A stretch of DNA of 64,000 nt. Origin: Stygiolobus caldivivus. GTDB lineage: Archaea; Thermoproteota; Thermoprotei_A; Sulfolobales; Sulfolobaceae. Position 1 is the stretch's first letter, and every line of letters starts with the position of its first letter. Below the pieces are notes generated by a model. The model was not told the DNA's origin, searched no databases, and worked only from the letters and a program-made list of their open reading frames with translations. Positions 1 through 64,000 of this stretch are shown here, in pieces. The DNA lies in assembly GCF_019704315.1 (NCBI RefSeq), contig NZ_AP024597.1, positions 1,054,001-1,118,000 on the forward strand, read 5' to 3'. The translations under genes were made by a program, and so were the position numbers.

Positions 1-378
1 GCATAGAATAGAAACCGACGCCGATAACAGCGTTCTCGGTTCACTGTGTCTTAATTGTGCAAAGGCGTTGGAAGTGGTTTGCTCCTGATACAATGGCCCT
101 CTAAGCGTAACAAGTAGATAGAATTACTAACATTTTTTGTCTATGTGATATAGAGTATTTTGCCCTTATAATTCCCGGTTTTCAGCGGGAATTACTTTCA
201 ATTTGTCAGTGAGTGGAGAAATTCTCTACCATAAGTACGTGAACCGTAAATCTCTTTATCAAACTCCCGAAATTTCAAGGGAATGACAAAAATTCAGTCA
301 TGATAAAACCGCAAAGCACAGTAAAGCTTATATAAGAGAAGAGCAAAATTAAGGATAGACAAAGTATAAAAACATTCA
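1..378 (+). promoter_or_regulatory. CRISPR array 1 leader
   Basis: Leader directly upstream of the first repeat of array 1. It is the reverse complement (roughly 85-90% identical by eye) of the sequence after the last repeat of array 2 (20820-21200). Visible parts are a TATA-like palindrome CTTATATAAG at 327-336 that could start the pre-crRNA about 25 bases downstream, an inverted repeat ATTCCCG/CGGGAAT at 171-192, and a second one, CCCGAAATTTCAAGGG, at 266-281. Both inverted repeats are kept in the other leader although the sequence between them (about 205-245) has diverged, so they are candidate binding sites for Csa3 or the spacer-insertion machinery. It probably extends beyond the left window edge. 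Confidence 0.9.
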
Positions 379-2468
379 GTTAATCCTTCATGGAATTGAA
401 AGTGTAGCGATGCTAGGCGGCTGAATCGAAGCGAAACTCATGTTAATCCTTCATGGAATTGAAAGTTATATTCAGGTATCTGGTCCATGGCCTAAAGGCG
501 AGACGTTAATCCTTCATGGAATTGAAAGGTATTTCTCCCTCTGGACTAAATAGGAGGTATCTCTTTTGGTTAATCCTTCATGGAATTGAAAGTCTCTTTG
601 CCCAGGGCGTCCCTCAGGAACACGTAGTTGGTTAATCCTTCATGGAATTGAAAGTTCACTCTGACCCTGAGAGGCACTACTTGGAGACTCATTGTTAATC
701 CTTCATGGAATTGAAAGTGAATTGAGAGATATTCGTATATGAGCTCTTGTACATAAAGTTAATCCTTCATGGAATTGAAAGCTTCATCGACCGGTGCCGT
801 AAATTGGATTAACGTATCGTTGTTAATCCTTCATGGAATTGAAAGTTAGCCTGTTTAATTCTTCCCAACTAAAGGAGGTCTTAAGTTAATCCTTCATGGA
901 ATTGAAAGTAAAAATGCTTAAGCAAACTGTGAAACAGCCCAGCTCGCTTTGTTAATCCTTCATGGAATTGAAAGAGTAAGGAGACGGAAAGAAGGAGAGA
1001 AGAGAAAAGAGTGTTAATCCTTCATGGAATTGAAAGTAATCTTGTTCTCTATTGATTCGAAAGGTCTTATGTTAATAGTTAATCCTTCATGGAATTGAAA
1101 GTCAAAGGTGGAGATGGGTAGCATTTTGTAGTAAAACTTAGTTAATCCTTCATGGAATTGAAAGCGATGCCCTGGTCGAACTTGCCCTGTATGCCTTTAT
1201 TATTTGTTAATCCTTCATGGAATTGAAAGACGGGGAGAGTGAGGCTCTGCCCACCAAACACGCGGGCGGACAGTTAATCCTTCATGGAATTGAAAGTATA
1301 ATCGTCTACTAATGCCCTGAGTCTGTTCCTAAGAGCTAGTTAATCCTTCATGGAATTGAAAGTATTTTATTGGTTGTTTGGCCTTTTTCGGCTTTCTCAA
1401 CCTTACGTTAATCCTTCATGGAATTGAAAGTCTAATCGTTAAAACGCTGGTCTACCACCCGGAACTGCGTTAATCCTTCATGGAATTGAAAGAATAACAT
1501 ATTCGAGTGCATGGCGAAGCTAGTCGTGTACGATGTTAATCCTTCATGGAATTGAAAGGATAATATTCTGGATGTCATTACCTATAACAAACTGACCTGT
1601 GTTAATCCTTCATGGAATTGAAAGATCAGTCCACCTAAAACGCCACCAATTATGCTGTACGTATGTTAATCCTTCATGGAATTGAAAGTTTCACAAAAGA
1701 CCCCACACGGATCAACATTCCGTGGTTAATCCTTCATGGAATTGAAAGAGGATACCAGTTCGAATGGTATGCAGGAGACACAGGTGATATTGTTAATCCT
1801 TCATGGAATTGAAAGAACTCTCTATTAACGTCAAAATTGCTTTTTTTATCATAAAGTTGTTAATCCTTCATGGAATTGAAAGGTCTTAACAACATCTTTA
1901 TAACGTTCACCGCTTCTCATTTATTAGGTTAATCCTTCATGGAATTGAAAGTAGAATTAGAAGAGAAGACCATAGGGACATATTACTTCACGTTAATCCT
2001 TCATGGAATTGAAAGCCCCCATAAAATGATGAAAGCGAGCGGGCGTGAGGAAAATTGTTAATCCTTCATGGAATTGAAAGAACGAAAGAAAGAGATTATG
2101 CTTATGTCTTGTATAAAATTAAGTTAATCCTTCATGGAATTGAAAGTAAATAAGAAATGGAGACGGGATAGGGATGTTTTCAGAGTTAATCCTTCATGGA
2201 ATTGAAAGCGATATAAGTTCGATATCAAGGAGTTTATAGAAGCTGAAAGTTAATCCTTCATGGAATTGAAAGTAAAACAATAGTCTTAGATTTCGAGTGA
2301 CTCCATCTAAGGTAGGTTAATCCTTCATGGAATTGAAAGATACGGCAACACTTTCCAGGCTGTACTTTCCACACTGTCTGTTAATCCTTCATGGGATTGA
2401 AAGCCGATCAATACAACGCCCCCTAGACTTAACATAACAAAATATGTTAATCCTCAATGGTAAAGCAG
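379..2468 (+). CRISPR. CRISPR array 1, 33 repeats
   Basis: The 24-bp repeat starts GTTAATCCTTC and ends GGAATTGAAAG. First repeat 379-402, then one about every 62-66 bp. I count 31 identical copies, one with a single change (2380-2403, GGG for GGA) and one degenerate terminal copy at 2446-2468. Spacers are about 38-44 bp. Degeneration only at the right end, together with the leader on the left, fixes the direction of transcription and spacer addition as + strand. The repeat is the one used by array 2, so both should be processed by the Cas6 encoded at 27697-28593. One spacer (1230-1272) shares a core with two array 2 spacers. Confidence 0.98.
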
Positions 2469-2834
2469 TCTTTTAGGGAAAGTTGGGCCTAAACTTCACT
2501 ATCTGAAGCTGATGCCTCATAGAAGTAACAGTTCTGAAGCCTTTAGGCACCTCCTTTACTTAGAGTTATATGATTAGTAGTACCACTACGTAGACAAATA
2601 TTAGGTTTAATTCTAGATAACTGAAGAGGAACCGCGGGCATGAAATCCGGGGTGACTGTAGTAATTTTTAAGGAAATTATCAGGGTTACATCTTATCTGT
2701 CGTGTTCTTGTAAAGTATAGTAATTTTATGTGTACGCATGTTAGACAGAGAAGGGAAGCACAGTGTCAACTAATAACGATTATGAAAAATTTATAAACGG
2801 GCAAGAAACAGTAAAAACTACGATATAAGAACAA
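2469..2834. other. Intergenic, array 1 trailer
   Basis: No gene is visible between the degenerate last repeat and the oxidase relic. A short GC-rich hairpin-like stretch lies near 2630-2650 (CCGCGGGC...CCGGGG), followed by AT-rich DNA with short open frames containing no recognisable protein. Confidence 0.5.
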
Positions 2835-3327
2835 GGAAGAAATAGTCAATAAAGAGGTTTACGACGATATTAAACTGGTTAAGGAAAAATCAAAGGGCTT
2901 CAGCCATGCATCGCCCTTCCTTATAGGGTTGTCAGTAAAACATTCCGCCGGCATTTTAGTTTACAATCAGAGGAAGACGTCATAAAAATTGTAGAGATCG
3001 CTATTGAAGACCAAGTACCCATAGTACCTAGAGCTGGGGGTAAGGATAACATAGGTGGGGTTATCCCTCTTAAAGGAGGAACTTTAATGGGCTTAAGTAA
3101 GATGGATATCCTTTAACGAGATAGAAGCAGAACCGGCGTCACAATTCGTTTGAACGGCAAAAGTTTATCCATCGACGTTTAACGAAGGCACTACTGTTGG
3201 AGGGTCTTTCAGCGGTGGTCTTGCAGTATAGGTGAATTCGTGTATGGGATCGCGTTACTGGAGTTAGGGCGGTAAACTCAAAAGGGGAGTTAGTGGCTTA
3301 TGGTCTGCGTTAAGTTGTTGAAACAAT
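2835..3327 (+). pseudogene. Decayed FAD-binding oxidase (GlcD-like)
   Basis: Broken relic of a FAD_binding_4 (PCMH-type) oxidase. Pieces in different frames still read like the family. One begins KEEIVNKEVYDD. A second runs from EEDVIKIVEIAIEDQ to VPIVPRAGG and then PLKGGTLMGLSKMDI, which is the FAD-pyrophosphate loop region. Another gives TTVGGSFSGGLAV and GVRAVNSKGELV, the central GG segment. At least three frame changes and several stops separate them. The intact gene that follows (3393-4634) belongs to the same family, so this is probably a dead paralogue or a former partner subunit. The C-terminal half is missing. Confidence 0.75.
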
Positions 3328-3392
3328 TAAGTAATATTTTTTAACTAAGTTAAAGGAAATTCTTTAATACAAATACTTTAAAAATACTCCTG

Positions 3393-4634
3393 ATGGAGAC
3401 CTTTTTGTTGGCTAAAAAAGAATTTGAAAAAGAATTTGGTTCTAAATTTATTGATACCGAAGAAATTATAGATGAATATTCAAAATCTCCTTACTTAGTT
3501 TCACCTATTCTTTCAAAAATGGGTAAAAGGGTTTTAGGTGCTGTAATAGCTGAAGACGAGAACGACATCGAATATACTATTAAAGTCTGTAGTAAATATC
3601 GTATTCCTCTATTGGCTAGAGGTGCTGGCACTTCGACAATTGGTCAAGTTTTGCCAATTTTTCCCTCAATAGTTGTTGATATTCAGAAATTGAACAAGGT
3701 ATTGGGACTTGATGGGGGATTTTTAAAAGTATCTCCGGGGGTTAAAGTCTTGCAATCACTTAACTATTTAAGAAAAAGAGGGAAGGAGTTAAGGGTATAT
3801 CCTAGTAGCTTTTATATATCTACCTTAGGAGGTTACATTGCCGGTGGTGATGTAGGAATAGGGTCTTACCAGTTTGGGTACCACTTCCACGGTAATGGGA
3901 TTAGACGTGTAAAAATAGTAGGTCCTAATGGGTTTCAAGAACTTACTGGAGATATGACTTTAGCCGTAGCTCAAGCTGCCGGGGCTACTGGGATTATAAC
4001 TGGGGCCGAAGTAGCTGTTATTGACTACGAAGACTGGAAAGACCAATTAGTTCGTTTCAATGACGTCAGTGGGGTAGTCAAGTTCTTAAAAGATATGGAA
4101 AAAGAAAGGCCTAACATAAGGAGAATTACAATAGAAGACGAAGAAGCTTTCACTTTGGTCTCTCAAGGTAGAGTTAGACCGGGTAAATGGAACGTTATAT
4201 TAGCTAGTACTAAAAGTTTCGGAGAAGAAATAAATATGAGGTTTTTAGACGAATTAGCGTTTGCAGCGATTTACGTGACTATGAGTAAACTAACTAGATT
4301 TCCAAACTATTTCTATGAAGTAAGATTGCTACCCCTAAATAGTTTTCTAAGTGTCGTAAGTCAAATAAAGAAAGCTCTAGGTCCAAACGTATTAATTCAC
4401 GGAGATGTCATGACTTTAAGAGGGGAAACGATAATCTATACTGTATTCATGTCAGATAAAAGCAATTTCGAACTAATAGATTCAATAATGATAAAAGAGG
4501 GTATACCGTTTGAAATACATTCCCTGGCAGTGAATGACAGAGTTGATGAGGAATATAGACTAGAACTAATGAAAAAACTAAAGAAAATGGTTGATCCGTA
4601 TGATATTCTAAACCCAGGGAAGCTGAGAATATGA
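3393..4634 (+). CDS. FAD-linked oxidase, GlcD/PCMH family
   Basis: 413 residues. Flavoprotein of the FAD_binding_4 type that probably oxidises a hydroxy acid or amino-acid derivative; the exact substrate is unknown. The N-terminal FAD-binding domain shows the typical segment PLLARGAGTSTIGQ (about residues 70-84) and a central GGYIAGGDVGIGS segment (about 146-158). The C-terminus ends with DPYDILNPGKL, the usual closing motif of GlcD/LDH-D proteins (DP..ilNPGK). The ATG start has a TATA-like ATTCTTTAATAC about 25 bases upstream, suggesting a leaderless transcript. It overlaps the next gene by 4 bases (ATGA), so it heads an operon with the DUF1177 and M20 genes. A relic of the same family lies just upstream. 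Family call confident; substrate inferred only from the neighbours. Confidence 0.85.
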   Translation: METFLLAKKEFEKEFGSKFIDTEEIIDEYSKSPYLVSPILSKMGKRVLGAVIAEDENDIEYTIKVCSKYRIPLLARGAGTSTIGQVLPIFPSIVVDIQKLNKVLGLDGGFLKVSPGVKVLQSLNYLRKRGKELRVYPSSFYISTLGGYIAGGDVGIGSYQFGYHFHGNGIRRVKIVGPNGFQELTGDMTLAVAQAAGATGIITGAEVAVIDYEDWKDQLVRFNDVSGVVKFLKDMEKERPNIRRITIEDEEAFTLVSQGRVRPGKWNVILASTKSFGEEINMRFLDELAFAAIYVTMSKLTRFPNYFYEVRLLPLNSFLSVVSQIKKALGPNVLIHGDVMTLRGETIIYTVFMSDKSNFELIDSIMIKEGIPFEIHSLAVNDRVDEEYRLELMKKLKKMVDPYDILNPGKLRI

Positions 4635-5518
4635 TTTTGAAGACGCTGATTGACGTAATTGGTATCTTAGAATCTAAGAGTCCGCTAGAGACGATTAGAA
4701 AGAGATTAGAAAATAAGGTTGAGTATGAGGAAACGATAGTGGGAGAAGTCCCTTATATTAAAGCCGTATATAAAGGTGGGGGGAAGGACAAGATTGAAAT
4801 TTTAGGGAGGTTAGGAGCAATACAGATGGTTAACACGAATAAGGGTTTAGTTTCTGACGCTGATGGTGCCGTTATCACGTTAACTACACTTTTCGAACTC
4901 CTTGACCTGATGGATAAAGGAATTGTATTTGATATTGATATAGTATTTGTTACAAATTTAGCTACTAGAGCTAAGCTGATCCCTCACAGACCGTTTGACT
5001 TTATGATCCCATTAATGGGACTAGACGACGCATTAAAAATTGAAGTAGACCCTACAGCTTCATTTATATTATCTATAGATTCTACTAAGGGGAATAGGTT
5101 AGCAAAATACGACGATTTTGCGTTAACACATGTTATTAAAGACGGTTATATATTGAAATTGCATGATAACGTCATCGATATCTATAATAGAGTTACTGAA
5201 CACGAAATTTATATGGTACCTCTTACTACCGGTGATCTTACACCTCTAGACTATAATGTATATCATATTAGTACTTTGATTTCCCCTTGGCTGTATACTT
5301 CTTCACCGGTCATTGGCTTAGCTACGGTTTCTAAACAGGTGATACCCGGATATGAGACTGGAGTCCAAAACCTAATAATGTTAGAACATGCATCGAGATT
5401 TTGCACCGAACTTATAAAGTATTTAGAAAAGGGCGGAAAAGTATATGATGAAAACGAGTTAATGGAATTAGAGAGCAAACTAGGTAAATCAAATTTGGTT
5501 AAGGCCAAGAGAGTGTAG
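4631..5518 (+). CDS. DUF1177 family protein
   Basis: 295 residues, the normal length of the family. The pattern IGRLGAIQMVNT...GLVSDADGAV (about 58-80), a DP.A.ilSIDSTKGNR segment (about 141-155) and PLTTGDLTP...YHISTLISP match DUF1177 as I know it, a family of unknown function that often sits beside peptide or amino-acid uptake and M20 hydrolase genes. No signal peptide or membrane segment, so cytoplasmic. The start overlaps the FAD oxidase stop by 4 bases and the next gene follows 4 bases after its stop, so translational coupling is likely. The family name is recognised from pattern memory, not a search; any catalytic role is unproven. Confidence 0.75.
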   Translation: MILKTLIDVIGILESKSPLETIRKRLENKVEYEETIVGEVPYIKAVYKGGGKDKIEILGRLGAIQMVNTNKGLVSDADGAVITLTTLFELLDLMDKGIVFDIDIVFVTNLATRAKLIPHRPFDFMIPLMGLDDALKIEVDPTASFILSIDSTKGNRLAKYDDFALTHVIKDGYILKLHDNVIDIYNRVTEHEIYMVPLTTGDLTPLDYNVYHISTLISPWLYTSSPVIGLATVSKQVIPGYETGVQNLIMLEHASRFCTELIKYLEKGGKVYDENELMELESKLGKSNLVKAKRV

Positions 5519-5522
5519 AGCG

Positions 5523-6644
5523 GTGATTGTCCCGTTATTGAGAGATCTAGTAGAGATTCAGACTGTAAACCCTCCGGGAAAAGAATATGAAACGATTGTA
5601 AGCTATTTGAAGGATTTATTTTCTAGATTAGGATTTAAAACTGAGCTTATAACTATTCCAGAAGAGTACATCGATAAAAATTATATTTATTCTCCTCAAC
5701 ATAAAGGGTATAAAAGGGTAATACTGATTGCTAAAAATTCCAGAGAACCATTACTTCATTTTAATTTTCATTATGACGTAGTTCCACCCGGGGATAATTG
5801 GGTAACAGAACCGTTTAAACTGAAGATAATTGATAACAAAGCGTTTGGCAGAGGGACATCGGATATGAAAGGGGCTATAGTTAGTTTATATTTAGCTCTG
5901 TCAAGATTCAATGAGACACCGATAGAGATAGCCTTTGTTCCCGATGAAGAGAGCGGCGGAATCGGTTCTAGGTATTTAACTGAGGAAATCGGAATTAAAC
6001 CCAAAGAGGTAGTATTTGGAGAGCCTAGCTTTCCAAACATTTACGTTGGGCATTACGGTATAATGAGGGGTATTATAAAAGTACTCGGAAAACAGGTCCA
6101 TGCAAGTATGGCGAAAGAGGGCGTAAACGCATTTCTTGAAGCGTCAAGGCTTGCCCTTAAATTAAATGAAGGATTGAGTAAGAAATATAATATTAATTTA
6201 GGCGGATATACTATTAATTCTTCTAATAGTGACGGAATAGTACCAGGGTTTTTTGCCTTTAGTTATTATAGGGCTATTTCACCTAATGAAGGAGAGCTTT
6301 TTGATAAAGAGATTATCGAAGAAGTTTCGAAAGGGTTGGGAATAAATTACGAATTCGAAATAAAATCTATAGTATATGGTCATATCTCTAAAGAGTCGGA
6401 TCTGACTAAACAACTAGAGTATTGCGTCAAATCTGTTTTAAATATAAACCCAGAAAAGTCTATCAGTAGTCTAAGATACGATGCGGTATTCTACAAAGAC
6501 TCTGTCTCAGTCAATTTTGGTCCCGGAGATCCTAAACAGGCGCATGTCGTGAATGAATATATAGAACTAAAAAACATTGAAAAGACTAGTTCGGTCTATG
6601 AGTGCCTGCTGAGAGAAAAAATAAAAAGTTTAAAAAATACGTGA
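5523..6644 (+). CDS. M20 family metallopeptidase / deacylase
   Basis: 373 residues, similar to ArgE/DapE/CPG2-type zinc hydrolases that cleave an amide bond in acylated amino acids or dipeptides. Metal-site motifs are visible: HYDVVPPGDNW (about 81-91, first metal His and the following Asp), GRGTSDMKG (about 108-116, bridging Asp), PDEESGG (about 140-146, catalytic and metal Glu), GEPS (metal Glu/Asp position), and the C-terminal GPGDPKQAHVVNEY with the last metal His. The GTG start lies 4 bases after the DUF1177 stop. Third gene of the operon; with the oxidase upstream and a permease downstream, it fits degradation of an imported amino-acid derivative. Confidence 0.85.
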   Translation: MIVPLLRDLVEIQTVNPPGKEYETIVSYLKDLFSRLGFKTELITIPEEYIDKNYIYSPQHKGYKRVILIAKNSREPLLHFNFHYDVVPPGDNWVTEPFKLKIIDNKAFGRGTSDMKGAIVSLYLALSRFNETPIEIAFVPDEESGGIGSRYLTEEIGIKPKEVVFGEPSFPNIYVGHYGIMRGIIKVLGKQVHASMAKEGVNAFLEASRLALKLNEGLSKKYNINLGGYTINSSNSDGIVPGFFAFSYYRAISPNEGELFDKEIIEEVSKGLGINYEFEIKSIVYGHISKESDLTKQLEYCVKSVLNINPEKSISSLRYDAVFYKDSVSVNFGPGDPKQAHVVNEYIELKNIEKTSSVYECLLREKIKSLKNT

Positions 6645-6727
6645 TATGAGAAGAAGGATAAAATTGAAAAATTTTTAAGAAGTAAGTAAAAAACTTTATT
6701 ATTAGAACTTGCCAATAACCCGTTAGG

Positions 6728-7333
6728 ATGAAGAAACTATATAGGATCAACTTTTCAACATTACATGACGGTTGCTGGACAAGCAACGTTAAGGATAAGG
6801 TAGTTACACTAAATATATCAAAACACAATAATAATAAGATAAAAGTTAGTATAATATCACCTCGACTATTAATAAAAGACCTAGAGAAATCCGAAAATGT
6901 ATATGATATATTAAAATATAGGACGATTAAAGGAGGTTATATTATTGACTTTCTTGAGGAAATAGACAGTACAGTATCTGGGTATTTATTATCTGATAAT
7001 AACGTCTTATATCACAAAAATATTGTGAGACAGAAATTAGAAAAATGGGAAATAATTTCGCTAAGTAAATCTGTTATTAATAAGCTAACTGAAAAATTTA
7101 ATATTAATAGTATTTCTATTAATGAAATAAAACCCTCAGATATACTATATTACGGTCTATCTGAAAAGGAGTTATTAGTTCTTAAAAACGCAATTTCAAT
7201 GGGATATTTTAATTATCCTAGAGCAGTAAAGGCTAATGATGTAGCTAAAAAATTGGGAATAAGCAAACAAGATTTCCTTTATCATTTAAGAAATTCAATT
7301 AATAAATTAGTCTCCTCAATCGATCTCGATTAA
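6728..7333 (+). CDS. Bat-like HTH transcriptional regulator
   Basis: 201 residues. The C-terminal about 50 residues (ELLVLKNAISMGYFNYPRA... then VAKKLGISKQDFLYHLR) match the HTH_10 bacterio-opsin-activator type helix-turn-helix common in archaea. The first 150 residues probably form a ligand-sensing domain but show no motif I can name. TATA-like ACTTTATTATTA at about 6691-6702 lies 25 bases before the ATG, so the gene has its own promoter and probably a leaderless mRNA. Placed between the catabolic operon and the permease, it is the likely local regulator of both. This is inferred from position. Confidence 0.75.
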   Translation: MKKLYRINFSTLHDGCWTSNVKDKVVTLNISKHNNNKIKVSIISPRLLIKDLEKSENVYDILKYRTIKGGYIIDFLEEIDSTVSGYLLSDNNVLYHKNIVRQKLEKWEIISLSKSVINKLTEKFNINSISINEIKPSDILYYGLSEKELLVLKNAISMGYFNYPRAVKANDVAKKLGISKQDFLYHLRNSINKLVSSIDLD

Positions 7334-7508
7334 CATTTCGAAAACTGTTTATTACATCTTATACTTAAAAACGTCGTGTGAAGTGAATTACAAATAACTT
7401 GTGTTCTTATAAACTTTTCTTTTAACCCCGTTAAAAGAATAAACAAAAGTGATAGGGTTATTTTAAGGTGAAAAAGGAAAAATCTTTCCGCCGTCTCTAA
7501 TTATATTT

Positions 7509-8927
7509 ATGGAAGATAAAAAGGGTGATTTGCAAAAACCTGGGATTAAGAGAGGTGTCCTAGGAACGTGGTTAGTTGCAAGTTACGGTATAGCAGCTAA
7601 TGCACCAATAGCAGTCGCAACACTCTATTTTGTAGGTTTAGCTGGGCTAGTTGGCGGGGCAATGCCACTTACAGTCCTCCTTTCATATTTAATTTATGCT
7701 ACCACCTTAGTAGTAATTTATGAGTGGAGTAAAGATATCGCAGCCTCTTACGGGTATGTCGCTATGATAAAGAAGGGCCTTAATAGTAGCTTAGCGGCGT
7801 TTACTGTAGGTTACGGATATGTTTACCAATATCTTATTTCTGGTGCAGCTGGCTTTGGAATATTAGGGTTAGCCTCGTTCATTTACCTAATCTCTCCTAG
7901 TATACAGTCAACAATGCCATGGTTATGGGCTTTAATTGTAGTTGTAGTCACGGCTGAAATCACATTAATAATGTGGCTTGGAGTAAAACCGGGCGGAGTT
8001 CTCAATCTTATTATAGGTCTAATATCAATAGTTTTCTTAATAATAACTTCGCTATATTTAATTATAATAACGGGTCCTAAGAATACTATCTACCCCTTTA
8101 CTGCAGTCCCAGTTAATAACGACTGGGCTTTAGTACTAACTGCAATGATATTTGGAATAACGACATTCGGCGGAGCTACTACACCAATAGGAGTCGCAGA
8201 AGAAGCTAAAATACCTAAGAAAACTTTACCTAAAGCACTCCTCATAACTTTCCTCCTTTTGGGAATTGGGTTAATTCTTAACTCTTATGCCCAAACGGTA
8301 GTCTATGGGATAAATAATATGTTTAAGTATGCTAATTTACCAGATCCGATGATTATAATATATAGCAAGTATTTTAACCCCATCGTAGTTGGTCTCCTCA
8401 TATTCTTAGTAGCGTTTATGTTTAACTCCTCTGCTTTAGCGTTTGCTACAAGTGGTAGTAGAATGATATTCGGGATGGCTAGGGATGGAGTACTTTACCC
8501 CGGAGTTTTCTCTAAGGCTAACCATTACGGAGTTCCAGGTAATGCTATAATACTAACTGGCATAACCACTGGTTTGGTTAGCCTTATTAGCGGGTATATT
8601 TTAGGGCCGTTAGAAGCTAGTATATTCTTGATAACCTTCGGTTCGTTTTATGTAGCTTTAGGGCATTTATTTGTTGCAATCGGGCTAATATCACACAAGA
8701 TAAAGTTAAGAAAGGCAAATATAGTAAAACACATAGTAGTACCATTAATTTCCATAGGATTATATTTAGCAGTAATATATTTTGGTACTTATCCAGCTCC
8801 AGCATTTCCTCTCAATATAGCAGTATATGCAGCGTGGGGCGTCCTATTACTCCATATAGTTGGATATTACATATTAAGAACGAGGAACCCAGAGAAAATA
8901 AGACATTTTGGGGACTACAGCCTATAG
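7509..8927 (+). CDS. APC family amino-acid permease
   Basis: 472 residues with about 12 hydrophobic helices from residue 18 to 460. The first helix, with GTWLVASYGIAANAPIAV, fits the unwound TM1 of APC transporters, and FGGATTPIGVAEEAKIPKKTLPKA (split across TM6 and the following loop) is a family hallmark. It probably imports the amino acid or derivative handled by the upstream oxidase, DUF1177 and M20 proteins. ATG start; the upstream 175 bases have no gene. No terminator-like T-run directly after the stop, only GGTTTTTAAAACC a little further on. Confidence 0.85.
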   Translation: MEDKKGDLQKPGIKRGVLGTWLVASYGIAANAPIAVATLYFVGLAGLVGGAMPLTVLLSYLIYATTLVVIYEWSKDIAASYGYVAMIKKGLNSSLAAFTVGYGYVYQYLISGAAGFGILGLASFIYLISPSIQSTMPWLWALIVVVVTAEITLIMWLGVKPGGVLNLIIGLISIVFLIITSLYLIIITGPKNTIYPFTAVPVNNDWALVLTAMIFGITTFGGATTPIGVAEEAKIPKKTLPKALLITFLLLGIGLILNSYAQTVVYGINNMFKYANLPDPMIIIYSKYFNPIVVGLLIFLVAFMFNSSALAFATSGSRMIFGMARDGVLYPGVFSKANHYGVPGNAIILTGITTGLVSLISGYILGPLEASIFLITFGSFYVALGHLFVAIGLISHKIKLRKANIVKHIVVPLISIGLYLAVIYFGTYPAPAFPLNIAVYAAWGVLLLHIVGYYILRTRNPEKIRHFGDYSL

Positions 8928-9049
8928 AAGCATTTAGGTTTTTAAAACCGAGAAACTATAACTCGCATTATCAAAAATTCTTTAGTTCTCTAATTATCAA
9001 CTAAGTCACTAAAAAGTGTAAAGAAGTCACCTATTAGGTAATTATGGCG

Positions 9050-9375
9050 TATCTAATTAAAACTAAATGAAAAATTACTAAAACTGTTAAGGGAAATTAG
9101 ATAAGCACCAGTCGCCATTCCAGCAAGAGAAAAATGTGTTAACCCCAACTCCTTTTGAAAGCCCACGTCTTCGACGTCGACAAACTTAACGGCTTTTATG
9201 AAGTCCCCTACCAGTCCGGTCTTTTTAATTTTCCGAAAGAAGTCCTTCCTCATGAAAAGCGGGGCTGGAAGACGAAACCCTACCTAAAGACCGGTATAAC
9301 ACCGTCCTTTAACCTGAGTACCAGGTTTATTAAGCGGACGGGCCGAGCACGTATTTCATCTCTCCCTGTCCTCCC
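9050..9375 (-). pseudogene. VapC-like PIN toxin relic
   Basis: On the minus strand, just after the VapB-like reading frame, a new frame starts MKYVLGPSA and then runs into stops. Another frame continues with LVLRLKDG, and a longer frame gives FRKIKKTGLVGDFIKAVKFVDVEDVG. This is the order expected for a VapC toxin (MKYVLDASALIN..., then a middle region), with the catalytic first Asp replaced by Gly and several frame breaks, so no active toxin is made. The remaining minus-strand frame ends in KELGLTHFSLAGMATGAY, which has a counterpart at 15876-15917. Confidence 0.55.
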
Positions 9376-9560
9376 CTATCAGCCTAGCTACCTCCTCCCT
9401 TGAGACCTTTAACTCGTTAGCTATCCTAATCGCGGCCCCTCTAGCCTCTTCTTCCTCCTCCCTTTTGACCTCCTCTTCTAACGCGTTCCTCAATACTTCA
9501 GACACATCGACGCCATACCTCTTGGCCTCCTCCAACACCTCCCTCCTTACTTTAGTTTAC
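9356..9560 (-). pseudogene. VapB-like antitoxin, probably broken at its start
   Basis: A minus-strand frame of about 60 residues (GTG start at 9538) reads EVLEEAKRYGVDVSEVLRNA and then a Lys/Glu-rich helix, the pattern of VapB antitoxins of Sulfolobales. Upstream the same frame gives RTTYLTV, a stop, then TKVRREV, so the N-terminal DNA-binding strand is separated by a stop codon at about 9557-9559. The toxin frame after it is also broken. A 14-C tract lies 60 bases upstream. The helical part might still be translated from the GTG, but a dead pair is more likely. Confidence 0.55.
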
Positions 9561-10487
9561 ACCGTCAAATACGTAGTCCTACATCAAGTCACCCCTTCGC
9601 TAAGCAGTCGGTAAACGTAGTCCCCCCCCCCCCCCGTTACCATATGTTATAAAAGGGAGGTGTTCTTACTACCCTTTACTAGTTCCAAAACCAGGTTAGA
9701 CCTAACCCCTTATGTCTTCGACACCCTTATGCCCCTCCTTTATGCCCCCTCACCTGAATAGCCTCTCCCCTCCCCCCAGCCTCTACGTGGTCTAACATGT
9801 CCGTCCTTTTATACTCCTCGACCAATGCTGGGACTGCAACTAACGGTACTGAGTAAGCGTGCCCGTGTGGGGACATTCCGTCATGGGAGAAACCAGCGAC
9901 CTCCTTACTCACTGCAGTCATGCCTATATATTGCAGTGGGTTATGGAGTATCGCTTTAAGACGTCCCATACGTTTGGTCGGCTAAAAGATCGGTTACCCT
10001 TAGTCACCGGAGGTATTAGACTTAGAAAGGCCCTTAAAAACAAAAAGAGGAGGTGTTGAAAGTGATACCTGGGGGGATGACATAAAGTAAACCCCTAGCC
10101 TGATCATGACTACGTGTACCCAAACCTCTAATAACTTGTTCAGACCTCTAATAACCCGCAGCCAATAAAGCAGACCATTGACCGACATCGTCTCTGCCTG
10201 CTGTGTAAGAGAAGTGTAACGAGCTACCTTTGATATGATAGTGCACTGTGAAAACGGTGTTATGGGGGGACCTAAATAATAAGCTGGCGAGGCTATGGCT
10301 CTTCACGTGTAAAAGTGAAGGAAAAAGGCTTTAAAGCAGAAAACATCTAGTCAAAAGAGTGGTAATGCGGCTCAATATACTTACCTAGTTATCTCACAAG
10401 TATTACAGACCTCGCTCCGTTAAAGACAAAAACTACCGGGCACACTCGAGATAGAAAAAGTTTTGAATTCACTTTAATAGTATAAAA
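9561..10487. other. Gene-poor region with poly-C tract
   Basis: No supported gene. It contains an uninterrupted run of 14 C at 9622-9635 and GC-rich degenerate sequence to about 10080. A short direct repeat, CCTCTAATAAC, occurs near 10124 and 10144. Short frames here do not resemble any protein I recognise. The last 100 bases hold the promoter region of the 10488 gene. Confidence 0.5.
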
Positions 10488-11051
10488 TTGATGAGTGAAA
10501 AACTCACCAAGGACGACATAATAGCGATATATACGGTTTTTATGAGCAGGTATGTGAAATTTTCCTCAATATATTTCTTCCTAATTGCCGGTTCAACACT
10601 TACCGATTACCTTTCCATATCTCTAAAAAATTTAACTATTAGCATTATTGTCGGTGAAGCTATTACAGGTGTCATAGCAGGCTCCTACATTATTTTATTC
10701 CTCATATCAATACAATTTATTAAATTAAACAAGCTGTTTTTAGGCTTTAAAAACATGTTAAACTATTCTTTACTTAAAATAATTTTACTTGTGATTTATT
10801 TCTTAATCAATAGGTTTTTGCCCTACTATAGTGTCCCTCTATTCGAGACTATAGCGACGCCGTTAGCCCCTGTCCTCTTGTTGTTACCCCCCGGGAGCCC
10901 GGTTACGAATAGGTTTAACAGGGGTATCTATTTGCTCTCCCTAACTTATCTCCTCATTTCCCCTGTCTACTATTTTGTAGGGGTAGCCAATTCCTTTCTC
11001 GTAGCTTCTATACTTTTACTGGCGGGAGGGATATATATTGCTATTAGATAG
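10488..11051 (+). CDS. Hypothetical membrane protein
   Basis: 187 residues with five or six hydrophobic helices (about 25-45, 52-80, 90-110, 120-137, 146-165, 168-186) and a short charged N-terminus. No motif I can name. It overlaps the following winged-helix gene by 14 bases, so the two are transcribed together; such membrane-plus-wHTH pairs often accompany ABC-2 exporters, and two ABC-2 permease genes and an ATPase lie within 4 kb. The ATG at 10488 is followed by another at 10491. Role unknown. Confidence 0.65.
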   Translation: MMSEKLTKDDIIAIYTVFMSRYVKFSSIYFFLIAGSTLTDYLSISLKNLTISIIVGEAITGVIAGSYIILFLISIQFIKLNKLFLGFKNMLNYSLLKIILLVIYFLINRFLPYYSVPLFETIATPLAPVLLLLPPGSPVTNRFNRGIYLLSLTYLLISPVYYFVGVANSFLVASILLLAGGIYIAIR

Positions 11052-11355
11052 GGTTAAGACCCTCGTGCTCGTGTTCCTTTATATAAGGGGCCCCCTCTCG
11101 TTTACCGAGTTATTAAATATGATTAACGACGTGAATAACATCGAAAAAAAGGAGAGGATAACTAAAGGGAACTTGGACTCGCACATTAAGATATTGTTAA
11201 GGGAAGGCTTAGTGGAACGTAAGGAGAGCTTTTATTTTATCACCGGGAAAAAGGTAATTTACAAAATAACCGAAAGGGGTAAGGAGGAGTTATTTAATAC
11301 TATTAAGGAGCTACAATATTTGAACGAATTAATAAAAAAAGATGATAAAAAGTAA
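11038..11355 (+). CDS. Winged-helix regulator (ArsR/HTH_34-like)
   Basis: 105 residues from a TTG start that overlaps the upstream gene by 14 bases. Order of elements: a first helix (VKTLVLVFLYIRGPLSFTEL), a recognition segment with TKGNLDSHIKILLREGLVE, a beta wing (FYFITGKKVIYKIT) and ERGKEELFN, the standard layout of small winged-helix repressors of the HTH_34 type (GNLSxHLKKLEExGyV...YxLTexGrexL). The Lys-rich C-terminus may form a dimer helix. It probably regulates its own operon and perhaps the ABC exporter genes downstream; that link is inferred from position. Confidence 0.7.
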   Translation: MLLDRVKTLVLVFLYIRGPLSFTELLNMINDVNNIEKKERITKGNLDSHIKILLREGLVERKESFYFITGKKVIYKITERGKEELFNTIKELQYLNELIKKDDKK

Positions 11356-11829
11356 AAAACAAAGAATGTACGGCACATACAGAATCCCCCGTATACCACA
11401 AGAGAGTAGGCCTAAACTATTTATTTCTACATAGAGACGGGACAGAACAAGGTAAATTAGTAGTAAGTCGACACGACACCGCCAGTATATTCCCTCCATA
11501 GAGTAGGATACCACACCCCTTATAAAACCAAAAAATGTCTGTGAAGCCTTTTACATGTAAATTTAACCTCTAATTTAAGTACTATAAACGGCGTCAGTAA
11601 ATTACGGTATGTCTTAAAACCGGGGTAATTTAAAGACCTTGCTTATTCGTCCGAGAGCGTTTTCCCCTACGTACAATACAAAAACGGACATACCGTGACT
11701 ACTACAGTATGAACGCTCAGGCCTTTAGTCTTTACCCCTTTACCGGCCTCGTCCCCCCTTTCACGGTGTGATATATTAACCCGACTAAAGGTCTCGTTTT
11801 CAGACTTTACCACCCCTTAATAAGTTAAA

Positions 11830-12639
11830 GTGCCCCTAATAATAACAATGATACGAGAAAGTACGCGTATAATATTCTCAAGGAGGAGGTTTTATATAAT
11901 AGTAATAATTTTTGTTGTTTTAAATATATTATTTATATCAAGTACTATAGGGTCATACCAAAGACTGGTCTCCTTGAATAGGATATATAAATACGCCGTA
12001 CTCCCGTCGGTAGAGTCCCTTTTATTGGCTGACGTCTTTTATATCCTACCTCTATACCTCTCTGACATAGTGTCCGAAGAGAAGGACTCCTCAAGGGTCA
12101 TTTTCTTAAAATCGTTATTTAAGGGCAACACTAAGAGGTACTTATTATCAAAGGTGTTATCAGCGATAATTGTGATGTCCGTTTTTTCCGTAACACTTAG
12201 CCTGACCTTAACTGAAATCATCAACTTTTACTTAGTAGGTCTATCCTCTTTGCAAATGCTGGAAATTTCAGTTATTTTGTCCATAATACTCGTGGTAATT
12301 AATATACAAATGGTCGGGTTAGGTTCCTTATTTAATAACCCTAAAATTAGTATCGTCTTTAATTTCCTTTTTTATTCAGTATTTTATAACGGTACACTCA
12401 TTTACATACTGGAGCACGGTTTTAGCCATTATTACTTGGACCTCGTCGTATCAGTTCAATTTTTCACGATGAATAATGTAGAAAACCGGCCCATTAGTTT
12501 ACTCTTTTCGGTTATAGGTGGTACTGCTCCCCATATATCGATATCGTTATCACAAATTATACTAGGTATTTTAATTAACCTGGCCGTAGGTGTAATCCCG
12601 ATAATTTACAGCCTAATGAAAATAGGTAAAGAAAATTGA
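11830..12639 (+). CDS. ABC-2 type permease-like membrane protein
   Basis: 269 residues with a basic N-terminus (IRESTRIIFSRRRF) followed by about six hydrophobic helices (about 20-40, 65-80, 95-120, 135-165, 180-200, 235-262). The loop DIVSEEKDSSRVIFLKSLFKGNTKRYLLSK resembles the EREegTl...P.sR.eil..K coupling-helix region of ABC-2 permeases (split here for length). GTG start at 11830; an ATG at 11848 would also fit. It pairs in size and layout with 13462-14280 and with the ATPase at 14659. Substrate unknown; export is the usual role of this family. Confidence 0.65.
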   Translation: MPLIITMIRESTRIIFSRRRFYIIVIIFVVLNILFISSTIGSYQRLVSLNRIYKYAVLPSVESLLLADVFYILPLYLSDIVSEEKDSSRVIFLKSLFKGNTKRYLLSKVLSAIIVMSVFSVTLSLTLTEIINFYLVGLSSLQMLEISVILSIILVVINIQMVGLGSLFNNPKISIVFNFLFYSVFYNGTLIYILEHGFSHYYLDLVVSVQFFTMNNVENRPISLLFSVIGGTAPHISISLSQIILGILINLAVGVIPIIYSLMKIGKEN

Positions 12640-13461
12640 GCTAATAGGTGGTAGTCGAAGTAAACTGAGTGAATCTACCTAAACCCTTTTTCCAGTTTGC
12701 TATAAAAGACTCATAAATTAAACACTTTCTCCTTAAAGCAGTAGCGGTTAATACGATGTCCCGGGCCAATGTCCGCCCCATTAACGATGATTAAACCCTT
12801 AACCCACCACACCTTATGCCCGTCCTCAAAACGTTGTCGGTAGTGTGTGTAGCAGGTGCCTCAGAGGCCACGACCTCGCCCATAAACTCAGGGCAGGCCG
12901 ATCTTCTCCACCGACGAGGGTAAATTTGTAGACAAGTCGTCGGGGTCGGGGTAACGGGTCCCCTCCCTTAACCCGTTTACGTTAATTGACATAGGTGATC
13001 CGGGGATGACGTGCCAAGTAGGGGGTAAGCCCTCAAAGTCCTTCCGGTCGACTTGCCTTCAGTACCCTTACCTGCACCGTGAACTAGTAAGCCTTCGGAG
13101 CTAGTTTTACCGAGGCTTCGTGGGCCTTCCTTACACTACTAGGCCTATTTTCACACTTTCAATGGGGTTTAACTCGTGTACCGTCCCCACGGCCTGGCAT
13201 ATTGGCCTCACCAGCTGGCGTGGTGACATGAAGGTAAGCGTGTCGTTTGACGGACAATTTTTCACGTCTAAACCCACTTAAATAAAGGCCCCAAATAAGG
13301 CGTGTTTAACACGTGGGAGGTGTTACCGTCGCCGGGCTGTACTTTACCCGGTCTTTTGCCTAACCGGCACAGGGGTAGGCGCGTATTTTTAGTTTGGTTT
13401 AAGTCGTAAAACCAGACTTCCCCCCACTTATATTATATCACGCTCACATTTTAATAGTGAC
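12640..13461. other. Degenerate GC-rich spacer
   Basis: About 820 bases without an intact gene. The middle part (about 12760-13330) is GC-rich, and minus-strand fragments such as HEASVKLAPKAY and MGEVVASEAPAT look protein-like but are broken by stops and frame changes. I cannot name the family. The last 35 bases carry a TATA-like TTATATTATA at about 13428-13437, 25-30 bases before the ATG of the next gene. Confidence 0.4.
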
Positions 13462-14280
13462 ATGATGGGTTTTATACTAAGGTCCCTATTTTTCGCAAAG
13501 AAATTCGTAATATTCACGTTAATTTATGTGCTCTTCTCTATTTCCCTGTTTGTCTCCTTTAAATATTATACGGAATTTTATGCGGACGTAGGTCCCCTCA
13601 AAAACGTACTCCTCTTTACCCTCATTTTGGCGTCATACAACATTTGGTTTTCAACGTCGATCCTTTTTAGTGCATACAGTTCCACAGTAATTCCGGAAGA
13701 CATAGGTAAAGAAGCGCATTATATATTCCTGAAGTCGGTGTACAAGTCTTTATTCCGTAAATACGTATGGTATAAGGCAATAACAGTGTTGGCTTTTCTA
13801 ACAGTTTTAGGGTCGACATCTTCGCTACTCCTTTTCGTCTTGGTATCTCCCCCAATACAGTCGTTCACTGTCGGCGATTATGAAAGGCTCTTGGTGTTAT
13901 TCCTTTTGTTGTCCACAGTACCCGTAGCGTCAACGTTAGCTTTCACGAGTTTCGTCCCGGACGAAAAGGTTGCCCTACTCTTCACTATAGCAATCTATTT
14001 TTTCGTCAACGTGTTTATGGGCGGTTATTATTTAGTAAAATACGCTGCAAACGCTACACCATACGTCTTATTTACTTTACCGATATATTTACCTACAGCC
14101 CTGCACGACTGGGGTGAAGTGTATGCTCAAGCTAAAACTGCATACAACGAGGTTTCCGGAGTAGCGTTACCTTACGTCGACTATAACGTAATATTAAACA
14201 CTTTGCTGTTGTACTCTATTGTGTCAATAATTTTCATGGTCATAGGGATAGAAACCAACTTGAGGAGGAAAGGCAACTAG
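13462..14280 (+). CDS. ABC-2 type permease-like membrane protein
   Basis: 272 residues with six hydrophobic helices (about 14-32, 48-68, 92-122, 140-165, 172-192, 244-264). The cytoplasmic loop VIPEDIGKEAHYIFLKSVYK...YVWYKA is laid out like the corresponding loop of the 11830 permease (DIVSEEKDSSRVIFLKSLFK...YLLSK), so the two look like half-permeases of one exporter. ATG start (MMGF; the second Met is equally possible) with a TATA-like element about 25-30 bases upstream. Substrate unknown. Confidence 0.65.
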   Translation: MMGFILRSLFFAKKFVIFTLIYVLFSISLFVSFKYYTEFYADVGPLKNVLLFTLILASYNIWFSTSILFSAYSSTVIPEDIGKEAHYIFLKSVYKSLFRKYVWYKAITVLAFLTVLGSTSSLLLFVLVSPPIQSFTVGDYERLLVLFLLLSTVPVASTLAFTSFVPDEKVALLFTIAIYFFVNVFMGGYYLVKYAANATPYVLFTLPIYLPTALHDWGEVYAQAKTAYNEVSGVALPYVDYNVILNTLLLYSIVSIIFMVIGIETNLRRKGN

Positions 14281-14658
14281 TAAATTCAACGCCTGCATTA
14301 GCCCCCACTGCTGATATTTCGTTAAGTTAGCATAAATTATTATATAATATAAAAAAGTTTAAATTTAGTCCAAGTCTACCGTAGCTTATATGCGGGTGGA
14401 CTAAGTACACTATACTTTCGGACAAATCCCCCGGGTAAAGTAATCGTCACACACGCTTTAAATTATACTCAGTCGAGCGCTAAAGGGCAAGCCCCTTGTC
14501 GTACCCGACTCCAGGCTAAAGCCCCTCCCCCCGTCGTCAATTACAAACCGACAAAGGTCACATACACGTGTATTGGCGCTCGCCGTTATAAGACCCGTAA
14601 TAAGTCTTAAACTCAGACTTTGTCGTGTTATTAAATACGTCGAGTAGAAAATATAAAT
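14281..14658. other. Intergenic before ABC ATPase
   Basis: No gene seen. AT-rich to about 14370, then GC-rich degenerate sequence. GTTATTAAATACG at about 14627-14639 is a plausible TATA element for the ATPase gene, 20-30 bases before its GTG. Confidence 0.4.
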
Positions 14659-15255
14659 GTGCGAGCACCTTTGGTTGAAATAAAGGGCTTAACGGTAAAG
14701 AGAGGGGGTATGACGATACTTAAGGACGTCAACATCGTCGTCGAAGAGAGTAACCCCGTCTGTCTGATAGGTAATAACGGCGCCGGTAAGACTACACTAC
14801 TGTTAGCTATAGCCAAAGTGGTCCCCGCTGAAGGGGAAATGAAGTTTGCTGGGAGGGAATTGGGCCAAGGAGAGGTGAGCTTCTATGTAGAGGGGATGGA
14901 GCCCTACGGCCACTTGACCGTAAACGACTACTACAGCCTATTCAAGGGTTTGTACAAGACCGGTGTAAAAGACATATTCGGGGTTTACGACAAGTGGAAA
15001 AACACCAGGTTTTCCAAACTCTCCCAAGGGACTAAGAAAAAACTGCTTTTAGAACTGGTAATTTCCCAACCCCATAAGTTATTATTAATAGACGAACCCT
15101 TCGCGAACTTAGACGACGAGTCAAAGGAAATACTTACGTCTTATTTAATGGACGAAGCAGAGGAAAACATCGTGGTCCTGACGTCACCGTCAAAGGAGGT
15201 AGTCAGCGGGGTGTGTAGGTCGTTTTATGACGTCGCAGTGTGGAGGGTCTACTGA
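14659..15255 (+). CDS. ABC transporter ATPase
   Basis: 198 residues, short for an ABC ATPase but with all core motifs. Walker A is GNNGAGKTT (about 39-47). A degenerate signature LSQGTKKK stands in place of LSGGQ (about 119-126), Walker B is LLLIDEP (about 138-144), followed by FANLDD (D-loop region). The H-loop His is not obvious: the expected site reads VLTSPSKEV, as in some diverged exporters. Start is GTG at 14659 (RAPLVEIKGLTVK). It probably drives the ABC-2 permeases at 11830 and 13462, although 380 to 2000 bases of non-coding DNA separate them, so a single transcript is doubtful. Confidence 0.8.
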   Translation: MRAPLVEIKGLTVKRGGMTILKDVNIVVEESNPVCLIGNNGAGKTTLLLAIAKVVPAEGEMKFAGRELGQGEVSFYVEGMEPYGHLTVNDYYSLFKGLYKTGVKDIFGVYDKWKNTRFSKLSQGTKKKLLLELVISQPHKLLLIDEPFANLDDESKEILTSYLMDEAEENIVVLTSPSKEVVSGVCRSFYDVAVWRVY

Positions 15256-15977
15256 GGGTTAGTCTTTCAGTTAAGCTAGAGCTAATGGAAGTTAAAATTA
15301 GGAAGGAGCAAGTAAGCGGAACGCAAAGCCCTTGGGGGGCGACACCGCGCTTTCGGTTTACGAAGTCCCAGACACAGCCGCTCCCTAGTCCGTACCTCTC
15401 CTTTCTTTTATGAAATTCCCAAGCCCTTTTAATTTCATTAGGGATTAACATAACTGGTCATATGGACTATACACTACGTAATATTTTTATTAGTAAGATT
15501 TATCATCGACACCGAGAAGGAGAAAAACCAGCATAAAATTAGGTATAATAATATTCGTAACAGGATGGAAGACGTGGGCTGTACTAGAGGAGTGGAGTGG
15601 AGAGTATGGGAGATATGAGGGCCCATTAAAGACGTTCATAGTGGTAGTGGGGTTACTGTGTCGTGTTACGTGAGTTACACGATTTTTACAAGAAGGGTGT
15701 CCGCCGTCATCAGTAGGGAAAAATTCCCGACACCGAGACAGCCGAGGTACTTAAGGAATGGGGGGACACGGCCTCAATAAAGGGCCCTTGAGGGGTGTCG
15801 GGTTGTTTAATAGTTTAGGGGGTGACAAGAGTGATAATAATAATACACAATCAATTTTTCCCAGTGAACTGTGGACAACACAATTTTTTCTCACTGGAAT
15901 GACGACCACTGCTTACCTACTCCTCTCAGCAGTCTTTCAAGGCCTAAAGGGAAAAACCGGCATAAATACCCTTTTAA
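15256..15977. other. Gene-poor region with protein-like relics
   Basis: No intact gene supported. A plus-strand frame at 15758-15991 ends with SELWTTQFFLTGMTTTAYLL, close in sequence to the end of the relic at 9100-9140 on the opposite strand, so both look like the same broken gene end. The rest is degenerate. Confidence 0.4.
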
Positions 15978-15994
15978 ATACTAGTAACTAGTAT
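15978..15994. promoter_or_regulatory. Palindromic operator before small antitoxin-like gene
   Basis: ATACTAGTAACTAGTAT is a perfect 8+1+8 inverted repeat ending 6 bases before the ATG at 16001. It overlaps or directly follows the TATA-like TTTTAAATA (15973-15980), so a bound protein would block transcription. This is the usual place for autoregulation by an antitoxin. Confidence 0.65.
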
Positions 15995-16000
15995 ATATTT

Positions 16001-16150
16001 ATGAGAATTGTTGAGGACGAGCACGGGAACAGGTTTTTAGTCATCGAGGATAAAGAGGACTTAGAGAAGTTTAAGGAAGACGTCTTGAGGAGGATAAGGG
16101 AGAAGGCTAGTGCCCGTAAACCTCCTTATGAGACCCGTTCTCCCAAATAA
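16001..16150 (+). CDS. Small antitoxin-like protein
   Basis: 49 residues: MRIVEDEHGNRFLVIEDKED, then LEKFKEDVLRRIREKASARK and a short tail. The N-terminal half is strand-like and acidic, the C-terminal half an amphipathic charged helix, as in small RelB-type antitoxins. A TATA-like box about 25 bases upstream and a 17-bp palindrome next to the start suggest a leaderless, autoregulated gene. Its last 44 bases overlap, tail to tail, the 3' end of the RelE-like toxin gene on the other strand. That convergent arrangement is unusual for a toxin-antitoxin pair. The role is inferred from size, the operator and the neighbour. Confidence 0.55.
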   Translation: MRIVEDEHGNRFLVIEDKEDLEKFKEDVLRRIREKASARKPPYETRSPK

Positions 16151-16379
16151 ATACGATACAGTTTTTCGTGTCCACACTGTATAGTACCCTTATATCGCCC
16201 GTAACTTCTATGGAAAACATGGGGTTACCGTAAATGTCCTTTCCTAATTTTTCCCTAGGATATTTAAAGGGATCGTTTTGAATCAATTCTATTTTCTCGA
16301 AAATAAGCATTGCTACCTTATCGTTATACTTGTTGGCGATATGGTCTACTAGCTCTTGATAACTTTTAGCTTTCCTCAT
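16107..16379 (-). CDS. RelE/ParE-type toxin
   Basis: 90 residues. The order of elements matches small RelE mRNA-interferase toxins: N-terminal helices (YQELVDHIANKYNDKVAMLI), a PREKLGKDIYGNPMFSIEV segment, then the core strands DIRVLYSV and CIVFIWENGSHKEVYG. The Arg of DIRVLY corresponds to the family's central Arg, and the C-terminal strand ends with a His-Lys pair where the catalytic residues usually lie. A TATA-like TTTTTAAATAC lies about 55 bases upstream of the ATG. The expected antitoxin is not upstream; instead a small gene on the opposite strand overlaps its 3' end. Probably intact. Confidence 0.75.
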   Translation of the reverse strand: MRKAKSYQELVDHIANKYNDKVAMLIFEKIELIQNDPFKYPREKLGKDIYGNPMFSIEVTGDIRVLYSVDTKNCIVFIWENGSHKEVYGH

Positions 16380-16620
16380 TAAAAATCTCAGTTCCTACTT
16401 CTCACAGACCACGTTAAAAGAAATAGAAGTAAGTATTTAAAAACCTTTCTGTTTTTATTCTTTCTTAATTAACATCTCATTAGAAAAAATAATAATAATA
16501 AGATAAAATTTTGAACTCGACTAGGATTAAAATTATAAAGTAAGTAGAGAACGCGAGAAATACATAATTCCATTGGAGATTCGCCAAACCAAGAACAATT
16601 TAGAATTAATTTAGGTTTGT
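16380..16620. other. AT-rich spacer with repeat relic
   Basis: Promoter region of the toxin gene plus AT-rich DNA. At about 16563-16581, ATAATTCCATTGGAGATT resembles a decayed CRISPR repeat, suggesting that array 2 once extended further. Confidence 0.4.
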
Positions 16621-19600
16621 CTTTCAATTTCGTGGAGGATTAACTTTAAACCGAACTTGCATACCGCGGGAAAGGCATATCCTGCACTACTTTTAATTCC
16701 ATCCAGAATTAACCTAACGACTCTGTAGCGTTTAGTGCCTTAGTGCATCGTATCTGTCTCCAATTCCATTGAGGATTAACATAATGAAAAATGTAAGGGT
16801 TGAAGTTGAATTCAAATTCTTTCAATTCCATGAGGGATTAACCTCAGTACGTCGTCCCTGAAAAGCGTCGCCATTTTTACTGCGCTTTCAATTCCATGAA
16901 GGATTAACTTTATCAACGAAAAAAATAAAGAATTATCTTCAAGACTGTCTTTCAATTCCATGAAGGATTAACGTGGTCCTGGTAGTATTTTTACCCCGCT
17001 CTTTGTTTGTTCTGACTTTCAATTCCATGAAGGATTAACTCAACTCTCAACCACACCCCTCGTTTGGTGGCCAGACAAGACTTTCAATTCCATGAAGGAT
17101 TAACTCTGCCCATTGGCTAGGTGAACTATTCTTGGATTGAGATCTTTCAATTCCATGAAGGATTAACTTAGCGATGAGAAACGTCAGAAATATGCGACAG
17201 TAACTTTCAATTCCATGAAGGATTAACTTGTTAATGATACTGAGATTCTTAATCATAAAATAACTAGCTTTCAATTCCATGAAGGATTAACAAGTGCAAT
17301 CTCAATCTTCTAATCAATCTCAACAACCATCCTTTCAATTCCATGAAGGATTAACAAAATTCGCTTAAATAGATTGACCTCAGCACTCTGGTCAACTTTC
17401 AATTCCATGAAGGATTAACACGGGGTCGACGACTTCATAAAAAATGTGAAAGGGAAGAAGCTTTCAATTCCATGAAGGATTAACTTCGGACGAAGAAACG
17501 TATGACTATTTACTAGAGGCATATGCTTTCAATTCCATGAAGGATTAACCCCATACAACTTAGTGCAGACCTTCAACTTGTCATATGACTTTCAATTCCA
17601 TGAAGGATTAACCGGCAGAGTATATAGAAAAAATAATAATAATAAAGTTATAGCTTTCAATTCCATGAAGGATTAACTCAATAAGTTGAAAGACATTTCT
17701 GGCTATATAGTGTATCCTCTTTCAATTCCATGAAGGATTAACAATATATGTTTTTTCAGCGTTTGAATCAGAGGTGTTGAATCTTTCAATTCCATGAAGG
17801 ATTAACGATTTGTAAGGAGAGTGATATAGAAATTTGCACGTATCTGCTTTCAATTCCATGAAGGATTAACGATATAATTCTAAATAGAACGAATTTCTCC
17901 AATTTGACTTTCAATTCCATGAAGGATTAACACTATTAATATACAATCTAACTTCTTTCGGTGAAGTTGACTTTCAATTCCATGAAGGATTAACAACTTA
18001 TCTAAAAAGGACCTACTATTAACTAAAACTCTTCTAACTTTCAATTCCATGAAGGATTAACAAGACAGAATAATAGACCTGTGTCGAAAGTAATAAAGAT
18101 AAACTTTCAATTCCATGAAGGATTAACCTGTTGAATTCTATCTTGCATGTAGAAAGTTGACGGGAACTTTCAATTCCATGAAGGATTAACCTCAATGATG
18201 GGATATACGGTTGGGGGAACTGTATATTAAACTTTCAATTCCATGAAGGATTAACCTTTGCGTTTGCGTATATGTTTTTCACTACTGAATTCAGCTTTCA
18301 ATTCCATGAAGGATTAACATCGGCGCAGGCGCAGGGCTAGGAGCGGGACTTCTAGGGGCCTTTCAATTCCATGAAGGATTAACCTACTATGAGTGATATC
18401 GTTTCAAAGCAGTATGTGGTAGTTCTTTCAATTCCATGAAGGATTAACTACAAGACGCAAATATCTCAATTGAACAGATAATAGAACTTTCAATTCCATG
18501 AAGGATTAACAATCTTCTATTCTTTTCGTAACTTATGAGAATAAAATCTTTCAATTCCATGAAGGATTAACTGATTCGGGTTTACATCTCTCATTTGGTG
18601 GGCAGACGAGACTTTCAATTCCATGAAGGATTAACCAGACGTATGAGGCTAGGACCTATCGTCCTCAAAGAGGCTCTTTCAATTCCATGAAGGATTAACA
18701 AGACTATGAAACAAGGGTACGACGCTTCTGCGTCGTATCTTTCAATTCCATGAAGGATTAACCTGAAGGATTAAACTCGGCTAAAGCTTCGTTCAATTGT
18801 CTTTCAATTCCATGAAGGATTAACTCTAACCCGATGTTCCCCGCTAACCCCCACTGTCCTGCCACTTTCAATTCCATGAAGGATTAACTTATAGTCGAAA
18901 GCCCGTTAATCATGAATAGGAAGAAGTGGCTTTCAATTCCATGAAGGATTAACTCTTTCTCGATAACTTCTTAAACGTCTTCGCCAAATATACTTTCAAT
19001 TCCATGAAGGATTAACTATCTTATTACGCATTCCGCAAAACGAAAGATTTTTAAATCTTTCAATTCCATGAAGGATTAACACGATTAAACTGGGGTGTTT
19101 AATCCGTAGGGGTGGTAGGTGCTTTCAATTCCATGAAGGATTAACTTGACTTTAACGAAACTTGCGAGGACGATATAAGGAAAAAGGCTTTCAATTCCAT
19201 GAAGGATTAACAGGGTATCGGCACAGAGCGGGCTGACAGCTTCTAGCAATGTTACTTTCAATTCCATGAAGGATTAACCTACTCTGAGTAGTGAGGTTTA
19301 TTGCATAACGCTCAACAGCTTTCAATTCCATGAAGGATTAACGCATTGCGGGTTTGTGTTGTATAAGTTCGAGAAGGTTGGTCCTTTCAATTCCATGAAG
19401 GATTAACATGTACAGTAAATTCCAGCAGTTAAAGTAGTCGTGTTGTACTTTCAATTCCATGAAGGATTAACTTTCGAAAGCTGCATAGAGTATCAGTTGT
19501 CCTAGCACGTCTGGCTTTCAATTCCATGAAGGATTAACATGCGTTTTCTTTAAATATGCTTACATCAGATGCGAGCATCTTTCAATTCCATGAAGGATTA

Positions 19601-20819
19601 ACATGCTAATGCAAAATGCAATGCAGGCGGGGTTAAGGGGCTTTCAATTCCATGAAGGATTAACAGGGGGGGTACCCCCTAAGACCCCCAATGCTATTAG
19701 GGGCTTTCAATTCCATGAAGGATTAACAAATACCGGCGAATATGACGTTACCTACATTAAACCTCAATATCTTTCAATTCCATGAAGGATTAACCTAAAG
19801 TTTATTTGAAGATAGATGATAACAAGAAAATTTATTTCTTTCAATTCCATGAAGGATTAACTCAACATTCAGTCAAAAGAAGTCTACCCGCGTGTTAAGC
19901 TTTCAATTCCATGAAGGATTAACCCAAGCCTCAGCACCGCCTAATAACCAGTGCATATGGGCCTTTCAATTCCATGAAGGATTAACAAAACTCTATAACT
20001 GTGGACGGAAAAACTGTGCTGTACGTCTTTCAATTCCATGAAGGATTAACCGAGGCAATGCGTAAATCGTTTATGTTAATGCTGATTTGCTTTCAATTCC
20101 ATGAAGGATTAACTTACTAAACTATTACCTTGATTTAAATAATGTAGTGCCATCTTTCAATTCCATGAAGGATTAACTCATCTTTGGAATATTTTTACTA
20201 TTTTCCAACATAATTAACTCTTTCAATTCCATGAAGGATTAACTCTACTTACGTTAAAATTGGACAAACCATTAGTCTTTAACTTTCAATTCCATGAAGG
20301 ATTAACGCTCTTCTTGCGCTCGCTTCCGTGGGGGGGCTCTTGACCTCTTTCAATTCCATGAAGGATTAACAGCATTGGGGGTCTGGGGGTGTCCCCCAGT
20401 GAGGGTCTTAGCTTTCAATTCCATGAAGGATTAACGTCGCAATCATAGGTGCAAAGGTCTTAACGCGTCAATTAGGCTTTCAATTCCATGAAGGATTAAC
20501 CTAAGGCCCCGCTTAGACTCCGTATTTTCATTATATTGTACTTTCAATTCCATGAAGGATTAACACAATAGTTACTAGTGAGACAATGAAAACTAACAAT
20601 ATTGCTTTCAATTCCATGAAGGATTAACGAAAAAAGATGAGGAAGAACGGGATGCATGAAACGACTCTTTCAATTCCATGAAGGATTAACACAAGCTAGG
20701 ATCCCTTCAACATATTCATTGAAGTATAAGCGCTTTCAATTCCATGAAGGATTAACTTGAGCAGGAGGAAGAAAGTCCGCATAGAGCTAGGAAGACTTTC
20801 AATTCCATGAAGGATTAAC
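16621..20819 (-). CRISPR. CRISPR array 2, 66 repeats
   Basis: The same repeat as array 1 in the opposite orientation (plus strand CTTTCAATTCC...GGATTAAC). I count 66 repeats and 65 spacers of about 36-45 bp. The four leftmost copies (16621, 16690, 16757, 16819) carry one to several changes; all from 16885 to 20796 look identical. Degeneration at the left and the leader at 20820-21200 show that it is transcribed leftward and grows at its right end. Several spacers are related to each other or to an array 1 spacer. Two spacers (19665-19703 and 20371-20411) contain strong hairpins, and one (from 18763) starts with a repeat-like CTGAAGGATTAAA. Confidence 0.98.
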
Positions 20820-21200
20820 TGAATGTTTTTATACTATGTCTATCCTTAATTTTGCTCTTCTCTTATATAAGCTTTACTGTGCTTTACAGTTTTATCATGA
20901 CTGAATTTTTGTCACTCCCTTGAAATTTCGGGAATTTGATAAAGAGATTTACGTCTTACGTACTCCACCTAAAGAACTTTATTGCTCACTGACAAATTGA
21001 AAGTAATTCCCGCTGAAAACCGGGAATTATAAGGGCGAAATAGTCTATATCACATAGACAAAAAATGTTAGTAATTCTATCTACTTGTTACGCTTAGAGG
21101 GCCATTGTATCAGGAGCAAACCACTTCCAACGCCTTTACACAATTAAGACAGAAGGGATCGAGAACGCTGTTATCGGCGTCGGTTTCTATTCTATGTCTC
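20820..21200 (-). promoter_or_regulatory. CRISPR array 2 leader
   Basis: Near-copy in inverted orientation of the array 1 leader. The TATA-like palindrome is at 20862-20871, the GAAATTTC-centred inverted repeat at 20917-20932 and the ATTCCCG/CGGGAAT inverted repeat at 21006-21027. Homology continues to about 21200. The leader lies 400 bases from csa3, whose product is the expected regulator of leaders and cas promoters. Confidence 0.9.
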
Positions 21201-21610
21201 GGAGACGAGGGTTACACGTTCTTCCTCCTCAGCCCCTTCAGCCCCTCACGTCTTGACGTAATCGAGACATTCAAATGTCCTGCAGCTCGACGCCCTGGTG
21301 GATTTTCGTACGAGAAACCCAGCTAAGCGGTGGAGGGATAGAGGGACGGTTAAATATGCTGTGCTCATGGAGGCGCCCCCTTTTAGGGTAACTCCGTCAT
21401 TCAGTCCAGTTACGGGAACGCAGCGGTTGAAGCGTAGCTCCTTTTCAGGGTGAGCAGAGAGTTTCTGGGTCCAGCGTAATCCCTTCGTAAGAGTGAACAG
21501 TGGCATATAGGAGATGAAGGGAGTTTCCGAATCCGGCATAATCCATGATATTTAATAACGTGGCACCCTTTTCAGGGTAAGCGAAAAAGTTTTTTAGGGC
21601 ATTTCCGCTA
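21201..21610. other. Spacer between leader 2 and csa3
   Basis: No supported gene. It holds a hairpin-forming motif, CCTTTTCAGGGTGAGC near 21441 and CCCTTTTCAGGGTAAGC near 21569, with a weaker copy (CCCCTTTTAGGGTAAC) near 21376. TATA-like sequences lie at about 21547 (ATATTTAATAA) and 21586 (AAAGTTTTTTAG); the second is about 25 bases from the csa3 ATG. Confidence 0.5.
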
Positions 21611-22267
21611 ATGCGGATCATGGTAGTCCTGTTCACCACCTTGGGCTTCGACGAGAAGTTCCAAGTAAGGGCTTTTATGAGGTGGTTCAGGGAACTGGAA
21701 AGCGTCGTAGTCATAGGCTCGTTTAGTGAAGAGAGGGCGAAAAAAGCCCTTAACTCCCTGCTCGACGTGGCCAATAAGGCAAACGTAAAGTACGACGTCT
21801 TGGAGGTCAACCCTTACGACACCGTAGACATGGTGGTCAAAATAGGGGGTAAGATAGAGGAGTATAAGGGTAAGGAACTGGTGTTCAACCTTTCCGGCGG
21901 GATGAGGGTGATCTCGTTAACCGTCCTCCTCGTCTTGTCCCTCAAAGACGTGGACGCTAAAGTCGAGGTGGAGACAGAGGACATGAGGCACTTGGCTACC
22001 CTCAACGTAAGGGACTTCAGGCCCCTCTCGGTCTCGGAAGAACACCTGAAGGTCCTCAGCGCCGTAAAGGCGGGCTACAACTCGGTGAACTCCATACACA
22101 AGTACTTAGACCTGCCCCTCTCCACGGTCTGGAGGAGGGTGAAGGACCTGAAGGAGATGGGGCTGGTGGACGAAAACATGAGGGTTACTTTCAGGGGGGA
22201 GCTGGTACTCTCCACTTCTTCTTTTTCACTTGAACGGAAAACTATACCAGACCGCAAAGAATATTAA
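21611..22267 (+). CDS. csa3: CRISPR transcriptional regulator Csa3 (CARF-wHTH)
   Basis: 218 residues. The N-terminal CARF domain (about 1-135) begins with VVLFTTLGFDEKFQVRAF and contains the NLSGGMRVISL loop (about 97-107), the two conserved ligand-contact regions of Csa3. The C-terminal winged helix (about 140-200) includes VNSIHKYLDLPLSTVWRRVK and LKEMGLV. Csa3 proteins of Sulfolobus control cas promoters and CRISPR leaders and can respond to cyclic oligoadenylate. First gene of the type I-A block, 21 bases before csa5 and 400 bases from the array 2 leader. ATG at 21611 is used; ATG at 21620 is also possible. Visibly GC-rich third positions, as in the whole operon. Confidence 0.92.
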   Translation: MRIMVVLFTTLGFDEKFQVRAFMRWFRELESVVVIGSFSEERAKKALNSLLDVANKANVKYDVLEVNPYDTVDMVVKIGGKIEEYKGKELVFNLSGGMRVISLTVLLVLSLKDVDAKVEVETEDMRHLATLNVRDFRPLSVSEEHLKVLSAVKAGYNSVNSIHKYLDLPLSTVWRRVKDLKEMGLVDENMRVTFRGELVLSTSSFSLERKTIPDRKEY

Positions 22268-22288
22268 TATCCTCGAAGGATCTATATT

Positions 22289-22741
22289 ATGTGGATAGCC
22301 TTGCAGTCTAGACAAGAAGTAGACGTAGAAGGAGTATTAAAGAGGGTAGCGAACATGTTGGCGAGCGTGTTCGTATACAGTGGGTCCCCCACTTACGTGG
22401 ACAGGTTCGCGAACGCCCTCTCTAAGGAAGCGGTAGCCAGGGTACTCTACGAGTCCCAGAGGGTCTTACAGATCGGGATAACCAACGGCGAAGTCAAGAC
22501 GGGCAACGCGGAGGTGACCGGTAGGGCAGTAAAGGCCACTGACAAGAAAGAAGGAGAAAACGTCTACCCGGCGATAATAATACGCAGGGAGGACAAGCAA
22601 TACGCGATAATCGGGTTCCTGCCTACGGACAAGGACATAGAGGACTTCATCAGCCTCATCGAGAAGGACATATATTACGCAAGGAAGGCAGGTGCGTTAG
22701 CCATGTCCGTAGCGAATAAGGCCTTATTGGGTGGTGGGTGA
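22289..22741 (+). CDS. csa5: Type I-A Cascade small subunit Csa5 (Cas11-like)
   Basis: 150 residues, the usual size of Csa5. The mostly helical sequence with RVANMLASVFVYSGSPTYVD at the start and AIIGFLPTDKDIEDFISLIE near the end matches Csa5 of Sulfolobales. It is a small subunit of the aCascade surveillance complex and helps hold the R-loop. It precedes cas7 with a short overlap or none, depending on the cas7 start. Cytoplasmic. Confidence 0.9.
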   Translation: MWIALQSRQEVDVEGVLKRVANMLASVFVYSGSPTYVDRFANALSKEAVARVLYESQRVLQIGITNGEVKTGNAEVTGRAVKATDKKEGENVYPAIIIRREDKQYAIIGFLPTDKDIEDFISLIEKDIYYARKAGALAMSVANKALLGGG

Positions 22742-22742
22742 A

Positions 22743-23705
22743 GTGATAAGCGGTTCCTTCAGGTTCCTGATAAACACCGAGAGCCTCAACGGTGTGGAGA
22801 CCGTAGGTAACTTAGCGAGGCACAGGACTGCACCCGTAGTCCTGAAGACACCGACGGGTTACCTCATACGCTACGTCCCGGCGGTCTCCGGTGAGTCACT
22901 GGCCCACGCCTACCAAGTCGCGGTAGTGGACTTAGCCCAGAAGTACAAACTCCCGGTGGGCGTGTACTCGTCTAAGTACGATTTCATTAAGTTCTCGTCC
23001 GAAGAGGTCTTAAAGGACGAAGGTATAAAGGAGCCAAAGGACGCTGAGGACGCCAGGAGGTTCGAAGTGGAGGTGATGCTGAAGGACGTAGTAGCCGATA
23101 TAGGCGGGTTCATGTACGCCGGGGGTACACCGGTGAGGAGGACTTCGAGGGTGAAGTTCGGTTACATGATACCTGCGTTGACGGGTGAGGACATACCGGC
23201 CCAGTTAGAGAGCCAGTTCCACGTGAGGAGTAGCACTAAGGGGCAGATGATCTATAACGTCGAGGTGTCGTCAGCACTGTACACCATGTCCTTCTCCCTA
23301 GACGAAGACCTGGTCGCAGTCCCGTCGACGGAAGGGAAAGAAGTAGAGGGCGAAAAGGCTCTACAGAAGCAGAGGAAGGACAGGGTTGAGGTAGCCCTCA
23401 AGGCGTTATACTACGTCCTGACCGGTAACTTCGGGGGCAGGAGGGCTAGGTTCTTACCTAACATGGAGTTGATGTCGGGTATAGTGACGGTAACCGACTT
23501 CCCGTTCATGCCGGAGCCGGGCCACACTAACGACTACATAACCTCGAGCATCAAGAGGCTGGAGAAGGCGAAGTCGATCATGAACGGTAAGGGCGAGGCT
23601 TACGTCATAGACAACGAGGGGTTAGGAGGCGGTGAGGGGGCTAAGAAGTTAGCCAGTGCGGAAGAACTGGTCGAGGAACTGTTGAAGGTAGCATTGAAAC
23701 AGTGA
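22743..23705 (+). CDS. cas7: Type I-A Cascade backbone Cas7 (Csa2)
   Basis: About 320 residues. The start VISGSFRFLINTESLNGVET followed by RHRTAPVVLKTPTGYLIRYV is the typical Csa2 N-terminus, and VMLKDVVADIGGFMYAGG, VRRTSRVKFGYMIPAL and GNFGGRRARFLPNMELMS are further family blocks. Cas7 polymerises along the crRNA and forms the backbone of aCascade. I prefer the GTG at 22743 because it gives the family-like N-terminus; GTG at 22731 or 22734 would overlap csa5 by 8-11 bases. cas5 follows 15 bases after the stop. Confidence 0.93.
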   Translation: MISGSFRFLINTESLNGVETVGNLARHRTAPVVLKTPTGYLIRYVPAVSGESLAHAYQVAVVDLAQKYKLPVGVYSSKYDFIKFSSEEVLKDEGIKEPKDAEDARRFEVEVMLKDVVADIGGFMYAGGTPVRRTSRVKFGYMIPALTGEDIPAQLESQFHVRSSTKGQMIYNVEVSSALYTMSFSLDEDLVAVPSTEGKEVEGEKALQKQRKDRVEVALKALYYVLTGNFGGRRARFLPNMELMSGIVTVTDFPFMPEPGHTNDYITSSIKRLEKAKSIMNGKGEAYVIDNEGLGGGEGAKKLASAEELVEELLKVALKQ

Positions 23706-23720
23706 TAAGGGGCAAAAGCT

Positions 23721-24434
23721 GTGCTGTACTCCAAGGTTTTTTTAAAGCTCCACTGGGGGTTTTACGTCTCCTACCCCCAAGCGTCTAAGGCCAAGCCCTC
23801 GTTCTACCTACCCCCTCCTACTACACTGGTAGGGGCGCTGAGCTACGGTAAGTTCAGGGGGACGGACACTAAGCTCTTCAAGGGCAAGCCGGGCAGCCCG
23901 GCGGGGGAATTCAAAGTGAAGGCAGCCGCTACTTTTGCCAAGGAGTTCGCCGGGAGCTACAGCGAAGACATAGTCAGGAACGTGATAATGTACTTCCAGA
24001 GGAAGGAGAGGAGGATGGACCCGCGGTATAGGTATAACGTCGTCCCCACGGGCAAGGTCTACGCCCCCAACCAAGTAGTAAAAGTGGTTTACGTTACGGA
24101 CATGGGAAAGGAGGAGTTAGAGAGGCTCAGCTGGTCTATAACGAGGCTGGGCTGTAAGGAGTGCTTGGTGAGCGTCGAGGACGTAGAGGTAGGCGAAGCT
24201 AAAGCTGTTAAGGGGAGGGTAAAGACGCCTTATTACTTCCCCGCCAGCGTAAAAGTGGTGTCAGGTAGGGTAGAGAACGTGGACTTCTGGGAAGGCAGGT
24301 ACGGGTGGGGGAGTAGCGGTAACACCGTGATGTACTCGGTACCGGTAGTCGGTTACCCTTTAAGGACTAGGGAGGTGGAAGTAGAGGCGGAGGAGGCGTA
24401 TGAAGTGGGAGGGGAATACGTTGTGTTCGGCTGA
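23721..24434 (+). CDS. cas5: Type I-A Cascade Cas5
   Basis: 237 residues from a GTG start. The N-terminus (LKLHWGFYVSYPQASKAKPS, then FYLPPPTTLVGAL) is the classic Cas5 beginning with the PPPTTLVGA turn, and the RAMP fold continues to the end. Cas5 caps the 5' handle of the crRNA within aCascade and contacts Cas8. A 92-base gap follows before cas3', longer than the other spacings in this operon. Confidence 0.92.
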   Translation: MLYSKVFLKLHWGFYVSYPQASKAKPSFYLPPPTTLVGALSYGKFRGTDTKLFKGKPGSPAGEFKVKAAATFAKEFAGSYSEDIVRNVIMYFQRKERRMDPRYRYNVVPTGKVYAPNQVVKVVYVTDMGKEELERLSWSITRLGCKECLVSVEDVEVGEAKAVKGRVKTPYYFPASVKVVSGRVENVDFWEGRYGWGSSGNTVMYSVPVVGYPLRTREVEVEAEEAYEVGGEYVVFG

Positions 24435-24526
24435 GCGGGTGACGAAAGCGTGCTACGGGCTGTCACCGCTGCGGGTCCCCTCGTCCGCCCTTCGTGGTGC
24501 CGTGGCAGTGAGGGGGTAGTTTAGCC

Positions 24527-26008
24527 GTGTCCGTAGTCCGCCCCGGGACACTCTCAAAGGCCTACGAAGACTTTATAACCGTCAACGGGCTCCAAGACAG
24601 GAAGGCGATAAGGGAGACCGTAGAGGAGCTGGAGAGGGGCAAGAACGTAATACTCAAGGCACCTACGGGTTACGGTAAGACCACCCTCACAAAGGTGTTA
24701 GCTAACGCGGTCGACGACGAGTACTTCGACAGGGTGATCCACGTCCTCCCCTTAAGGTCTATAGTACAAGACTTATACACTAAGTTGAAGGCGGACAGCG
24801 AAAAGGGCGTGATAAAGACGAAGAGCATAGCGGCCCAAGACATGGACTTCGCCGACTCACCGTTTTTCATAAGCAAGGTCACTGTGACTACCCTAGACAC
24901 CTTCATACTCAACTTGTTTAAGCTCCCCGCGGTGGAACTTAGGCAGGTCTTCCAGGACTACGGTTCCCATTACGAGTTACCGCGGGGTATGATATATTCC
25001 TCTATAGTAGTTCTGGACGAGTTCCACCTCTTGGGCGAAGAGGGCAGGCCCCTGACTGCGGGGCTCGCCGCTGTTAAGTCCCTCACAGACGCGGGTGTAC
25101 CGGTAATAGTGATGTCCGCTACTATTGACAAGGCGTTGGAGTCCCTGATAAAGAAGTACGGCAGGGACTTCACGGTGGTGGAAGACAAAGGCTTCCGCAT
25201 AGACAGGGAAGTGGTGGTGAAGAGGATCGGGGACAAGGACGTCGTGTCGACTGTCGTAAACCAATACGGGCAGGGCAAGAGGGTGTTGGTGGTGTTCAAC
25301 ACTAGGGTCGAAGCCGTAAACTTCTACAAGGAGCTGAAGGACAGGGGGTTAAACCCGGTCTTAGTCCACAGTAAGTTCAACAGGAGGGACAGGGCGGAGT
25401 TAGTCTCTAAGGTCTTTAAGGAGAGGTTGGTGGTCTCTACGCAGGTGATAGAGGCGGGGGTAGACACCAGCTTCGACGTCTTAGTGACCGAGGCGTGCCC
25501 CGCCCCGAACCTCATACAGAGGGCGGGGAGGGTAGCGAGGTACGGCGGGTACGGGGAGGTCTATGTCTTCCCCTTCAGGGGTAAGGTATACGACGAAAAA
25601 GAGGTCAGGGCAGTGTGGGAGTCGTTAGGGGAAAGGCTACCCGAACTGGGGGACAGGGAGTACACTGTGGAGTCCAAGCTTCTCAACAACCTCGCTACCA
25701 TAGACCACTCGGTCTTTACGGACTATAACACCGCGAAGAGGCTCTACCAGAGCGTCTGTAACATCGTGAGGGAGACGTCGATCATCATGGGCTTCCCCCG
25801 GGGGGAATACGACGCTGATTCAGCAGTACCGCTTACCGAAGAAGAGGCGTTATACGCTATGAAAAAGAACGGCGTAGTAAAGGGAGGGAAGGAGGTAGGT
25901 GGCTACACCCCACCGCGTGACGTGTGCCTGCAGTTGGCGTTCCTGAGGGACGGCGTGGACGGGGTGGTAATAAGCGGTTACGATAAAGAGGTCGGCGGGG
26001 TGGTCTAG
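24527..26008 (+). CDS. cas3': Cas3' helicase
   Basis: 493 residues, the stand-alone helicase half of Cas3 as usual in type I-A. Motifs: Walker A PTGYGKT (46-52), DEFH box VVLDEFHLL (about 162-170), SAT (197-199), TQVIEAGVDTSFD (about 305-317) and motif VI QRAGRVAR (331-338). It unwinds target DNA for the HD nuclease after aCascade binding. GTG start; the next gene begins with the base directly after the stop codon. Confidence 0.93.
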   Translation: MSVVRPGTLSKAYEDFITVNGLQDRKAIRETVEELERGKNVILKAPTGYGKTTLTKVLANAVDDEYFDRVIHVLPLRSIVQDLYTKLKADSEKGVIKTKSIAAQDMDFADSPFFISKVTVTTLDTFILNLFKLPAVELRQVFQDYGSHYELPRGMIYSSIVVLDEFHLLGEEGRPLTAGLAAVKSLTDAGVPVIVMSATIDKALESLIKKYGRDFTVVEDKGFRIDREVVVKRIGDKDVVSTVVNQYGQGKRVLVVFNTRVEAVNFYKELKDRGLNPVLVHSKFNRRDRAELVSKVFKERLVVSTQVIEAGVDTSFDVLVTEACPAPNLIQRAGRVARYGGYGEVYVFPFRGKVYDEKEVRAVWESLGERLPELGDREYTVESKLLNNLATIDHSVFTDYNTAKRLYQSVCNIVRETSIIMGFPRGEYDADSAVPLTEEEALYAMKKNGVVKGGKEVGGYTPPRDVCLQLAFLRDGVDGVVISGYDKEVGGVV

Positions 26009-26698
26009 GTGGGTAAACCGTGTGCGTTCACTAACCAAGGGCTGGCGGAACACTCAAAGGGCTCCTTAGAGTGGGCTAAAAAGGTGTTGAGTGACTCCTA
26101 CTTCAGGGTAACGAAGAGGAGGCTCGAGAAGTTCGGGGTGGAGGTGACGAAAGAGGACATGGAGGTGGCCGTACTTTTACACGACATGGGGAAGGCCGCG
26201 GAGTACTACCAAGGGCAGTTCGACGATGGCTGTAACCCGTTACGCGGTCGCCCGACGTTCATATACCACGAAATCGGTTCGGCACTGTTTTTTTACAAAA
26301 ACGTAAAGGACGAGGGGCTGAGGACGTTGGTCACACTGACCGAGCTTAACCACTTGAACGCTGTGAGGGGGGTCTCCCAGCTCAACCCGGCTAAACTCCC
26401 CGTAAAGTTCGACGAGGGCATGTTGAAGCTGAGGAAATACGGGCAGGTACTACTGGAGGAGCTAAGCGGTGAGTACCCCGTGGGCGGGTTCAGGGTAGAC
26501 GATTACACTTTCTACGACTATAACGAAATGCTGGAAGACTTGTCCAGAGTGAACGAGCCCTACCTCAAGTTATATTCCCTTTTTTTAGCCCCCGTCATAG
26601 TGGGGGACAACTTGGACAGTAGTCACGCGAGGAGTAAGGAAGAGAGGAGGAGGTTTATCCGTATGTTGGAAAAAGAACTAGGAGGTGTGAGCCCTTGA
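26009..26698 (+). CDS. cas3'': Cas3'' HD nuclease
   Basis: 229 residues. Metal-binding HD residues are visible: EHSKGSLEWA (His15), LLHDMGKA (His58, Asp59) and YHEIGS (His87), then the ELNHLN segment. It is the separate DNase half of Cas3 that cuts the strand unwound by Cas3'. GTG start immediately after the cas3' stop; its stop overlaps the TTG start of cas8a2 by 4 bases. Confidence 0.93.
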   Translation: MGKPCAFTNQGLAEHSKGSLEWAKKVLSDSYFRVTKRRLEKFGVEVTKEDMEVAVLLHDMGKAAEYYQGQFDDGCNPLRGRPTFIYHEIGSALFFYKNVKDEGLRTLVTLTELNHLNAVRGVSQLNPAKLPVKFDEGMLKLRKYGQVLLEELSGEYPVGGFRVDDYTFYDYNEMLEDLSRVNEPYLKLYSLFLAPVIVGDNLDSSHARSKEERRRFIRMLEKELGGVSP

Positions 26699-27684
26699 TA
26701 ATCCCCTTATATGACATATTCGGGGACTACTTAGTAAGACAAGTAGCTGTAAACAGTGTGAACTATAAGGTGGTCTCACTTAAAGGTGAGCCTTATTTAG
26801 ACATCGACGACAAGGACTTACGGGTCACTTTCGATACCGCCAGCGAGATCGCCTCGGAATTCGAGAGTAAGAACAGGAGGGTCATCCCCCTCACCGCTAA
26901 CGACAAAAAAGTGTTGGAGAAGGTGTTGAGGTGTTTTAATTTCACTCCGTCCGACCCCGTTTCCAAGGTGCTGAAGAACTTCGACATAGAGAAGAGCAAG
27001 GAGTGTACTGTTGATAACCTGCCGTCGTTTATAAAGCCCGAGTTCTACGAATACGTCAGGGTACCGGGGAAGCCCGGCGGGAGGAAGATGCAGGTAAAGG
27101 CGGACGCGAGGTACGTTGTGGTCGCTATAGCCGGTTGGCTACTGTCGAGGATAGGTACGGCCAGGGTCGGGCAGGACGTAATAGGGGTCAACGTCTTCAC
27201 GGAGACCAAGTCCATGCTCTACACCACCTACGGTAACTTTGCGGGGGTGAAACCGGAGACGGCGTTCATCATCCTCTTAGCTAAGAGGGTGCTTGAGTCG
27301 AACTCCAATATTACGTCGGCGAGGGTGTACTTAGTATCGGACGGCGGGGGGCAGAACCCCACCGTGGTCTTGGGGGGGTTTAACGTGGACTTTACCAGGC
27401 TGTTGGAGAAGAGGGAGCTGATAACTGACGAACTGGTGAGGTTAGCAAACGACGCACTGAACCCCGACAGTAAGACCAACGATTTCTCTACGGTAGTGGT
27501 AAACAAGGCCTATGAGGTGTTGAACGGGTCCAAGGAAGTAGAGGAGTTAGTGTACTTCGCCAACAGGTACGTGTCCATGGAGGTGGCGTCTGGGAAGTTC
27601 GGTGAGTTCTGTCACGATTACCCCGCCTACTGTACTGCTTATTACTACGCACAGAGGCTACTGGGAGAGGTCCAAAAGGCGTGA
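26695..27684 (+). CDS. cas8a2: Type I-A Cascade large subunit Cas8a2 (Csa4)
   Basis: 329 residues from a TTG overlapping cas3'' by 4 bases. It begins IIPLYDIFGDYLVRQVAV and has CTVDNLPSFIKPEFYEYVRV and GRKMQVKADARYVVVAIAGW, fitting Csa4/Cas8a2 of Sulfolobales as I know it. The family is very diverse and shows no catalytic motif; it recognises the PAM and helps load Cas3. Position between cas3'' and cas6 supports the call. Confidence 0.85.
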   Translation: MIIPLYDIFGDYLVRQVAVNSVNYKVVSLKGEPYLDIDDKDLRVTFDTASEIASEFESKNRRVIPLTANDKKVLEKVLRCFNFTPSDPVSKVLKNFDIEKSKECTVDNLPSFIKPEFYEYVRVPGKPGGRKMQVKADARYVVVAIAGWLLSRIGTARVGQDVIGVNVFTETKSMLYTTYGNFAGVKPETAFIILLAKRVLESNSNITSARVYLVSDGGGQNPTVVLGGFNVDFTRLLEKRELITDELVRLANDALNPDSKTNDFSTVVVNKAYEVLNGSKEVEELVYFANRYVSMEVASGKFGEFCHDYPAYCTAYYYAQRLLGEVQKA

Positions 27685-27696
27685 GGTGCCCCCGCG

Positions 27697-28593
27697 TTGG
27701 TTGTGGAGTTTGCTCGTGATAAGGTAGTGAGGGTGGACTTTTTTGCCGTCCCGGAGAACGACGTAGTCTTACCCCCGCTGAGCTCAAAGGTGGTAAAGAA
27801 CTTAATACTCACGGGGGAGGTGCTCCCGTCGCTCTCCGCCTTAGTGCAGAGCGGGGCAAAGAACAAGCCGCTGTTCATTTCTAACATGGGGGTGAAAGGG
27901 AAGAGGCTGTTAAGTACGGGGGGAAAGCCGAAGGCTGTAAAGGCCGGGGAGTCTTTGGACTTCTATGTGTCTTTCCCATACTATGACGGGTTTTTCACTG
28001 AAGTGCACGCGGGTTTTTTTGACACCCCTTACGGGAAGTTTTATGTCTACCCTGTGGCGACGCACATCGTGGACTTAACGGAGCTGGGGGGAGTAGACGT
28101 GAGGGGTAAGAACTTCCTCGTGGGCTTCAAGACGCCTACGCTACTCTCGTCTAAAGTACTTTTACCCCCTGCACTGAGAGAGAAGTATAAGGGGGTAAAC
28201 GCGGGCTATACGCTCATCCCGTCGGTGGGGCTGGTCTTAAGCTACGCGTATAGGACTTTCAGGGCCCTGACAGGCGACACCAGTAACGTGGAGTATGACG
28301 TCAAGGCGTATAAGCTCGGAGTCTTGGGCAACGCGCTTTCTAAGGTCGTGGGGTACGACCTGAGGCCGGAGACTGTCGTGATAGGTAGGGACGATAAGGG
28401 CAGGGTGAGGGCTACTAGGGGTTTTGTGGGGTGGGTGGAGTTTGACATCAGTGACAAGAGGCTGAAGAGGGCCGTGAGTAAGTACCTATTGGTGGCGTCC
28501 CTCTTAGGGGTAGGGAAGAGCAGGGGGATAGGGCTGGGTGAGGTAGTCCTGACGCTGAGGGACCCTAAAAGGGTAGGTGGTACGGGCGCCTGA
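27697..28593 (+). CDS. cas6: CRISPR RNA endonuclease Cas6
   Basis: 298 residues. RAMP fold with VVLPPLSSKVVKNLIL near the start, TPTLLSSKVLLPPALREKYK in the middle, and the Gly-rich loop GVGKSRGIGLGEV close to the C-terminus, all as in Cas6 of Sulfolobus. It cuts pre-crRNA within the repeat to give the 8-nt handle ending AUUGAAAG, which is the end of the repeat of both arrays. TTG at 27697 is used; GTG at 27703 is an alternative. Last gene of the cas operon. Confidence 0.93.
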   Translation: MVVEFARDKVVRVDFFAVPENDVVLPPLSSKVVKNLILTGEVLPSLSALVQSGAKNKPLFISNMGVKGKRLLSTGGKPKAVKAGESLDFYVSFPYYDGFFTEVHAGFFDTPYGKFYVYPVATHIVDLTELGGVDVRGKNFLVGFKTPTLLSSKVLLPPALREKYKGVNAGYTLIPSVGLVLSYAYRTFRALTGDTSNVEYDVKAYKLGVLGNALSKVVGYDLRPETVVIGRDDKGRVRATRGFVGWVEFDISDKRLKRAVSKYLLVASLLGVGKSRGIGLGEVVLTLRDPKRVGGTGA

Positions 28594-29330
28594 TGGGAGG
28601 TTGAAAGGCCGGTGGGATGGAGTAGAAGGGGAGGGAAAGAGGAGGACTAAAGGGGTAATTTACCGCCAGTTACAGCTTTTGGTGGGACTACACAGCACTG
28701 CCCACTGTTTCGCCCCGTATTAGGTGCTTTTTGCTCATTTTGCTGTATTGACAGGCTCATTAAGGGCAGGGCTCTAGCTCCTTTGTAACGAGTAAGTTCA
28801 GCCCTAAGTTAACACGTTTTTTCTTTATTTAGTCGCCCTCATCGGTTACGCGTCGTGACTACGCTATATATGGCTTGTGGTGTCGAGCTCTGTGAGAAAG
28901 CTCACCTGGTGACTGCAGTATTAACTTCTTCATAAATAGATATGTACACGAAGGCGTGTAATAGTATTAATCCATGATACCGTACACTATTCAGAAAAAC
29001 CGTGCCCGTAAAGCACCCTTAACATTTACGTTGGTGCTCGTCCTCGACCTTGATGTCGGGCATCCAGGGAACCTCGATTTACGGGTCGTGAGTGACACGC
29101 ATTTAATAGTAAGTATATACCAGTCGTAAGGGTTTTAGGTGAAACGCTCACCGTATAAAGTGTAAGGTGACGGGCCATTAACTCAGTTTACACGCGGTAT
29201 CCTTGTGTGTACTGCGTTGTTATTTGTACATTGAATATACTAATTCAAACGGGGAAACATTATAATTCGCAAAGGACATGAGGTTAGGCCCGTTATAACA
29301 GACTGTGGGACACGTGTAGAAAAAACTACC
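28594..29330. other. Intergenic after cas6
   Basis: No gene supported. Degenerate GC-rich sequence to about 28860, then AT-richer DNA. A stretch near 29128-29175 (GTAAGGGTTTTAGGTGAAACG) resembles 58708-58755, so a short dispersed repeat is present. Confidence 0.4.
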
Positions 29331-30599
29331 TTAAAAAACTTTATCTATTTGGACATACACGTTGTTAAACACGCTGAGGTATACTATCCCCCAGTTCCAG
29401 AAAGAGTTCCCAGTACCCGCGTTGACCTCCGTCCAATAACTACCTACTTTAGGGACTGTAAAATTAGAGTAGAGGGGCAGAGTTAACGTTACGGTACTCG
29501 ACGTATTGAGGTCCGTGACCTCCGCGTATACAGTGTTATTATAACCGTCATAAGTGACCTTCATCTCTATTAGGTCACCTGGGCTAAGCCCTTTTATAAA
29601 CCCTTTCCCCCCGCCTCCTACCAACAGAGTAATGTCGCTCTCGTTCACAGTGCCGTCAGGTGAGGGGTGGACTACCCAGACGTTAAATTCACCTGTAGTC
29701 CACGGGTCTCTAGCAACGTTCCAGTAAGGCTCCCATTGTACGACTATGTAAGGGGTAGTAGAGTAAGGGTAATATATTTCACCTGAAAGTTTCACCTTCC
29801 ATAGTCCCATACCTACGTTTAATAACTCATCAGTGTAGTTCGCCGTGTTGTTGACCAAGGGTTTGGGCGGTGTCACAAATAGCATGACTGAGTACCCGTC
29901 AGCAGGGTAAGGTGGCACATATATTGAACTACCGTGGGAAAAAGTCCCCACGAGCATCACAGTATAGTTACCGCCAGTATAACGGAGCCCCGTAGTGTTT
30001 ATCATCAGTGCTGCAGAAACGTGGTATTTAGCGGGGACTATCTTTAGTACTCCTAGGTCTAGAGATAAGTTACCCCAGTACTGGGTACTACCCGGTGGGT
30101 ATACCTTAATTAAGTCACCGTGCTGTAAAAAGTACAAGTAACTGTAGTTTATGAACAGTTGTGGGTCCCCCACATTGCCGAACATTAACATACCACTAGC
30201 GTTAGTCCCGTTCAAGAGCGTCACTTGGTAACCGTTACCCAAAGTAGTGGTAAGTGCGTTATATATGTCAATGTTATTGGGAGTGGTACCATACGATATT
30301 TTAGTCTGTGTGTACGTTACGGTCTGCGTCTGGGTCACCGTCGACGTGACGGTGGAAGTGAGGACAGATGTCGACGTAGTCGTCGAGGTGATCGTAGTCG
30401 TTGAGACGGACGTAGTCGTGACCGTCGACGTGACAGTAGAGCTGACTGTGCTCAGCTTAGTTAACGTCACGGTCTTAGGGGCCTTATGAAATATTACGGG
30501 GTATAGAAAGAACCCTGCTATAGCTAGGACTAATAATACTACTACTATTATCCCGATTACGAGGGAGTTACTGGCTCCGGTCCTGATATGTCTATACAT
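29331..30599 (-). CDS. Membrane-anchored surface protein with Thr-rich stalk
   Basis: 422 residues. The N-terminus MYRHIRTGASNSLVIGIIVV runs into one hydrophobic helix (about 13-33), followed by a Thr/Ser/Val stalk (about 42-105) and a beta-rich C-terminal domain of about 300 residues ending in an aromatic segment with FWNWGIVYLSV. The basic residues and Gly-Ala before the helix resemble a class III (pilin-like) signal processed by PibD, as in Sulfolobus sugar-binding proteins; that is an inference. The domain outside the cell is unassigned. TATA-like sequence TTATAGTTAAG upstream on the minus strand. Stands alone between two non-coding stretches. Confidence 0.7.
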   Translation of the reverse strand: MYRHIRTGASNSLVIGIIVVVLLVLAIAGFFLYPVIFHKAPKTVTLTKLSTVSSTVTSTVTTTSVSTTTITSTTTSTSVLTSTVTSTVTQTQTVTYTQTKISYGTTPNNIDIYNALTTTLGNGYQVTLLNGTNASGMLMFGNVGDPQLFINYSYLYFLQHGDLIKVYPPGSTQYWGNLSLDLGVLKIVPAKYHVSAALMINTTGLRYTGGNYTVMLVGTFSHGSSIYVPPYPADGYSVMLFVTPPKPLVNNTANYTDELLNVGMGLWKVKLSGEIYYPYSTTPYIVVQWEPYWNVARDPWTTGEFNVWVVHPSPDGTVNESDITLLVGGGGKGFIKGLSPGDLIEMKVTYDGYNNTVYAEVTDLNTSSTVTLTLPLYSNFTVPKVGSYWTEVNAGTGNSFWNWGIVYLSVFNNVYVQIDKVF

Positions 30600-31188
30600 T
30601 ATACCATCCTTAATGTTACTTAACTATAATGCAAAATATAAACTTTGTGGGTTCTTTAAGTCTGGAGCTATTCGCTCTAAACACTCCTATCGTGTCCTTT
30701 AAATATAATGAAAGGGCTTCAAATTCTAAAAAACTTAACGTGAAAGGATACGAGTACTACCGTAATTGCAGGGTAGTGTGTAATTGCCACGGTCCTTCAT
30801 GGGAATTACTCATCACGTAAAACCCTTGTGTCGACACGTCTTTATTGACGAGCCGTTACACCAACTAAGACTAGGAGTTTAAGCCACTATAATACTTAAA
30901 TGGAGTATTCACGTGGGTGTTCACGGTGGTGTCTAACTGTCACGCTTCTCCGGCTTAAATACTACGCGGAATTGACCTGACGTCCGCCATAGTGCGGTAG
31001 ACGGCTAACTCGTCCGTGCAGTTGGCCCGTCCCTTTCACACCTCTGTGACTTTAAAGCTAAACTAAGACTGAGCAACAAGCGAGTAAGCAAAGTCCTCTC
31101 TAAAGACCGGGGAGAGGTCTTGTTACGGGAGGTCTTTAGGGCTACGTGTGGTGACCAGCTAGAGGGGCAGTACAAAAAAGCGTATACG
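30600..31188. other. Intergenic
   Basis: No supported gene. The left part holds the promoter of the stalked surface protein. A CCTTCATGGGAATT at about 30794 resembles part of the CRISPR repeat but stands alone. The right part is GC-rich degenerate sequence. Confidence 0.4.
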
Positions 31189-32388
31189 TCAGGAGTCCTT
31201 ACCCCTCAACACCTCTTCTAACTTGCTCAACACATACGGGTAGTTATATTCAGCCTTCATCACTTCGACCTCGACCTTCCTCTCCTCGGGGAACTTACTC
31301 TTGAGCACTTTAGCGAAAAGCTCACCGTTAACCCTTATCTCCACGTCTCTGTAAAACGACTCGCAGAAGAGCAACTGCCCGATGTCCCCCTCACCTTTCT
31401 TCGTTTCGCTCAGTAGTACCGCCTTAACCCCCTGACTGTCTGCAGACCTCTTGACACCTTGGTCCCTCGTTATCACAGCGAGGGGGTCCGGGATCTCCTT
31501 CTTTAAAGCCTTAGCCTCTTCGATGAACTTCACGTCCGACCCACCTACTTGTCCCACCGGGGGCTGCCTGTGTATATGCCTATACGCGCTCATCCCGAGG
31601 AAGAACTTCGGGTCTTCCCCTTTCTGGGTGGTCTTAGTGTAGTTCAAGAGTTCGCCGTAAGTAGACCTCGATGCGAGGAGCCTGAAACCCAACTCCTTGT
31701 TCCAGCAGAGGCGGCCCAGCCTTTCACCGAGCGTTATGTAAACGTTTGTGTCTGCCAATAAGAAGTAGCCCTGCGACACCAGTTTCCTCACCTCTTCCTC
31801 CTCCTTAAACTTCAGGAACCCGGCCCTGAACTTACACATCCTGTCCTTATCCTCGTCACCTATTTCGTCGTAATCTACGTCCCCTAACTGGGAGTACAAG
31901 TTGTAAAGGGCCCTAAGTGACTCTACCCCTATCTCCGCTTTTTTAGGTAACCCGTTAACTGTCTTAGGGGGCTCAAAGGGTACTACTTCCCCCGTCCTGA
32001 CGTTATACACTGTTATCTCCTTAAGGGGGACGTAGCCGAAAACCCTGTACCCCTCCCCTTCTTCCCTTAAGTAGGCATAACGTACCTCCTTAGCGTTAGA
32101 GTAATTTAACACCGAGACCGCCATGTATTTCCTCCCGGGAGTTATGTCAGCTACGTCTATGTCTATCTCCTTCAACTTCTCCCTCCACTCCTTTACCCCC
32201 ACCCCTAGTGCCTTCACCTCGGTCTGGGGGTCAAGGCCGAAAGCCTTAAACACTTCCCCCAGCTCAACAATCCTGGGCTCTTCTGAGAGTACTAGTACCT
32301 TGTCGGGCCTGACCCCGGTAAATATTTCAGTCATTATTGCGTCGACTGTAGTGACCAGCTTGTTTGAACCCAGTGTTGCGAGTATCAT
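31189..32388 (-). CDS. CARF-PIN fusion, CRISPR ancillary ribonuclease
   Basis: 399 residues. The N-terminus MILATLGSNKLVTTVDAIMT is a CARF-type first strand and loop, and a Rossmann-like region extends to about residue 120. The C-terminal half carries a PIN nuclease: LLADTNVYI (Asp213), TYGELLNY (Glu246), VITRDQGVKRSAD (Asp309, Asp317), the four acidic residues expected of an active site. CARF domains sense cyclic oligoadenylates made by type III complexes, so this protein is probably a signal-activated RNase causing dormancy or RNA decay. A TATA-like TTATAA about 26 bases before the ATG suggests a leaderless mRNA. It lies 2.6 kb from the type I-A operon; no type III genes are in the window, so the activator would come from elsewhere. 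Confidence 0.8.
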   Translation of the reverse strand: MILATLGSNKLVTTVDAIMTEIFTGVRPDKVLVLSEEPRIVELGEVFKAFGLDPQTEVKALGVGVKEWREKLKEIDIDVADITPGRKYMAVSVLNYSNAKEVRYAYLREEGEGYRVFGYVPLKEITVYNVRTGEVVPFEPPKTVNGLPKKAEIGVESLRALYNLYSQLGDVDYDEIGDEDKDRMCKFRAGFLKFKEEEEVRKLVSQGYFLLADTNVYITLGERLGRLCWNKELGFRLLASRSTYGELLNYTKTTQKGEDPKFFLGMSAYRHIHRQPPVGQVGGSDVKFIEEAKALKKEIPDPLAVITRDQGVKRSADSQGVKAVLLSETKKGEGDIGQLLFCESFYRDVEIRVNGELFAKVLKSKFPEERKVEVEVMKAEYNYPYVLSKLEEVLRGKDS

Positions 32389-33529
32389 GATTAAAAGTTA
32401 TCACGGTAAGTTATAAGTCATTATACCGGCCGTTTGGGGCTAAATTTGGGGAGGGAGTGACGATAGCGGCAGTTAATGTTTATCAGAGACGTGGTAAAAT
32501 ATTACCTTATCATCTATGTTAATGTTTAAATTTAGTTTTTATCTTATGTGGTTAATGTTCCGTGATATTTAGTGTAAGTGTAAAATATCACCACGTATTT
32601 AGTAAAAATATACCAGGCGTATGACCTCGCGTGTAATCTTCACGGACAGACCCAGGTCGCGGGCCCCCTCTGCCCCTATGGGTTCCACAAAAGCCGTGCT
32701 CTAAGTGTTAATGCTGCTCTGTCTTCAATTTTCTATGTTTTCTTGCATGGTTTGATAATAGCGGTTTTCACTAGCTTACTACTGAGTGAAAAACGGGTAA
32801 TTGGGCGTTTATCGTAAATTTAAACGTCCGCTACCGGATTATAGTTTATGGGCAAACAACGCGGCACGTGTGAATGACCTAAACTATTAATCCCTCAACT
32901 TATTCTATTTTATACATTAAATATTTTATTTTAACGTTACCGTGATTAACGGTGAAAAACTCCGTTATAATTATGTGAATAGAGATCGTAAAAAGACTGG
33001 ATCGCCCTGTTCCTCTGCCGAAAAGACATTTTTAAGAGAGTAACAAAAACACTTTTATTCGCTTATAGTGTCGATAAAATTTTCATTTTATGGCCCTTAA
33101 AACCTCTATTCAGTACAGTCTTTTGATAAAGAGAAGGGGTGTTATGGTACGGGGCTGTCCTCGAACAGCCGTGAAATTCGAAAATTATTTGTAATATTAT
33201 AACAAAATTAACGCAGTGTGTTTAATCGTCTTCAAATGACCTCATTTAAGGGTGTATCCCCTCTCAAGGAAACACAAGGGTAAATAACTTGTACTTTTTA
33301 GACTCACCTACGAGGACATCACAACCTTTATATACATATAATGTTTTAAAAAACAATATTTTCCCTTTACAATTCTATGTCTTTTCCATAGTACAAGATA
33401 GTAAAAATAATTTTTATAGATACTGTGATATTTTTACAACTATTAATCGAATTTGATGACGTTTGAGAACACTCCCTAACGCCAGTGTCTTCTTGCCACC
33501 GTTCTTTATGTCCGTAGAACACCCGGAGG
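32389..33529. other. Long intergenic region with dispersed repeat
   Basis: No gene supported over 1.1 kb. Mostly AT-rich. From about 33165 to 33245 and again 33410-33480 it matches the repeat seen at 58325-58635 and 63850-64000. Confidence 0.5.
33165..33480 (+). repeat. Dispersed ~300-bp repeat, copy 1
   Basis: The left end (GTGAAATTCGAAAATTATTTG, then GTAATATTATAACAAAATTA) and right end (GATATTTTTACAACTATTAAT, then CGAATTTGATGACG) match the two ends of the copy at 58325-58635; the middle is diverged. Non-coding. Confidence 0.55.
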
Positions 33530-33752
33530 TCTACGTGGCCGAAACTAATCACGAGTATTACGTTGTTAAGGTATAACTCCGGGAATATCAATAAGACCGA
33601 GGTCATAGTGTACGAAACGGCGAATAGTCAGCCGAAGGTGGCAAGCAGTATTACCGCGACTCATAGTTTCCCGGTAGTTATCCCTATATCACAATGGTAA
33701 TCGTGGTCGCCATAACGTTACTTCTGAAGAGGAAACGTTCCCTACATTAGCT
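33530..33752 (+). pseudogene. C-terminal relic of stalked surface protein family
   Basis: Reads EYYVVKV, then a stop and a frame change to NINKTEVIVYETANSQP, then VASSITATHS and, in another frame, TMVIVVAITLLLKRKRS. The same order of YYVVK, VVYEV, stalk, membrane helix and basic tail closes the intact proteins at 33952 and 37587. It is the broken end of a third family member placed just upstream of the first. Confidence 0.65.
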
Positions 33753-33951
33753 AGCGGTAAACGTCACACCAAGGTGTCCTAGTCCAAACCTATTTCAACC
33801 GCCTTTTCCCGTCTTTGTCACGTTTTTATGTGGTGTTAACACCGTCTACCGATTACGTGCTCTGCCCGTATGGGAGGAAAGGGGGAGTTACGCCCCGGCT
33901 TCCTTTAGGCTGTTTGGAATATGTTTTTAAAGCGTATTTTCACTAATTATA

Positions 33952-35658
33952 TTGATAAAAATGAGTGTAAAACTCAGTCTAATGCTGTTAACAGTCTTTA
34001 TCCTAGCTTTTTTGAGTTCTGTCTCTATCGGGCAAACAGTCCAACAAGTGGCTACGGCCTCTTTTAAAACGCCTTCATTAAACGTAGACAGCGTAACACC
34101 TTACTACCACGGTATAGTAATAGCCATGAGCTATACGAATTTCACGGTAAGTAATATACACAAATACTACGCCATCACGACAGTGAATGTCTGCTTTTTA
34201 AACTCTACCACCCGGTTATTACTTTACAAGTCGACACTAAAACGTGTACCCTTCATCTTCACCTTTATTCAGGGCGGAGAGTTATACGTAGTGGTATCGG
34301 AAATACGTTTCAACTTTAACACTGGCATAAAAGTAGTAAACACGTCATATAACGGCCCCGCTTACCAACCGGTCGTACTGCGTAACGCCGTATGTAAGTC
34401 GTCTGTATACGTGTTCAAGGGGCTTAAGCTCGTTAACACTTACGTTATCAACGGGTCTTTACGTAAGGTGTATAACCCCCCACTCTTTAACCTCACGTTC
34501 CCGCAGATCGTGACCTTACTGGGCGGGGCTGACATAATTTTACTGAACAACACCAACATAACCGTTAATAGCCCATTAGTAGAGCTACAGTTACCTAAAG
34601 GTATTCTGGTAGCCTACGCAAACGGTACGGGGCCCTCCGGTCTTAACAAATTCGTTAATTTTACGCTGTTCAGCTATAGCGGTAAGGTAATATGGAGTAG
34701 AGGCTACCTAATCTCGACGGAGCGGGCACCTATATACTTCGGCACCCCTCTGGCCCAACCCGGAGCCCCTGCACTACAACCCGTCATGTTAGAGGGTATC
34801 CATGGTACCGTTGTGGGGGACAAGCTGTTCGTCGTTAACGGCAGTACCGTGTTAGGGATAAACTTGAATAACGGTGAGATAGCGTCGAGGATAAGTTTAA
34901 ACCAGAGTTTAAAGGACCTCGTAAATATCGGCGGGAAGCTGTACTTAGTATTTAAGAGCAAGGAGGACGTAATAGTCGAAGAGTATAACGGCAGTGGGCT
35001 ATCAGTAGTGGCTAAAGTACCAGTGGTTTTAAGAATTTATCACGTGAAGGTTAGAATGCCTAGAATAATTAAGTGCCCTAACGGGGGAATTAAACTTAAA
35101 TTCGTAAATACTACTATGAACGTAACTAGGGACTTTACTCATATACTCTACAATAACGGTCAGTTCATATTGATAACATACCCGACACTAAAAGGGGACA
35201 ACGTCACTGACGTCTATTACGGAGGTGTAACACATTATTTGATGGGCTTTAACATAACCCCTATTCAAATAGTGGTAAAGAATAACGACTTAATGCTAAT
35301 AGAAAAGGGTAAGGTACTATGCTTGTTCATGTTTAACACAAACGGTACTCTTAGATGGGTAACAAATTTAGGTAATACCACAAGGTTCCCGTATTCAATA
35401 CGCATCGTAGAAGTAAACCCCTATAAGTACTATGTAGTAAAACCTTTCACTGTAATAAACAGTAAGGGTGTAGCAGAAAGTAAAGTTGTAGTTTACGAAG
35501 TGACAATCCAGCGCCCTACTACTACGACGACAGTGTCTAGTGTTAAGCACACAAAGACCTCCTCCTCGACGCCTGTATCTTATAATACATTAGTTATAAT
35601 AGCTGCAGCTGTAATAGTTGCTTTGTTAGTAGCCTTACTTGTAGAGAGAAGAAGGTAA
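33952..35658 (+). CDS. Secreted, membrane-anchored surface protein (family A)
   Basis: 568 residues. Signal peptide at about 1-28 (SLMLLTVFILAFLSSVSIGQ), a long beta-rich ectodomain with many N-glycosylation sequons, a short Thr/Ser stalk (about 520-540) and a C-terminal helix (LVIIAAAVIVALLVALLV) ended by basic ERRR. The ectodomain contains repeated phrases such as NLNNGEIASRISLNQS, reminiscent of propeller blades. Paralogue of 37587-39392; they share TPYYHGIV/TPYDNGII near the start and the YYVVK...VVYEV end. Role unknown, probably cell-surface binding or adhesion. Start: ATA ATG context at 33952; the ATG at 33961 (MSVKLSL) is equally possible. Confidence 0.75.
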   Translation: MIKMSVKLSLMLLTVFILAFLSSVSIGQTVQQVATASFKTPSLNVDSVTPYYHGIVIAMSYTNFTVSNIHKYYAITTVNVCFLNSTTRLLLYKSTLKRVPFIFTFIQGGELYVVVSEIRFNFNTGIKVVNTSYNGPAYQPVVLRNAVCKSSVYVFKGLKLVNTYVINGSLRKVYNPPLFNLTFPQIVTLLGGADIILLNNTNITVNSPLVELQLPKGILVAYANGTGPSGLNKFVNFTLFSYSGKVIWSRGYLISTERAPIYFGTPLAQPGAPALQPVMLEGIHGTVVGDKLFVVNGSTVLGINLNNGEIASRISLNQSLKDLVNIGGKLYLVFKSKEDVIVEEYNGSGLSVVAKVPVVLRIYHVKVRMPRIIKCPNGGIKLKFVNTTMNVTRDFTHILYNNGQFILITYPTLKGDNVTDVYYGGVTHYLMGFNITPIQIVVKNNDLMLIEKGKVLCLFMFNTNGTLRWVTNLGNTTRFPYSIRIVEVNPYKYYVVKPFTVINSKGVAESKVVVYEVTIQRPTTTTTVSSVKHTKTSSSTPVSYNTLVIIAAAVIVALLVALLVERRR

Positions 35659-35857
35659 TATAATTTTTATGACGGTCCTTTTGAGTGTGGAGGTAATGTG
35701 CAGTCATTAAGGTATAAATTTATTAATTAATAAAAATCTTTACCTAGAGAAGACATTAAGAAAACGTTTTATGCATCCTAATGTTAATTTTTAGAGAAAT
35801 ATAAATACCCTAAACTATTTATTAATAAGTTATAAAAAAGGTTTTGCCTTGATTAAG

Positions 35858-36889
35858 TTAGCTTTTTGCAATTGGTTCTTGAGGACTAGTTACATAATTT
35901 ATTATCTGATATGGCTGTGTAGGATAAAATATTATTCCGTAGATTGTGCCTAGCATCCACCACCGGACATTATAAGTAATATTGGATTGCACTGCGCCCC
36001 AAGCTACACAGTAAGGTGGTGGAGATTCTCCTATTTCTGCACCATAATCGGCTTCAGCACTAGCAGAATCAGCAGATATTAAGTTTTGTCCGTTTGTTGG
36101 TGCATTATATGGCTCACCATTTACATATAATTTGAATAACGTGACGAAGAATGGGCAGCAATCAGTAAATGAATATTGTGACGGTGCGTGTACTTCTAAT
36201 GATACACTCGGATACATCACGTATTCAGAGCTAATTATTATAGGTTTCGATACACTAGACACAGATGCAATGTATAATTCTACGTTACTTGCAAGAGAAA
36301 ACTCTTCGCCGGCATAGATTGGAGTCCCTGGAAAAATTAAACAAGTAGTTTCGTTATAGAAGTGACCGATCCAACCTTGAATAAACCCCTGATATAATGA
36401 AAGAATATCAAAAGGTTTCGTTATACTGGAGCTAGTAATCATCACTGGCCGAAATACTATTTGAAGAAGGCCACCACTATAAAATACTATATAATTAGTA
36501 TCTAATAATGCCGAGCCGTTACTAAGATATACTACACCAAGTTGTAGGAGAATGTAATTAACTGAATAATACGGAATACCATCAATTAATATACACCCGC
36601 TGACTTGTAAGGGTATGTTTAGAATTTCCGCAATAGAATAAAAGCTAGAAGACGGATGAATACCGAAATAAGAGAAGTTCATAAAGTATGCTTCGTATTC
36701 TGAATGGTTAGCTAAGTTTGAATTGTATGCTGATATGGCCCAATCGTAATTCTGTGAGCTCGATTGTGCTGCTGTATTAGTAGCTAGTACTGCTGCTGGC
36801 ATTAGTAGTATGGTAAGGACTAATAGGGCAACTAACTTCCTTGTCATTATGTAAAAGAGAAAATAAGGGTTTTTAAAAAGTCTAACCAC
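35858..36889 (-). CDS. Secreted protein of unknown function
   Basis: 343 residues. Signal peptide region MTRKLVALLVLTILLMPAAV (from the second Met at about residue 15) ends at about residue 40, so the true start may be the internal ATG at 36847. The mature part has many N-glycosylation sites, a Cys-Cys pair (SFTDCCPFF) and a C-terminal CVAWGAVQSNITYNV segment. A similar CC...CIWGSV arrangement occurs in the broken gene at 50990, so the two may be relatives. No membrane helix at the C-terminus, so possibly released or wall-bound. AT-rich codons, unlike the cas operon. Confidence 0.65.
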   Translation of the reverse strand: MVRLFKNPYFLFYIMTRKLVALLVLTILLMPAAVLATNTAAQSSSQNYDWAISAYNSNLANHSEYEAYFMNFSYFGIHPSSSFYSIAEILNIPLQVSGCILIDGIPYYSVNYILLQLGVVYLSNGSALLDTNYIVFYSGGLLQIVFRPVMITSSSITKPFDILSLYQGFIQGWIGHFYNETTCLIFPGTPIYAGEEFSLASNVELYIASVSSVSKPIIISSEYVMYPSVSLEVHAPSQYSFTDCCPFFVTLFKLYVNGEPYNAPTNGQNLISADSASAEADYGAEIGESPPPYCVAWGAVQSNITYNVRWWMLGTIYGIIFYPTQPYQIINYVTSPQEPIAKS

Positions 36890-36914
36890 TGCTGTATGAG
36901 CCCTTAAACAGTTT

Positions 36915-37304
36915 TTAACTTATACAGATGTTATGTTTTTTACAGACATGATCTAGTGTGGCCTCGGTTGAAGTAAACTCCTTATGACAAATGGGGCAGA
37001 CTTTCGTATGTTCCGCATATCGCAAATGGTTTTTTAATGCAGTTAATGACGAAAAAGGAACTAAGCAAAGCGGACAAACATAAGGGCTTATCGACTTTGC
37101 GGTTAGGAACTTGTAAACATAATTATATTCTTCTAGTAGTTGTGGGTTTTTAACTAGTATCTTAACGATAGCTCTAATGAGTCTTTTTTGCTCGATAGAC
37201 AGTTTTTTATACGCTTCATACTCTTCTAATGAAATGTGAAAAGATATAGTCTTATTTTTTGAACTCTTTTTGGTCTGTAAATTTTTGTCTATAGACTTAT
37301 CCAT
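36915..37304 (-). CDS. RHH-like / double C2H2 zinc-finger protein
   Basis: 129 residues. The N-terminus is Lys-rich, and KNKTISFHISLEEYEAYKKL reads like the strand and first helix of a ribbon-helix-helix domain. Two C2H2 zinc fingers follow, at about 77-99 (CPLC...HLRYAEH) and 103-124 (CPIC...HVCKKH). Small C2H2 and RHH proteins are hallmarks of Sulfolobales viruses and plasmids and are rare in core archaeal genes, so this gene points to a mobile-element origin. Probably a DNA-binding regulator. Its TATA-like sequence lies in the AT-rich DNA right of 37304. Confidence 0.75.
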   Translation of the reverse strand: MDKSIDKNLQTKKSSKNKTISFHISLEEYEAYKKLSIEQKRLIRAIVKILVKNPQLLEEYNYVYKFLTAKSISPYVCPLCLVPFSSLTALKNHLRYAEHTKVCPICHKEFTSTEATLDHVCKKHNICIS

Positions 37305-37541
37305 TTTTAAACACCTTAAATATCTTGTGCAAAAGCTTATATTTTGTCTTTTCTATAATCTATTTTTAATTAAAAAATTTTTGTCATGATATGTCAAATA
37401 GACTTTAAAAGTTTAGATTTTTAATACGTGATTATTACCTCTATCAGCTATAATTAGTTAGTCGGCTTTTAATTATTAGAAAGCATCCCCTAACCAAGAT
37501 TTGATTAAGATATCTCTTTGAAGATTTAAGACCTGCTATAT

Positions 37542-37667
37542 CTCTTTGGAAAAACCTTTTAAAATATATTTTTTATAATAGACATTATGATGAAAAGGCT
37601 ACTACTACTTTCAATAAGTGTCCTACTCCTTTTATCAGTAATTGCATCTTCACAAGTCAGCCAAGTG
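37542..37667 (+). repeat. Direct repeat covering promoter and signal peptide, copy 1
   Basis: About 125 bp nearly identical to 39421-39546, including the AT-rich promoter, the ATGATG start and the whole signal-peptide sequence. It marks a recent tandem duplication of the gene start. Confidence 0.85.
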
Positions 37668-39392
37668 ACCACAATTACAGCTAGGGACAGATCTGTGAAC
37701 GTGTACAGTGTGACGCCCTATGATAACGGTATAATATTGACATACAGCTGTACAAACATCACCTTCTACACAATTAATCACTTAGTGCATGCGAGTTATA
37801 ATTCCACCTTGTTTGTCTATTTCATAAACTCTACTAATAAACTGTTACTGTATAAAGCAACGTTCCACTATATCCAGTCTGCATCCGCATTCGTAAGTGG
37901 CGGAAAACTTTACTTAGTAATAGGGCCTACAGTGTATGTCTTCGAGGGTTTAAGGCTAGTAAACACGTTTACCGTAAAGCATTCGTTCGGGCTCTGGAAC
38001 GGCACACTATTCAACCTAACAGTACCAGTAATAACGTATATAGACTGTCCGCACATCGTCAACATCACTATAGTTCTAAACAAGAGTAGCATTACCCTGA
38101 TTAAACTCTGGCCTATAGCAATGCTACAATTACCTAAAGGGATTTTAGTAGTTTCTGAAAACCTAAGCAGTAGTGCGAGGACGGCTATTGAGTGCTACTA
38201 TAAGCCACCTTATCATTCATTAAGTCTAAGTCACGTGATCAACATTACACTGTACAGTTATGACGGTAAGGTAATATGGACTAAGGATTATGTCGATTAT
38301 ATAAGAGCAGATAATGTAGTAACGGCAGGGGTTAGCAGTGAATTTAACGGTTTATACCACAGTTTATTCCACTGGGGTTACGCTACAGTAGTCGGTGGCA
38401 CGTTGTATATTTATAACGTTACCTGCACTACGGGAAAGATTGATGTTAATATTAACCTAGGTATTATAGGTATTAATTTAAGTAACGGTGAGGTAGTCAG
38501 TAAGATACAGTTAGATAACGTCCCAGCGTACTCAGATGCATTATTAAACATAGGCGGTAATTTGTACGCGGTAATACTTAATACTACGACAAATAAAGTC
38601 GAGTTAAACAAGAGTGCTAATTTGGGCAAAATAATAGACGATATATTACTTCATAGTCATGCCTATCTCGCTGTGGAGAAGTATAATGGTAGTGGGCTGA
38701 CGCTAGTAACTAAAATACCGGTTGTAGAAAAAGTTGTTGGAAGGACCAGTGGAACCAGTGGACTACCCGGTAATGCTAGTCTTCCTATTATTGCGCCTAT
38801 ATCCGGTTTCTTCTATGACCCCGGGAATTACCTTGTAGTCGTTAACCCTACTATTAGGGGTTCTAATGTTACGGACGTGTATAAGGGCGGTGTTGTAAAC
38901 TACTTGTTGAGTGGAAATGTAACACTTTACCCGAGCACTGGCGTAATTATACTAAATGATAGTAATGGCTTCCTATTAGCCTTCTTAAACAGTAACGGTA
39001 TTGTGAGGGGAATTGAAAGTGTGGGTAAGGTTTTAACGATTTCTGAATGCCTTCCATTTATAGTAGGTCAGACTGAGAGGCTTGATATTTATATAGCAAA
39101 TGTTACTCCAAACGTGTATTATGTGGTCAAGGTCGTCCCTACCGTGAGTAGTAAGGGTATTGTGGAGGCTGAGGTAATAGTAGATGAAGTTACAGTCCAG
39201 AACAACGCTAATATTTCAGTAACGTACATTAATACACCGTCAGCACATATCGTCTCGTCGACACAGGTTACTACACCATCAGTAACAAATACTACTACCT
39301 CGACACCGTTTACGTGGAGTGGTGTAATAATAGGGGCAGTAGCCTTAGTTATAATACTCGCTTTAGTATTCATTTTAAAAGTGAAAAAATAA
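37587..39392 (+). CDS. Secreted, membrane-anchored surface protein (family A)
   Basis: 601 residues. Signal peptide (KRLLLLSISVLLLLSVIASS, about 3-22), large beta-rich ectodomain with over ten N-glycosylation sequons, a Thr/Ser stalk (about 555-575), a C-terminal membrane helix (WSGVIIGAVALVIILALVFI) and a KVKK basic end. Paralogue of 33952-35658. The promoter contains TTTTAAAATATATTTTTTAT just upstream of the ATG. The first 125 bp of the locus are repeated downstream at 39421 in front of a truncated copy. T-runs after the stop may end transcription. Function unknown. Confidence 0.75.
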   Translation: MMKRLLLLSISVLLLLSVIASSQVSQVTTITARDRSVNVYSVTPYDNGIILTYSCTNITFYTINHLVHASYNSTLFVYFINSTNKLLLYKATFHYIQSASAFVSGGKLYLVIGPTVYVFEGLRLVNTFTVKHSFGLWNGTLFNLTVPVITYIDCPHIVNITIVLNKSSITLIKLWPIAMLQLPKGILVVSENLSSSARTAIECYYKPPYHSLSLSHVINITLYSYDGKVIWTKDYVDYIRADNVVTAGVSSEFNGLYHSLFHWGYATVVGGTLYIYNVTCTTGKIDVNINLGIIGINLSNGEVVSKIQLDNVPAYSDALLNIGGNLYAVILNTTTNKVELNKSANLGKIIDDILLHSHAYLAVEKYNGSGLTLVTKIPVVEKVVGRTSGTSGLPGNASLPIIAPISGFFYDPGNYLVVVNPTIRGSNVTDVYKGGVVNYLLSGNVTLYPSTGVIILNDSNGFLLAFLNSNGIVRGIESVGKVLTISECLPFIVGQTERLDIYIANVTPNVYYVVKVVPTVSSKGIVEAEVIVDEVTVQNNANISVTYINTPSAHIVSSTQVTTPSVTNTTTSTPFTWSGVIIGAVALVIILALVFILKVKK

Positions 39393-39407
39393 TTTTTTAA
39401 CTTTTTT
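39393..39407 (+). terminator. T-rich terminator
   Basis: Two T6 runs directly after the stop codon of the 601-residue surface protein; archaeal RNA polymerase commonly stops at such tracts. Confidence 0.5.
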
Positions 39408-39420
39408 AAACAAGTCTAGA

Positions 39421-39546
39421 CTCTCTGGAAAAACCTTTTAAAATATATTTTTTATAATAGACATTATGATGAAAAGGCTACTACTACTTTCAATAAGTGT
39501 CCTACTCCTTTTATCAGTAATTGCATCTTCACAAGTCAGCCAAGTA
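39421..39546 (+). repeat. Direct repeat covering promoter and signal peptide, copy 2
   Basis: Second copy of the segment at 37542-37667; differences are few and mainly near the right end. Confidence 0.85.
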
Positions 39547-39684
39547 ACTACAATCACAGCTAGGAGCAAATCCGTAAACGTGTACAGCGTCGTACCCTAT
39601 GATAACGGTATACTAGCAACGTTTAGCTGTATAAATGCCAGTATATCTAAGATTACTCACGGGTCGCTTACGTCTCCATTGTAA
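39466..39684 (+). pseudogene. Truncated family A surface protein
   Basis: 72 codons. The signal peptide is identical to that of the 37587 gene and is followed by SKSVNVYSVVPYDNGILATF, also close to it; then the frame drifts and stops after HGSLTSPL. Downstream DNA no longer resembles the family. The intact promoter means it may be transcribed and could give a short secreted peptide of about 50 residues, but truncation by incomplete duplication is the simplest reading. Confidence 0.75.
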
Positions 39685-40665
39685 ATTGAAATATGCTCTA
39701 TTAAATTAGTATAATTCTATAGTACAAATAGTCCAAATATGTGTTAAACATTCTGTCTAATTAAAGTTATATCACCCTTGTCATGTGTCCTACAAGCTTT
39801 TTAGTATTAATTTTACTTGACGTATAATTAACAGTTAAAATACACTTCAATAAGACAAACTGAAATCGCAATGGATATGTGAACGACCACCGTTAAAATA
39901 CCACCTCAGAGCATTTCATGGGTTCATTGCAATTTCTATTTGTTTAAGCAAAGTGAGATTATAACTAATAACAAGGTTACACTACAACAACGTTAATACA
40001 TAGTACGTATAAAAACTTGTTATAATAAGGTTATAATTCAGGCTATCCAAGATGATCTTACGTTAAATTGTTGTCCACTCTCGAAAAACCGTTATAGAGG
40101 AGTATTTATCCAAGAATCTATGTGAATATTTATATCTTATTTTACGTTTATTTTTAATTAATACGCGGAATAAAATATATAATAAGTAATATTAAACGCT
40201 TATTTAATAAAAATATATCAGATATAGGGTTACCGATAAAAATCTACTGATCATAACGCCCGCCCGCCTCTTAGATTATAAAAATGCTCAGCAATTGAAC
40301 TGAACTCCTTAGAAATTATAGAGTATAGTAGGTCTATTTGATAATAAGGAGAATAAATCAAATAAATTAAGGATTTAAAAATGTTTAACGTAGAGTGAAA
40401 TGATGGAAACCTATTTAATAGATCGGCAAAATTAGCCTCATTTTTAACCTTAATAAAAAGAGATTTTGACAACAGTACTCTGTCTTAACGGTAATAGCTT
40501 TATGACTAAATGGCTATTTCACGACACATAATAAAACTTTTTTTAAATAGTTTAATTCACGCTCAATATTCAGTCTGGTATTTGTCTTAGCAAAAGAAAA
40601 TAATGTGTATATGACAATTTTATTCTACAATGTTAATTTTTATATAGTATTAGTATTGAATAAAG
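39685..40665. other. AT-rich gene-poor region
   Basis: Nearly 1 kb, strongly AT-rich, no clear gene. A minus-strand frame of 73 residues (40251-40472) is listed separately with low confidence. The last 40 bases (TTAATTTTTATATAGTATTAG) form a good promoter for the 40666 gene. Confidence 0.45.
40251..40472 (-). CDS. Possible small hypothetical protein
   Basis: 73 residues starting MSKSLFIKVKNEANFADLLN and ending NLRGGRAL. No recognisable family, signal or membrane segment. It stands alone in AT-rich DNA where chance open frames are frequent. Listed only because amino-acid usage is not obviously random. Confidence 0.2.
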   Translation of the reverse strand: MSKSLFIKVKNEANFADLLNRFPSFHSTLNIFKSLIYLIYSPYYQIDLLYSIISKEFSSIAEHFYNLRGGRAL

Positions 40666-41463
40666 ATGTACATACTGAACGATAGGGGAGAATTAGTAGA
40701 TCCTGAAATAGGTGAAGTGGTTAGTGAAGAACTGATGTTTTGTTTCGAAAGGTACGACTATCTAGTTCCCATAAATACAAGGAAATTTAGTAATACAGAC
40801 GAGGAAAGATATATGAGATATATCAAGTACATGGATTATAGGAGAAGTGAGTTAGACGACATAATAAACATTCTCTATTCCAGAATTGAAGACGAGAACA
40901 TACGTAAGAATTTCATAGCTTGGGCAGAGGAGATGAAGAAGTACGGTAGACCGGGTATTTTAGCCGCTTTTACAATAGCCCATTACAGGCAAGGTTTATC
41001 AATAAAGACAAAGGCCCTAAGGAAGGAGTTTAATGTAAGTGAGTTAGAGTTCAGAAAGGCTAAGAAATTATTGCACATGCGGCTGGGGAAGAAGGACATA
41101 GACGCTATTGTACTCGAAAAGCTGAAACAGTACGATAATTTTGAGGAGCTTAAGAGGAAATATTTTGAGTTAAAGGAGGAAGAGGTTTTCTCCGGCAAGA
41201 ACATCGAGACCAGGATTAATATACTACTGGGCTCTATAAAGAGGAACCCGGTGAGGAAGAAGAACGACGGTATTACCGTTACCGCGGTCGATGATAAGAA
41301 CCACGTTATATGTCCTAAGTGCGGGCAAGTAGGGGTATTGAAGCTTATGGAGTTCCAACGTAAATACTATTATTACGTAGTAGTACACTATGTCGGTATG
41401 TACAGGTACCAGAAGCACTATCTGGGTAAAAACGTTAAGGTACAGAAGGTCCTGAAGGTCTAA
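40666..41463 (+). CDS. Plasmid-like DNA-binding protein with C-terminal ribbon
   Basis: 265 residues. The start (LNDRGELVDPEIGEVVSEE) is worded like the zinc ribbon of archaeal TFB but lacks its cysteines. The middle (about 75-135, ENIRKNFIAWAEEMKKYGRP, then a helical block with VSELEFRKAKKLLHMRLG) could be a cyclin-like or HTH fold. The C-terminus has a single CPKCG pair followed by YYYYVVVHYVGMYRYQKHYL, a ribbon pattern recurrent in Sulfolobales plasmid and virus proteins. Probably a replication or transcription factor of an integrated element. ATG start with a TATA-like TTTTTATATAG about 25 bases upstream. A 20-bp direct repeat follows the stop. Confidence 0.5.
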   Translation: MYILNDRGELVDPEIGEVVSEELMFCFERYDYLVPINTRKFSNTDEERYMRYIKYMDYRRSELDDIINILYSRIEDENIRKNFIAWAEEMKKYGRPGILAAFTIAHYRQGLSIKTKALRKEFNVSELEFRKAKKLLHMRLGKKDIDAIVLEKLKQYDNFEELKRKYFELKEEEVFSGKNIETRINILLGSIKRNPVRKKNDGITVTAVDDKNHVICPKCGQVGVLKLMEFQRKYYYYVVVHYVGMYRYQKHYLGKNVKVQKVLKV

Positions 41464-41600
41464 AAATTGAATACATAAATACATTATTTATAATTTAGAT
41501 CATAAAATGATGAAAAAGCCTAAAAATTGAATACATAAATAGAATAAAGCTATATTTCCTTTTTTATATATGAATTTTGTAAAAATTAAATGCATAATGA
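41461..41600. repeat. Short iterons after the ribbon protein gene
   Basis: TAAAAATTGAATACATAAAT occurs at 41461-41480 and 41521-41540 (60 bp apart), with a diverged third copy (AAAAATTAAATGCATAATGA) at about 41581-41600. The first begins in the stop codon of the upstream gene. The regular 60-bp spacing is iteron-like. Confidence 0.55.
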
Positions 41601-41936
41601 AATTTAAACTAACTGTTCTCCTCCTATGCGTGGGTGGGTCTGTCGCAGGTCGTGGTGTACCCACGCTAAATCTATTAATTCGGGGTATAAACGACGTAAT
41701 ACCATTGAGCCGTTCTCTGTTATCTAAATTATAACGACCTTACCGCACGTCTTAATACGCCTGAGTTTTTAACATTATTTAACGTGTATTTGATAGATAA
41801 AATTTCACTTTATTAAGAAAAATTGCAACCGTAAAAGAAACGCGGGTCGGTTCCCTCCCCATTATTTTAATTTCCAGTTGTAATTAATGCATACAGAAAT
41901 AGTTTTATACCCCCAATTTCTAGTTGTTTTGAAGGG

Positions 41937-42572
41937 GTGTATCTTGTGAATAAAGTGGTTATCGGTGTAGTAGTGGCTGTGATAGTCGTTGTGGGTGTTA
42001 TTGCCGGGTTGTTCTTGCTGAGGACTAGGAGTACAAGTAGTGTCCCCCCTACTAGTGTGACACCCATTAGTGTCCCGCCTACTACGTCAACTACATCTAG
42101 TGTACCTACTTCGACCAGCAGTAGTACGCATACTAGTGTTGTTCAGAGTATTTCTCCTTTTAGTGTGCCTTCTAAGGACTTAATCAAGTTCTACAAGTAT
42201 AATAAGACTTATTATGTTTTTGAGTTACCGCCTAACGCTACTATGTTTGACAACTTCACGTGGTATAACATGAGATTTTGCCTTTCAACCGGATATGCTA
42301 CAGAGTTGACTAATGGAACTGGCATCTCTTGGAACGGTATATCTTATTTTTACATTAACGGTGTTCGTTATAAGGTAGTTTGTTGCCCGTATACGATATG
42401 TGGTACACCGGCGCTTGAGAACGGTTATTTAATAGTTTATGCTACGGGGCCGACTACACCGCCATCACCGGGAATTTATGAAGGAAAAGCGACATTAGGA
42501 TACACTTTTGTACCTTATGGGCCAAGTTCAATATTCAATATAACAGTTTATGCCGAATTTATAAATAAGTAA
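41937..42572 (+). CDS. N-terminally anchored secreted protein with Ser/Thr/Pro stalk
   Basis: 211 residues. VNKVVIGVVVAVIVVVGVIA forms one membrane helix at about 4-27, RTRSTSS follows, then a Ser/Thr/Pro stalk (about 33-75) and a small ectodomain with four cysteines (MRFCL, VVCCPYTIC) and N-glycosylation sequons. Similar in plan to 29331-30599. Its stop TAA (42570-42572) is followed after 7 bases by the ATG of a signal-peptide frame belonging to the large membrane protein gene, so the two are probably co-transcribed. Function unknown. Confidence 0.65.
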   Translation: MYLVNKVVIGVVVAVIVVVGVIAGLFLLRTRSTSSVPPTSVTPISVPPTTSTTSSVPTSTSSSTHTSVVQSISPFSVPSKDLIKFYKYNKTYYVFELPPNATMFDNFTWYNMRFCLSTGYATELTNGTGISWNGISYFYINGVRYKVVCCPYTICGTPALENGYLIVYATGPTTPPSPGIYEGKATLGYTFVPYGPSSIFNITVYAEFINK

Positions 42573-42579
42573 ATTATTG

Positions 42580-44393
42580 ATGAGAAGGGAGATAAGAATA
42601 AAGGTATTCTCAATAGTTTTTTAATACCCCTACTTCTGGCAATAAATAGTAGTCTAATAACTTTAGCAGGTACTGGTGGTAGTCCTGGTAGTAATAATAA
42701 CACGGTAAAGGACTTCGCACAGTTTCTTAGCTATCTAGCAGCGTTACTCGAGGCGATGGCGTTAGTAGTAATAAGAAAGGACTTCACATACGGAATGGTA
42801 TTTATAGTTGCTGGGGTTATAGTAGCCTTACTTACTGCCAGCTATAACAGCAATAACTATCAGGGGAGTATAATAGTTTCTCACCGGCTTGAAGTAACAG
42901 TCGAGGTATATCAGTGGTATCCGGGCTGTATTCTGAGTACTGCTCACTGGAATGTAGCACCTAATAACATCTTTGATCCGGGAGTTTGCCCTGCATATAT
43001 TGTAGTTTCAATTAGTGGAAATTATAATTTAGGGAGTATGGCTAACGTCACTGTAAAAATATACGAGCCTAGCGGATATGTATGTGTGAAACTCAACGTC
43101 CCGTATAGTTCAACTGCTGTAATAGGGCCTTCAGGGCACCAATTGACTTTTCATCATGTATATGTAACGAGTTTTACACCGAAGCAGGGTAGGTACGATA
43201 TCGTAGTTACCGTGCAAGCCGTAGTGAATAATAGTAGGATTACTACTATCTATTATGGCTCTGGGCAAATGGCTTTAGTTGCTGAACCGGGAGGTCTCGG
43301 AGGAATATTTAACGGTGTCCTTCAGGCTATATCGAGTTATTTTGAGTCTGGAGTAGGTGCCCTTCCTTTAATAAAGTCTGGATTAACTAAATCTATTGAG
43401 GGTATATTATACGTTCCAATTATTAGTTATCATGCTTCTTACGGTCCTGCTAGTAACACTGCTAAATTCTTATATAAAAGCGTCTTTATGAGCTTTGCCA
43501 GCACTTATGCACTGCTATTCCTTGCCGCTAATGTAGGGCTTAACGCGTTCTTAGGCAAATACGGGGACTTCTACGATCTCCTAAGGGACTTGATATATAA
43601 GTTAGGGGTTTACTGGGTCTTTACTTATGCGGGAATAACGATATGGAACCAGTCTGCTTATATACTAAACAATCTAGTAAATCAAATACTTCCCTCTGGT
43701 GATGTTATAAAATTAGCTAACGATCTTTCAAGTCAGCTTACTTTAACTGGAGCACTCTATGAAGCTGGTAGTGCAGCCGATGTCTTCGGTGGCCCGTTAT
43801 CTCAATTATTTAAGTTTTTACTACAATTGACTGTAGCAATATTCCTTGCTGGTGCAATTAGGGAATTGATTCTATATGCGCTTGCTGCGCTGATTCCATT
43901 CATAGCAGTTCTCTGGTTGTTCGATTGGACTAGAAAGTTTGCTGATATGATACTGAGTGTAGGACTTGCTTTCGTAATTAGTGGTGTAATCGACGCATTG
44001 GTCTTAAGGCTCTTAATAGCTATTGGTGGGCTTTTATTCTGGTTTGCTGGGCCCTTTTTCATCGCAGTCTGGATAGGAATGACATTAGGTACTGTAAATA
44101 TTTATTATAATATAGTCTATCATCACATTAGTACGTTTTTACAACCTGTAACAAAGATCAGTTCTTCTTCGGCTGGTAATACACCCGATATACCCGACGA
44201 TATCGGTGACATTGGAGAGGCACCCGAAGCTGCTGGAGCTATTGAGCTTGGATTTAAGAAGTTAAAGAATCGAATAACTAGTCGTCATAATGAAAGGGAG
44301 AAATTGGAGATCATAATGATTAAGAAGGATGATGACGAGGAGAATAGTAAGATCGGGGCTGAATCAGATAATGATGATAAAAAATTAAGTTAA
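42580..44393 (+). CDS. VirB6/TrbL/CedA-like polytopic membrane protein, -1 frameshift near start
   Basis: The long open frame has its first ATG at 42756 (545 residues), but the same frame continues upstream as FLIPLLLAINSSLITLAGTG with no start codon. An ATG at 42580 in the other frame gives MRREIRIKVFSIVF and stops. A -1 shift at the T6 run 42617-42622 joins them into a normal signal peptide (MRREIRIKVFSIVF-LIPLLLAI) and a protein of about 604 residues. Two hydrophobic helices follow near the start (LSYLAALLEAMAL; MVFIVAGVIVALLTA), then an ectodomain of about 150 residues, at least five more helices, and a charged cytoplasmic tail. This plan recalls conjugation or DNA-transfer channel proteins, but no sequence motif proves it. 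The 3' end overlaps the convergent 44385 gene by 9 bases. Confidence 0.5.
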
Positions 44394-44756
44394 GTATTTT
44401 TTTAGCTTTAAGTACACGCGGTACGGGTCTCTTACTCCGCTTATTTTTACAACCTTACCGTCGTTTAGGAGAAAGTATAACGTGTCTTTATTTAACACTA
44501 ACTCTCTCACGTCCTTCCACATGAAATAGAGCCTTCTCTTATTCCCGATCAGCCTCCAGATACCCGAGCCGTCATAGCCGTATTTGGGCATAAAGTAATA
44601 CCCCAAAATCGCTACAACGTCTAGGAATACTAGTCTGTAATCTAACAGGGATAAAATTATAGCAAACGCGGTAAGTTCTAACATCACTAAATCCCCTTTA
44701 GTCGGTATTATAGACAGATCACGGTTTGCCGAGAACACCCTCTTTAACTTGTTCAT
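44385..44756 (-). CDS. Small membrane protein with PH-like tail
   Basis: 123 residues. Basic N-terminus, hydrophobic hairpin at about 24-55 (LELTAFAIILSLLDYRLVFL, then VVAILGYYFM), then a beta-strand-rich region (RRLYFMWKDVRELVLNKDTL, FLLNDGKVVKISG) resembling the bacterial PH/photosystem-assembly fold seen in small membrane proteins. Convergent with, and overlapping by 9 bases, the VirB6-like gene, with T7 at 44397-44403 in between. Function unknown. Confidence 0.6.
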   Translation of the reverse strand: MNKLKRVFSANRDLSIIPTKGDLVMLELTAFAIILSLLDYRLVFLDVVAILGYYFMPKYGYDGSGIWRLIGNKRRLYFMWKDVRELVLNKDTLYFLLNDGKVVKISGVRDPYRVYLKLKKYLT

Positions 44757-44791
44757 ACCACAAATTACGGTATTTATAAATCCGGTTATTT

Positions 44792-45343
44792 TTGATGAAG
44801 GCGAACAAAGTTATTCCGGCGGTGTTCTTAGCAGTAATAATAGCCGCTATAGTGTGGGGTGTAGTGCTTCACAATAATAGCGGGGCATCACCAACATTAG
44901 TGACCACCAATACGGCAGTTAATGCCCCATTACAGAGGGGCTTATACGACCTCGAGTATAAGGTAGTGTTCGGCGGTTTTGCGAAGGAGATAATGGGCGT
45001 TAACGGGAGTAGTTACGTAATAGTGTTAAACGGGGTTTTTAACTACCCACCGAGCAATGTGACCCCCGGGACTTACACTCTGTTGTCCATTAGCGGGAAT
45101 ATAACTTTCGCAAATAGTACTCAAACTCATTTCGTAATCCCACTGTACCAAGAGATCAGTATAGACGGTGCAAACTCCGAGAAGTTCTACATCGTATTGC
45201 AAGGTAACAGCCCGGCGGTAGTACAGGTCTACAATTACCTTGAGCACCTAAAGGACGAAGGTATATACACTGCCCCAGTAGAATTTAACATTATGATGGC
45301 TAATGCTAGCGTAGTGCAGATTGAAGGGGAGATATATCTCTAA
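44792..45343 (+). CDS. Pilin-like secreted protein
   Basis: 183 residues. MMKANKVIPAVFLAVIIAAI, with one hydrophobic helix directly after a Lys-Ala pair, resembles a class III signal of archaeal type IV pilins, cut by PibD. The rest is a glycosylation-rich beta domain without a second membrane segment. Either ATG (44792 or 44795) may be the start. Divergent from the 44385 gene with a 35-base gap. A T6 run and a copy of the 105-bp element follow the stop. The pilin assignment is inferred from the N-terminus only. Confidence 0.55.
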   Translation: MMKANKVIPAVFLAVIIAAIVWGVVLHNNSGASPTLVTTNTAVNAPLQRGLYDLEYKVVFGGFAKEIMGVNGSSYVIVLNGVFNYPPSNVTPGTYTLLSISGNITFANSTQTHFVIPLYQEISIDGANSEKFYIVLQGNSPAVVQVYNYLEHLKDEGIYTAPVEFNIMMANASVVQIEGEIYL

Positions 45344-45345
45344 AA

Positions 45346-45351
45346 TTTTTT
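45346..45351 (+). terminator. T-run after pilin-like gene
   Basis: T6 two bases after the stop codon, immediately before a copy of the 105-bp element. Confidence 0.35.
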
Positions 45352-45456
45352 ATACCCGGTTATTTGATAAAGGGCATCAGTACCGTTGGCATAGGGGTAA
45401 AAAATTTATTAAGGAAGAGAATAAGGACTTGCTCTTTAGTCCCTGACAAACTATAA
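45351..45456 (-). repeat. 105-bp element, copy A
   Basis: Full copy in reverse orientation, reading on the minus strand from TTATAGTTTGTCAGGGACTA to TTTATCAAATAACCGGGTAT A. It starts 8 bases after the stop of the pilin-like gene. Confidence 0.8.
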
Positions 45457-45733
45457 TCTTATCGGTTAGAGAGTACACAGTGTGTAATTAACGTGAATAA
45501 TGGTAAAGTAAAAACTCATAAACATGTTAGGATCGCTCACTCTTACTAGAAAAGATTAATGAAAAACAATTTATTAAATGCGGTCGTGGACAACACCGTG
45601 TTTTTAGATAATTAAGGCTAGGAGGGCTTTTCCAGCGGACTGCACGGTATAGCCCCTTGGAACGGAACCTTACCCTTCCAGAAACTTAGTTGAAAGAGAG
45701 AAAAACTATCAAAAAGTCCCGTTAACATTAAAA

Positions 45734-46990
45734 CTATTTCTTCCTGATTGACGCTACCACTATACCGATTAGAATAACAACTGCGACCCCGATTATTGCG
45801 AGAGACACGGGAGGTATACCGGTAGAAGTCGTAGTGGGTGGAGCCGGAGGTGTTGGTATCTTTCCCGTAATATTCGACGGACTTTTCGCGGTAAGCTCCG
45901 CTAGCTGCGAAGAGTTCGCCGGTACTGTAGGGATAATACTAATGGACCCAGACCCAGCGTTTGCCACGTATACATAACCATTGTAGGGGTCGTAAGTGAC
46001 ACCAAATGGGCCTTTCCCTACTGGTATCGTCCCTACCACTTGGTTTGTAGACGGGTCAATTACTGAGACCGTATTTGACCCATAGTTTGTCACGTATAAG
46101 TAACCGTTACCGGCGTCATACGCTATACAGAGCGGTTTATTTCCTACTGGTATCGTCCCTACCACCTGGTTTGTAGACGGGTCGATCACGGAAACTGAAC
46201 TGGAACCGCCGTTAGCCACGTATAAGTAGCCGTTACTAGGGTCGTAAGCTATGCCAAACGGGTATTTACCTACGGGTATTGATGCTACTACATTGTTTGT
46301 AGACGGGTCGATCACGGAAACTGTCCAAGAAACACAGTTTGTCACGTATATGTAGCCGTTTGAAGGGGCGTAAGCGACCCCTATGGGCCTTTTACCCACA
46401 CATATACAATTCACGACTTTGTTTGTAGACGGGTTAATTACCGAAACCGTATTGGAACCACAGTTTGTCACGTATATGTAGCTGTTTGAAGGGTCGTAAG
46501 CGACCCTACACGGATTACTACCTACGGGTATGCGATTTACGGATTTATCCGTGGACGTGTTAATTACACAAATTACATCAAACTCTAGGTTCGTCACGTA
46601 TACATTGCCGTTAGATGGGTCATACGCGATGCCAAACGGGTTATTACAAACGCATATAGTGTTTATTACTCGGTTAGTGGACGTGTTAATTACATAAACT
46701 TTATCAGAATTAACGCTTGTCACGTATAAGTAACCGTTGGACGGGTCGTAAGCCATAAGGTTCGCAGTCACGCCGTGATTGTTATTATTGACTACGTTAC
46801 CTTGGTATAACGTCCCGTCGTACAAAACTAGTGTGTATTTTACATACCCGATATCAGGGGTATTGTTTGTGTCACCGTGTACTGTTAATATGCCCAAGCT
46901 AGGTAACAACGTTAAAGGGGCCAATACTACTACTATTATTATTAACGCCTTAATGGCTACTAACCTGACACTGTTATACCTCCTCATCAC
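45734..46990 (-). CDS. YVTN beta-propeller surface protein
   Basis: 418 residues. N-terminal signal or helix (VAIKALIIIVVVLAPLTLLP), then seven repeats of about 43 residues (GIAYDPSNGYLYVTN, then SVIDPSTNQVVGTIPVG), the YVTN/NHL-type propeller blades, a Pro/Thr linker and a C-terminal helix (VSLAIIGVAVVILIGIVVAS) with an IRKK tail. The number of blades fits one closed seven-bladed propeller outside the cell. Such proteins are S-layer or adhesion associated in archaea. TATA-like TTCTTATAATTTG about 15-25 bases before the ATG. Paralogue of 58955-60091; the N-terminal motif IGYVKYTLVLYDGTLYQGNV recurs there as TGYVKYTLVLYNNTLLPGNV. Confidence 0.85.
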   Translation of the reverse strand: MMRRYNSVRLVAIKALIIIVVVLAPLTLLPSLGILTVHGDTNNTPDIGYVKYTLVLYDGTLYQGNVVNNNNHGVTANLMAYDPSNGYLYVTSVNSDKVYVINTSTNRVINTICVCNNPFGIAYDPSNGNVYVTNLEFDVICVINTSTDKSVNRIPVGSNPCRVAYDPSNSYIYVTNCGSNTVSVINPSTNKVVNCICVGKRPIGVAYAPSNGYIYVTNCVSWTVSVIDPSTNNVVASIPVGKYPFGIAYDPSNGYLYVANGGSSSVSVIDPSTNQVVGTIPVGNKPLCIAYDAGNGYLYVTNYGSNTVSVIDPSTNQVVGTIPVGKGPFGVTYDPYNGYVYVANAGSGSISIIPTVPANSSQLAELTAKSPSNITGKIPTPPAPPTTTSTGIPPVSLAIIGVAVVILIGIVVASIRKK

Positions 46991-47131
46991 AACAAATTAT
47001 AAGAACTGATATATATATTCTGATATATAGATGTTATATACGTTTTGGAGTTAGGTGGTGAGCCCGTCTTGTTTTACAATAACCGCCTTTACGTTAAAAG
47101 CAGCGTGTGTGTAAATGCAAGATATTTAGTA

Positions 47132-47236
47132 GTATACTTTATCAGAGACTAAAGGCGAGGCCTTATCCTCTCGCTTAGTAATTTTTTAGCTCTACTCTAG
47201 CTACGTTGTCGCCCTTTATTAACTGACCGGGTATAT
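47132..47236 (+). repeat. 105-bp element, copy B
   Basis: Full copy from GTATACTTTATCAGAGACT to CCCTTTATTAACTGACCGGG and TATA. A half copy (ATACTTTGTCAGACACTGTA) follows at once. Confidence 0.8.
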
Positions 47237-47763
47237 AATATACTTTGTCAGACACTGTAGGGCAAGACCTAGTCCTTCTGCCCAGAAAATGTGTACGTTT
47301 TATACCAAAGTACATTTTTCCAACAAACAGACGACCAAAAAAGGTTTTATCCGTATTCACGTTTATACTCGGTGAGTTTATAATGGGTGACATTATCGTT
47401 AACTTAAGGCTGATACACATACGCGATAAGAGACCGATAACTTCCCCTTAGGTTAGTTAAATATCACTTATTATGACGTGTTGGTAGGGATAGGCGGTCT
47501 GGTCTCAAGCTGTATGGGCTACCGATAAGGTCTTGCGTGAGGACTTTATGTACGTATGGTGACTTTCATTGGGCAATTTGGATGATATTCTATAACTTTT
47601 GTCGGTTTATTTTACTTTAACGTGTCTCAAAGTTATTCATCAAGGACAGTGCATCTCCTAAATGACTTTCAACAAACCTGAGGGCCTTTACTCTACATCC
47701 TCCAATCGGCGAGCTCTCTTACTGCTAAGCACGGCCTTAACGGTGCTCAGTCACTATTCGTAC

Positions 47764-47850
47764 TTTACATTTTTTAATAAACCGGACGTACATTTAAAAA
47801 CTTTATCAACAATCCCGGTGGTTTTATATTACCAAAGAAAAGTAGAATAA
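47764..47850 (+). repeat. Dispersed ~85-bp repeat, copy 1
   Basis: Contains TTTTTTAATAAACCGGACGT and AAAAACTTTATCAACAATCC; matches the reverse complement of 55611-55695. Non-coding. Confidence 0.65.
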
Positions 47851-47950
47851 GTGCGTACGACTTTTTCTTTATCAAATGGCCATTCACGTTATACTTTGTA
47901 AGGTGTTGGAGGGCAAGGTCTTCTCGTTAATAGAACCCGATAGTTTTGAG

Positions 47951-48050
47951 TTATACTTTGTCAGGGGCCAAAGGGTGCCGCCCCCTTTCTTGTCTAACAA
48001 TTTCTTTGCTTTACGCTAACGGTGCCGCCCCCTTTATTAACTGGCATAAC
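47951..48050 (+). repeat. 105-bp element, copy C
   Basis: TTATACTTTGTCAGGGGCCA to CCCTTTATTAACTGGCATAA. The left and middle parts have acquired a GCCGCCCCCTTT duplication. It ends 110 bases before the kinase start. Confidence 0.75.
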
Positions 48051-48159
48051 TTTGCCCTTTAAACTTTGACCAAGTTTAGTTACGTGTTGGACGCTCTTGC
48101 GCAATAGTATAAACTCAGTCCAGAAAAGTTTATAGTTAAGCCCGTTTCAATTTACTATA

Positions 48160-50445
48160 ATGACTAAGACGTGGAAAACAGCACTTTCGACATCACTACT
48201 CCTCATCTTTTACTTTATTTACTTAGTGGACTTTGGGGGACTCAACTTAGCCCACATAAGCTCGGCGGGACTCACGACGTCGGGCTGGCTCGCCTTGCTC
48301 TCGCTTTCCCTGGCCCTCGCGGCAATTTACCTACCGAAAAAGGCTAACTCCCCCTTAGCTGTTATAACCCCACTACTCGGCTCGTGTGCGATCGACTTTT
48401 ACTTATCGTCGGGTGTCCCCATCGGGCTCTTCCTTTTGTTATACGCAGTAGTCCCCTTCATAGCGTCAGGGGTCGGGGAGTTAGTAGGTGCTGGGGTGTT
48501 CGTGTCCTTTATCTACGCCCTCGCGTCTGCTAATTACCCCGGGTATTGGGTGCCCTTCCTCCTCTTAATACCCATTGCAGTGGCTTACTGGTCGGCAAAG
48601 GACGAACTGATGCGCCAAAAAGACATAGACACAGTCGACTTAATAGCGCTCATAATACTCCTCCTGTTCCCGTTCCCGCTTATCGCCTTTAACACGGGCT
48701 CGCCACTCGGCATCTTAATGTACCTTTCGGCTATGGCCCTCGTATTCGCGGGGATCGTGATGAAATTAAGGGGAAAGAAATCGGCTTGGCCCTTCGTGGC
48801 TTCCGCGATATTGACATACTTCGCCCCTATAGTCCTCTACTCCCAGCTCGCATGCTCCGTAAATTACGCGGCAACTTTCATTAACGCCTACGACCTCTTC
48901 TTTTACGGCTCCCTAGCTTTGGTCTTCTACCTCCCCGCACTCCTTATCAGACCATATACATCGCTTGCGCTCTTATTCACCCCGATACTCTTGGGGATAA
49001 CCGCTGCTTTGCTGACCTATTTCAATACGACTTTCTACTTCGCGGCTATCGACCCTTGGCTCGTAGTCATGACGACGCTCCCTAAGAGCCCCGCGGTCGA
49101 AGACTTCTTCTTCCCTTGGAGTCCCCCCGTGCTGTATTCGGTGCAGACACAGGTCCCGGCCCAACCCCAATATTTGGCCCAACAGCAGTATTTAAGGCCT
49201 GCACAAGTGCAACAGTTCTCCCCACAAGTCAGGTTCATACTTAAGGGGCTACCGCCGATGGTTAGGGCAGTAATAGCGGTGGGGAACGTCACGTGTGACG
49301 GCGACGCGTTAATAGACTGCAACGGGTACGGGAACTGGAGTGCTTTTCCGGTAAAAGTGGGGCAGTACGTTTACTACCCCAACCCCGGCTCGGGCTATGC
49401 CAACCCGGGAGACGTAATAACGGTATACTACGTCCCGTCTGCTTTGCCGTATCAGGTCCAGCCCCCAGCTCAGCCCCCTCAGACCTATACCTATGCCCCC
49501 TCAAGGCCCTTAGGGAAAGTCAGTATTACGAGCTTTGACCCGAACGCCCTGCTAAACAGGAGGCTCGGTGTGTATAAGGTCAAGTCTATAATAGGTAGCG
49601 GGGGGTTCGGTTACGTCTATTTGGGTGAGTTGGGTGGCGATTATTACGCGATTAAGGTACTTAAGGTGGACAAGGGCGACCCGGTGGCGTACTTCCAAGG
49701 GCTCTTCCATGAGGCTAACAACTTAGTGGACTTGTCCAACCACCCTAACATAGTCAAGATTTACGCAGTAAACGTGGACTTGAACGTAATAGATAGGGCG
49801 TTGAGTGGGGACTTTAGTCCTTACTACGCCGACCCCCCCAGGATAGTCATGGAATATATGGGGGGCGGGAGCCTGGAGAAGTACCTAAACAACGACATGT
49901 TCTTTTACTCGATGAACTGGGAAGTAGCCGTCAGGAAGGCGGTGAGGCAAGTAGCAGAGGCCTTGGCCCACATCCACGGTAGGGGGTACGTACATTCGGA
50001 CGTAAAGCCGCAGAACGTGTTCCTGACTGGGGAGCCTAAGTACCCGTCGGAGTTGCCCTCCGTCGACTTTAAGTTAGGGGATTTAGGTAGTGCGACCAGG
50101 TTTGGGAAGGACATAAGCCAAGTGACTTTAGAGTATTCTCCACCGGAGGTGTTTACGAGTAAGGCGTCGCCTTTGATGGACGTCTTCGCGCTGGGTATGA
50201 CACTGTATGTGCTGTTGACTAGGAAGGTGGATAGACCCGACTTTCAGGTGATGAACGAGGCTTTTGACTGTTATGTTAATAAAGACGTGAACTGTATCAA
50301 GGACAAAGTTGAGGAAGCGAAGCGTTTACTGGCCTCTTGGGACCCGCAAGTTTCGGAACCTTATAAGAGCTTAATTAAAGCTATGGTAGAACCAGACCCT
50401 GCGAAGAGGCCTACCGCACTGGAAGTCGCTAATAGGCTGAGATGA
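48160..50445 (+). CDS. Membrane Ser/Thr protein kinase
   Basis: 761 residues in three parts. Residues 8-290: about ten hydrophobic helices, likely a membrane sensor. About 330-450: a Pro/Gln-rich linker around a small beta domain (LKGLPPMVRAVIAVGN...). 470-761: an Hanks-type kinase with G-loop GSGGFGYV (479-486), Lys499, Glu518, catalytic HSDVKPQN (Asp614), DLG in place of DFG (641-643) and SPPEV in place of APE. All catalytic residues are kept, so it should be active. Paralogue of 61854-63707. GC-rich codons compared with the flanking AT-rich genes. It probably senses an envelope or membrane signal; substrates unknown. Confidence 0.88.
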   Translation: MTKTWKTALSTSLLLIFYFIYLVDFGGLNLAHISSAGLTTSGWLALLSLSLALAAIYLPKKANSPLAVITPLLGSCAIDFYLSSGVPIGLFLLLYAVVPFIASGVGELVGAGVFVSFIYALASANYPGYWVPFLLLIPIAVAYWSAKDELMRQKDIDTVDLIALIILLLFPFPLIAFNTGSPLGILMYLSAMALVFAGIVMKLRGKKSAWPFVASAILTYFAPIVLYSQLACSVNYAATFINAYDLFFYGSLALVFYLPALLIRPYTSLALLFTPILLGITAALLTYFNTTFYFAAIDPWLVVMTTLPKSPAVEDFFFPWSPPVLYSVQTQVPAQPQYLAQQQYLRPAQVQQFSPQVRFILKGLPPMVRAVIAVGNVTCDGDALIDCNGYGNWSAFPVKVGQYVYYPNPGSGYANPGDVITVYYVPSALPYQVQPPAQPPQTYTYAPSRPLGKVSITSFDPNALLNRRLGVYKVKSIIGSGGFGYVYLGELGGDYYAIKVLKVDKGDPVAYFQGLFHEANNLVDLSNHPNIVKIYAVNVDLNVIDRALSGDFSPYYADPPRIVMEYMGGGSLEKYLNNDMFFYSMNWEVAVRKAVRQVAEALAHIHGRGYVHSDVKPQNVFLTGEPKYPSELPSVDFKLGDLGSATRFGKDISQVTLEYSPPEVFTSKASPLMDVFALGMTLYVLLTRKVDRPDFQVMNEAFDCYVNKDVNCIKDKVEEAKRLLASWDPQVSEPYKSLIKAMVEPDPAKRPTALEVANRLR

Positions 50446-50760
50446 CGCCTCAAGTAGCCTTAAAGACAGCAGTATTTAAGAGTCCGGTTTTTATCGTAAC
50501 TAACACTTTTCGTGACTAGCGGTTGCTCAGCCCCATCACTCCTCCTCCTGGGCTACCTTTTTGCAAATATCATGAAAGACTGAGACAGAGTATAACATTG
50601 TACTTAGTTATACTTTGTCAGGGATCGAAGGGAAACGTCAATTCTCTTGCTTAGCAAATTTTTACCTTTACACTGACGGCACTGTTGCCCTTTATTAACT
50701 GACCGGTTATAAGACGGAAATCCCTTATAAATTTTTTAATTCTTCTAATTTTTTAATTCT
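50446..50760. other. Intergenic with 105-bp element
   Basis: No gene; holds element copy D and AT-rich DNA with a duplicated TTTTTTAATTCTTC near 50730-50762. Confidence 0.5.
50608..50712 (+). repeat. 105-bp element, copy D
   Basis: TTATACTTTGTCAGGGATCG to CTGACCGGTTATAA; its terminal inverted repeats CTGACAAAGTATAA and CTGACCGGTTATAA are the clearest of all copies. Confidence 0.85.
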
Positions 50761-51003
50761 TCAGTTTATCGGTTTTTTAAACTTAATGTTAAAACGCTTA
50801 AATAAATGGTTAGTAACTATTTCGCCTATGAAAAGTGAAAAGATAATAAAATATGCCTCCATTGCAGTCATATCCATTATAATAATGAGGTACTTTCCAT
50901 CATACCCCCTTTTAACTCTTTTATCAATTTTGTGCCATTTGATGGAAAACTCAGGATATACGTAACCCTTAATTCGACCCCGGTCACCGGTGCGGAAGTC
51001 CAA
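50761..51003 (-). CDS. Possible small membrane protein
   Basis: 80 residues with one hydrophobic stretch (MEAYFIIFSLFIGEIVTNHL) and a basic C-terminus. Its proposed start overlaps that of the plus-strand gene at 50990; an internal ATG near 50886 may be the real start. Element D lies 49 bases after its stop in the orientation seen 3' of other genes. Weak support. Confidence 0.3.
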   Translation of the reverse strand: MDFRTGDRGRIKGYVYPEFSIKWHKIDKRVKRGYDGKYLIIIMDMTAMEAYFIIFSLFIGEIVTNHLFKRFNIKFKKPIN

Positions 51004-51822
51004 GTTTTCTCAGATTATCCTTACAAGTAGTAAAATAGTTCAAGTAGCGTCCTTGAGCACTCTTTTAGGCTATGCTTCTTTACAATCTTTTCAACTTTCC
51101 GGTTTGCTTTCTGCGTGGCAAGGAGTCCCCACTACTCCTTCTTTAATATCCTTCATAAGTTATGTTAAAGGAAATAAAATGTACTATGCAGTGAGGAGTG
51201 CTACTATAAACCTTAATGGTCGTTTCACCCCTCCAGTAATTAACGTAAATCTTAACAATTTCATAGAATATAATGCGTGTTGTTTAGATATTAGGTGGGC
51301 CCCAGTATTTTGTAATGTTTCTCAATTAATTCCCATACCTTTAGCATTTATAAATTCGACAACATATGCTAGTATAAGTGATGCGGCGACTATTTTTATA
51401 GAATCGTCAAACTACCTATGCATATGGGGTTCCGTAGCGTTAGAGAATGAATATGGTGAAGCTAAATATTCTGTTGAAGGGCCTGTTACCGAAGTCACTT
51501 CTAACGCCCTAAAGTCGTGTCTGACCCAAATGGGGAAGTTGACCCGAATTCTGGATTTATCTACGTTATGGGAAAAATAGAAGCTGTAGTATTTCAAGCT
51601 TTTAAAAACGGGGGAAACAAAGAACAGCCATTAAACAATTATACTGTGACTACGTTTATAAAATGCTTACAGCCCAATACTCTATCTTATGCGTACCCTA
51701 ATTCGAAATATTATAAAATATTGATAAAATATCTAGAAAATATCCAATTTTTACCGTATTATTGTGCTGAACCAAAGCAAAGCCAACCTTCTCAATTTTT
51801 AATTCTATACATCAGAATATGA
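50990..51822 (+). pseudogene. Secreted protein gene split by a frameshift
   Basis: Two overlapping frames form one protein. Frame 1 (50990-51580) gives a hydrophobic N-terminus and beta-rich sequence up to VEGPVTEVTSNALKS, then drifts. Frame 2 (51517-51822, open from about 51505) continues with SDPNGEVDPNSGFIYVMGKI and ends YIRI. A single-base change at about 51505-51516 would join them into about 277 residues. A Cys-Cys (YNACCLDI) and a later CIWGSVALENEYG recall 35858-36889. Either a recent pseudogene or a sequence error. Role unknown. Confidence 0.55.
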
Positions 51823-52494
51823 AGAAAGTAGTAGTTGGTTTCCGGGTTTGGTTTCACAATAGGTGCCGTAGCCCTAGCTTTGGGCTTATTTTCTGGAGCA
51901 CCTCAAGGAGCATTACTGTTAATCTTATCGTCTGCGGGACTAGATTTCGAAATAGCCCAGAACAGTAAAAGTACGGTAGCGTTTACTAATGTTTTCTCAA
52001 TAAAATGTCCGGTAAACGAGCAATTTTTAGTTTCAATTGCTAGCAGTTCAATCTCTTACTGCCTTGACGGTTTCATGTTCAAGATCCCGGTTTACTACTT
52101 TGAAATTTCTCCTAGTCAGATTTATGAGTCTTACCACACCCTCATTAATATAACCGGAAATACAGAATATTTCGTGGACAGCCTTCCAAACTGCATTGTA
52201 TTTTACGTAGATGTAAACTTCTACCCCTCTGGTCAAAACCCGTCCACTTTAAACGTAATGTTTGGGGAATTGACCGCCTTCCTTTACAAAGGAGATAATT
52301 TAGTCTGGGAGAACACTTACACAGAGAACGGGCACCAGTTGACGATATCAATACCTAGTCCAGTAATACTCAATAACGGTATAGGGACATACGAATTAAT
52401 AGTGGAATACGGGGGAGGAGAAAATGGTACTATTACCACGTCACCCTCTTATGTATGCACCTACTTCAGGGTGCTAGTACCAATGCCTAGATAA
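51819..52494 (+). pseudogene. Secreted beta-rich protein, start frameshifted
   Basis: The open frame from a TTG at 51835 (219 residues) starts VSGFGFTIGAVALALGLFSG, a good hydrophobic signal core without its usual basic start. An ATG at 51819 in another frame gives MKKVVVGF, so a one-base change near 51835-51845 would rebuild a standard signal peptide. The body is beta-rich with five cysteines and N-glycosylation sites, ending YVCTYFRVLVPMPR. It directly follows the other frameshifted secreted-protein gene, only 4 bases overlapping, so they were one operon. If the TTG is truly used, the gene is intact. Confidence 0.5.
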
Positions 52495-53058
52495 TAATGG
52501 CCCAAGAAACGTATAAAATTGATTCAAAAAAGTCTTCTACACTTATCCTTGTTTCCCTTCCTGTCAATAATTTACTTAATTTATAAACCCGGCATAAATT
52601 GTGGCTGACTTCTGTGCTTTGCATACGAGGTTCAAAACTGTATGACATCGTCGTTTTTCCTTGATAAACTCCCGGTTAGCATTTATTGAAAAATCGGGGC
52701 AGCCGAGTTTTACCCTAAACGCTTTCCTTAAAATATTTATACCTTACCTTACGTTAAATACCTTACGTTAAATATCAAAAGATCCGGTTTTCCTAACCGT
52801 GAAGCATGCAACATTACACGTCTAATTTAGTAAAGACACACCTACGTAAGGACTTTACGTAAAATGCTACTAGTTTTTCCAACATAGTGGTACATTATAT
52901 ATATAAATAAATAAAAAATAATAAAATATATAGTTATATTTTAATGATAATTATAGTACTATGACGGCTCTAACACCACCTATAGGGCTAACAAGAGGGT
53001 AAGTTAATGTATCCCGGTCTAGAAATATTTATAAAGGTTTATTCCTAAGTTATTAGAG
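52495..53058. other. AT-rich intergenic
   Basis: No gene seen. A short direct repeat, CCTTACGTTAAAT, occurs at about 52748 and 52764. The right end holds the promoter of the 776-residue propeller protein (TAGAAATATTTATAAAGG near 53020). Confidence 0.45.
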
Positions 53059-55389
53059 GTGTATATATTGAAGAAGACCCCTGTTGCCATATCTCTGTTA
53101 TTTGTTATCTTGTTCTTATCAGAGATCGCCGTAACTGCCCACACTCTAGTAGAGTATAAGGTCACAGCGTCACAAGAGACCTATTACCTTTACGACGGTC
53201 AGCGGTATAACGGGGCCTGCACAGCAACTCCCAGTGAGGGATGGGAGCTGAAAAGTGCAGTGTTCGACCCTGTGACGGGATATGTATACGCCGTGAACCC
53301 TGACCTGAACTCGGTAGTAGTATTCGACCCCCAGAACGATAGTTATATAGGGTGTATAACGGTAGGTAAAGACCCCGTCTCCATTTCAATAAACCCCTCT
53401 AACGGCTACCTATACGTGGCAAATGAAGAAACGGCTACGGTCTCTGTCATCGACCCCGTGACGGAAAAGGTAGTGAACTCGATATACGTAGGGGGTTGCC
53501 CCGTCGCCCTAGTCTACGACCCTAACGACAGTTACATTTACGTCTTCAACTATCAAAGTAGTGGAGCCTGTTGTGTCTTGGAAGCAGTCAACGACAAAGG
53601 CGTGGTCGCCAAGATACCCCTAGAGTACAGGTTTAAAGCCGCAGTCTACGACCCCGTGACGGGGTATGTGGTGTTTAGCGACACGTTCGGTAACATATAC
53701 GCGGTAGAGGGCACTAAGGTAGTGGCTAAAAACACTGACGTCGAGTTCAATGGCTCACTCATAAGTGAGATATGTGCTCTTTCAGTAAACCCCAAGACTG
53801 GGGTAATTTACGGAGTGAGCTCATACCACGTCCTCGCGTTTAACCCGTACACCCTTAACGTGACTTCAGGCGTACAATTCGCGAAAGGCATTGAGGTGGA
53901 AGCTGCGGTATATTACAAGGACGGGATAGTATACACACTAGGGTGCTATTACAGTTGCGAGTCCCTCTATATGGCCGACTTCAACAACGACAGTGTACAA
54001 ACGATATTGAGCTTTCCCGACATGTATAGCCTTGGGTACCCGTTTGCCAAGTACTATACGTTGCTAATAGACTCAAATAACGGGGAGTTAATATCTACTG
54101 GGGCGTCCCCGAACCCCGTCGCTGTAATAAACACGACCACACACTCTTTCATGGGGATAGGTGAAGACGTAAAGGACAGGTCTGGTGTGTACGACCCCGT
54201 AACGGGGATGGTATATGTCGCGGACTTCTACTCTGATATCATATACGCGATAAACCCCCACACAGGGCAAGTGGAAAAAATCCTGCATACTACTTTCACG
54301 CCCAGTGCCATTACTTATAACCCCGAGAACGGTTACTTGTACGTGACGAGTTATAAGTGGGACGCACTGGTAGAGGAAAACCCATATAACGGGCAAATTA
54401 TCTGGAACACGACTGTAGGGAAGAGGCCGATGGACGTGGTCTATGACACGGCGAACGGCCTACTCTACGTGGCCAACGAGAGGTCTGATACAGTGACCGT
54501 AGTAGACCCGAACAACGGTTCAATAGTCGCAGGAGTAGAGGTCGGGTCAGATCCCATTTTCTTGACTTATAACCCGAGTAACGGAGAGGTCTATGTCGCC
54601 GACGTGAACGGAGAGAACGTCTGCATTATAAACGGCACTTCGGTAGTAGGCTCGATTGAGGTCAATTTTAACCCGGTGACGGTAAAGTACATAAATGGCA
54701 CCCTCTTCATCGCGGGTGGAGACCTTGGCTTACTGGGCTACACTTTCCCTACCCTCAGCGTCTATAACCTCAGTAACGGTAAATACGTCGTAAACATGTC
54801 CATGTCCTCATTACCTTACAACATTTACTACGACAAGGAGAGGGACGCGGTTTATGTGTTACAGAGCGGGCTAGGAAATGGTTACACTCGGGGCCAGGGT
54901 ACGCTGACCGTCCTAAACTCGACCGACTTAAAGGTAGTCGCGGACATTAAAGTAGGCGTGACTCCCAGCTCGTTAGCAGAGTTACCGAACGGCACCTTGT
55001 TCGTCATGGACGAAGGCGAGGGGGCCATCAGCATCGTTACACTCAACATAACCTGGGTGGAGGTTACAACGTCTACCTCAGTACCGCCCGCCACGACTAC
55101 GAGTACCGTGAATACGACGTCTACTACCACCTCGACTATTACGAGCACTAACACGTCTACCGTGACCAGCACTACACACACTACGTCTACGACAGCCCCT
55201 GCAGTATCTGTGAGTACCTCTACTGTACCGCCCTCTTACACTACGACATCTGAAATAGTGGTCCCACCGCAGACGAGCACGTCAAACGTATTCAATGTGT
55301 TCCTTAAAAACCCGCTATTACTAGTCCTTATCATAGTGGTCATTGCGGCAGTCGTGGCACTGACCTTGGTCTTGGCCATGAGAAAGTAA
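53059..55389 (+). CDS. Large propeller-type surface protein with Thr-rich stalk
   Basis: 776 residues. Signal peptide (VAISLLFVILFLSEIAVTA, about 9-27), about 640 residues of YVTN/NHL-like blades (for instance NPSNGYLYVANEETATVSVI, NPENGYLYVTS, DTANGLLYVANERSDTVTVV), enough for two seven-bladed propellers, then a Thr/Ser stalk of about 85 residues (about 665-745) and a C-terminal helix (LLLVLIIVVIAAVVALTLVL) with AMRK. Longer and more diverged in its blades than the other two propeller proteins. GTG start at 53059. T-rich terminator after the stop. Likely exposed on the cell surface through or above the S-layer; ligand unknown. Confidence 0.82.
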   Translation: MYILKKTPVAISLLFVILFLSEIAVTAHTLVEYKVTASQETYYLYDGQRYNGACTATPSEGWELKSAVFDPVTGYVYAVNPDLNSVVVFDPQNDSYIGCITVGKDPVSISINPSNGYLYVANEETATVSVIDPVTEKVVNSIYVGGCPVALVYDPNDSYIYVFNYQSSGACCVLEAVNDKGVVAKIPLEYRFKAAVYDPVTGYVVFSDTFGNIYAVEGTKVVAKNTDVEFNGSLISEICALSVNPKTGVIYGVSSYHVLAFNPYTLNVTSGVQFAKGIEVEAAVYYKDGIVYTLGCYYSCESLYMADFNNDSVQTILSFPDMYSLGYPFAKYYTLLIDSNNGELISTGASPNPVAVINTTTHSFMGIGEDVKDRSGVYDPVTGMVYVADFYSDIIYAINPHTGQVEKILHTTFTPSAITYNPENGYLYVTSYKWDALVEENPYNGQIIWNTTVGKRPMDVVYDTANGLLYVANERSDTVTVVDPNNGSIVAGVEVGSDPIFLTYNPSNGEVYVADVNGENVCIINGTSVVGSIEVNFNPVTVKYINGTLFIAGGDLGLLGYTFPTLSVYNLSNGKYVVNMSMSSLPYNIYYDKERDAVYVLQSGLGNGYTRGQGTLTVLNSTDLKVVADIKVGVTPSSLAELPNGTLFVMDEGEGAISIVTLNITWVEVTTSTSVPPATTTSTVNTTSTTTSTITSTNTSTVTSTTHTTSTTAPAVSVSTSTVPPSYTTTSEIVVPPQTSTSNVFNVFLKNPLLLVLIIVVIAAVVALTLVLAMRK

Positions 55390-55395
55390 AAACCC

Positions 55396-55404
55396 TTTTT
55401 TCTT
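55396..55404 (+). terminator. T-rich terminator
   Basis: TTTTTTCTT starting 7 bases after the stop codon of the large propeller gene. Confidence 0.5.
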
Positions 55405-56110
55405 CCTAAAACCTCCTCCACGGCCTCCCTAGAAGAGGACATGGGTGCGACCTCACGATTTCACTGCGTATTACCAAATACATTTACGTGGGTACTTACG
55501 CCCCATTATACGTTAAACTGGAAATTACGACCCTAAACCCTGAAGTGTGTGACAACACGCTCCTAATTAGCGAAGGCGTGTCGTCACGGGGCCTTAAGCA
55601 GAGTCAGCAGTTATCCTACTTTTCCTTAGTAATACGAAATACTCGGTAATACTTATAAAGTTTTTATGTTTTACGTCCTGTTTATTGAAAAATGTGGAGT
55701 ATGAAATGGGGTAGGGCCCAGTTGAGTGTGAGCTAGTGGTCAAGAAGCCCATCAGCCTGAAGGGTATGTAAGAGTCCCTTAGGCCCATTGAAAATCATTA
55801 AGGAAATCTACCAATGTTGGTGAAAACTTTTAAGACGTGTTAAAGTAGACTAACTGCTACAGAGTGATGACCCACGTTATGAGTGGGGTGGGTCTAGCTC
55901 TGGAAGATTTAACATAAAATTAAGTATAGGCATGGATCAAAACCTTAGGGTGATACACAGCCGCCACGATATTTCTACGAGTACCCCCCATTACCCCCAT
56001 TAAGCGAGGAGGTCTGCCGTAAAGGTATAAACATGACGGCTGTCCCGTAGGTAGAGGATTACGCAAAAATTTTTAAGGGGCCCAACACAACGAGGTAATA
56101 GGGACTAGGT
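55405..56110. other. Intergenic with ~85-bp repeat
   Basis: No supported gene; degenerate, moderately GC-rich. It carries copy 2 of the ~85-bp repeat at 55611-55695. Confidence 0.45.
55611..55695 (-). repeat. Dispersed ~85-bp repeat, copy 2
   Basis: The minus strand reads TTTTTCAATAAACAGGACGT, then AAAAACTTTATAAGTATTAC; aligned with 47764-47850 at roughly three quarters identity by eye. Confidence 0.65.
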
Positions 56111-56612
56111 GGCGTCAAAGGACGTCCTTATGGGTTTATCGATGGCAACTTCCATGGTAGTACAAGCTATCAGCTGCGGTACGTTAGTAGTTATTTTATT
56201 TACGAACCCGAGGCCCGTAATTTACTGGGAGCTCTCACCCCTATAACGAAATTTTTTATAATGTTAGAGTTGGTAGACTCCGCTTTAGGGGCCATGGTGT
56301 TTGTGGTGTACCGGTCCAGTCCCTTTTATGATCAAGTCAACCCCCCGAGTGGGCCCCGCATATTGAGGTATTTTTACCGGAGGAGAGTTATAAAGGCGAG
56401 GGGAGTAGTGGACGCGGTGGAAGACTTTGTAACGGGGAACGTAGTCTTCATTATCGGTATCGATTTAATTGTTTTCGGCTTCCATATTAACTCAGGGTAT
56501 AACCTCGGTTTGGCTATCGTTGGGGGATTTCGGTAATATTAGGCATTCTCATTATTATACCTATAGGGCTTGACCTGATGGTCGAGATAATCGGTGATCC
56601 GTCCAAAATATA
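56110..56612 (+). pseudogene. Decayed multi-helix membrane protein
   Basis: Hydrophobic pieces in changing frames: MATSMVVQAISCGTLVVILF near 56142; then 91 codons from 56261 with RRRVIKARGVVDAVEDFVTG and VVFIIGIDLIVFGF; then, after a shift at the G5 run 56522-56526, GISVILGILIIIPIGLDLMV and a stop at about 56612. Together they resemble one membrane protein of about 160 residues with two or more breaks. Family unknown. Confidence 0.5.
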
Positions 56613-56739
56613 GCCGTCTAAAAAGGGGGCTCCATATAGGGTCTCCATCTTACCGCCTAAAGTCGCAGGGACGGCCCTTTGACAGAGGCCTCACCGAGCA
56701 GGTAATATGGAGTTATTTACCGGAGAAATTATAACATTG

Positions 56740-56844
56740 TTATACTTTATCGTGTATCAAAGGACAACGTCAATTCTCCCGCTCAGCAAATTTTTACCTT
56801 TACGCTAACGGTACTATTGCCCTTTATTAACTGACCGGGTATAA
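56740..56844 (+). repeat. 105-bp element, copy E
   Basis: TTATACTTTATCGTGTATCA to CTGACCGGGTATAA. It lies 46 bases beyond the stop of the minus-strand ATPase gene, in the same relative orientation as copies A and F to their genes. Confidence 0.85.
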
Positions 56845-56890
56845 TTAGTAGTAAGGAAGAGGCGTCACGCGTATCCTACGGGTAAAGACC

Positions 56891-58177
56891 CTACTCGTTA
56901 CCGGTGTACCCTAACGCCCATCTCCAAGCCTTAAGTACCCTCACCCCGTCCTCTTCCCTCTCTTTGTCGTCGAAGGTCAGGACGTACGCGTCGACCTTCT
57001 TTTTCCTCAGCACCTCTTTTAGCCCTTTCAGTTCCCTTTCGTCGTTGAGCGTATAAGTCACTTGGTAAGCCTCCGTGACCTCGTTGTCCCTCACTATGAC
57101 GAAGTCTACTTCGTTCTTACCGCGGTAGTAGTAAATAGACCCGCTACCGTAACGCCTTTTAAGCTCTAAGTACACCATGTTTTCGAGGAGTGAGCCCAAG
57201 TTCTGGTTTAGCCTGTACCCCACCACGTTAGACAGCCCGGTGTCGACGCTGTAGACCTTCCTTTCCCCCCTTACCATCTCCGAGAGGGAAGGGGAGAGCG
57301 GCTTGACGAAGTGTATGAGCATCGAGTTTTCGATACACGAGGTGAACCTCTCCACCGTCCTCAAAGGGATCTGGAGGGAACGGGACACCCTCCTGAACGA
57401 TATGCGGTTACCTATGTTAGACACATAAAATAAGGCTAACGCCCTGAGCTTATCGGCCTTCACTATACCGCAGTCTTCTATCACGTCCTTGCTTATAATG
57501 TCGTCATAGAGCTGTAGGATTATGCTTTCCTTGATGTTGCTGTTAACGACGAGCGGGAAACCCCCGTACTTGAGGTACTCCGAAAAGAGCGACCTCATTT
57601 CACTACCCTTAGCTAATAAGTCGATGGGCCTTTCTACCTTCACTCCCTTAAAGTCGAGGAACTCCTTAAAGGAGAGGGGCGTGACTTCTACCGACACGTG
57701 TCTGCCCGCTAACACTTCCTTTACCCTACCCTTATTTACTCTGGACGTAGAGCCCGAGACGGCTATGAACGCTTCTTTCCTGTCTATTAAAGACCTTACA
57801 AACCCCTCCCAGCCCTTCACCCTCTGTACCTCGTCCAGGAAGACGTAAGGCTTACCTTTTATTCCCGCCTCCTCCTTGTAGGTGTTAAACAGCTCAAAGA
57901 GCTTCTCCCCGCTGTCTATCTCGGACAGCCTGGGGTCTTCAAAGTTCACGATGAGGGTGAGGAGGGGGTCTACGCCTTTCTCCTCGACCAATTTCCTCAC
58001 AGCTTGGTTTATTATAGTCGACTTGCCTGACCTCTTAACGCCTATTATGTCACACACCAGCCCTCCCTCTAAGACCTTGACAACCTCCTCGGTGTACTCC
58101 CTGGGCACCCCGGTGAACTGCTGTCTATACCAGAAGTTCCAGTCCGCGAGTGTTTGCACCAGTTTTTCCCTGTCCAC
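56891..58177 (-). CDS. AAA_14/DUF4143 ATPase
   Basis: 428 residues. Walker [10 protein letters not shown] (46-54), Walker B YVFLDE (111-116), sensor region [11 protein letters not shown] and the loop [10 protein letters not shown] are typical of the AAA_14 domain. After about residue 215 a DUF4143 domain follows, including a helix-turn-helix-like [19 protein letters not shown] and a C-terminal nuclease-like fold with [14 protein letters not shown]...EAYQV. The family is widespread in archaea and bacteria and its role is not settled; links to mobile DNA or stress have been suggested. The start has a TATA-like TTTATTATA about 22-30 bases upstream and two 20-bp palindromes beyond it, so expression looks tightly controlled. 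Confidence 0.85.
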
Positions 58178-58196
58178 ATGTATTGATCAAACGGGG

Positions 58197-58208
58197 TGGT
58201 ATAATAAA
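58197..58208 (-). promoter_or_regulatory. TATA region of the AAA_14 ATPase gene
   Basis: Minus strand TTTATTATACC about 25 bases before the ATG, touching the first palindrome. Confidence 0.55.
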
Positions 58209-58261
58209 TTGACTCATAAATGAGTCAAATATAACGCAAAATTGACTCATAAATGAGTCAA
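58209..58261. promoter_or_regulatory. Two tandem palindromic operators
   Basis: TTGACTCATAAATGAGTCAA at 58209-58228 and again at 58242-58261, each a 9+2+9 inverted repeat. They belong to a 33-bp unit (with ATATAACGCAAAA between) repeated twice, with the start of a third (ATTGAC) at 58272. They sit directly upstream of the ATPase TATA box. A dimeric regulator could bind both sites three turns apart. Confidence 0.75.
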
Positions 58262-58954
58262 ATATAACGCAAAATTGACCACGTGCTCACCTCCGCGAGT
58301 ACTGAGCTAAGTGTCGGGAGTGCCCTCAGACGGTCATGAAATTCGATAAGTGTTTACAGTATTATACCAAATTGAAATCAACATGTTTGACCGCCCTTGC
58401 ACTAACCTAATTTACGGTTGTCTACCGGTAGAAGACACGCGTGGATGAACGACTGTGCTCCTTTAGGTGACAGTGCAGAGAGGCTACGGACACTGCACAT
58501 AAATGCGTCTGTAATGTTCGCCTCCACACCGCTACCCCTTTCCCACGGGTGGCTTGGAAAGGACGGTTTTTATAAATACCGCGATATTTTTACAGAAACT
58601 TATCGAACTCGACGGCAGTTTGAGGATATCCCCAAATCTCGGGTATAACCCGGGCACTTACGCGGGCACTTATATTCCGTCATTAGTTAAAAATATATAA
58701 AGGGCGTGAGGGTTTTAGGCAAAACGCTATACGGTATATGTCGAGTTACCGTCTGCGGCCTAAATTATACCCCTTATAATACGCTGAGCATACACTAAAA
58801 AAACAATACTGGTGCGGTAGTATATTTTCAGTGTGTGTTTGACTGTGATGGTGTACTCTGCGGGGTCTAAAAAGGAACAGCAAAAGGAGCACAGACCGCT
58901 CTCACTTCCTGATATCATAAGACTTATAATGTAGAATGTTCGAAATAAACGTAG
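58262..58954. other. Intergenic with dispersed repeats
   Basis: No gene supported. It contains copy 2 of the ~300-bp repeat (58325-58635) and a segment (58708-58755) like 29128-29175. CTTATAATG at about 58922 is a plausible TATA element for the following propeller gene. Confidence 0.5.
58325..58635 (+). repeat. Dispersed ~300-bp repeat, copy 2
   Basis: The left 160 bases match 63850-64000 (for example AATTCGATAAGTGTTTACAG versus AATTTAATAAGTGTTTGTAA, and the shared GTGCTCCTTTAGGTGA). Both ends match 33165-33480. Confidence 0.7.
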
Positions 58955-60091
58955 GTGGTAGGTATCTGGAGGGTGTTGGTGACAGCTTTGTTACTCGTCT
59001 TTTTGGGGACGAGCCTTAACTCGGTAATGGTTACAATGGCCGTGGCACAAACAATTAATATCCCGAGCACTGGCTATGTAAAATATACGCTAGTACTTTA
59101 CAACAACACGTTACTACCGGGGAACGTGGCGGTAGAAAGCCATTACACCGTACCGAAGGGCATAGCTTACGACCCCTCTAACGGGTACTTATACGTAGCC
59201 AGCTGTACTACGCCGGGTTACGTGTACGTCATTAACTCCCAGACTAACAGAGTGGTGACGGAAATACAAGTGGGGAGTAACCCCTACGGGGCCATTTACG
59301 ACCCGTCAAACGGGTACATATACGTGACTGATACTGCTTCTAACGCGGTCTCTGTTATAAACCCCTCTACGAACCAAGTGATATCTACGATACACGGGTT
59401 GGGGGCTAACCCTGAGGGCATAGCCTACGACCCGTCTAACAAGTACATTTACGTTGCGGACCTCCACTATTACGCGGTCTCTGTTATTAACCCGTCGACA
59501 AACAAAGTGGTATCTAACATAACAGTAAGGGCTAACCCGTGGTGCATAGCTTACGACCCCTCCAACGGGTACTTATACGTAACAGATTATTTTATAGGTT
59601 GTATCACCATCATAAACCCCTCTACGAACAGTGTTGAGGGGAATATACAATTCACAATGCCACATCCTATTGGGATCACTTATGTTAATGGTTACATATA
59701 CGTAGCGGACCCGCAGTGTAACGTCGTAGCCGTTATTAACCCGTCAACGGATAAAGTAGTGGGGACTATACACAGCTTAGGGATATCCCCTGTAAGGGTG
59801 GCTTATGCCCCCTCGAACGGGTACTTATATGTTGCTAATTATAAGTCTGATTTTGTCTCTGTCGTAAACCCTTCAACGGATAAAGTCATAGCTAACATAC
59901 CGGTGGGGTCAGGCTCGTCTTTTATCCTCTATGACCCTTCCAACGGGTACTTATACGTCACACACCCGCAATCAGGTACCATCAGCATTATTGCCACAAA
60001 GTACCCTGAAAGTACGCTCCTAACGTATATAATTATAGTTGTCGCAGAAGTAGTAGTAGCCGTCGTAGCAGTCATATTAGCGAGGAGGTGA
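58955..60091 (+). CDS. YVTN beta-propeller surface protein
   Basis: 378 residues from a GTG. Signal peptide (WRVLVTALLLVFLGTSLNSV, about 5-30), then TGYVKYTLVLYNNTLLPGNV and seven YVTN blades (YDPSNGYLYVAS, YDPSNGYIYVTD, SVINPSTNQVISTI and so on), then a C-terminal helix (YIIIVVAEVVVAVVAVILA) with ARR. Paralogue of 45734-46990 in domain order and N-terminal motif, but it lacks the Pro/Thr linker. A 105-bp element follows 19 bases after the stop. TATA-like CTTATAATG about 30 bases upstream. Confidence 0.85.
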   Translation: MVGIWRVLVTALLLVFLGTSLNSVMVTMAVAQTINIPSTGYVKYTLVLYNNTLLPGNVAVESHYTVPKGIAYDPSNGYLYVASCTTPGYVYVINSQTNRVVTEIQVGSNPYGAIYDPSNGYIYVTDTASNAVSVINPSTNQVISTIHGLGANPEGIAYDPSNKYIYVADLHYYAVSVINPSTNKVVSNITVRANPWCIAYDPSNGYLYVTDYFIGCITIINPSTNSVEGNIQFTMPHPIGITYVNGYIYVADPQCNVVAVINPSTDKVVGTIHSLGISPVRVAYAPSNGYLYVANYKSDFVSVVNPSTDKVIANIPVGSGSSFILYDPSNGYLYVTHPQSGTISIIATKYPESTLLTYIIIVVAEVVVAVVAVILARR

Positions 60092-60109
60092 GCCCTCTTT
60101 TGAACTTTA

Positions 60110-60213
60110 TTATACCAAGTCACTTGACAAGGGGTACAGTGCCGTTGGTAAGGGGTAAAATCTGCCAAGGAGTAGAATAAGGGATTTGCCCTTTAGTACC
60201 TGACAAAGTATAA
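60110..60213 (-). repeat. 105-bp element, copy F
   Basis: The minus strand runs from TTATACTTTGTCAGGTACTA to CACTTGGTATAA; 19 bases after the stop of the propeller gene. Confidence 0.8.
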
Positions 60214-60663
60214 TTATTTGGTAAACTTTCAGCCATAAGGTAAAAGATTTTATGCTTTAAACGCCTTTGAGTCAGTTAGGGGTCCACGAGAGGGCGTGTA
60301 ATCAGCGCGTAATACCTACTATTTTATCGTAGTTTCAAGACGGTGAAAAAGGCTAGCTAAGCCCACAGTGACAGGTACGAGTGGGTCGAGCCGCACTGCT
60401 ACAGCTAAGCGGATGTCAAACTCCCTCCGCGTTTACTTTTAATAAGGGCTAAGGGTGTGGTCTACCTTGACCCAAGGAATAGTGCCGAAAGCTACTCGTA
60501 CCGTCTAGTGGTACTCAGAAAACGAGGGGGTAATAATACCCACTCTAACGGTTTTCTCACAAAAGGCCTTTTCCCTTTTCAGTTGACGTGGGACGGGTTC
60601 GAGTGGGTTATTAAAGGGTTGCCCGTACAAAGCTTTTAACTCCGCTTGTAGAGAATATTTTAT
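60214..60663. other. Intergenic before kinase relic
   Basis: No supported gene. A 60-codon frame at 60457-60639 (ending EWVIKGLPVQSF) is probably non-coding or a relic. AT-rich just before 60664. Confidence 0.4.
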
Positions 60664-61690
60664 ATGAGGAAACGCTCAAGGGTCATGGTTAGTTTCCTAT
60701 TCGCTGCTCTACTTTATGTGTGGGATGTGATCTTGATCCAGTACCTACCCGCACCAGATGTATATATTTGGATCTTTATTTACTCTACAATAATGTTCTT
60801 AGATTTAGCTATACTCGATAAAAAGCCGAAGCTATTAGCTTACTTCTCATTACTTACGTACTTTAACCCGCTTATATACGTTGTTTTAACAGACCCTAGG
60901 CTGACCTACTCCGCACTTATGCTTATGGCGATCTTCTCAGTCCCCGGCCTGGTCCCCGGCCTGCTACTCATGAGTAGAAAAGATATAATAAAAAGGGTCG
61001 GGGTCTCACTTACGTTCTTTAATGTGGTGTTCAACTTAATCCTCGAGATCTTTACGGGGGTGTCAATAGCGGACTTCACATTCCTTAACTCGATGTTCAT
61101 CACAGACGCCCTCTTTGCCTATAGTGTGACTAGGACTACCTCATCCCTCTCTTCCTCAGCGAACAAAATGCCCCAAGGCGGAGTCGCCACCGTGGTAATT
61201 AAGGGTTTGCCCCAAGGTTGCCCCCCGATAGCATACTTGAACGGGACGCCACTCTTCGCAAAAGCTACTCCACAAGGGGATTACGTGCTAGAGCTTTCAC
61301 ATAACGCTACTATAACCTTAAGCGATACCATATGTTATGGTGTGACTTATACCCCGGATAAAAGAAAGGTCAAAGCCATGGTCGGTTACGTCGTATTAGC
61401 CATCTTCAGCCCTAATACGGTTACCTAAAAAGCAGTACCCCCCTCAGGTGCCTCAGTGAAGGCGAGCCTGACTAACCACGACCCCGACGTTTGGGTAAAT
61501 TGTAGGTTTTCAGTATTAAGGGGCTGGTGGGTGAAGGGGGAACGTTTACGTTTTAGAGGGTCGTGCAGGGCGAAAGAAATGGCTACTAAGGTTTTTAAGC
61601 TTTTCTAATGGAACCTAGAGGAGTTCTTTGAAGAGACTGCTAGCGAGGCCTCTAACTCATAGCAGTTCGTTCTACGTTAACGTGTTTTTA
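60664..61690 (+). pseudogene. Decayed membrane Ser/Thr kinase
   Basis: An open frame of 254 codons (60664-61428) matches the N-terminal half of the intact kinase at 61854: membrane helices, FTGVSIADFTFLNSMFITDA (FTGITFPDFVLLNSMFITAG there), then GLPQGCPPIAYLNGTPLF and VCYGVTYTP-like sequence. After its stop the DNA still parallels the kinase gene: TGGGTAAATTGTAGGTTTTC near 61492 versus TGGGTAAACCGTAGGCTTTC, a G-rich loop region, and GCGAGGCCTCTAACTCATAG near 61645 versus GCGAGGCCTCAAACTTGATA. The kinase domain is therefore truncated and full of indels. The remaining membrane half might still be expressed. Confidence 0.75.
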
Positions 61691-61853
61691 AGAGTAAGGG
61701 AGTTCGGCACTGGTGTCCATGAAAACTACTACGGTTTGAGTCTTAGCGGAATTTTGACGGAAAGCCTTAGGGTAAAGCACACTTTCCTAACGCTGCCGGT
61801 TTAAGGTGAGGTGAGACACCAAAGTTTTTATCCTACTATTCCTTACCATCTAT

Positions 61854-63707
61854 ATGAAGTATACACTGACTGGAGCATTTATAGGAGGTTTCTCACTGGG
61901 ACTGGCGCTATATTTATGGGCAGGACTAGTGTCTACACAGTTAAGGGTGCCAAACCCGTCAAACTTGAGCATGATTTACGGTATATTGTTTGCTGTAGTC
62001 TTATCCATGGCTGTAATGGTGGATTCTTTAGGACGTAAAGGAGTAACGTTGATAGCCTCCACCCTAATAGTGTCTTACCTTCTCCCGCTCTTATACGTTT
62101 TATTTACAGACCCCGGTATAGCCCGATACGTAGCGGAATTGACAGCCGTCCTATCAGTCCCGGGGCTCATACCCGGCTTAATGGTCAGTTATAAGGGTAA
62201 CAGTACTAAAGAGGGGATATTAAAAAGGCTAGCTATCTCGCTCACCCTATTTAACATTATAGCAAACATGGTTATTGAGGGCTTTACGGGTATCACGTTC
62301 CCTGATTTTGTCCTTCTTAACTCGATGTTTATTACGGCTGGGCTCTCCGTTAAGCAAGCGGCAGCGTCTCCTATACTAGTACCAGCCCAACAAACTCGAT
62401 ACCGACAAGCCCGACCCCGTGCCACGGGTCAACCCCGACAAGTAAGGGGTAACCCGCAGAAAGCGACGGTGATATTGGGGTTGCCCCCTAACTGTGTGAC
62501 TGTAGCATACGTAAACGGGACTAGTTTTGTCCCTGTCGTCGACCCCCAATATGGCCCCGTGCTCGAGTTCAACACCGACACCTTAATAACTTTAGTCCCT
62601 ACTGTGTGCCAAGGTGTAACTTATACCCCTGTCCGGACTTCCGTGAGGGCTGAGGTAGGTAAAGTCACAATAGTCAACTACATCCCTTTGACACCTGGCT
62701 CGCAACCTACCCCCCAACCACGTACTAGCCTAACGACTCCGTCTAAAGTCCTCGGGATAAGGAGCTTAAACGACTGGGACCCGCAAATATGGGTAAACCG
62801 TAGGCTTTCAGTATACCAAGTAAAAAAGGTGATAGGGGAAGGGGGGAACGGCTACGTGTTAAAGGGCGAAGTGAACGGGAAAAACGTAGCCATAAAGGTG
62901 TTCAAACTCTACGGCGGTACACCCGACGAGTACTTCAATGAACTCGCGAGCGAGGCCTCAAACTTGATAAACCTCTCCAGACACTCGAACATCGTGAAGA
63001 TCTACGCCGTTGATGCAGACTCTTTTATCATCAGTGATATACTGAAGGGTAACCTGAACTTGTACTTGTCCAACCCGCCTATGATAGTCATGGAGTTAAT
63101 GGAAGGGGGGACTCTTAAGGACATCTTGGAGGACGACAACTTCTTCTACAGCTCTATGTGGAAGCGGGCAGTACTAAGGGCTATTTGTGAAGTAGCCACG
63201 GCCTTGGACTACATACATTCTCAGGGCTTTGTCCACATGGACGTAAAGCCGCAGAACATCTTCCTCGACTCCAAGCCCAAAGACCCGTATAGCTTAGGTT
63301 CAGTACACTTTAAACTAGGGGACTTGGGGAGCGCGGTAAGGGTAAACGGCAGGATCAAGCAGGTAACACCTGAATATGCTCCGCCCGACGTGTTCAGGGG
63401 TACAGCAAGCCAAGACCTCGACATATTTGCACTGGGGATGACCGCTTACGTCCTGTTAAGCCGTAAGATAGGCAGGCCGGACTTAGACGAGATGAACGAC
63501 GCTTTAGACTGTTATATTAGGAAAGACATGGCGTGTGTGAGAGATAAGGTGGAAAAGGCTAAGGTAAAGTTAATGTGGTGGAACTTTAATATAGACCCTT
63601 CGGTGGACGTTATAATAAGGTCCATGGTCTCGGTAGACCCCGGTAAGAGACCGAGGGCGAGGGATGTAGTAAGTATGATAAAGGGACTCGACCCGACTAT
63701 CTGTTAA
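61854..63707 (+). CDS. Membrane Ser/Thr protein kinase
   Basis: 617 residues. Membrane part of about five helices (about 5-25, 40-57, 63-84, 96-112, 126-165), a basic Gln/Arg/Pro linker, a small beta domain (about 203-280; ATVILGLPPNCVTVAYVNGT) and a kinase domain (about 318-610). Motifs: G-loop GEGGNGYV (328-335), Lys348, Glu367, HMDVKPQN (Asp463), DLG (490-492), APPDV. The HxD and DLG variants match the other kinase in the window. It appears catalytically complete. A decayed copy of the same gene lies directly upstream, so the locus arose by tandem duplication. TATA-like TTTTTATCC about 30 bases before the ATG. Signal and substrates unknown. Confidence 0.87.
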   Translation: MKYTLTGAFIGGFSLGLALYLWAGLVSTQLRVPNPSNLSMIYGILFAVVLSMAVMVDSLGRKGVTLIASTLIVSYLLPLLYVLFTDPGIARYVAELTAVLSVPGLIPGLMVSYKGNSTKEGILKRLAISLTLFNIIANMVIEGFTGITFPDFVLLNSMFITAGLSVKQAAASPILVPAQQTRYRQARPRATGQPRQVRGNPQKATVILGLPPNCVTVAYVNGTSFVPVVDPQYGPVLEFNTDTLITLVPTVCQGVTYTPVRTSVRAEVGKVTIVNYIPLTPGSQPTPQPRTSLTTPSKVLGIRSLNDWDPQIWVNRRLSVYQVKKVIGEGGNGYVLKGEVNGKNVAIKVFKLYGGTPDEYFNELASEASNLINLSRHSNIVKIYAVDADSFIISDILKGNLNLYLSNPPMIVMELMEGGTLKDILEDDNFFYSSMWKRAVLRAICEVATALDYIHSQGFVHMDVKPQNIFLDSKPKDPYSLGSVHFKLGDLGSAVRVNGRIKQVTPEYAPPDVFRGTASQDLDIFALGMTAYVLLSRKIGRPDLDEMNDALDCYIRKDMACVRDKVEKAKVKLMWWNFNIDPSVDVIIRSMVSVDPGKRPRARDVVSMIKGLDPTIC

Positions 63708-63849
63708 GAGTTTTTACGTCCGCGATACTAAAACTTTATACCTTTCACTATAAACTCGGTCAATCTATAGAGAGCGTAGTACCTCTAACTTTAACATACC
63801 CCTTTAGGGGGTCTGTATTACTCAGGCCTGACTAATATGTTTTATATAA

Positions 63850-64000
63850 GAGTTCTCAGACAGTCATAAAATTTAATAAGTGTTTGTAATATTATATCAA
63901 ATTAACATCAATATGTTTAACCGCGCTTGAACGGACGTAATTTAGGGCTGTCTTCTGGTCAGGGACACGCGACGATAAGTGACCGTGCTCCTTTAGGTGA
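63850..64000 (+). repeat. Dispersed ~300-bp repeat, copy 3 (cut by window edge)
   Basis: Matches 58325-58483 along its whole length at about 75-80% by eye, ending in the identical GTGCTCCTTTAGGTGA at the window edge. Non-coding, after the kinase gene. Confidence 0.7.

Follow-up and report, generated by a model that had tools for sequence, protein, structure and literature searches.

The stretch of the Stygiolobus caldivivus genome analysed here (64,000 nucleotides; hereafter, the window) contains, within 4.7 kb at positions 40666-45343, five plasmid genes whose order and strands are as in pB12E5, a conjugative plasmid of Saccharolobus shibatae B12 (Table 1). Four of these genes look intact. 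The remaining one is represented by a frame of 606 codons. This frame begins directly after the preceding gene, whose TAA (42570-42572) is in frame with it, and has its first ATG, GTG or TTG at 42756, as codon 62. The first-pass annotation of this DNA had described the absence of a start codon upstream of this ATG, and its coordinates and translation proved correct. Start-less leads of at least 61 codons occur in 2 of the 245 stop-to-stop frames of at least 200 codons in 464 kb of the genome (median lead, 5 codons), and the lead observed here is more than chance.

Table 1. Plasmid-derived genes and features of the frame break (positions in the window).
Feature	Position	Strand	Counterpart or remark
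265-aa gene	40666..41463	+	Homologue of the 280-aa gene of pB12E5, 46%
211-aa gene directly upstream of the body frame	41937..42572	+	Weak homologue of the gene upstream of the 732-aa gene of pB12E5, 31% over 144 aa
Body frame, 606 codons, multi-TM protein with Ig-like region	42573..44393	+	Homologue of pB12E5 732-aa protein, pSOG1 734-aa protein and pTC1 ORF458
Original start: ATG, 13 more sense codons (MRREIRIKVFSIVF) and TAA; cut-off signal-peptide N-region	42580..42624	+	pB12E5 and pSOG1 genes start at the equivalent ATG
Run of six T (T6) where the frame breaks; its last T is also the T of the TAA	42617..42622	+	GTT TTC TTA at the equivalent place of pB12E5, without T6
Longest ORF from a standard start codon (545 aa), beginning within TM1, without the signal segment	42756..44393	+	
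123-aa gene	44385..44756	-	Homologue of the 126-aa gene of pB12E5, same relative strand, 57%
182-aa gene, ATG 44795 (mechanical ORF from TTG 44792)	44795..45343	+	Homologue of the 200-aa gene of pB12E5, 40%

Another ATG, at 42580, opens 14 codons, MRREIRIKVFSIVF, which end at a TAA (42622-42624) right after a run of six T (T6), the last T of the run doubling as the first base of the stop codon, as the first-pass annotation had noticed. When reading steps back by one base at TTT, it goes on as LIPLLLAINSSLITLAGTGG, the start of the body of the protein, and a signal-like N-terminus is restored. A 16-nt inverted repeat (41327-41342 and 42620-42635) that overlaps the T run was treated as a chance occurrence, about 0.25 such repeats being expected per such region by our own estimate.

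Sulfolobus conjugative plasmids carry one gene homologous to the body, the product of which has 732 aa in pB12E5 and 734 aa in pSOG1 (48-50% identity to the body). Shorter homologues are encoded by pAH1, pMGB1, pTC, pARN3, pARN4, pYN01, and pBEU9E1, the identity to the pTC1, pAH1, pARN3, and pMGB1 homologues being 22-27%. All nine plasmid homologues, as well as the full-length chromosomal and contig relatives examined, have an in-frame ATG, GTG or TTG, a signal-like segment and an uninterrupted frame. The first-pass annotation had proposed to look in homologues for the same T run, or for a clean start at the ATG at 42756, the latter as an argument against a split N-terminus. No plasmid, chromosomal or contig homologue has a break or T6 at the equivalent place (pB12E5 reads GTT TTC TTA) and none starts at the equivalent of 42756, and among the relatives compared the frame break is private to the Stygiolobus copy.

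Aligned to the N-terminus of the pB12E5 protein, the 14 residues encoded from the ATG at 42580 have a BLOSUM62 score of 30, whereas the peptide read in the same frame as the body scores -3; among 390 14-mers in the window that begin with an ATG, about 0.3% score as well, and no shuffle does. Against the nine plasmid homologues the scores are 4 to 30 for the former and -24 to -1 for the latter, with the ATG-led peptide higher in all cases; it ranks with, or ahead of, the top 0.3-7% of the other ATG-led 14-mers in the window. Sliding the junction between the two frames gave the best match to pB12E5 at codon 13/14, which is the T6 run; the comparison with pSOG1 (114-124 at any junction vs. 102 without a junction) does not discriminate its position. 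These alignments show that the upstream ATG belongs to the gene. The plasmid and other full-length relatives, which read the signal segment and the body in one frame, confirm that the N-terminus and the body were once one gene. The earlier claim that a frame change near T6 parts the signal-like N-terminus from the body is thus borne out by homologues that hold this N-terminus in frame. A search of the genome revealed no second full copy of the gene. Scans of genome and viral contig collections with a single protein, and tblastn against phage records, gave no hits, and an alignment-based scan of the viral contigs was likewise negative. A 230-aa partial copy of this gene family is present in another Sulfolobaceae genome (contig positions 604905-605438), as a further decayed copy.

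The same comparisons bear on the possibility that translation starts elsewhere in the body frame, either at an unusual codon (ATT 42573 or 42576) or at the internal ATG 42756, and that a working variant is made without recoding. The body frame is indeed open back to 42573 and encodes a hydrophobic segment after IIDEKGDKNKG. However, the scores of the same-frame N-terminus given above are below those of the ATG-led one, initiation at 42756 falls inside the first transmembrane segment and discards the signal segment, and no homologue compared uses such a start, which makes an alternative start unlikely.

With regard to the function of the product, the first-pass annotation had likened it to VirB6/CedA. 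CedA, TedA, and VirB6 are the membrane channels of related conjugation or DNA-import systems (PMC9905601). Hydropathy analysis of the protein revealed hydrophobic stretches at residues 11-35, 48-67, 69-94, and 409-506, the last long enough for three to four helices, which points to six or more transmembrane helices, as in the VirB6/CedA family; nine are given for pTC1 ORF458 (PMC4390865). A profile of the family gave no VirB6 match in Pfam or in PDB sequences, and its match to solved structures was weak and confined to the Ig-like region (profile positions about 96-177). For the body, searches of Pfam, NCBIfam, and PHROGs were uninformative, and an AlphaFold model built from three sequences had a mean pLDDT of 37.6, too poor for fold comparison. 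The likeness to VirB6/CedA is therefore a plausible analogy, grounded in position and multi-TM topology.

The surroundings of the gene are those of a degraded element. As compared to the plasmids, the locus is missing the two conjugation ATPases (671 and 1032 aa; one is VirB4/TrbE-like, one TraG-like), a 626-aa gene, and the integrase. Elsewhere in the genome, a single contig of 2,958,410 bases, neither conjugation ATPase has a full-length copy, the weak matches corresponding to open frames of 545, 162, and 151 aa. No match to an integrase of pNOB8 type occurs in the window, integrase fragments being present only in a second remnant near 2.039 Mb, and no tRNA gene was found in the window by ARAGORN at bacterial settings, which archaeal intron-bearing tRNAs could escape. 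By its gene content the locus is recognizable as a remnant of an integrated Sulfolobus-type conjugative plasmid, and we call it a remnant and not a conjugative element because both ATPases are absent.

The second remnant (genome positions ~2,039,000-2,044,500) is heavily eroded. Its integrase pieces are 91-96% identical to the pB12E5 integrase; the middle of the gene is missing and the pieces lie in different frames. It also holds an ATPase fragment, small plasmid genes, and a toxin-like gene. In the window, two small overlapping matches to pB12E5, one of which is a RelE/ParE-family toxin (67% identity), are located at 15902-16436, 25 kb from the five-gene remnant. Between two genes of the latter (41455-41605), an AT-rich direct repeat of 32 nt occurs three times with a spacing of ~60 nt, the copies being 69-100% alike.

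Certain genes that flank the remnant or lie farther away deserve mention. The gene of a putative 601-aa surface protein (37587-39392) and a propeller gene at 45734 lack counterparts in the plasmids and are not counted as part of the element. The former is followed by a 72-codon ORF (39466-39684), which repeats its first 65 residues with 80% identity before diverging and is a truncated tandem duplicate of the start of the 601-aa gene. A C2H2 zinc-finger protein encoded at 36915-37304 has a full-length match to a viral family (phrog_9259, 7.8e-58; Pfam B129_C2H2-zf), which suggests that a viral fragment adjoins the plasmid remnant. The 761-aa protein encoded at 48160-50445 is hydrophobic in its N-terminal region and has a Ser/Thr kinase domain at the C-terminus; its matches to defence-associated kinases such as MAD6 are weak and below the cutoff.

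Three causes of the frame break had been offered in the first-pass annotation: programmed frameshifting, a real mutation, and an assembly error. Of these, a real mutation is best supported by our results, the programmed event fails in the features tested, and an assembly error is unlikely. The last would mean that the T run was misread and that the true gene is intact. In its favour, the break coincides exactly with a homopolymer, and the frame is otherwise flawless; moreover, Sulfolobus aIF1, reported as frameshifted, turned out to be full-length on resequencing (PMC8211752), and in the GeneTack survey singleton frame breaks with intact homologues were mostly taken to be errors or indels (PMC3711429). 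However, the Stygiolobus sp. KN-1 genome was assembled with Unicycler from filtered reads of two kinds (Illumina, 912.7 Mb; MinION, 1.0 Gb; PMC8483694), and thus is a hybrid assembly with an Illumina depth of about 308x (912.7 Mb / 2.958 Mb). We also audited homopolymers of at least six bases in the aligned coding sequence of 258 genes conserved with a congeneric genome. None of the 351 runs breaks a frame, which by the rule of three corresponds to less than about 0.9% per run. Because of this depth and the outcome of the audit, we regard an error in the T run as most improbable.

The audit yielded three candidate frame breaks, none of them at a homopolymer: a noncoding extension, a multi-stop pseudogene, and an arnB-like gene. 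Five apparent internal stops and one of the three frameshift candidates were discarded, the alignments having run outside the true gene. The arnB-like gene, at about 1,450,340 of the genome (vWA and ArnB_C domains according to its congeneric homologue), has a frame break in non-repetitive sequence with respect to the congeneric genome. Judging from this gene, real small indels seem to occur in the strain.

Functional slippage would bridge the break in one of two ways: the P-site tRNA-Phe would re-pair with UUU one base back while UAA waits in the A site, or RNA polymerase would add a U at U6, and some full-length protein would result. In favour of such an event, UUU re-pairs perfectly in the -1 frame, the joined product has a good signal peptide that matches those of the homologues, and the body frame is intact despite the expected neutral decay. 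In a related archaeon, -1 frameshifting has been proven for fucA1, close relatives of which hold a full-length gene with a run that differs by one base (PMC8211752). We assessed the site for the features of programmed -1 frameshifting, namely, an X_XXY_YYZ heptamer in the 0 frame (PMC8211752), a stem-loop or pseudoknot 5-9 nt downstream, and conservation. The 0 frame reads ATA GTT TTT TAA, in which both A_GTT_TTT and T_TTT_TAA deviate from the heptamer. In the 100 nt downstream of T6, no stem-loop better than in shuffled sequences was found (z = +0.69, with folding as good or better in 150 of 200 shuffles; nested folds only). The frame transition and the slippery site are not conserved in homologues, which counts against recoding without being decisive, fucA1 itself being broken in only two strains of one species. 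As for transcriptional slippage, the run has six T, as compared to nine or more in many bacteria, on a scale that varies by organism (PMC1088944). Runs of six T are common in ORFs of the genome, intact genes included (56 T6, 12 T7, and one T8 in 272 kb of ORFs), and the partner ATPases are gone. Taken together, these results make functional slippage of either kind very unlikely. The codons at the break leave only one-tRNA slippage in the P site as a translational route. At a low level, with a stop codon in the A site, it is physically possible; that a stop codon waiting there still drives such slippage at U_UUU_UAA, with some full-length signal-bearing protein as the outcome, appears highly improbable.

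The locus probably carries a real indel of recent date, within a conjugative-plasmid remnant in decay, and the gene would be a pseudogene or give at most a trace product. The ancestral gene would have been read in a single frame that began with the ATG at 42580, encoded a signal peptide, and continued into a body with several transmembrane helices. Loss of one base (or of one base plus a multiple of three) near 42610-42622 would have left both T6 and the immediate stop; judged from the pB12E5 sequence, the base lost may have been the C of TTC or one T of a T7 run. Translation from the original ATG would now stop after 14 residues, and a longer product could arise only by rare slippage at T6 or by initiation at 42756, without the signal segment and part of TM1. 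As the element has already been stripped of the VirB4-like and TraG-like ATPases and the integrase, it had probably ceased to function in conjugation, and the lesion would have been nearly neutral. With these genes lost and a second, more eroded remnant in the same genome, a frameshift is to be expected. The first-pass annotation, in stating that a -1 frameshift is needed to make the protein, presumed that the protein is still made, and the surrounding remnant lacks the motor ATPases.

The body bears no other lesion over the 590 codons past the break, while about 1-4 further lesions per 1% divergence would be expected under neutral decay, depending on the assumed indel rate. Therefore, the lesion must be recent unless selection still maintains the body, so that some expression is conceivable; this is the main reason why slippage or an alternative start retains a small probability. 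On balance, we infer that the indel is real and recent and that the gene is non-functional.

The results correct the start of the gene, which annotation would put at 42756, and show that it belongs to a conjugative-plasmid remnant in Stygiolobus. As a case of recoding, the locus matters little. Only one -1 case, fucA1, is described as proven in archaea (PMC8211752), and slippage at U_UUU_UAA, if true, would provide a second archaeal -1 recoding site, with a stop-linked U-run in place of the canonical heptamer, and would bear on whether archaeal -1 recoding is wider than one gene (PMC8211752).

Similarly to fucA1 of Saccharolobus solfataricus, the Stygiolobus gene shows a -1 register change at a homopolymer and has close relatives that encode the protein in one frame (PMC8211752). 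However, in fucA1 a canonical A_AAA_AAT heptamer is accompanied by a putative stem-loop, and frameshifting has been proven by experiment, while the Stygiolobus T6 site has neither canonical heptamer nor structure. The likeness to VirB6, CedA, and TedA is that of a polytopic membrane protein whose gene lies in a conjugation region, next to genes of small membrane proteins; unlike CedA, the Stygiolobus protein is much longer and contains an inserted Ig-like region. Among the closest counterparts is a Section A conjugation gene (J5U23_RS00150 of pB12E5, pTC1 ORF458, pSOG1_p7, pAH1_p5, pARN3_p5, and pMGB1_p5), homologous over most of the body. The product of pTC1 ORF458, with homologues pSOG1_p7, pAH1_p5, and others, has been described as a conjugation-region protein with "signal peptide and transmembrane regions (9)" (PMC4390865). 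The Stygiolobus gene shares with it the signal-like N-terminus and several transmembrane helices, and has the same neighbours as on pB12E5 and pSOG1, but it is broken after codon 14, its product is about 130-200 aa shorter at the C-terminus than the pB12E5 and pSOG1 proteins, and both ATPase genes are missing nearby. The locus resembles decayed integrated plasmids and pseudogenes of Sulfolobales in that its gene set is incomplete, the ATPases and the integrase are gone, the frame break is an isolated one, and the genome contains a second remnant. It differs from the second remnant in that the body is open over 590 codons, which suggests a younger or less advanced lesion.
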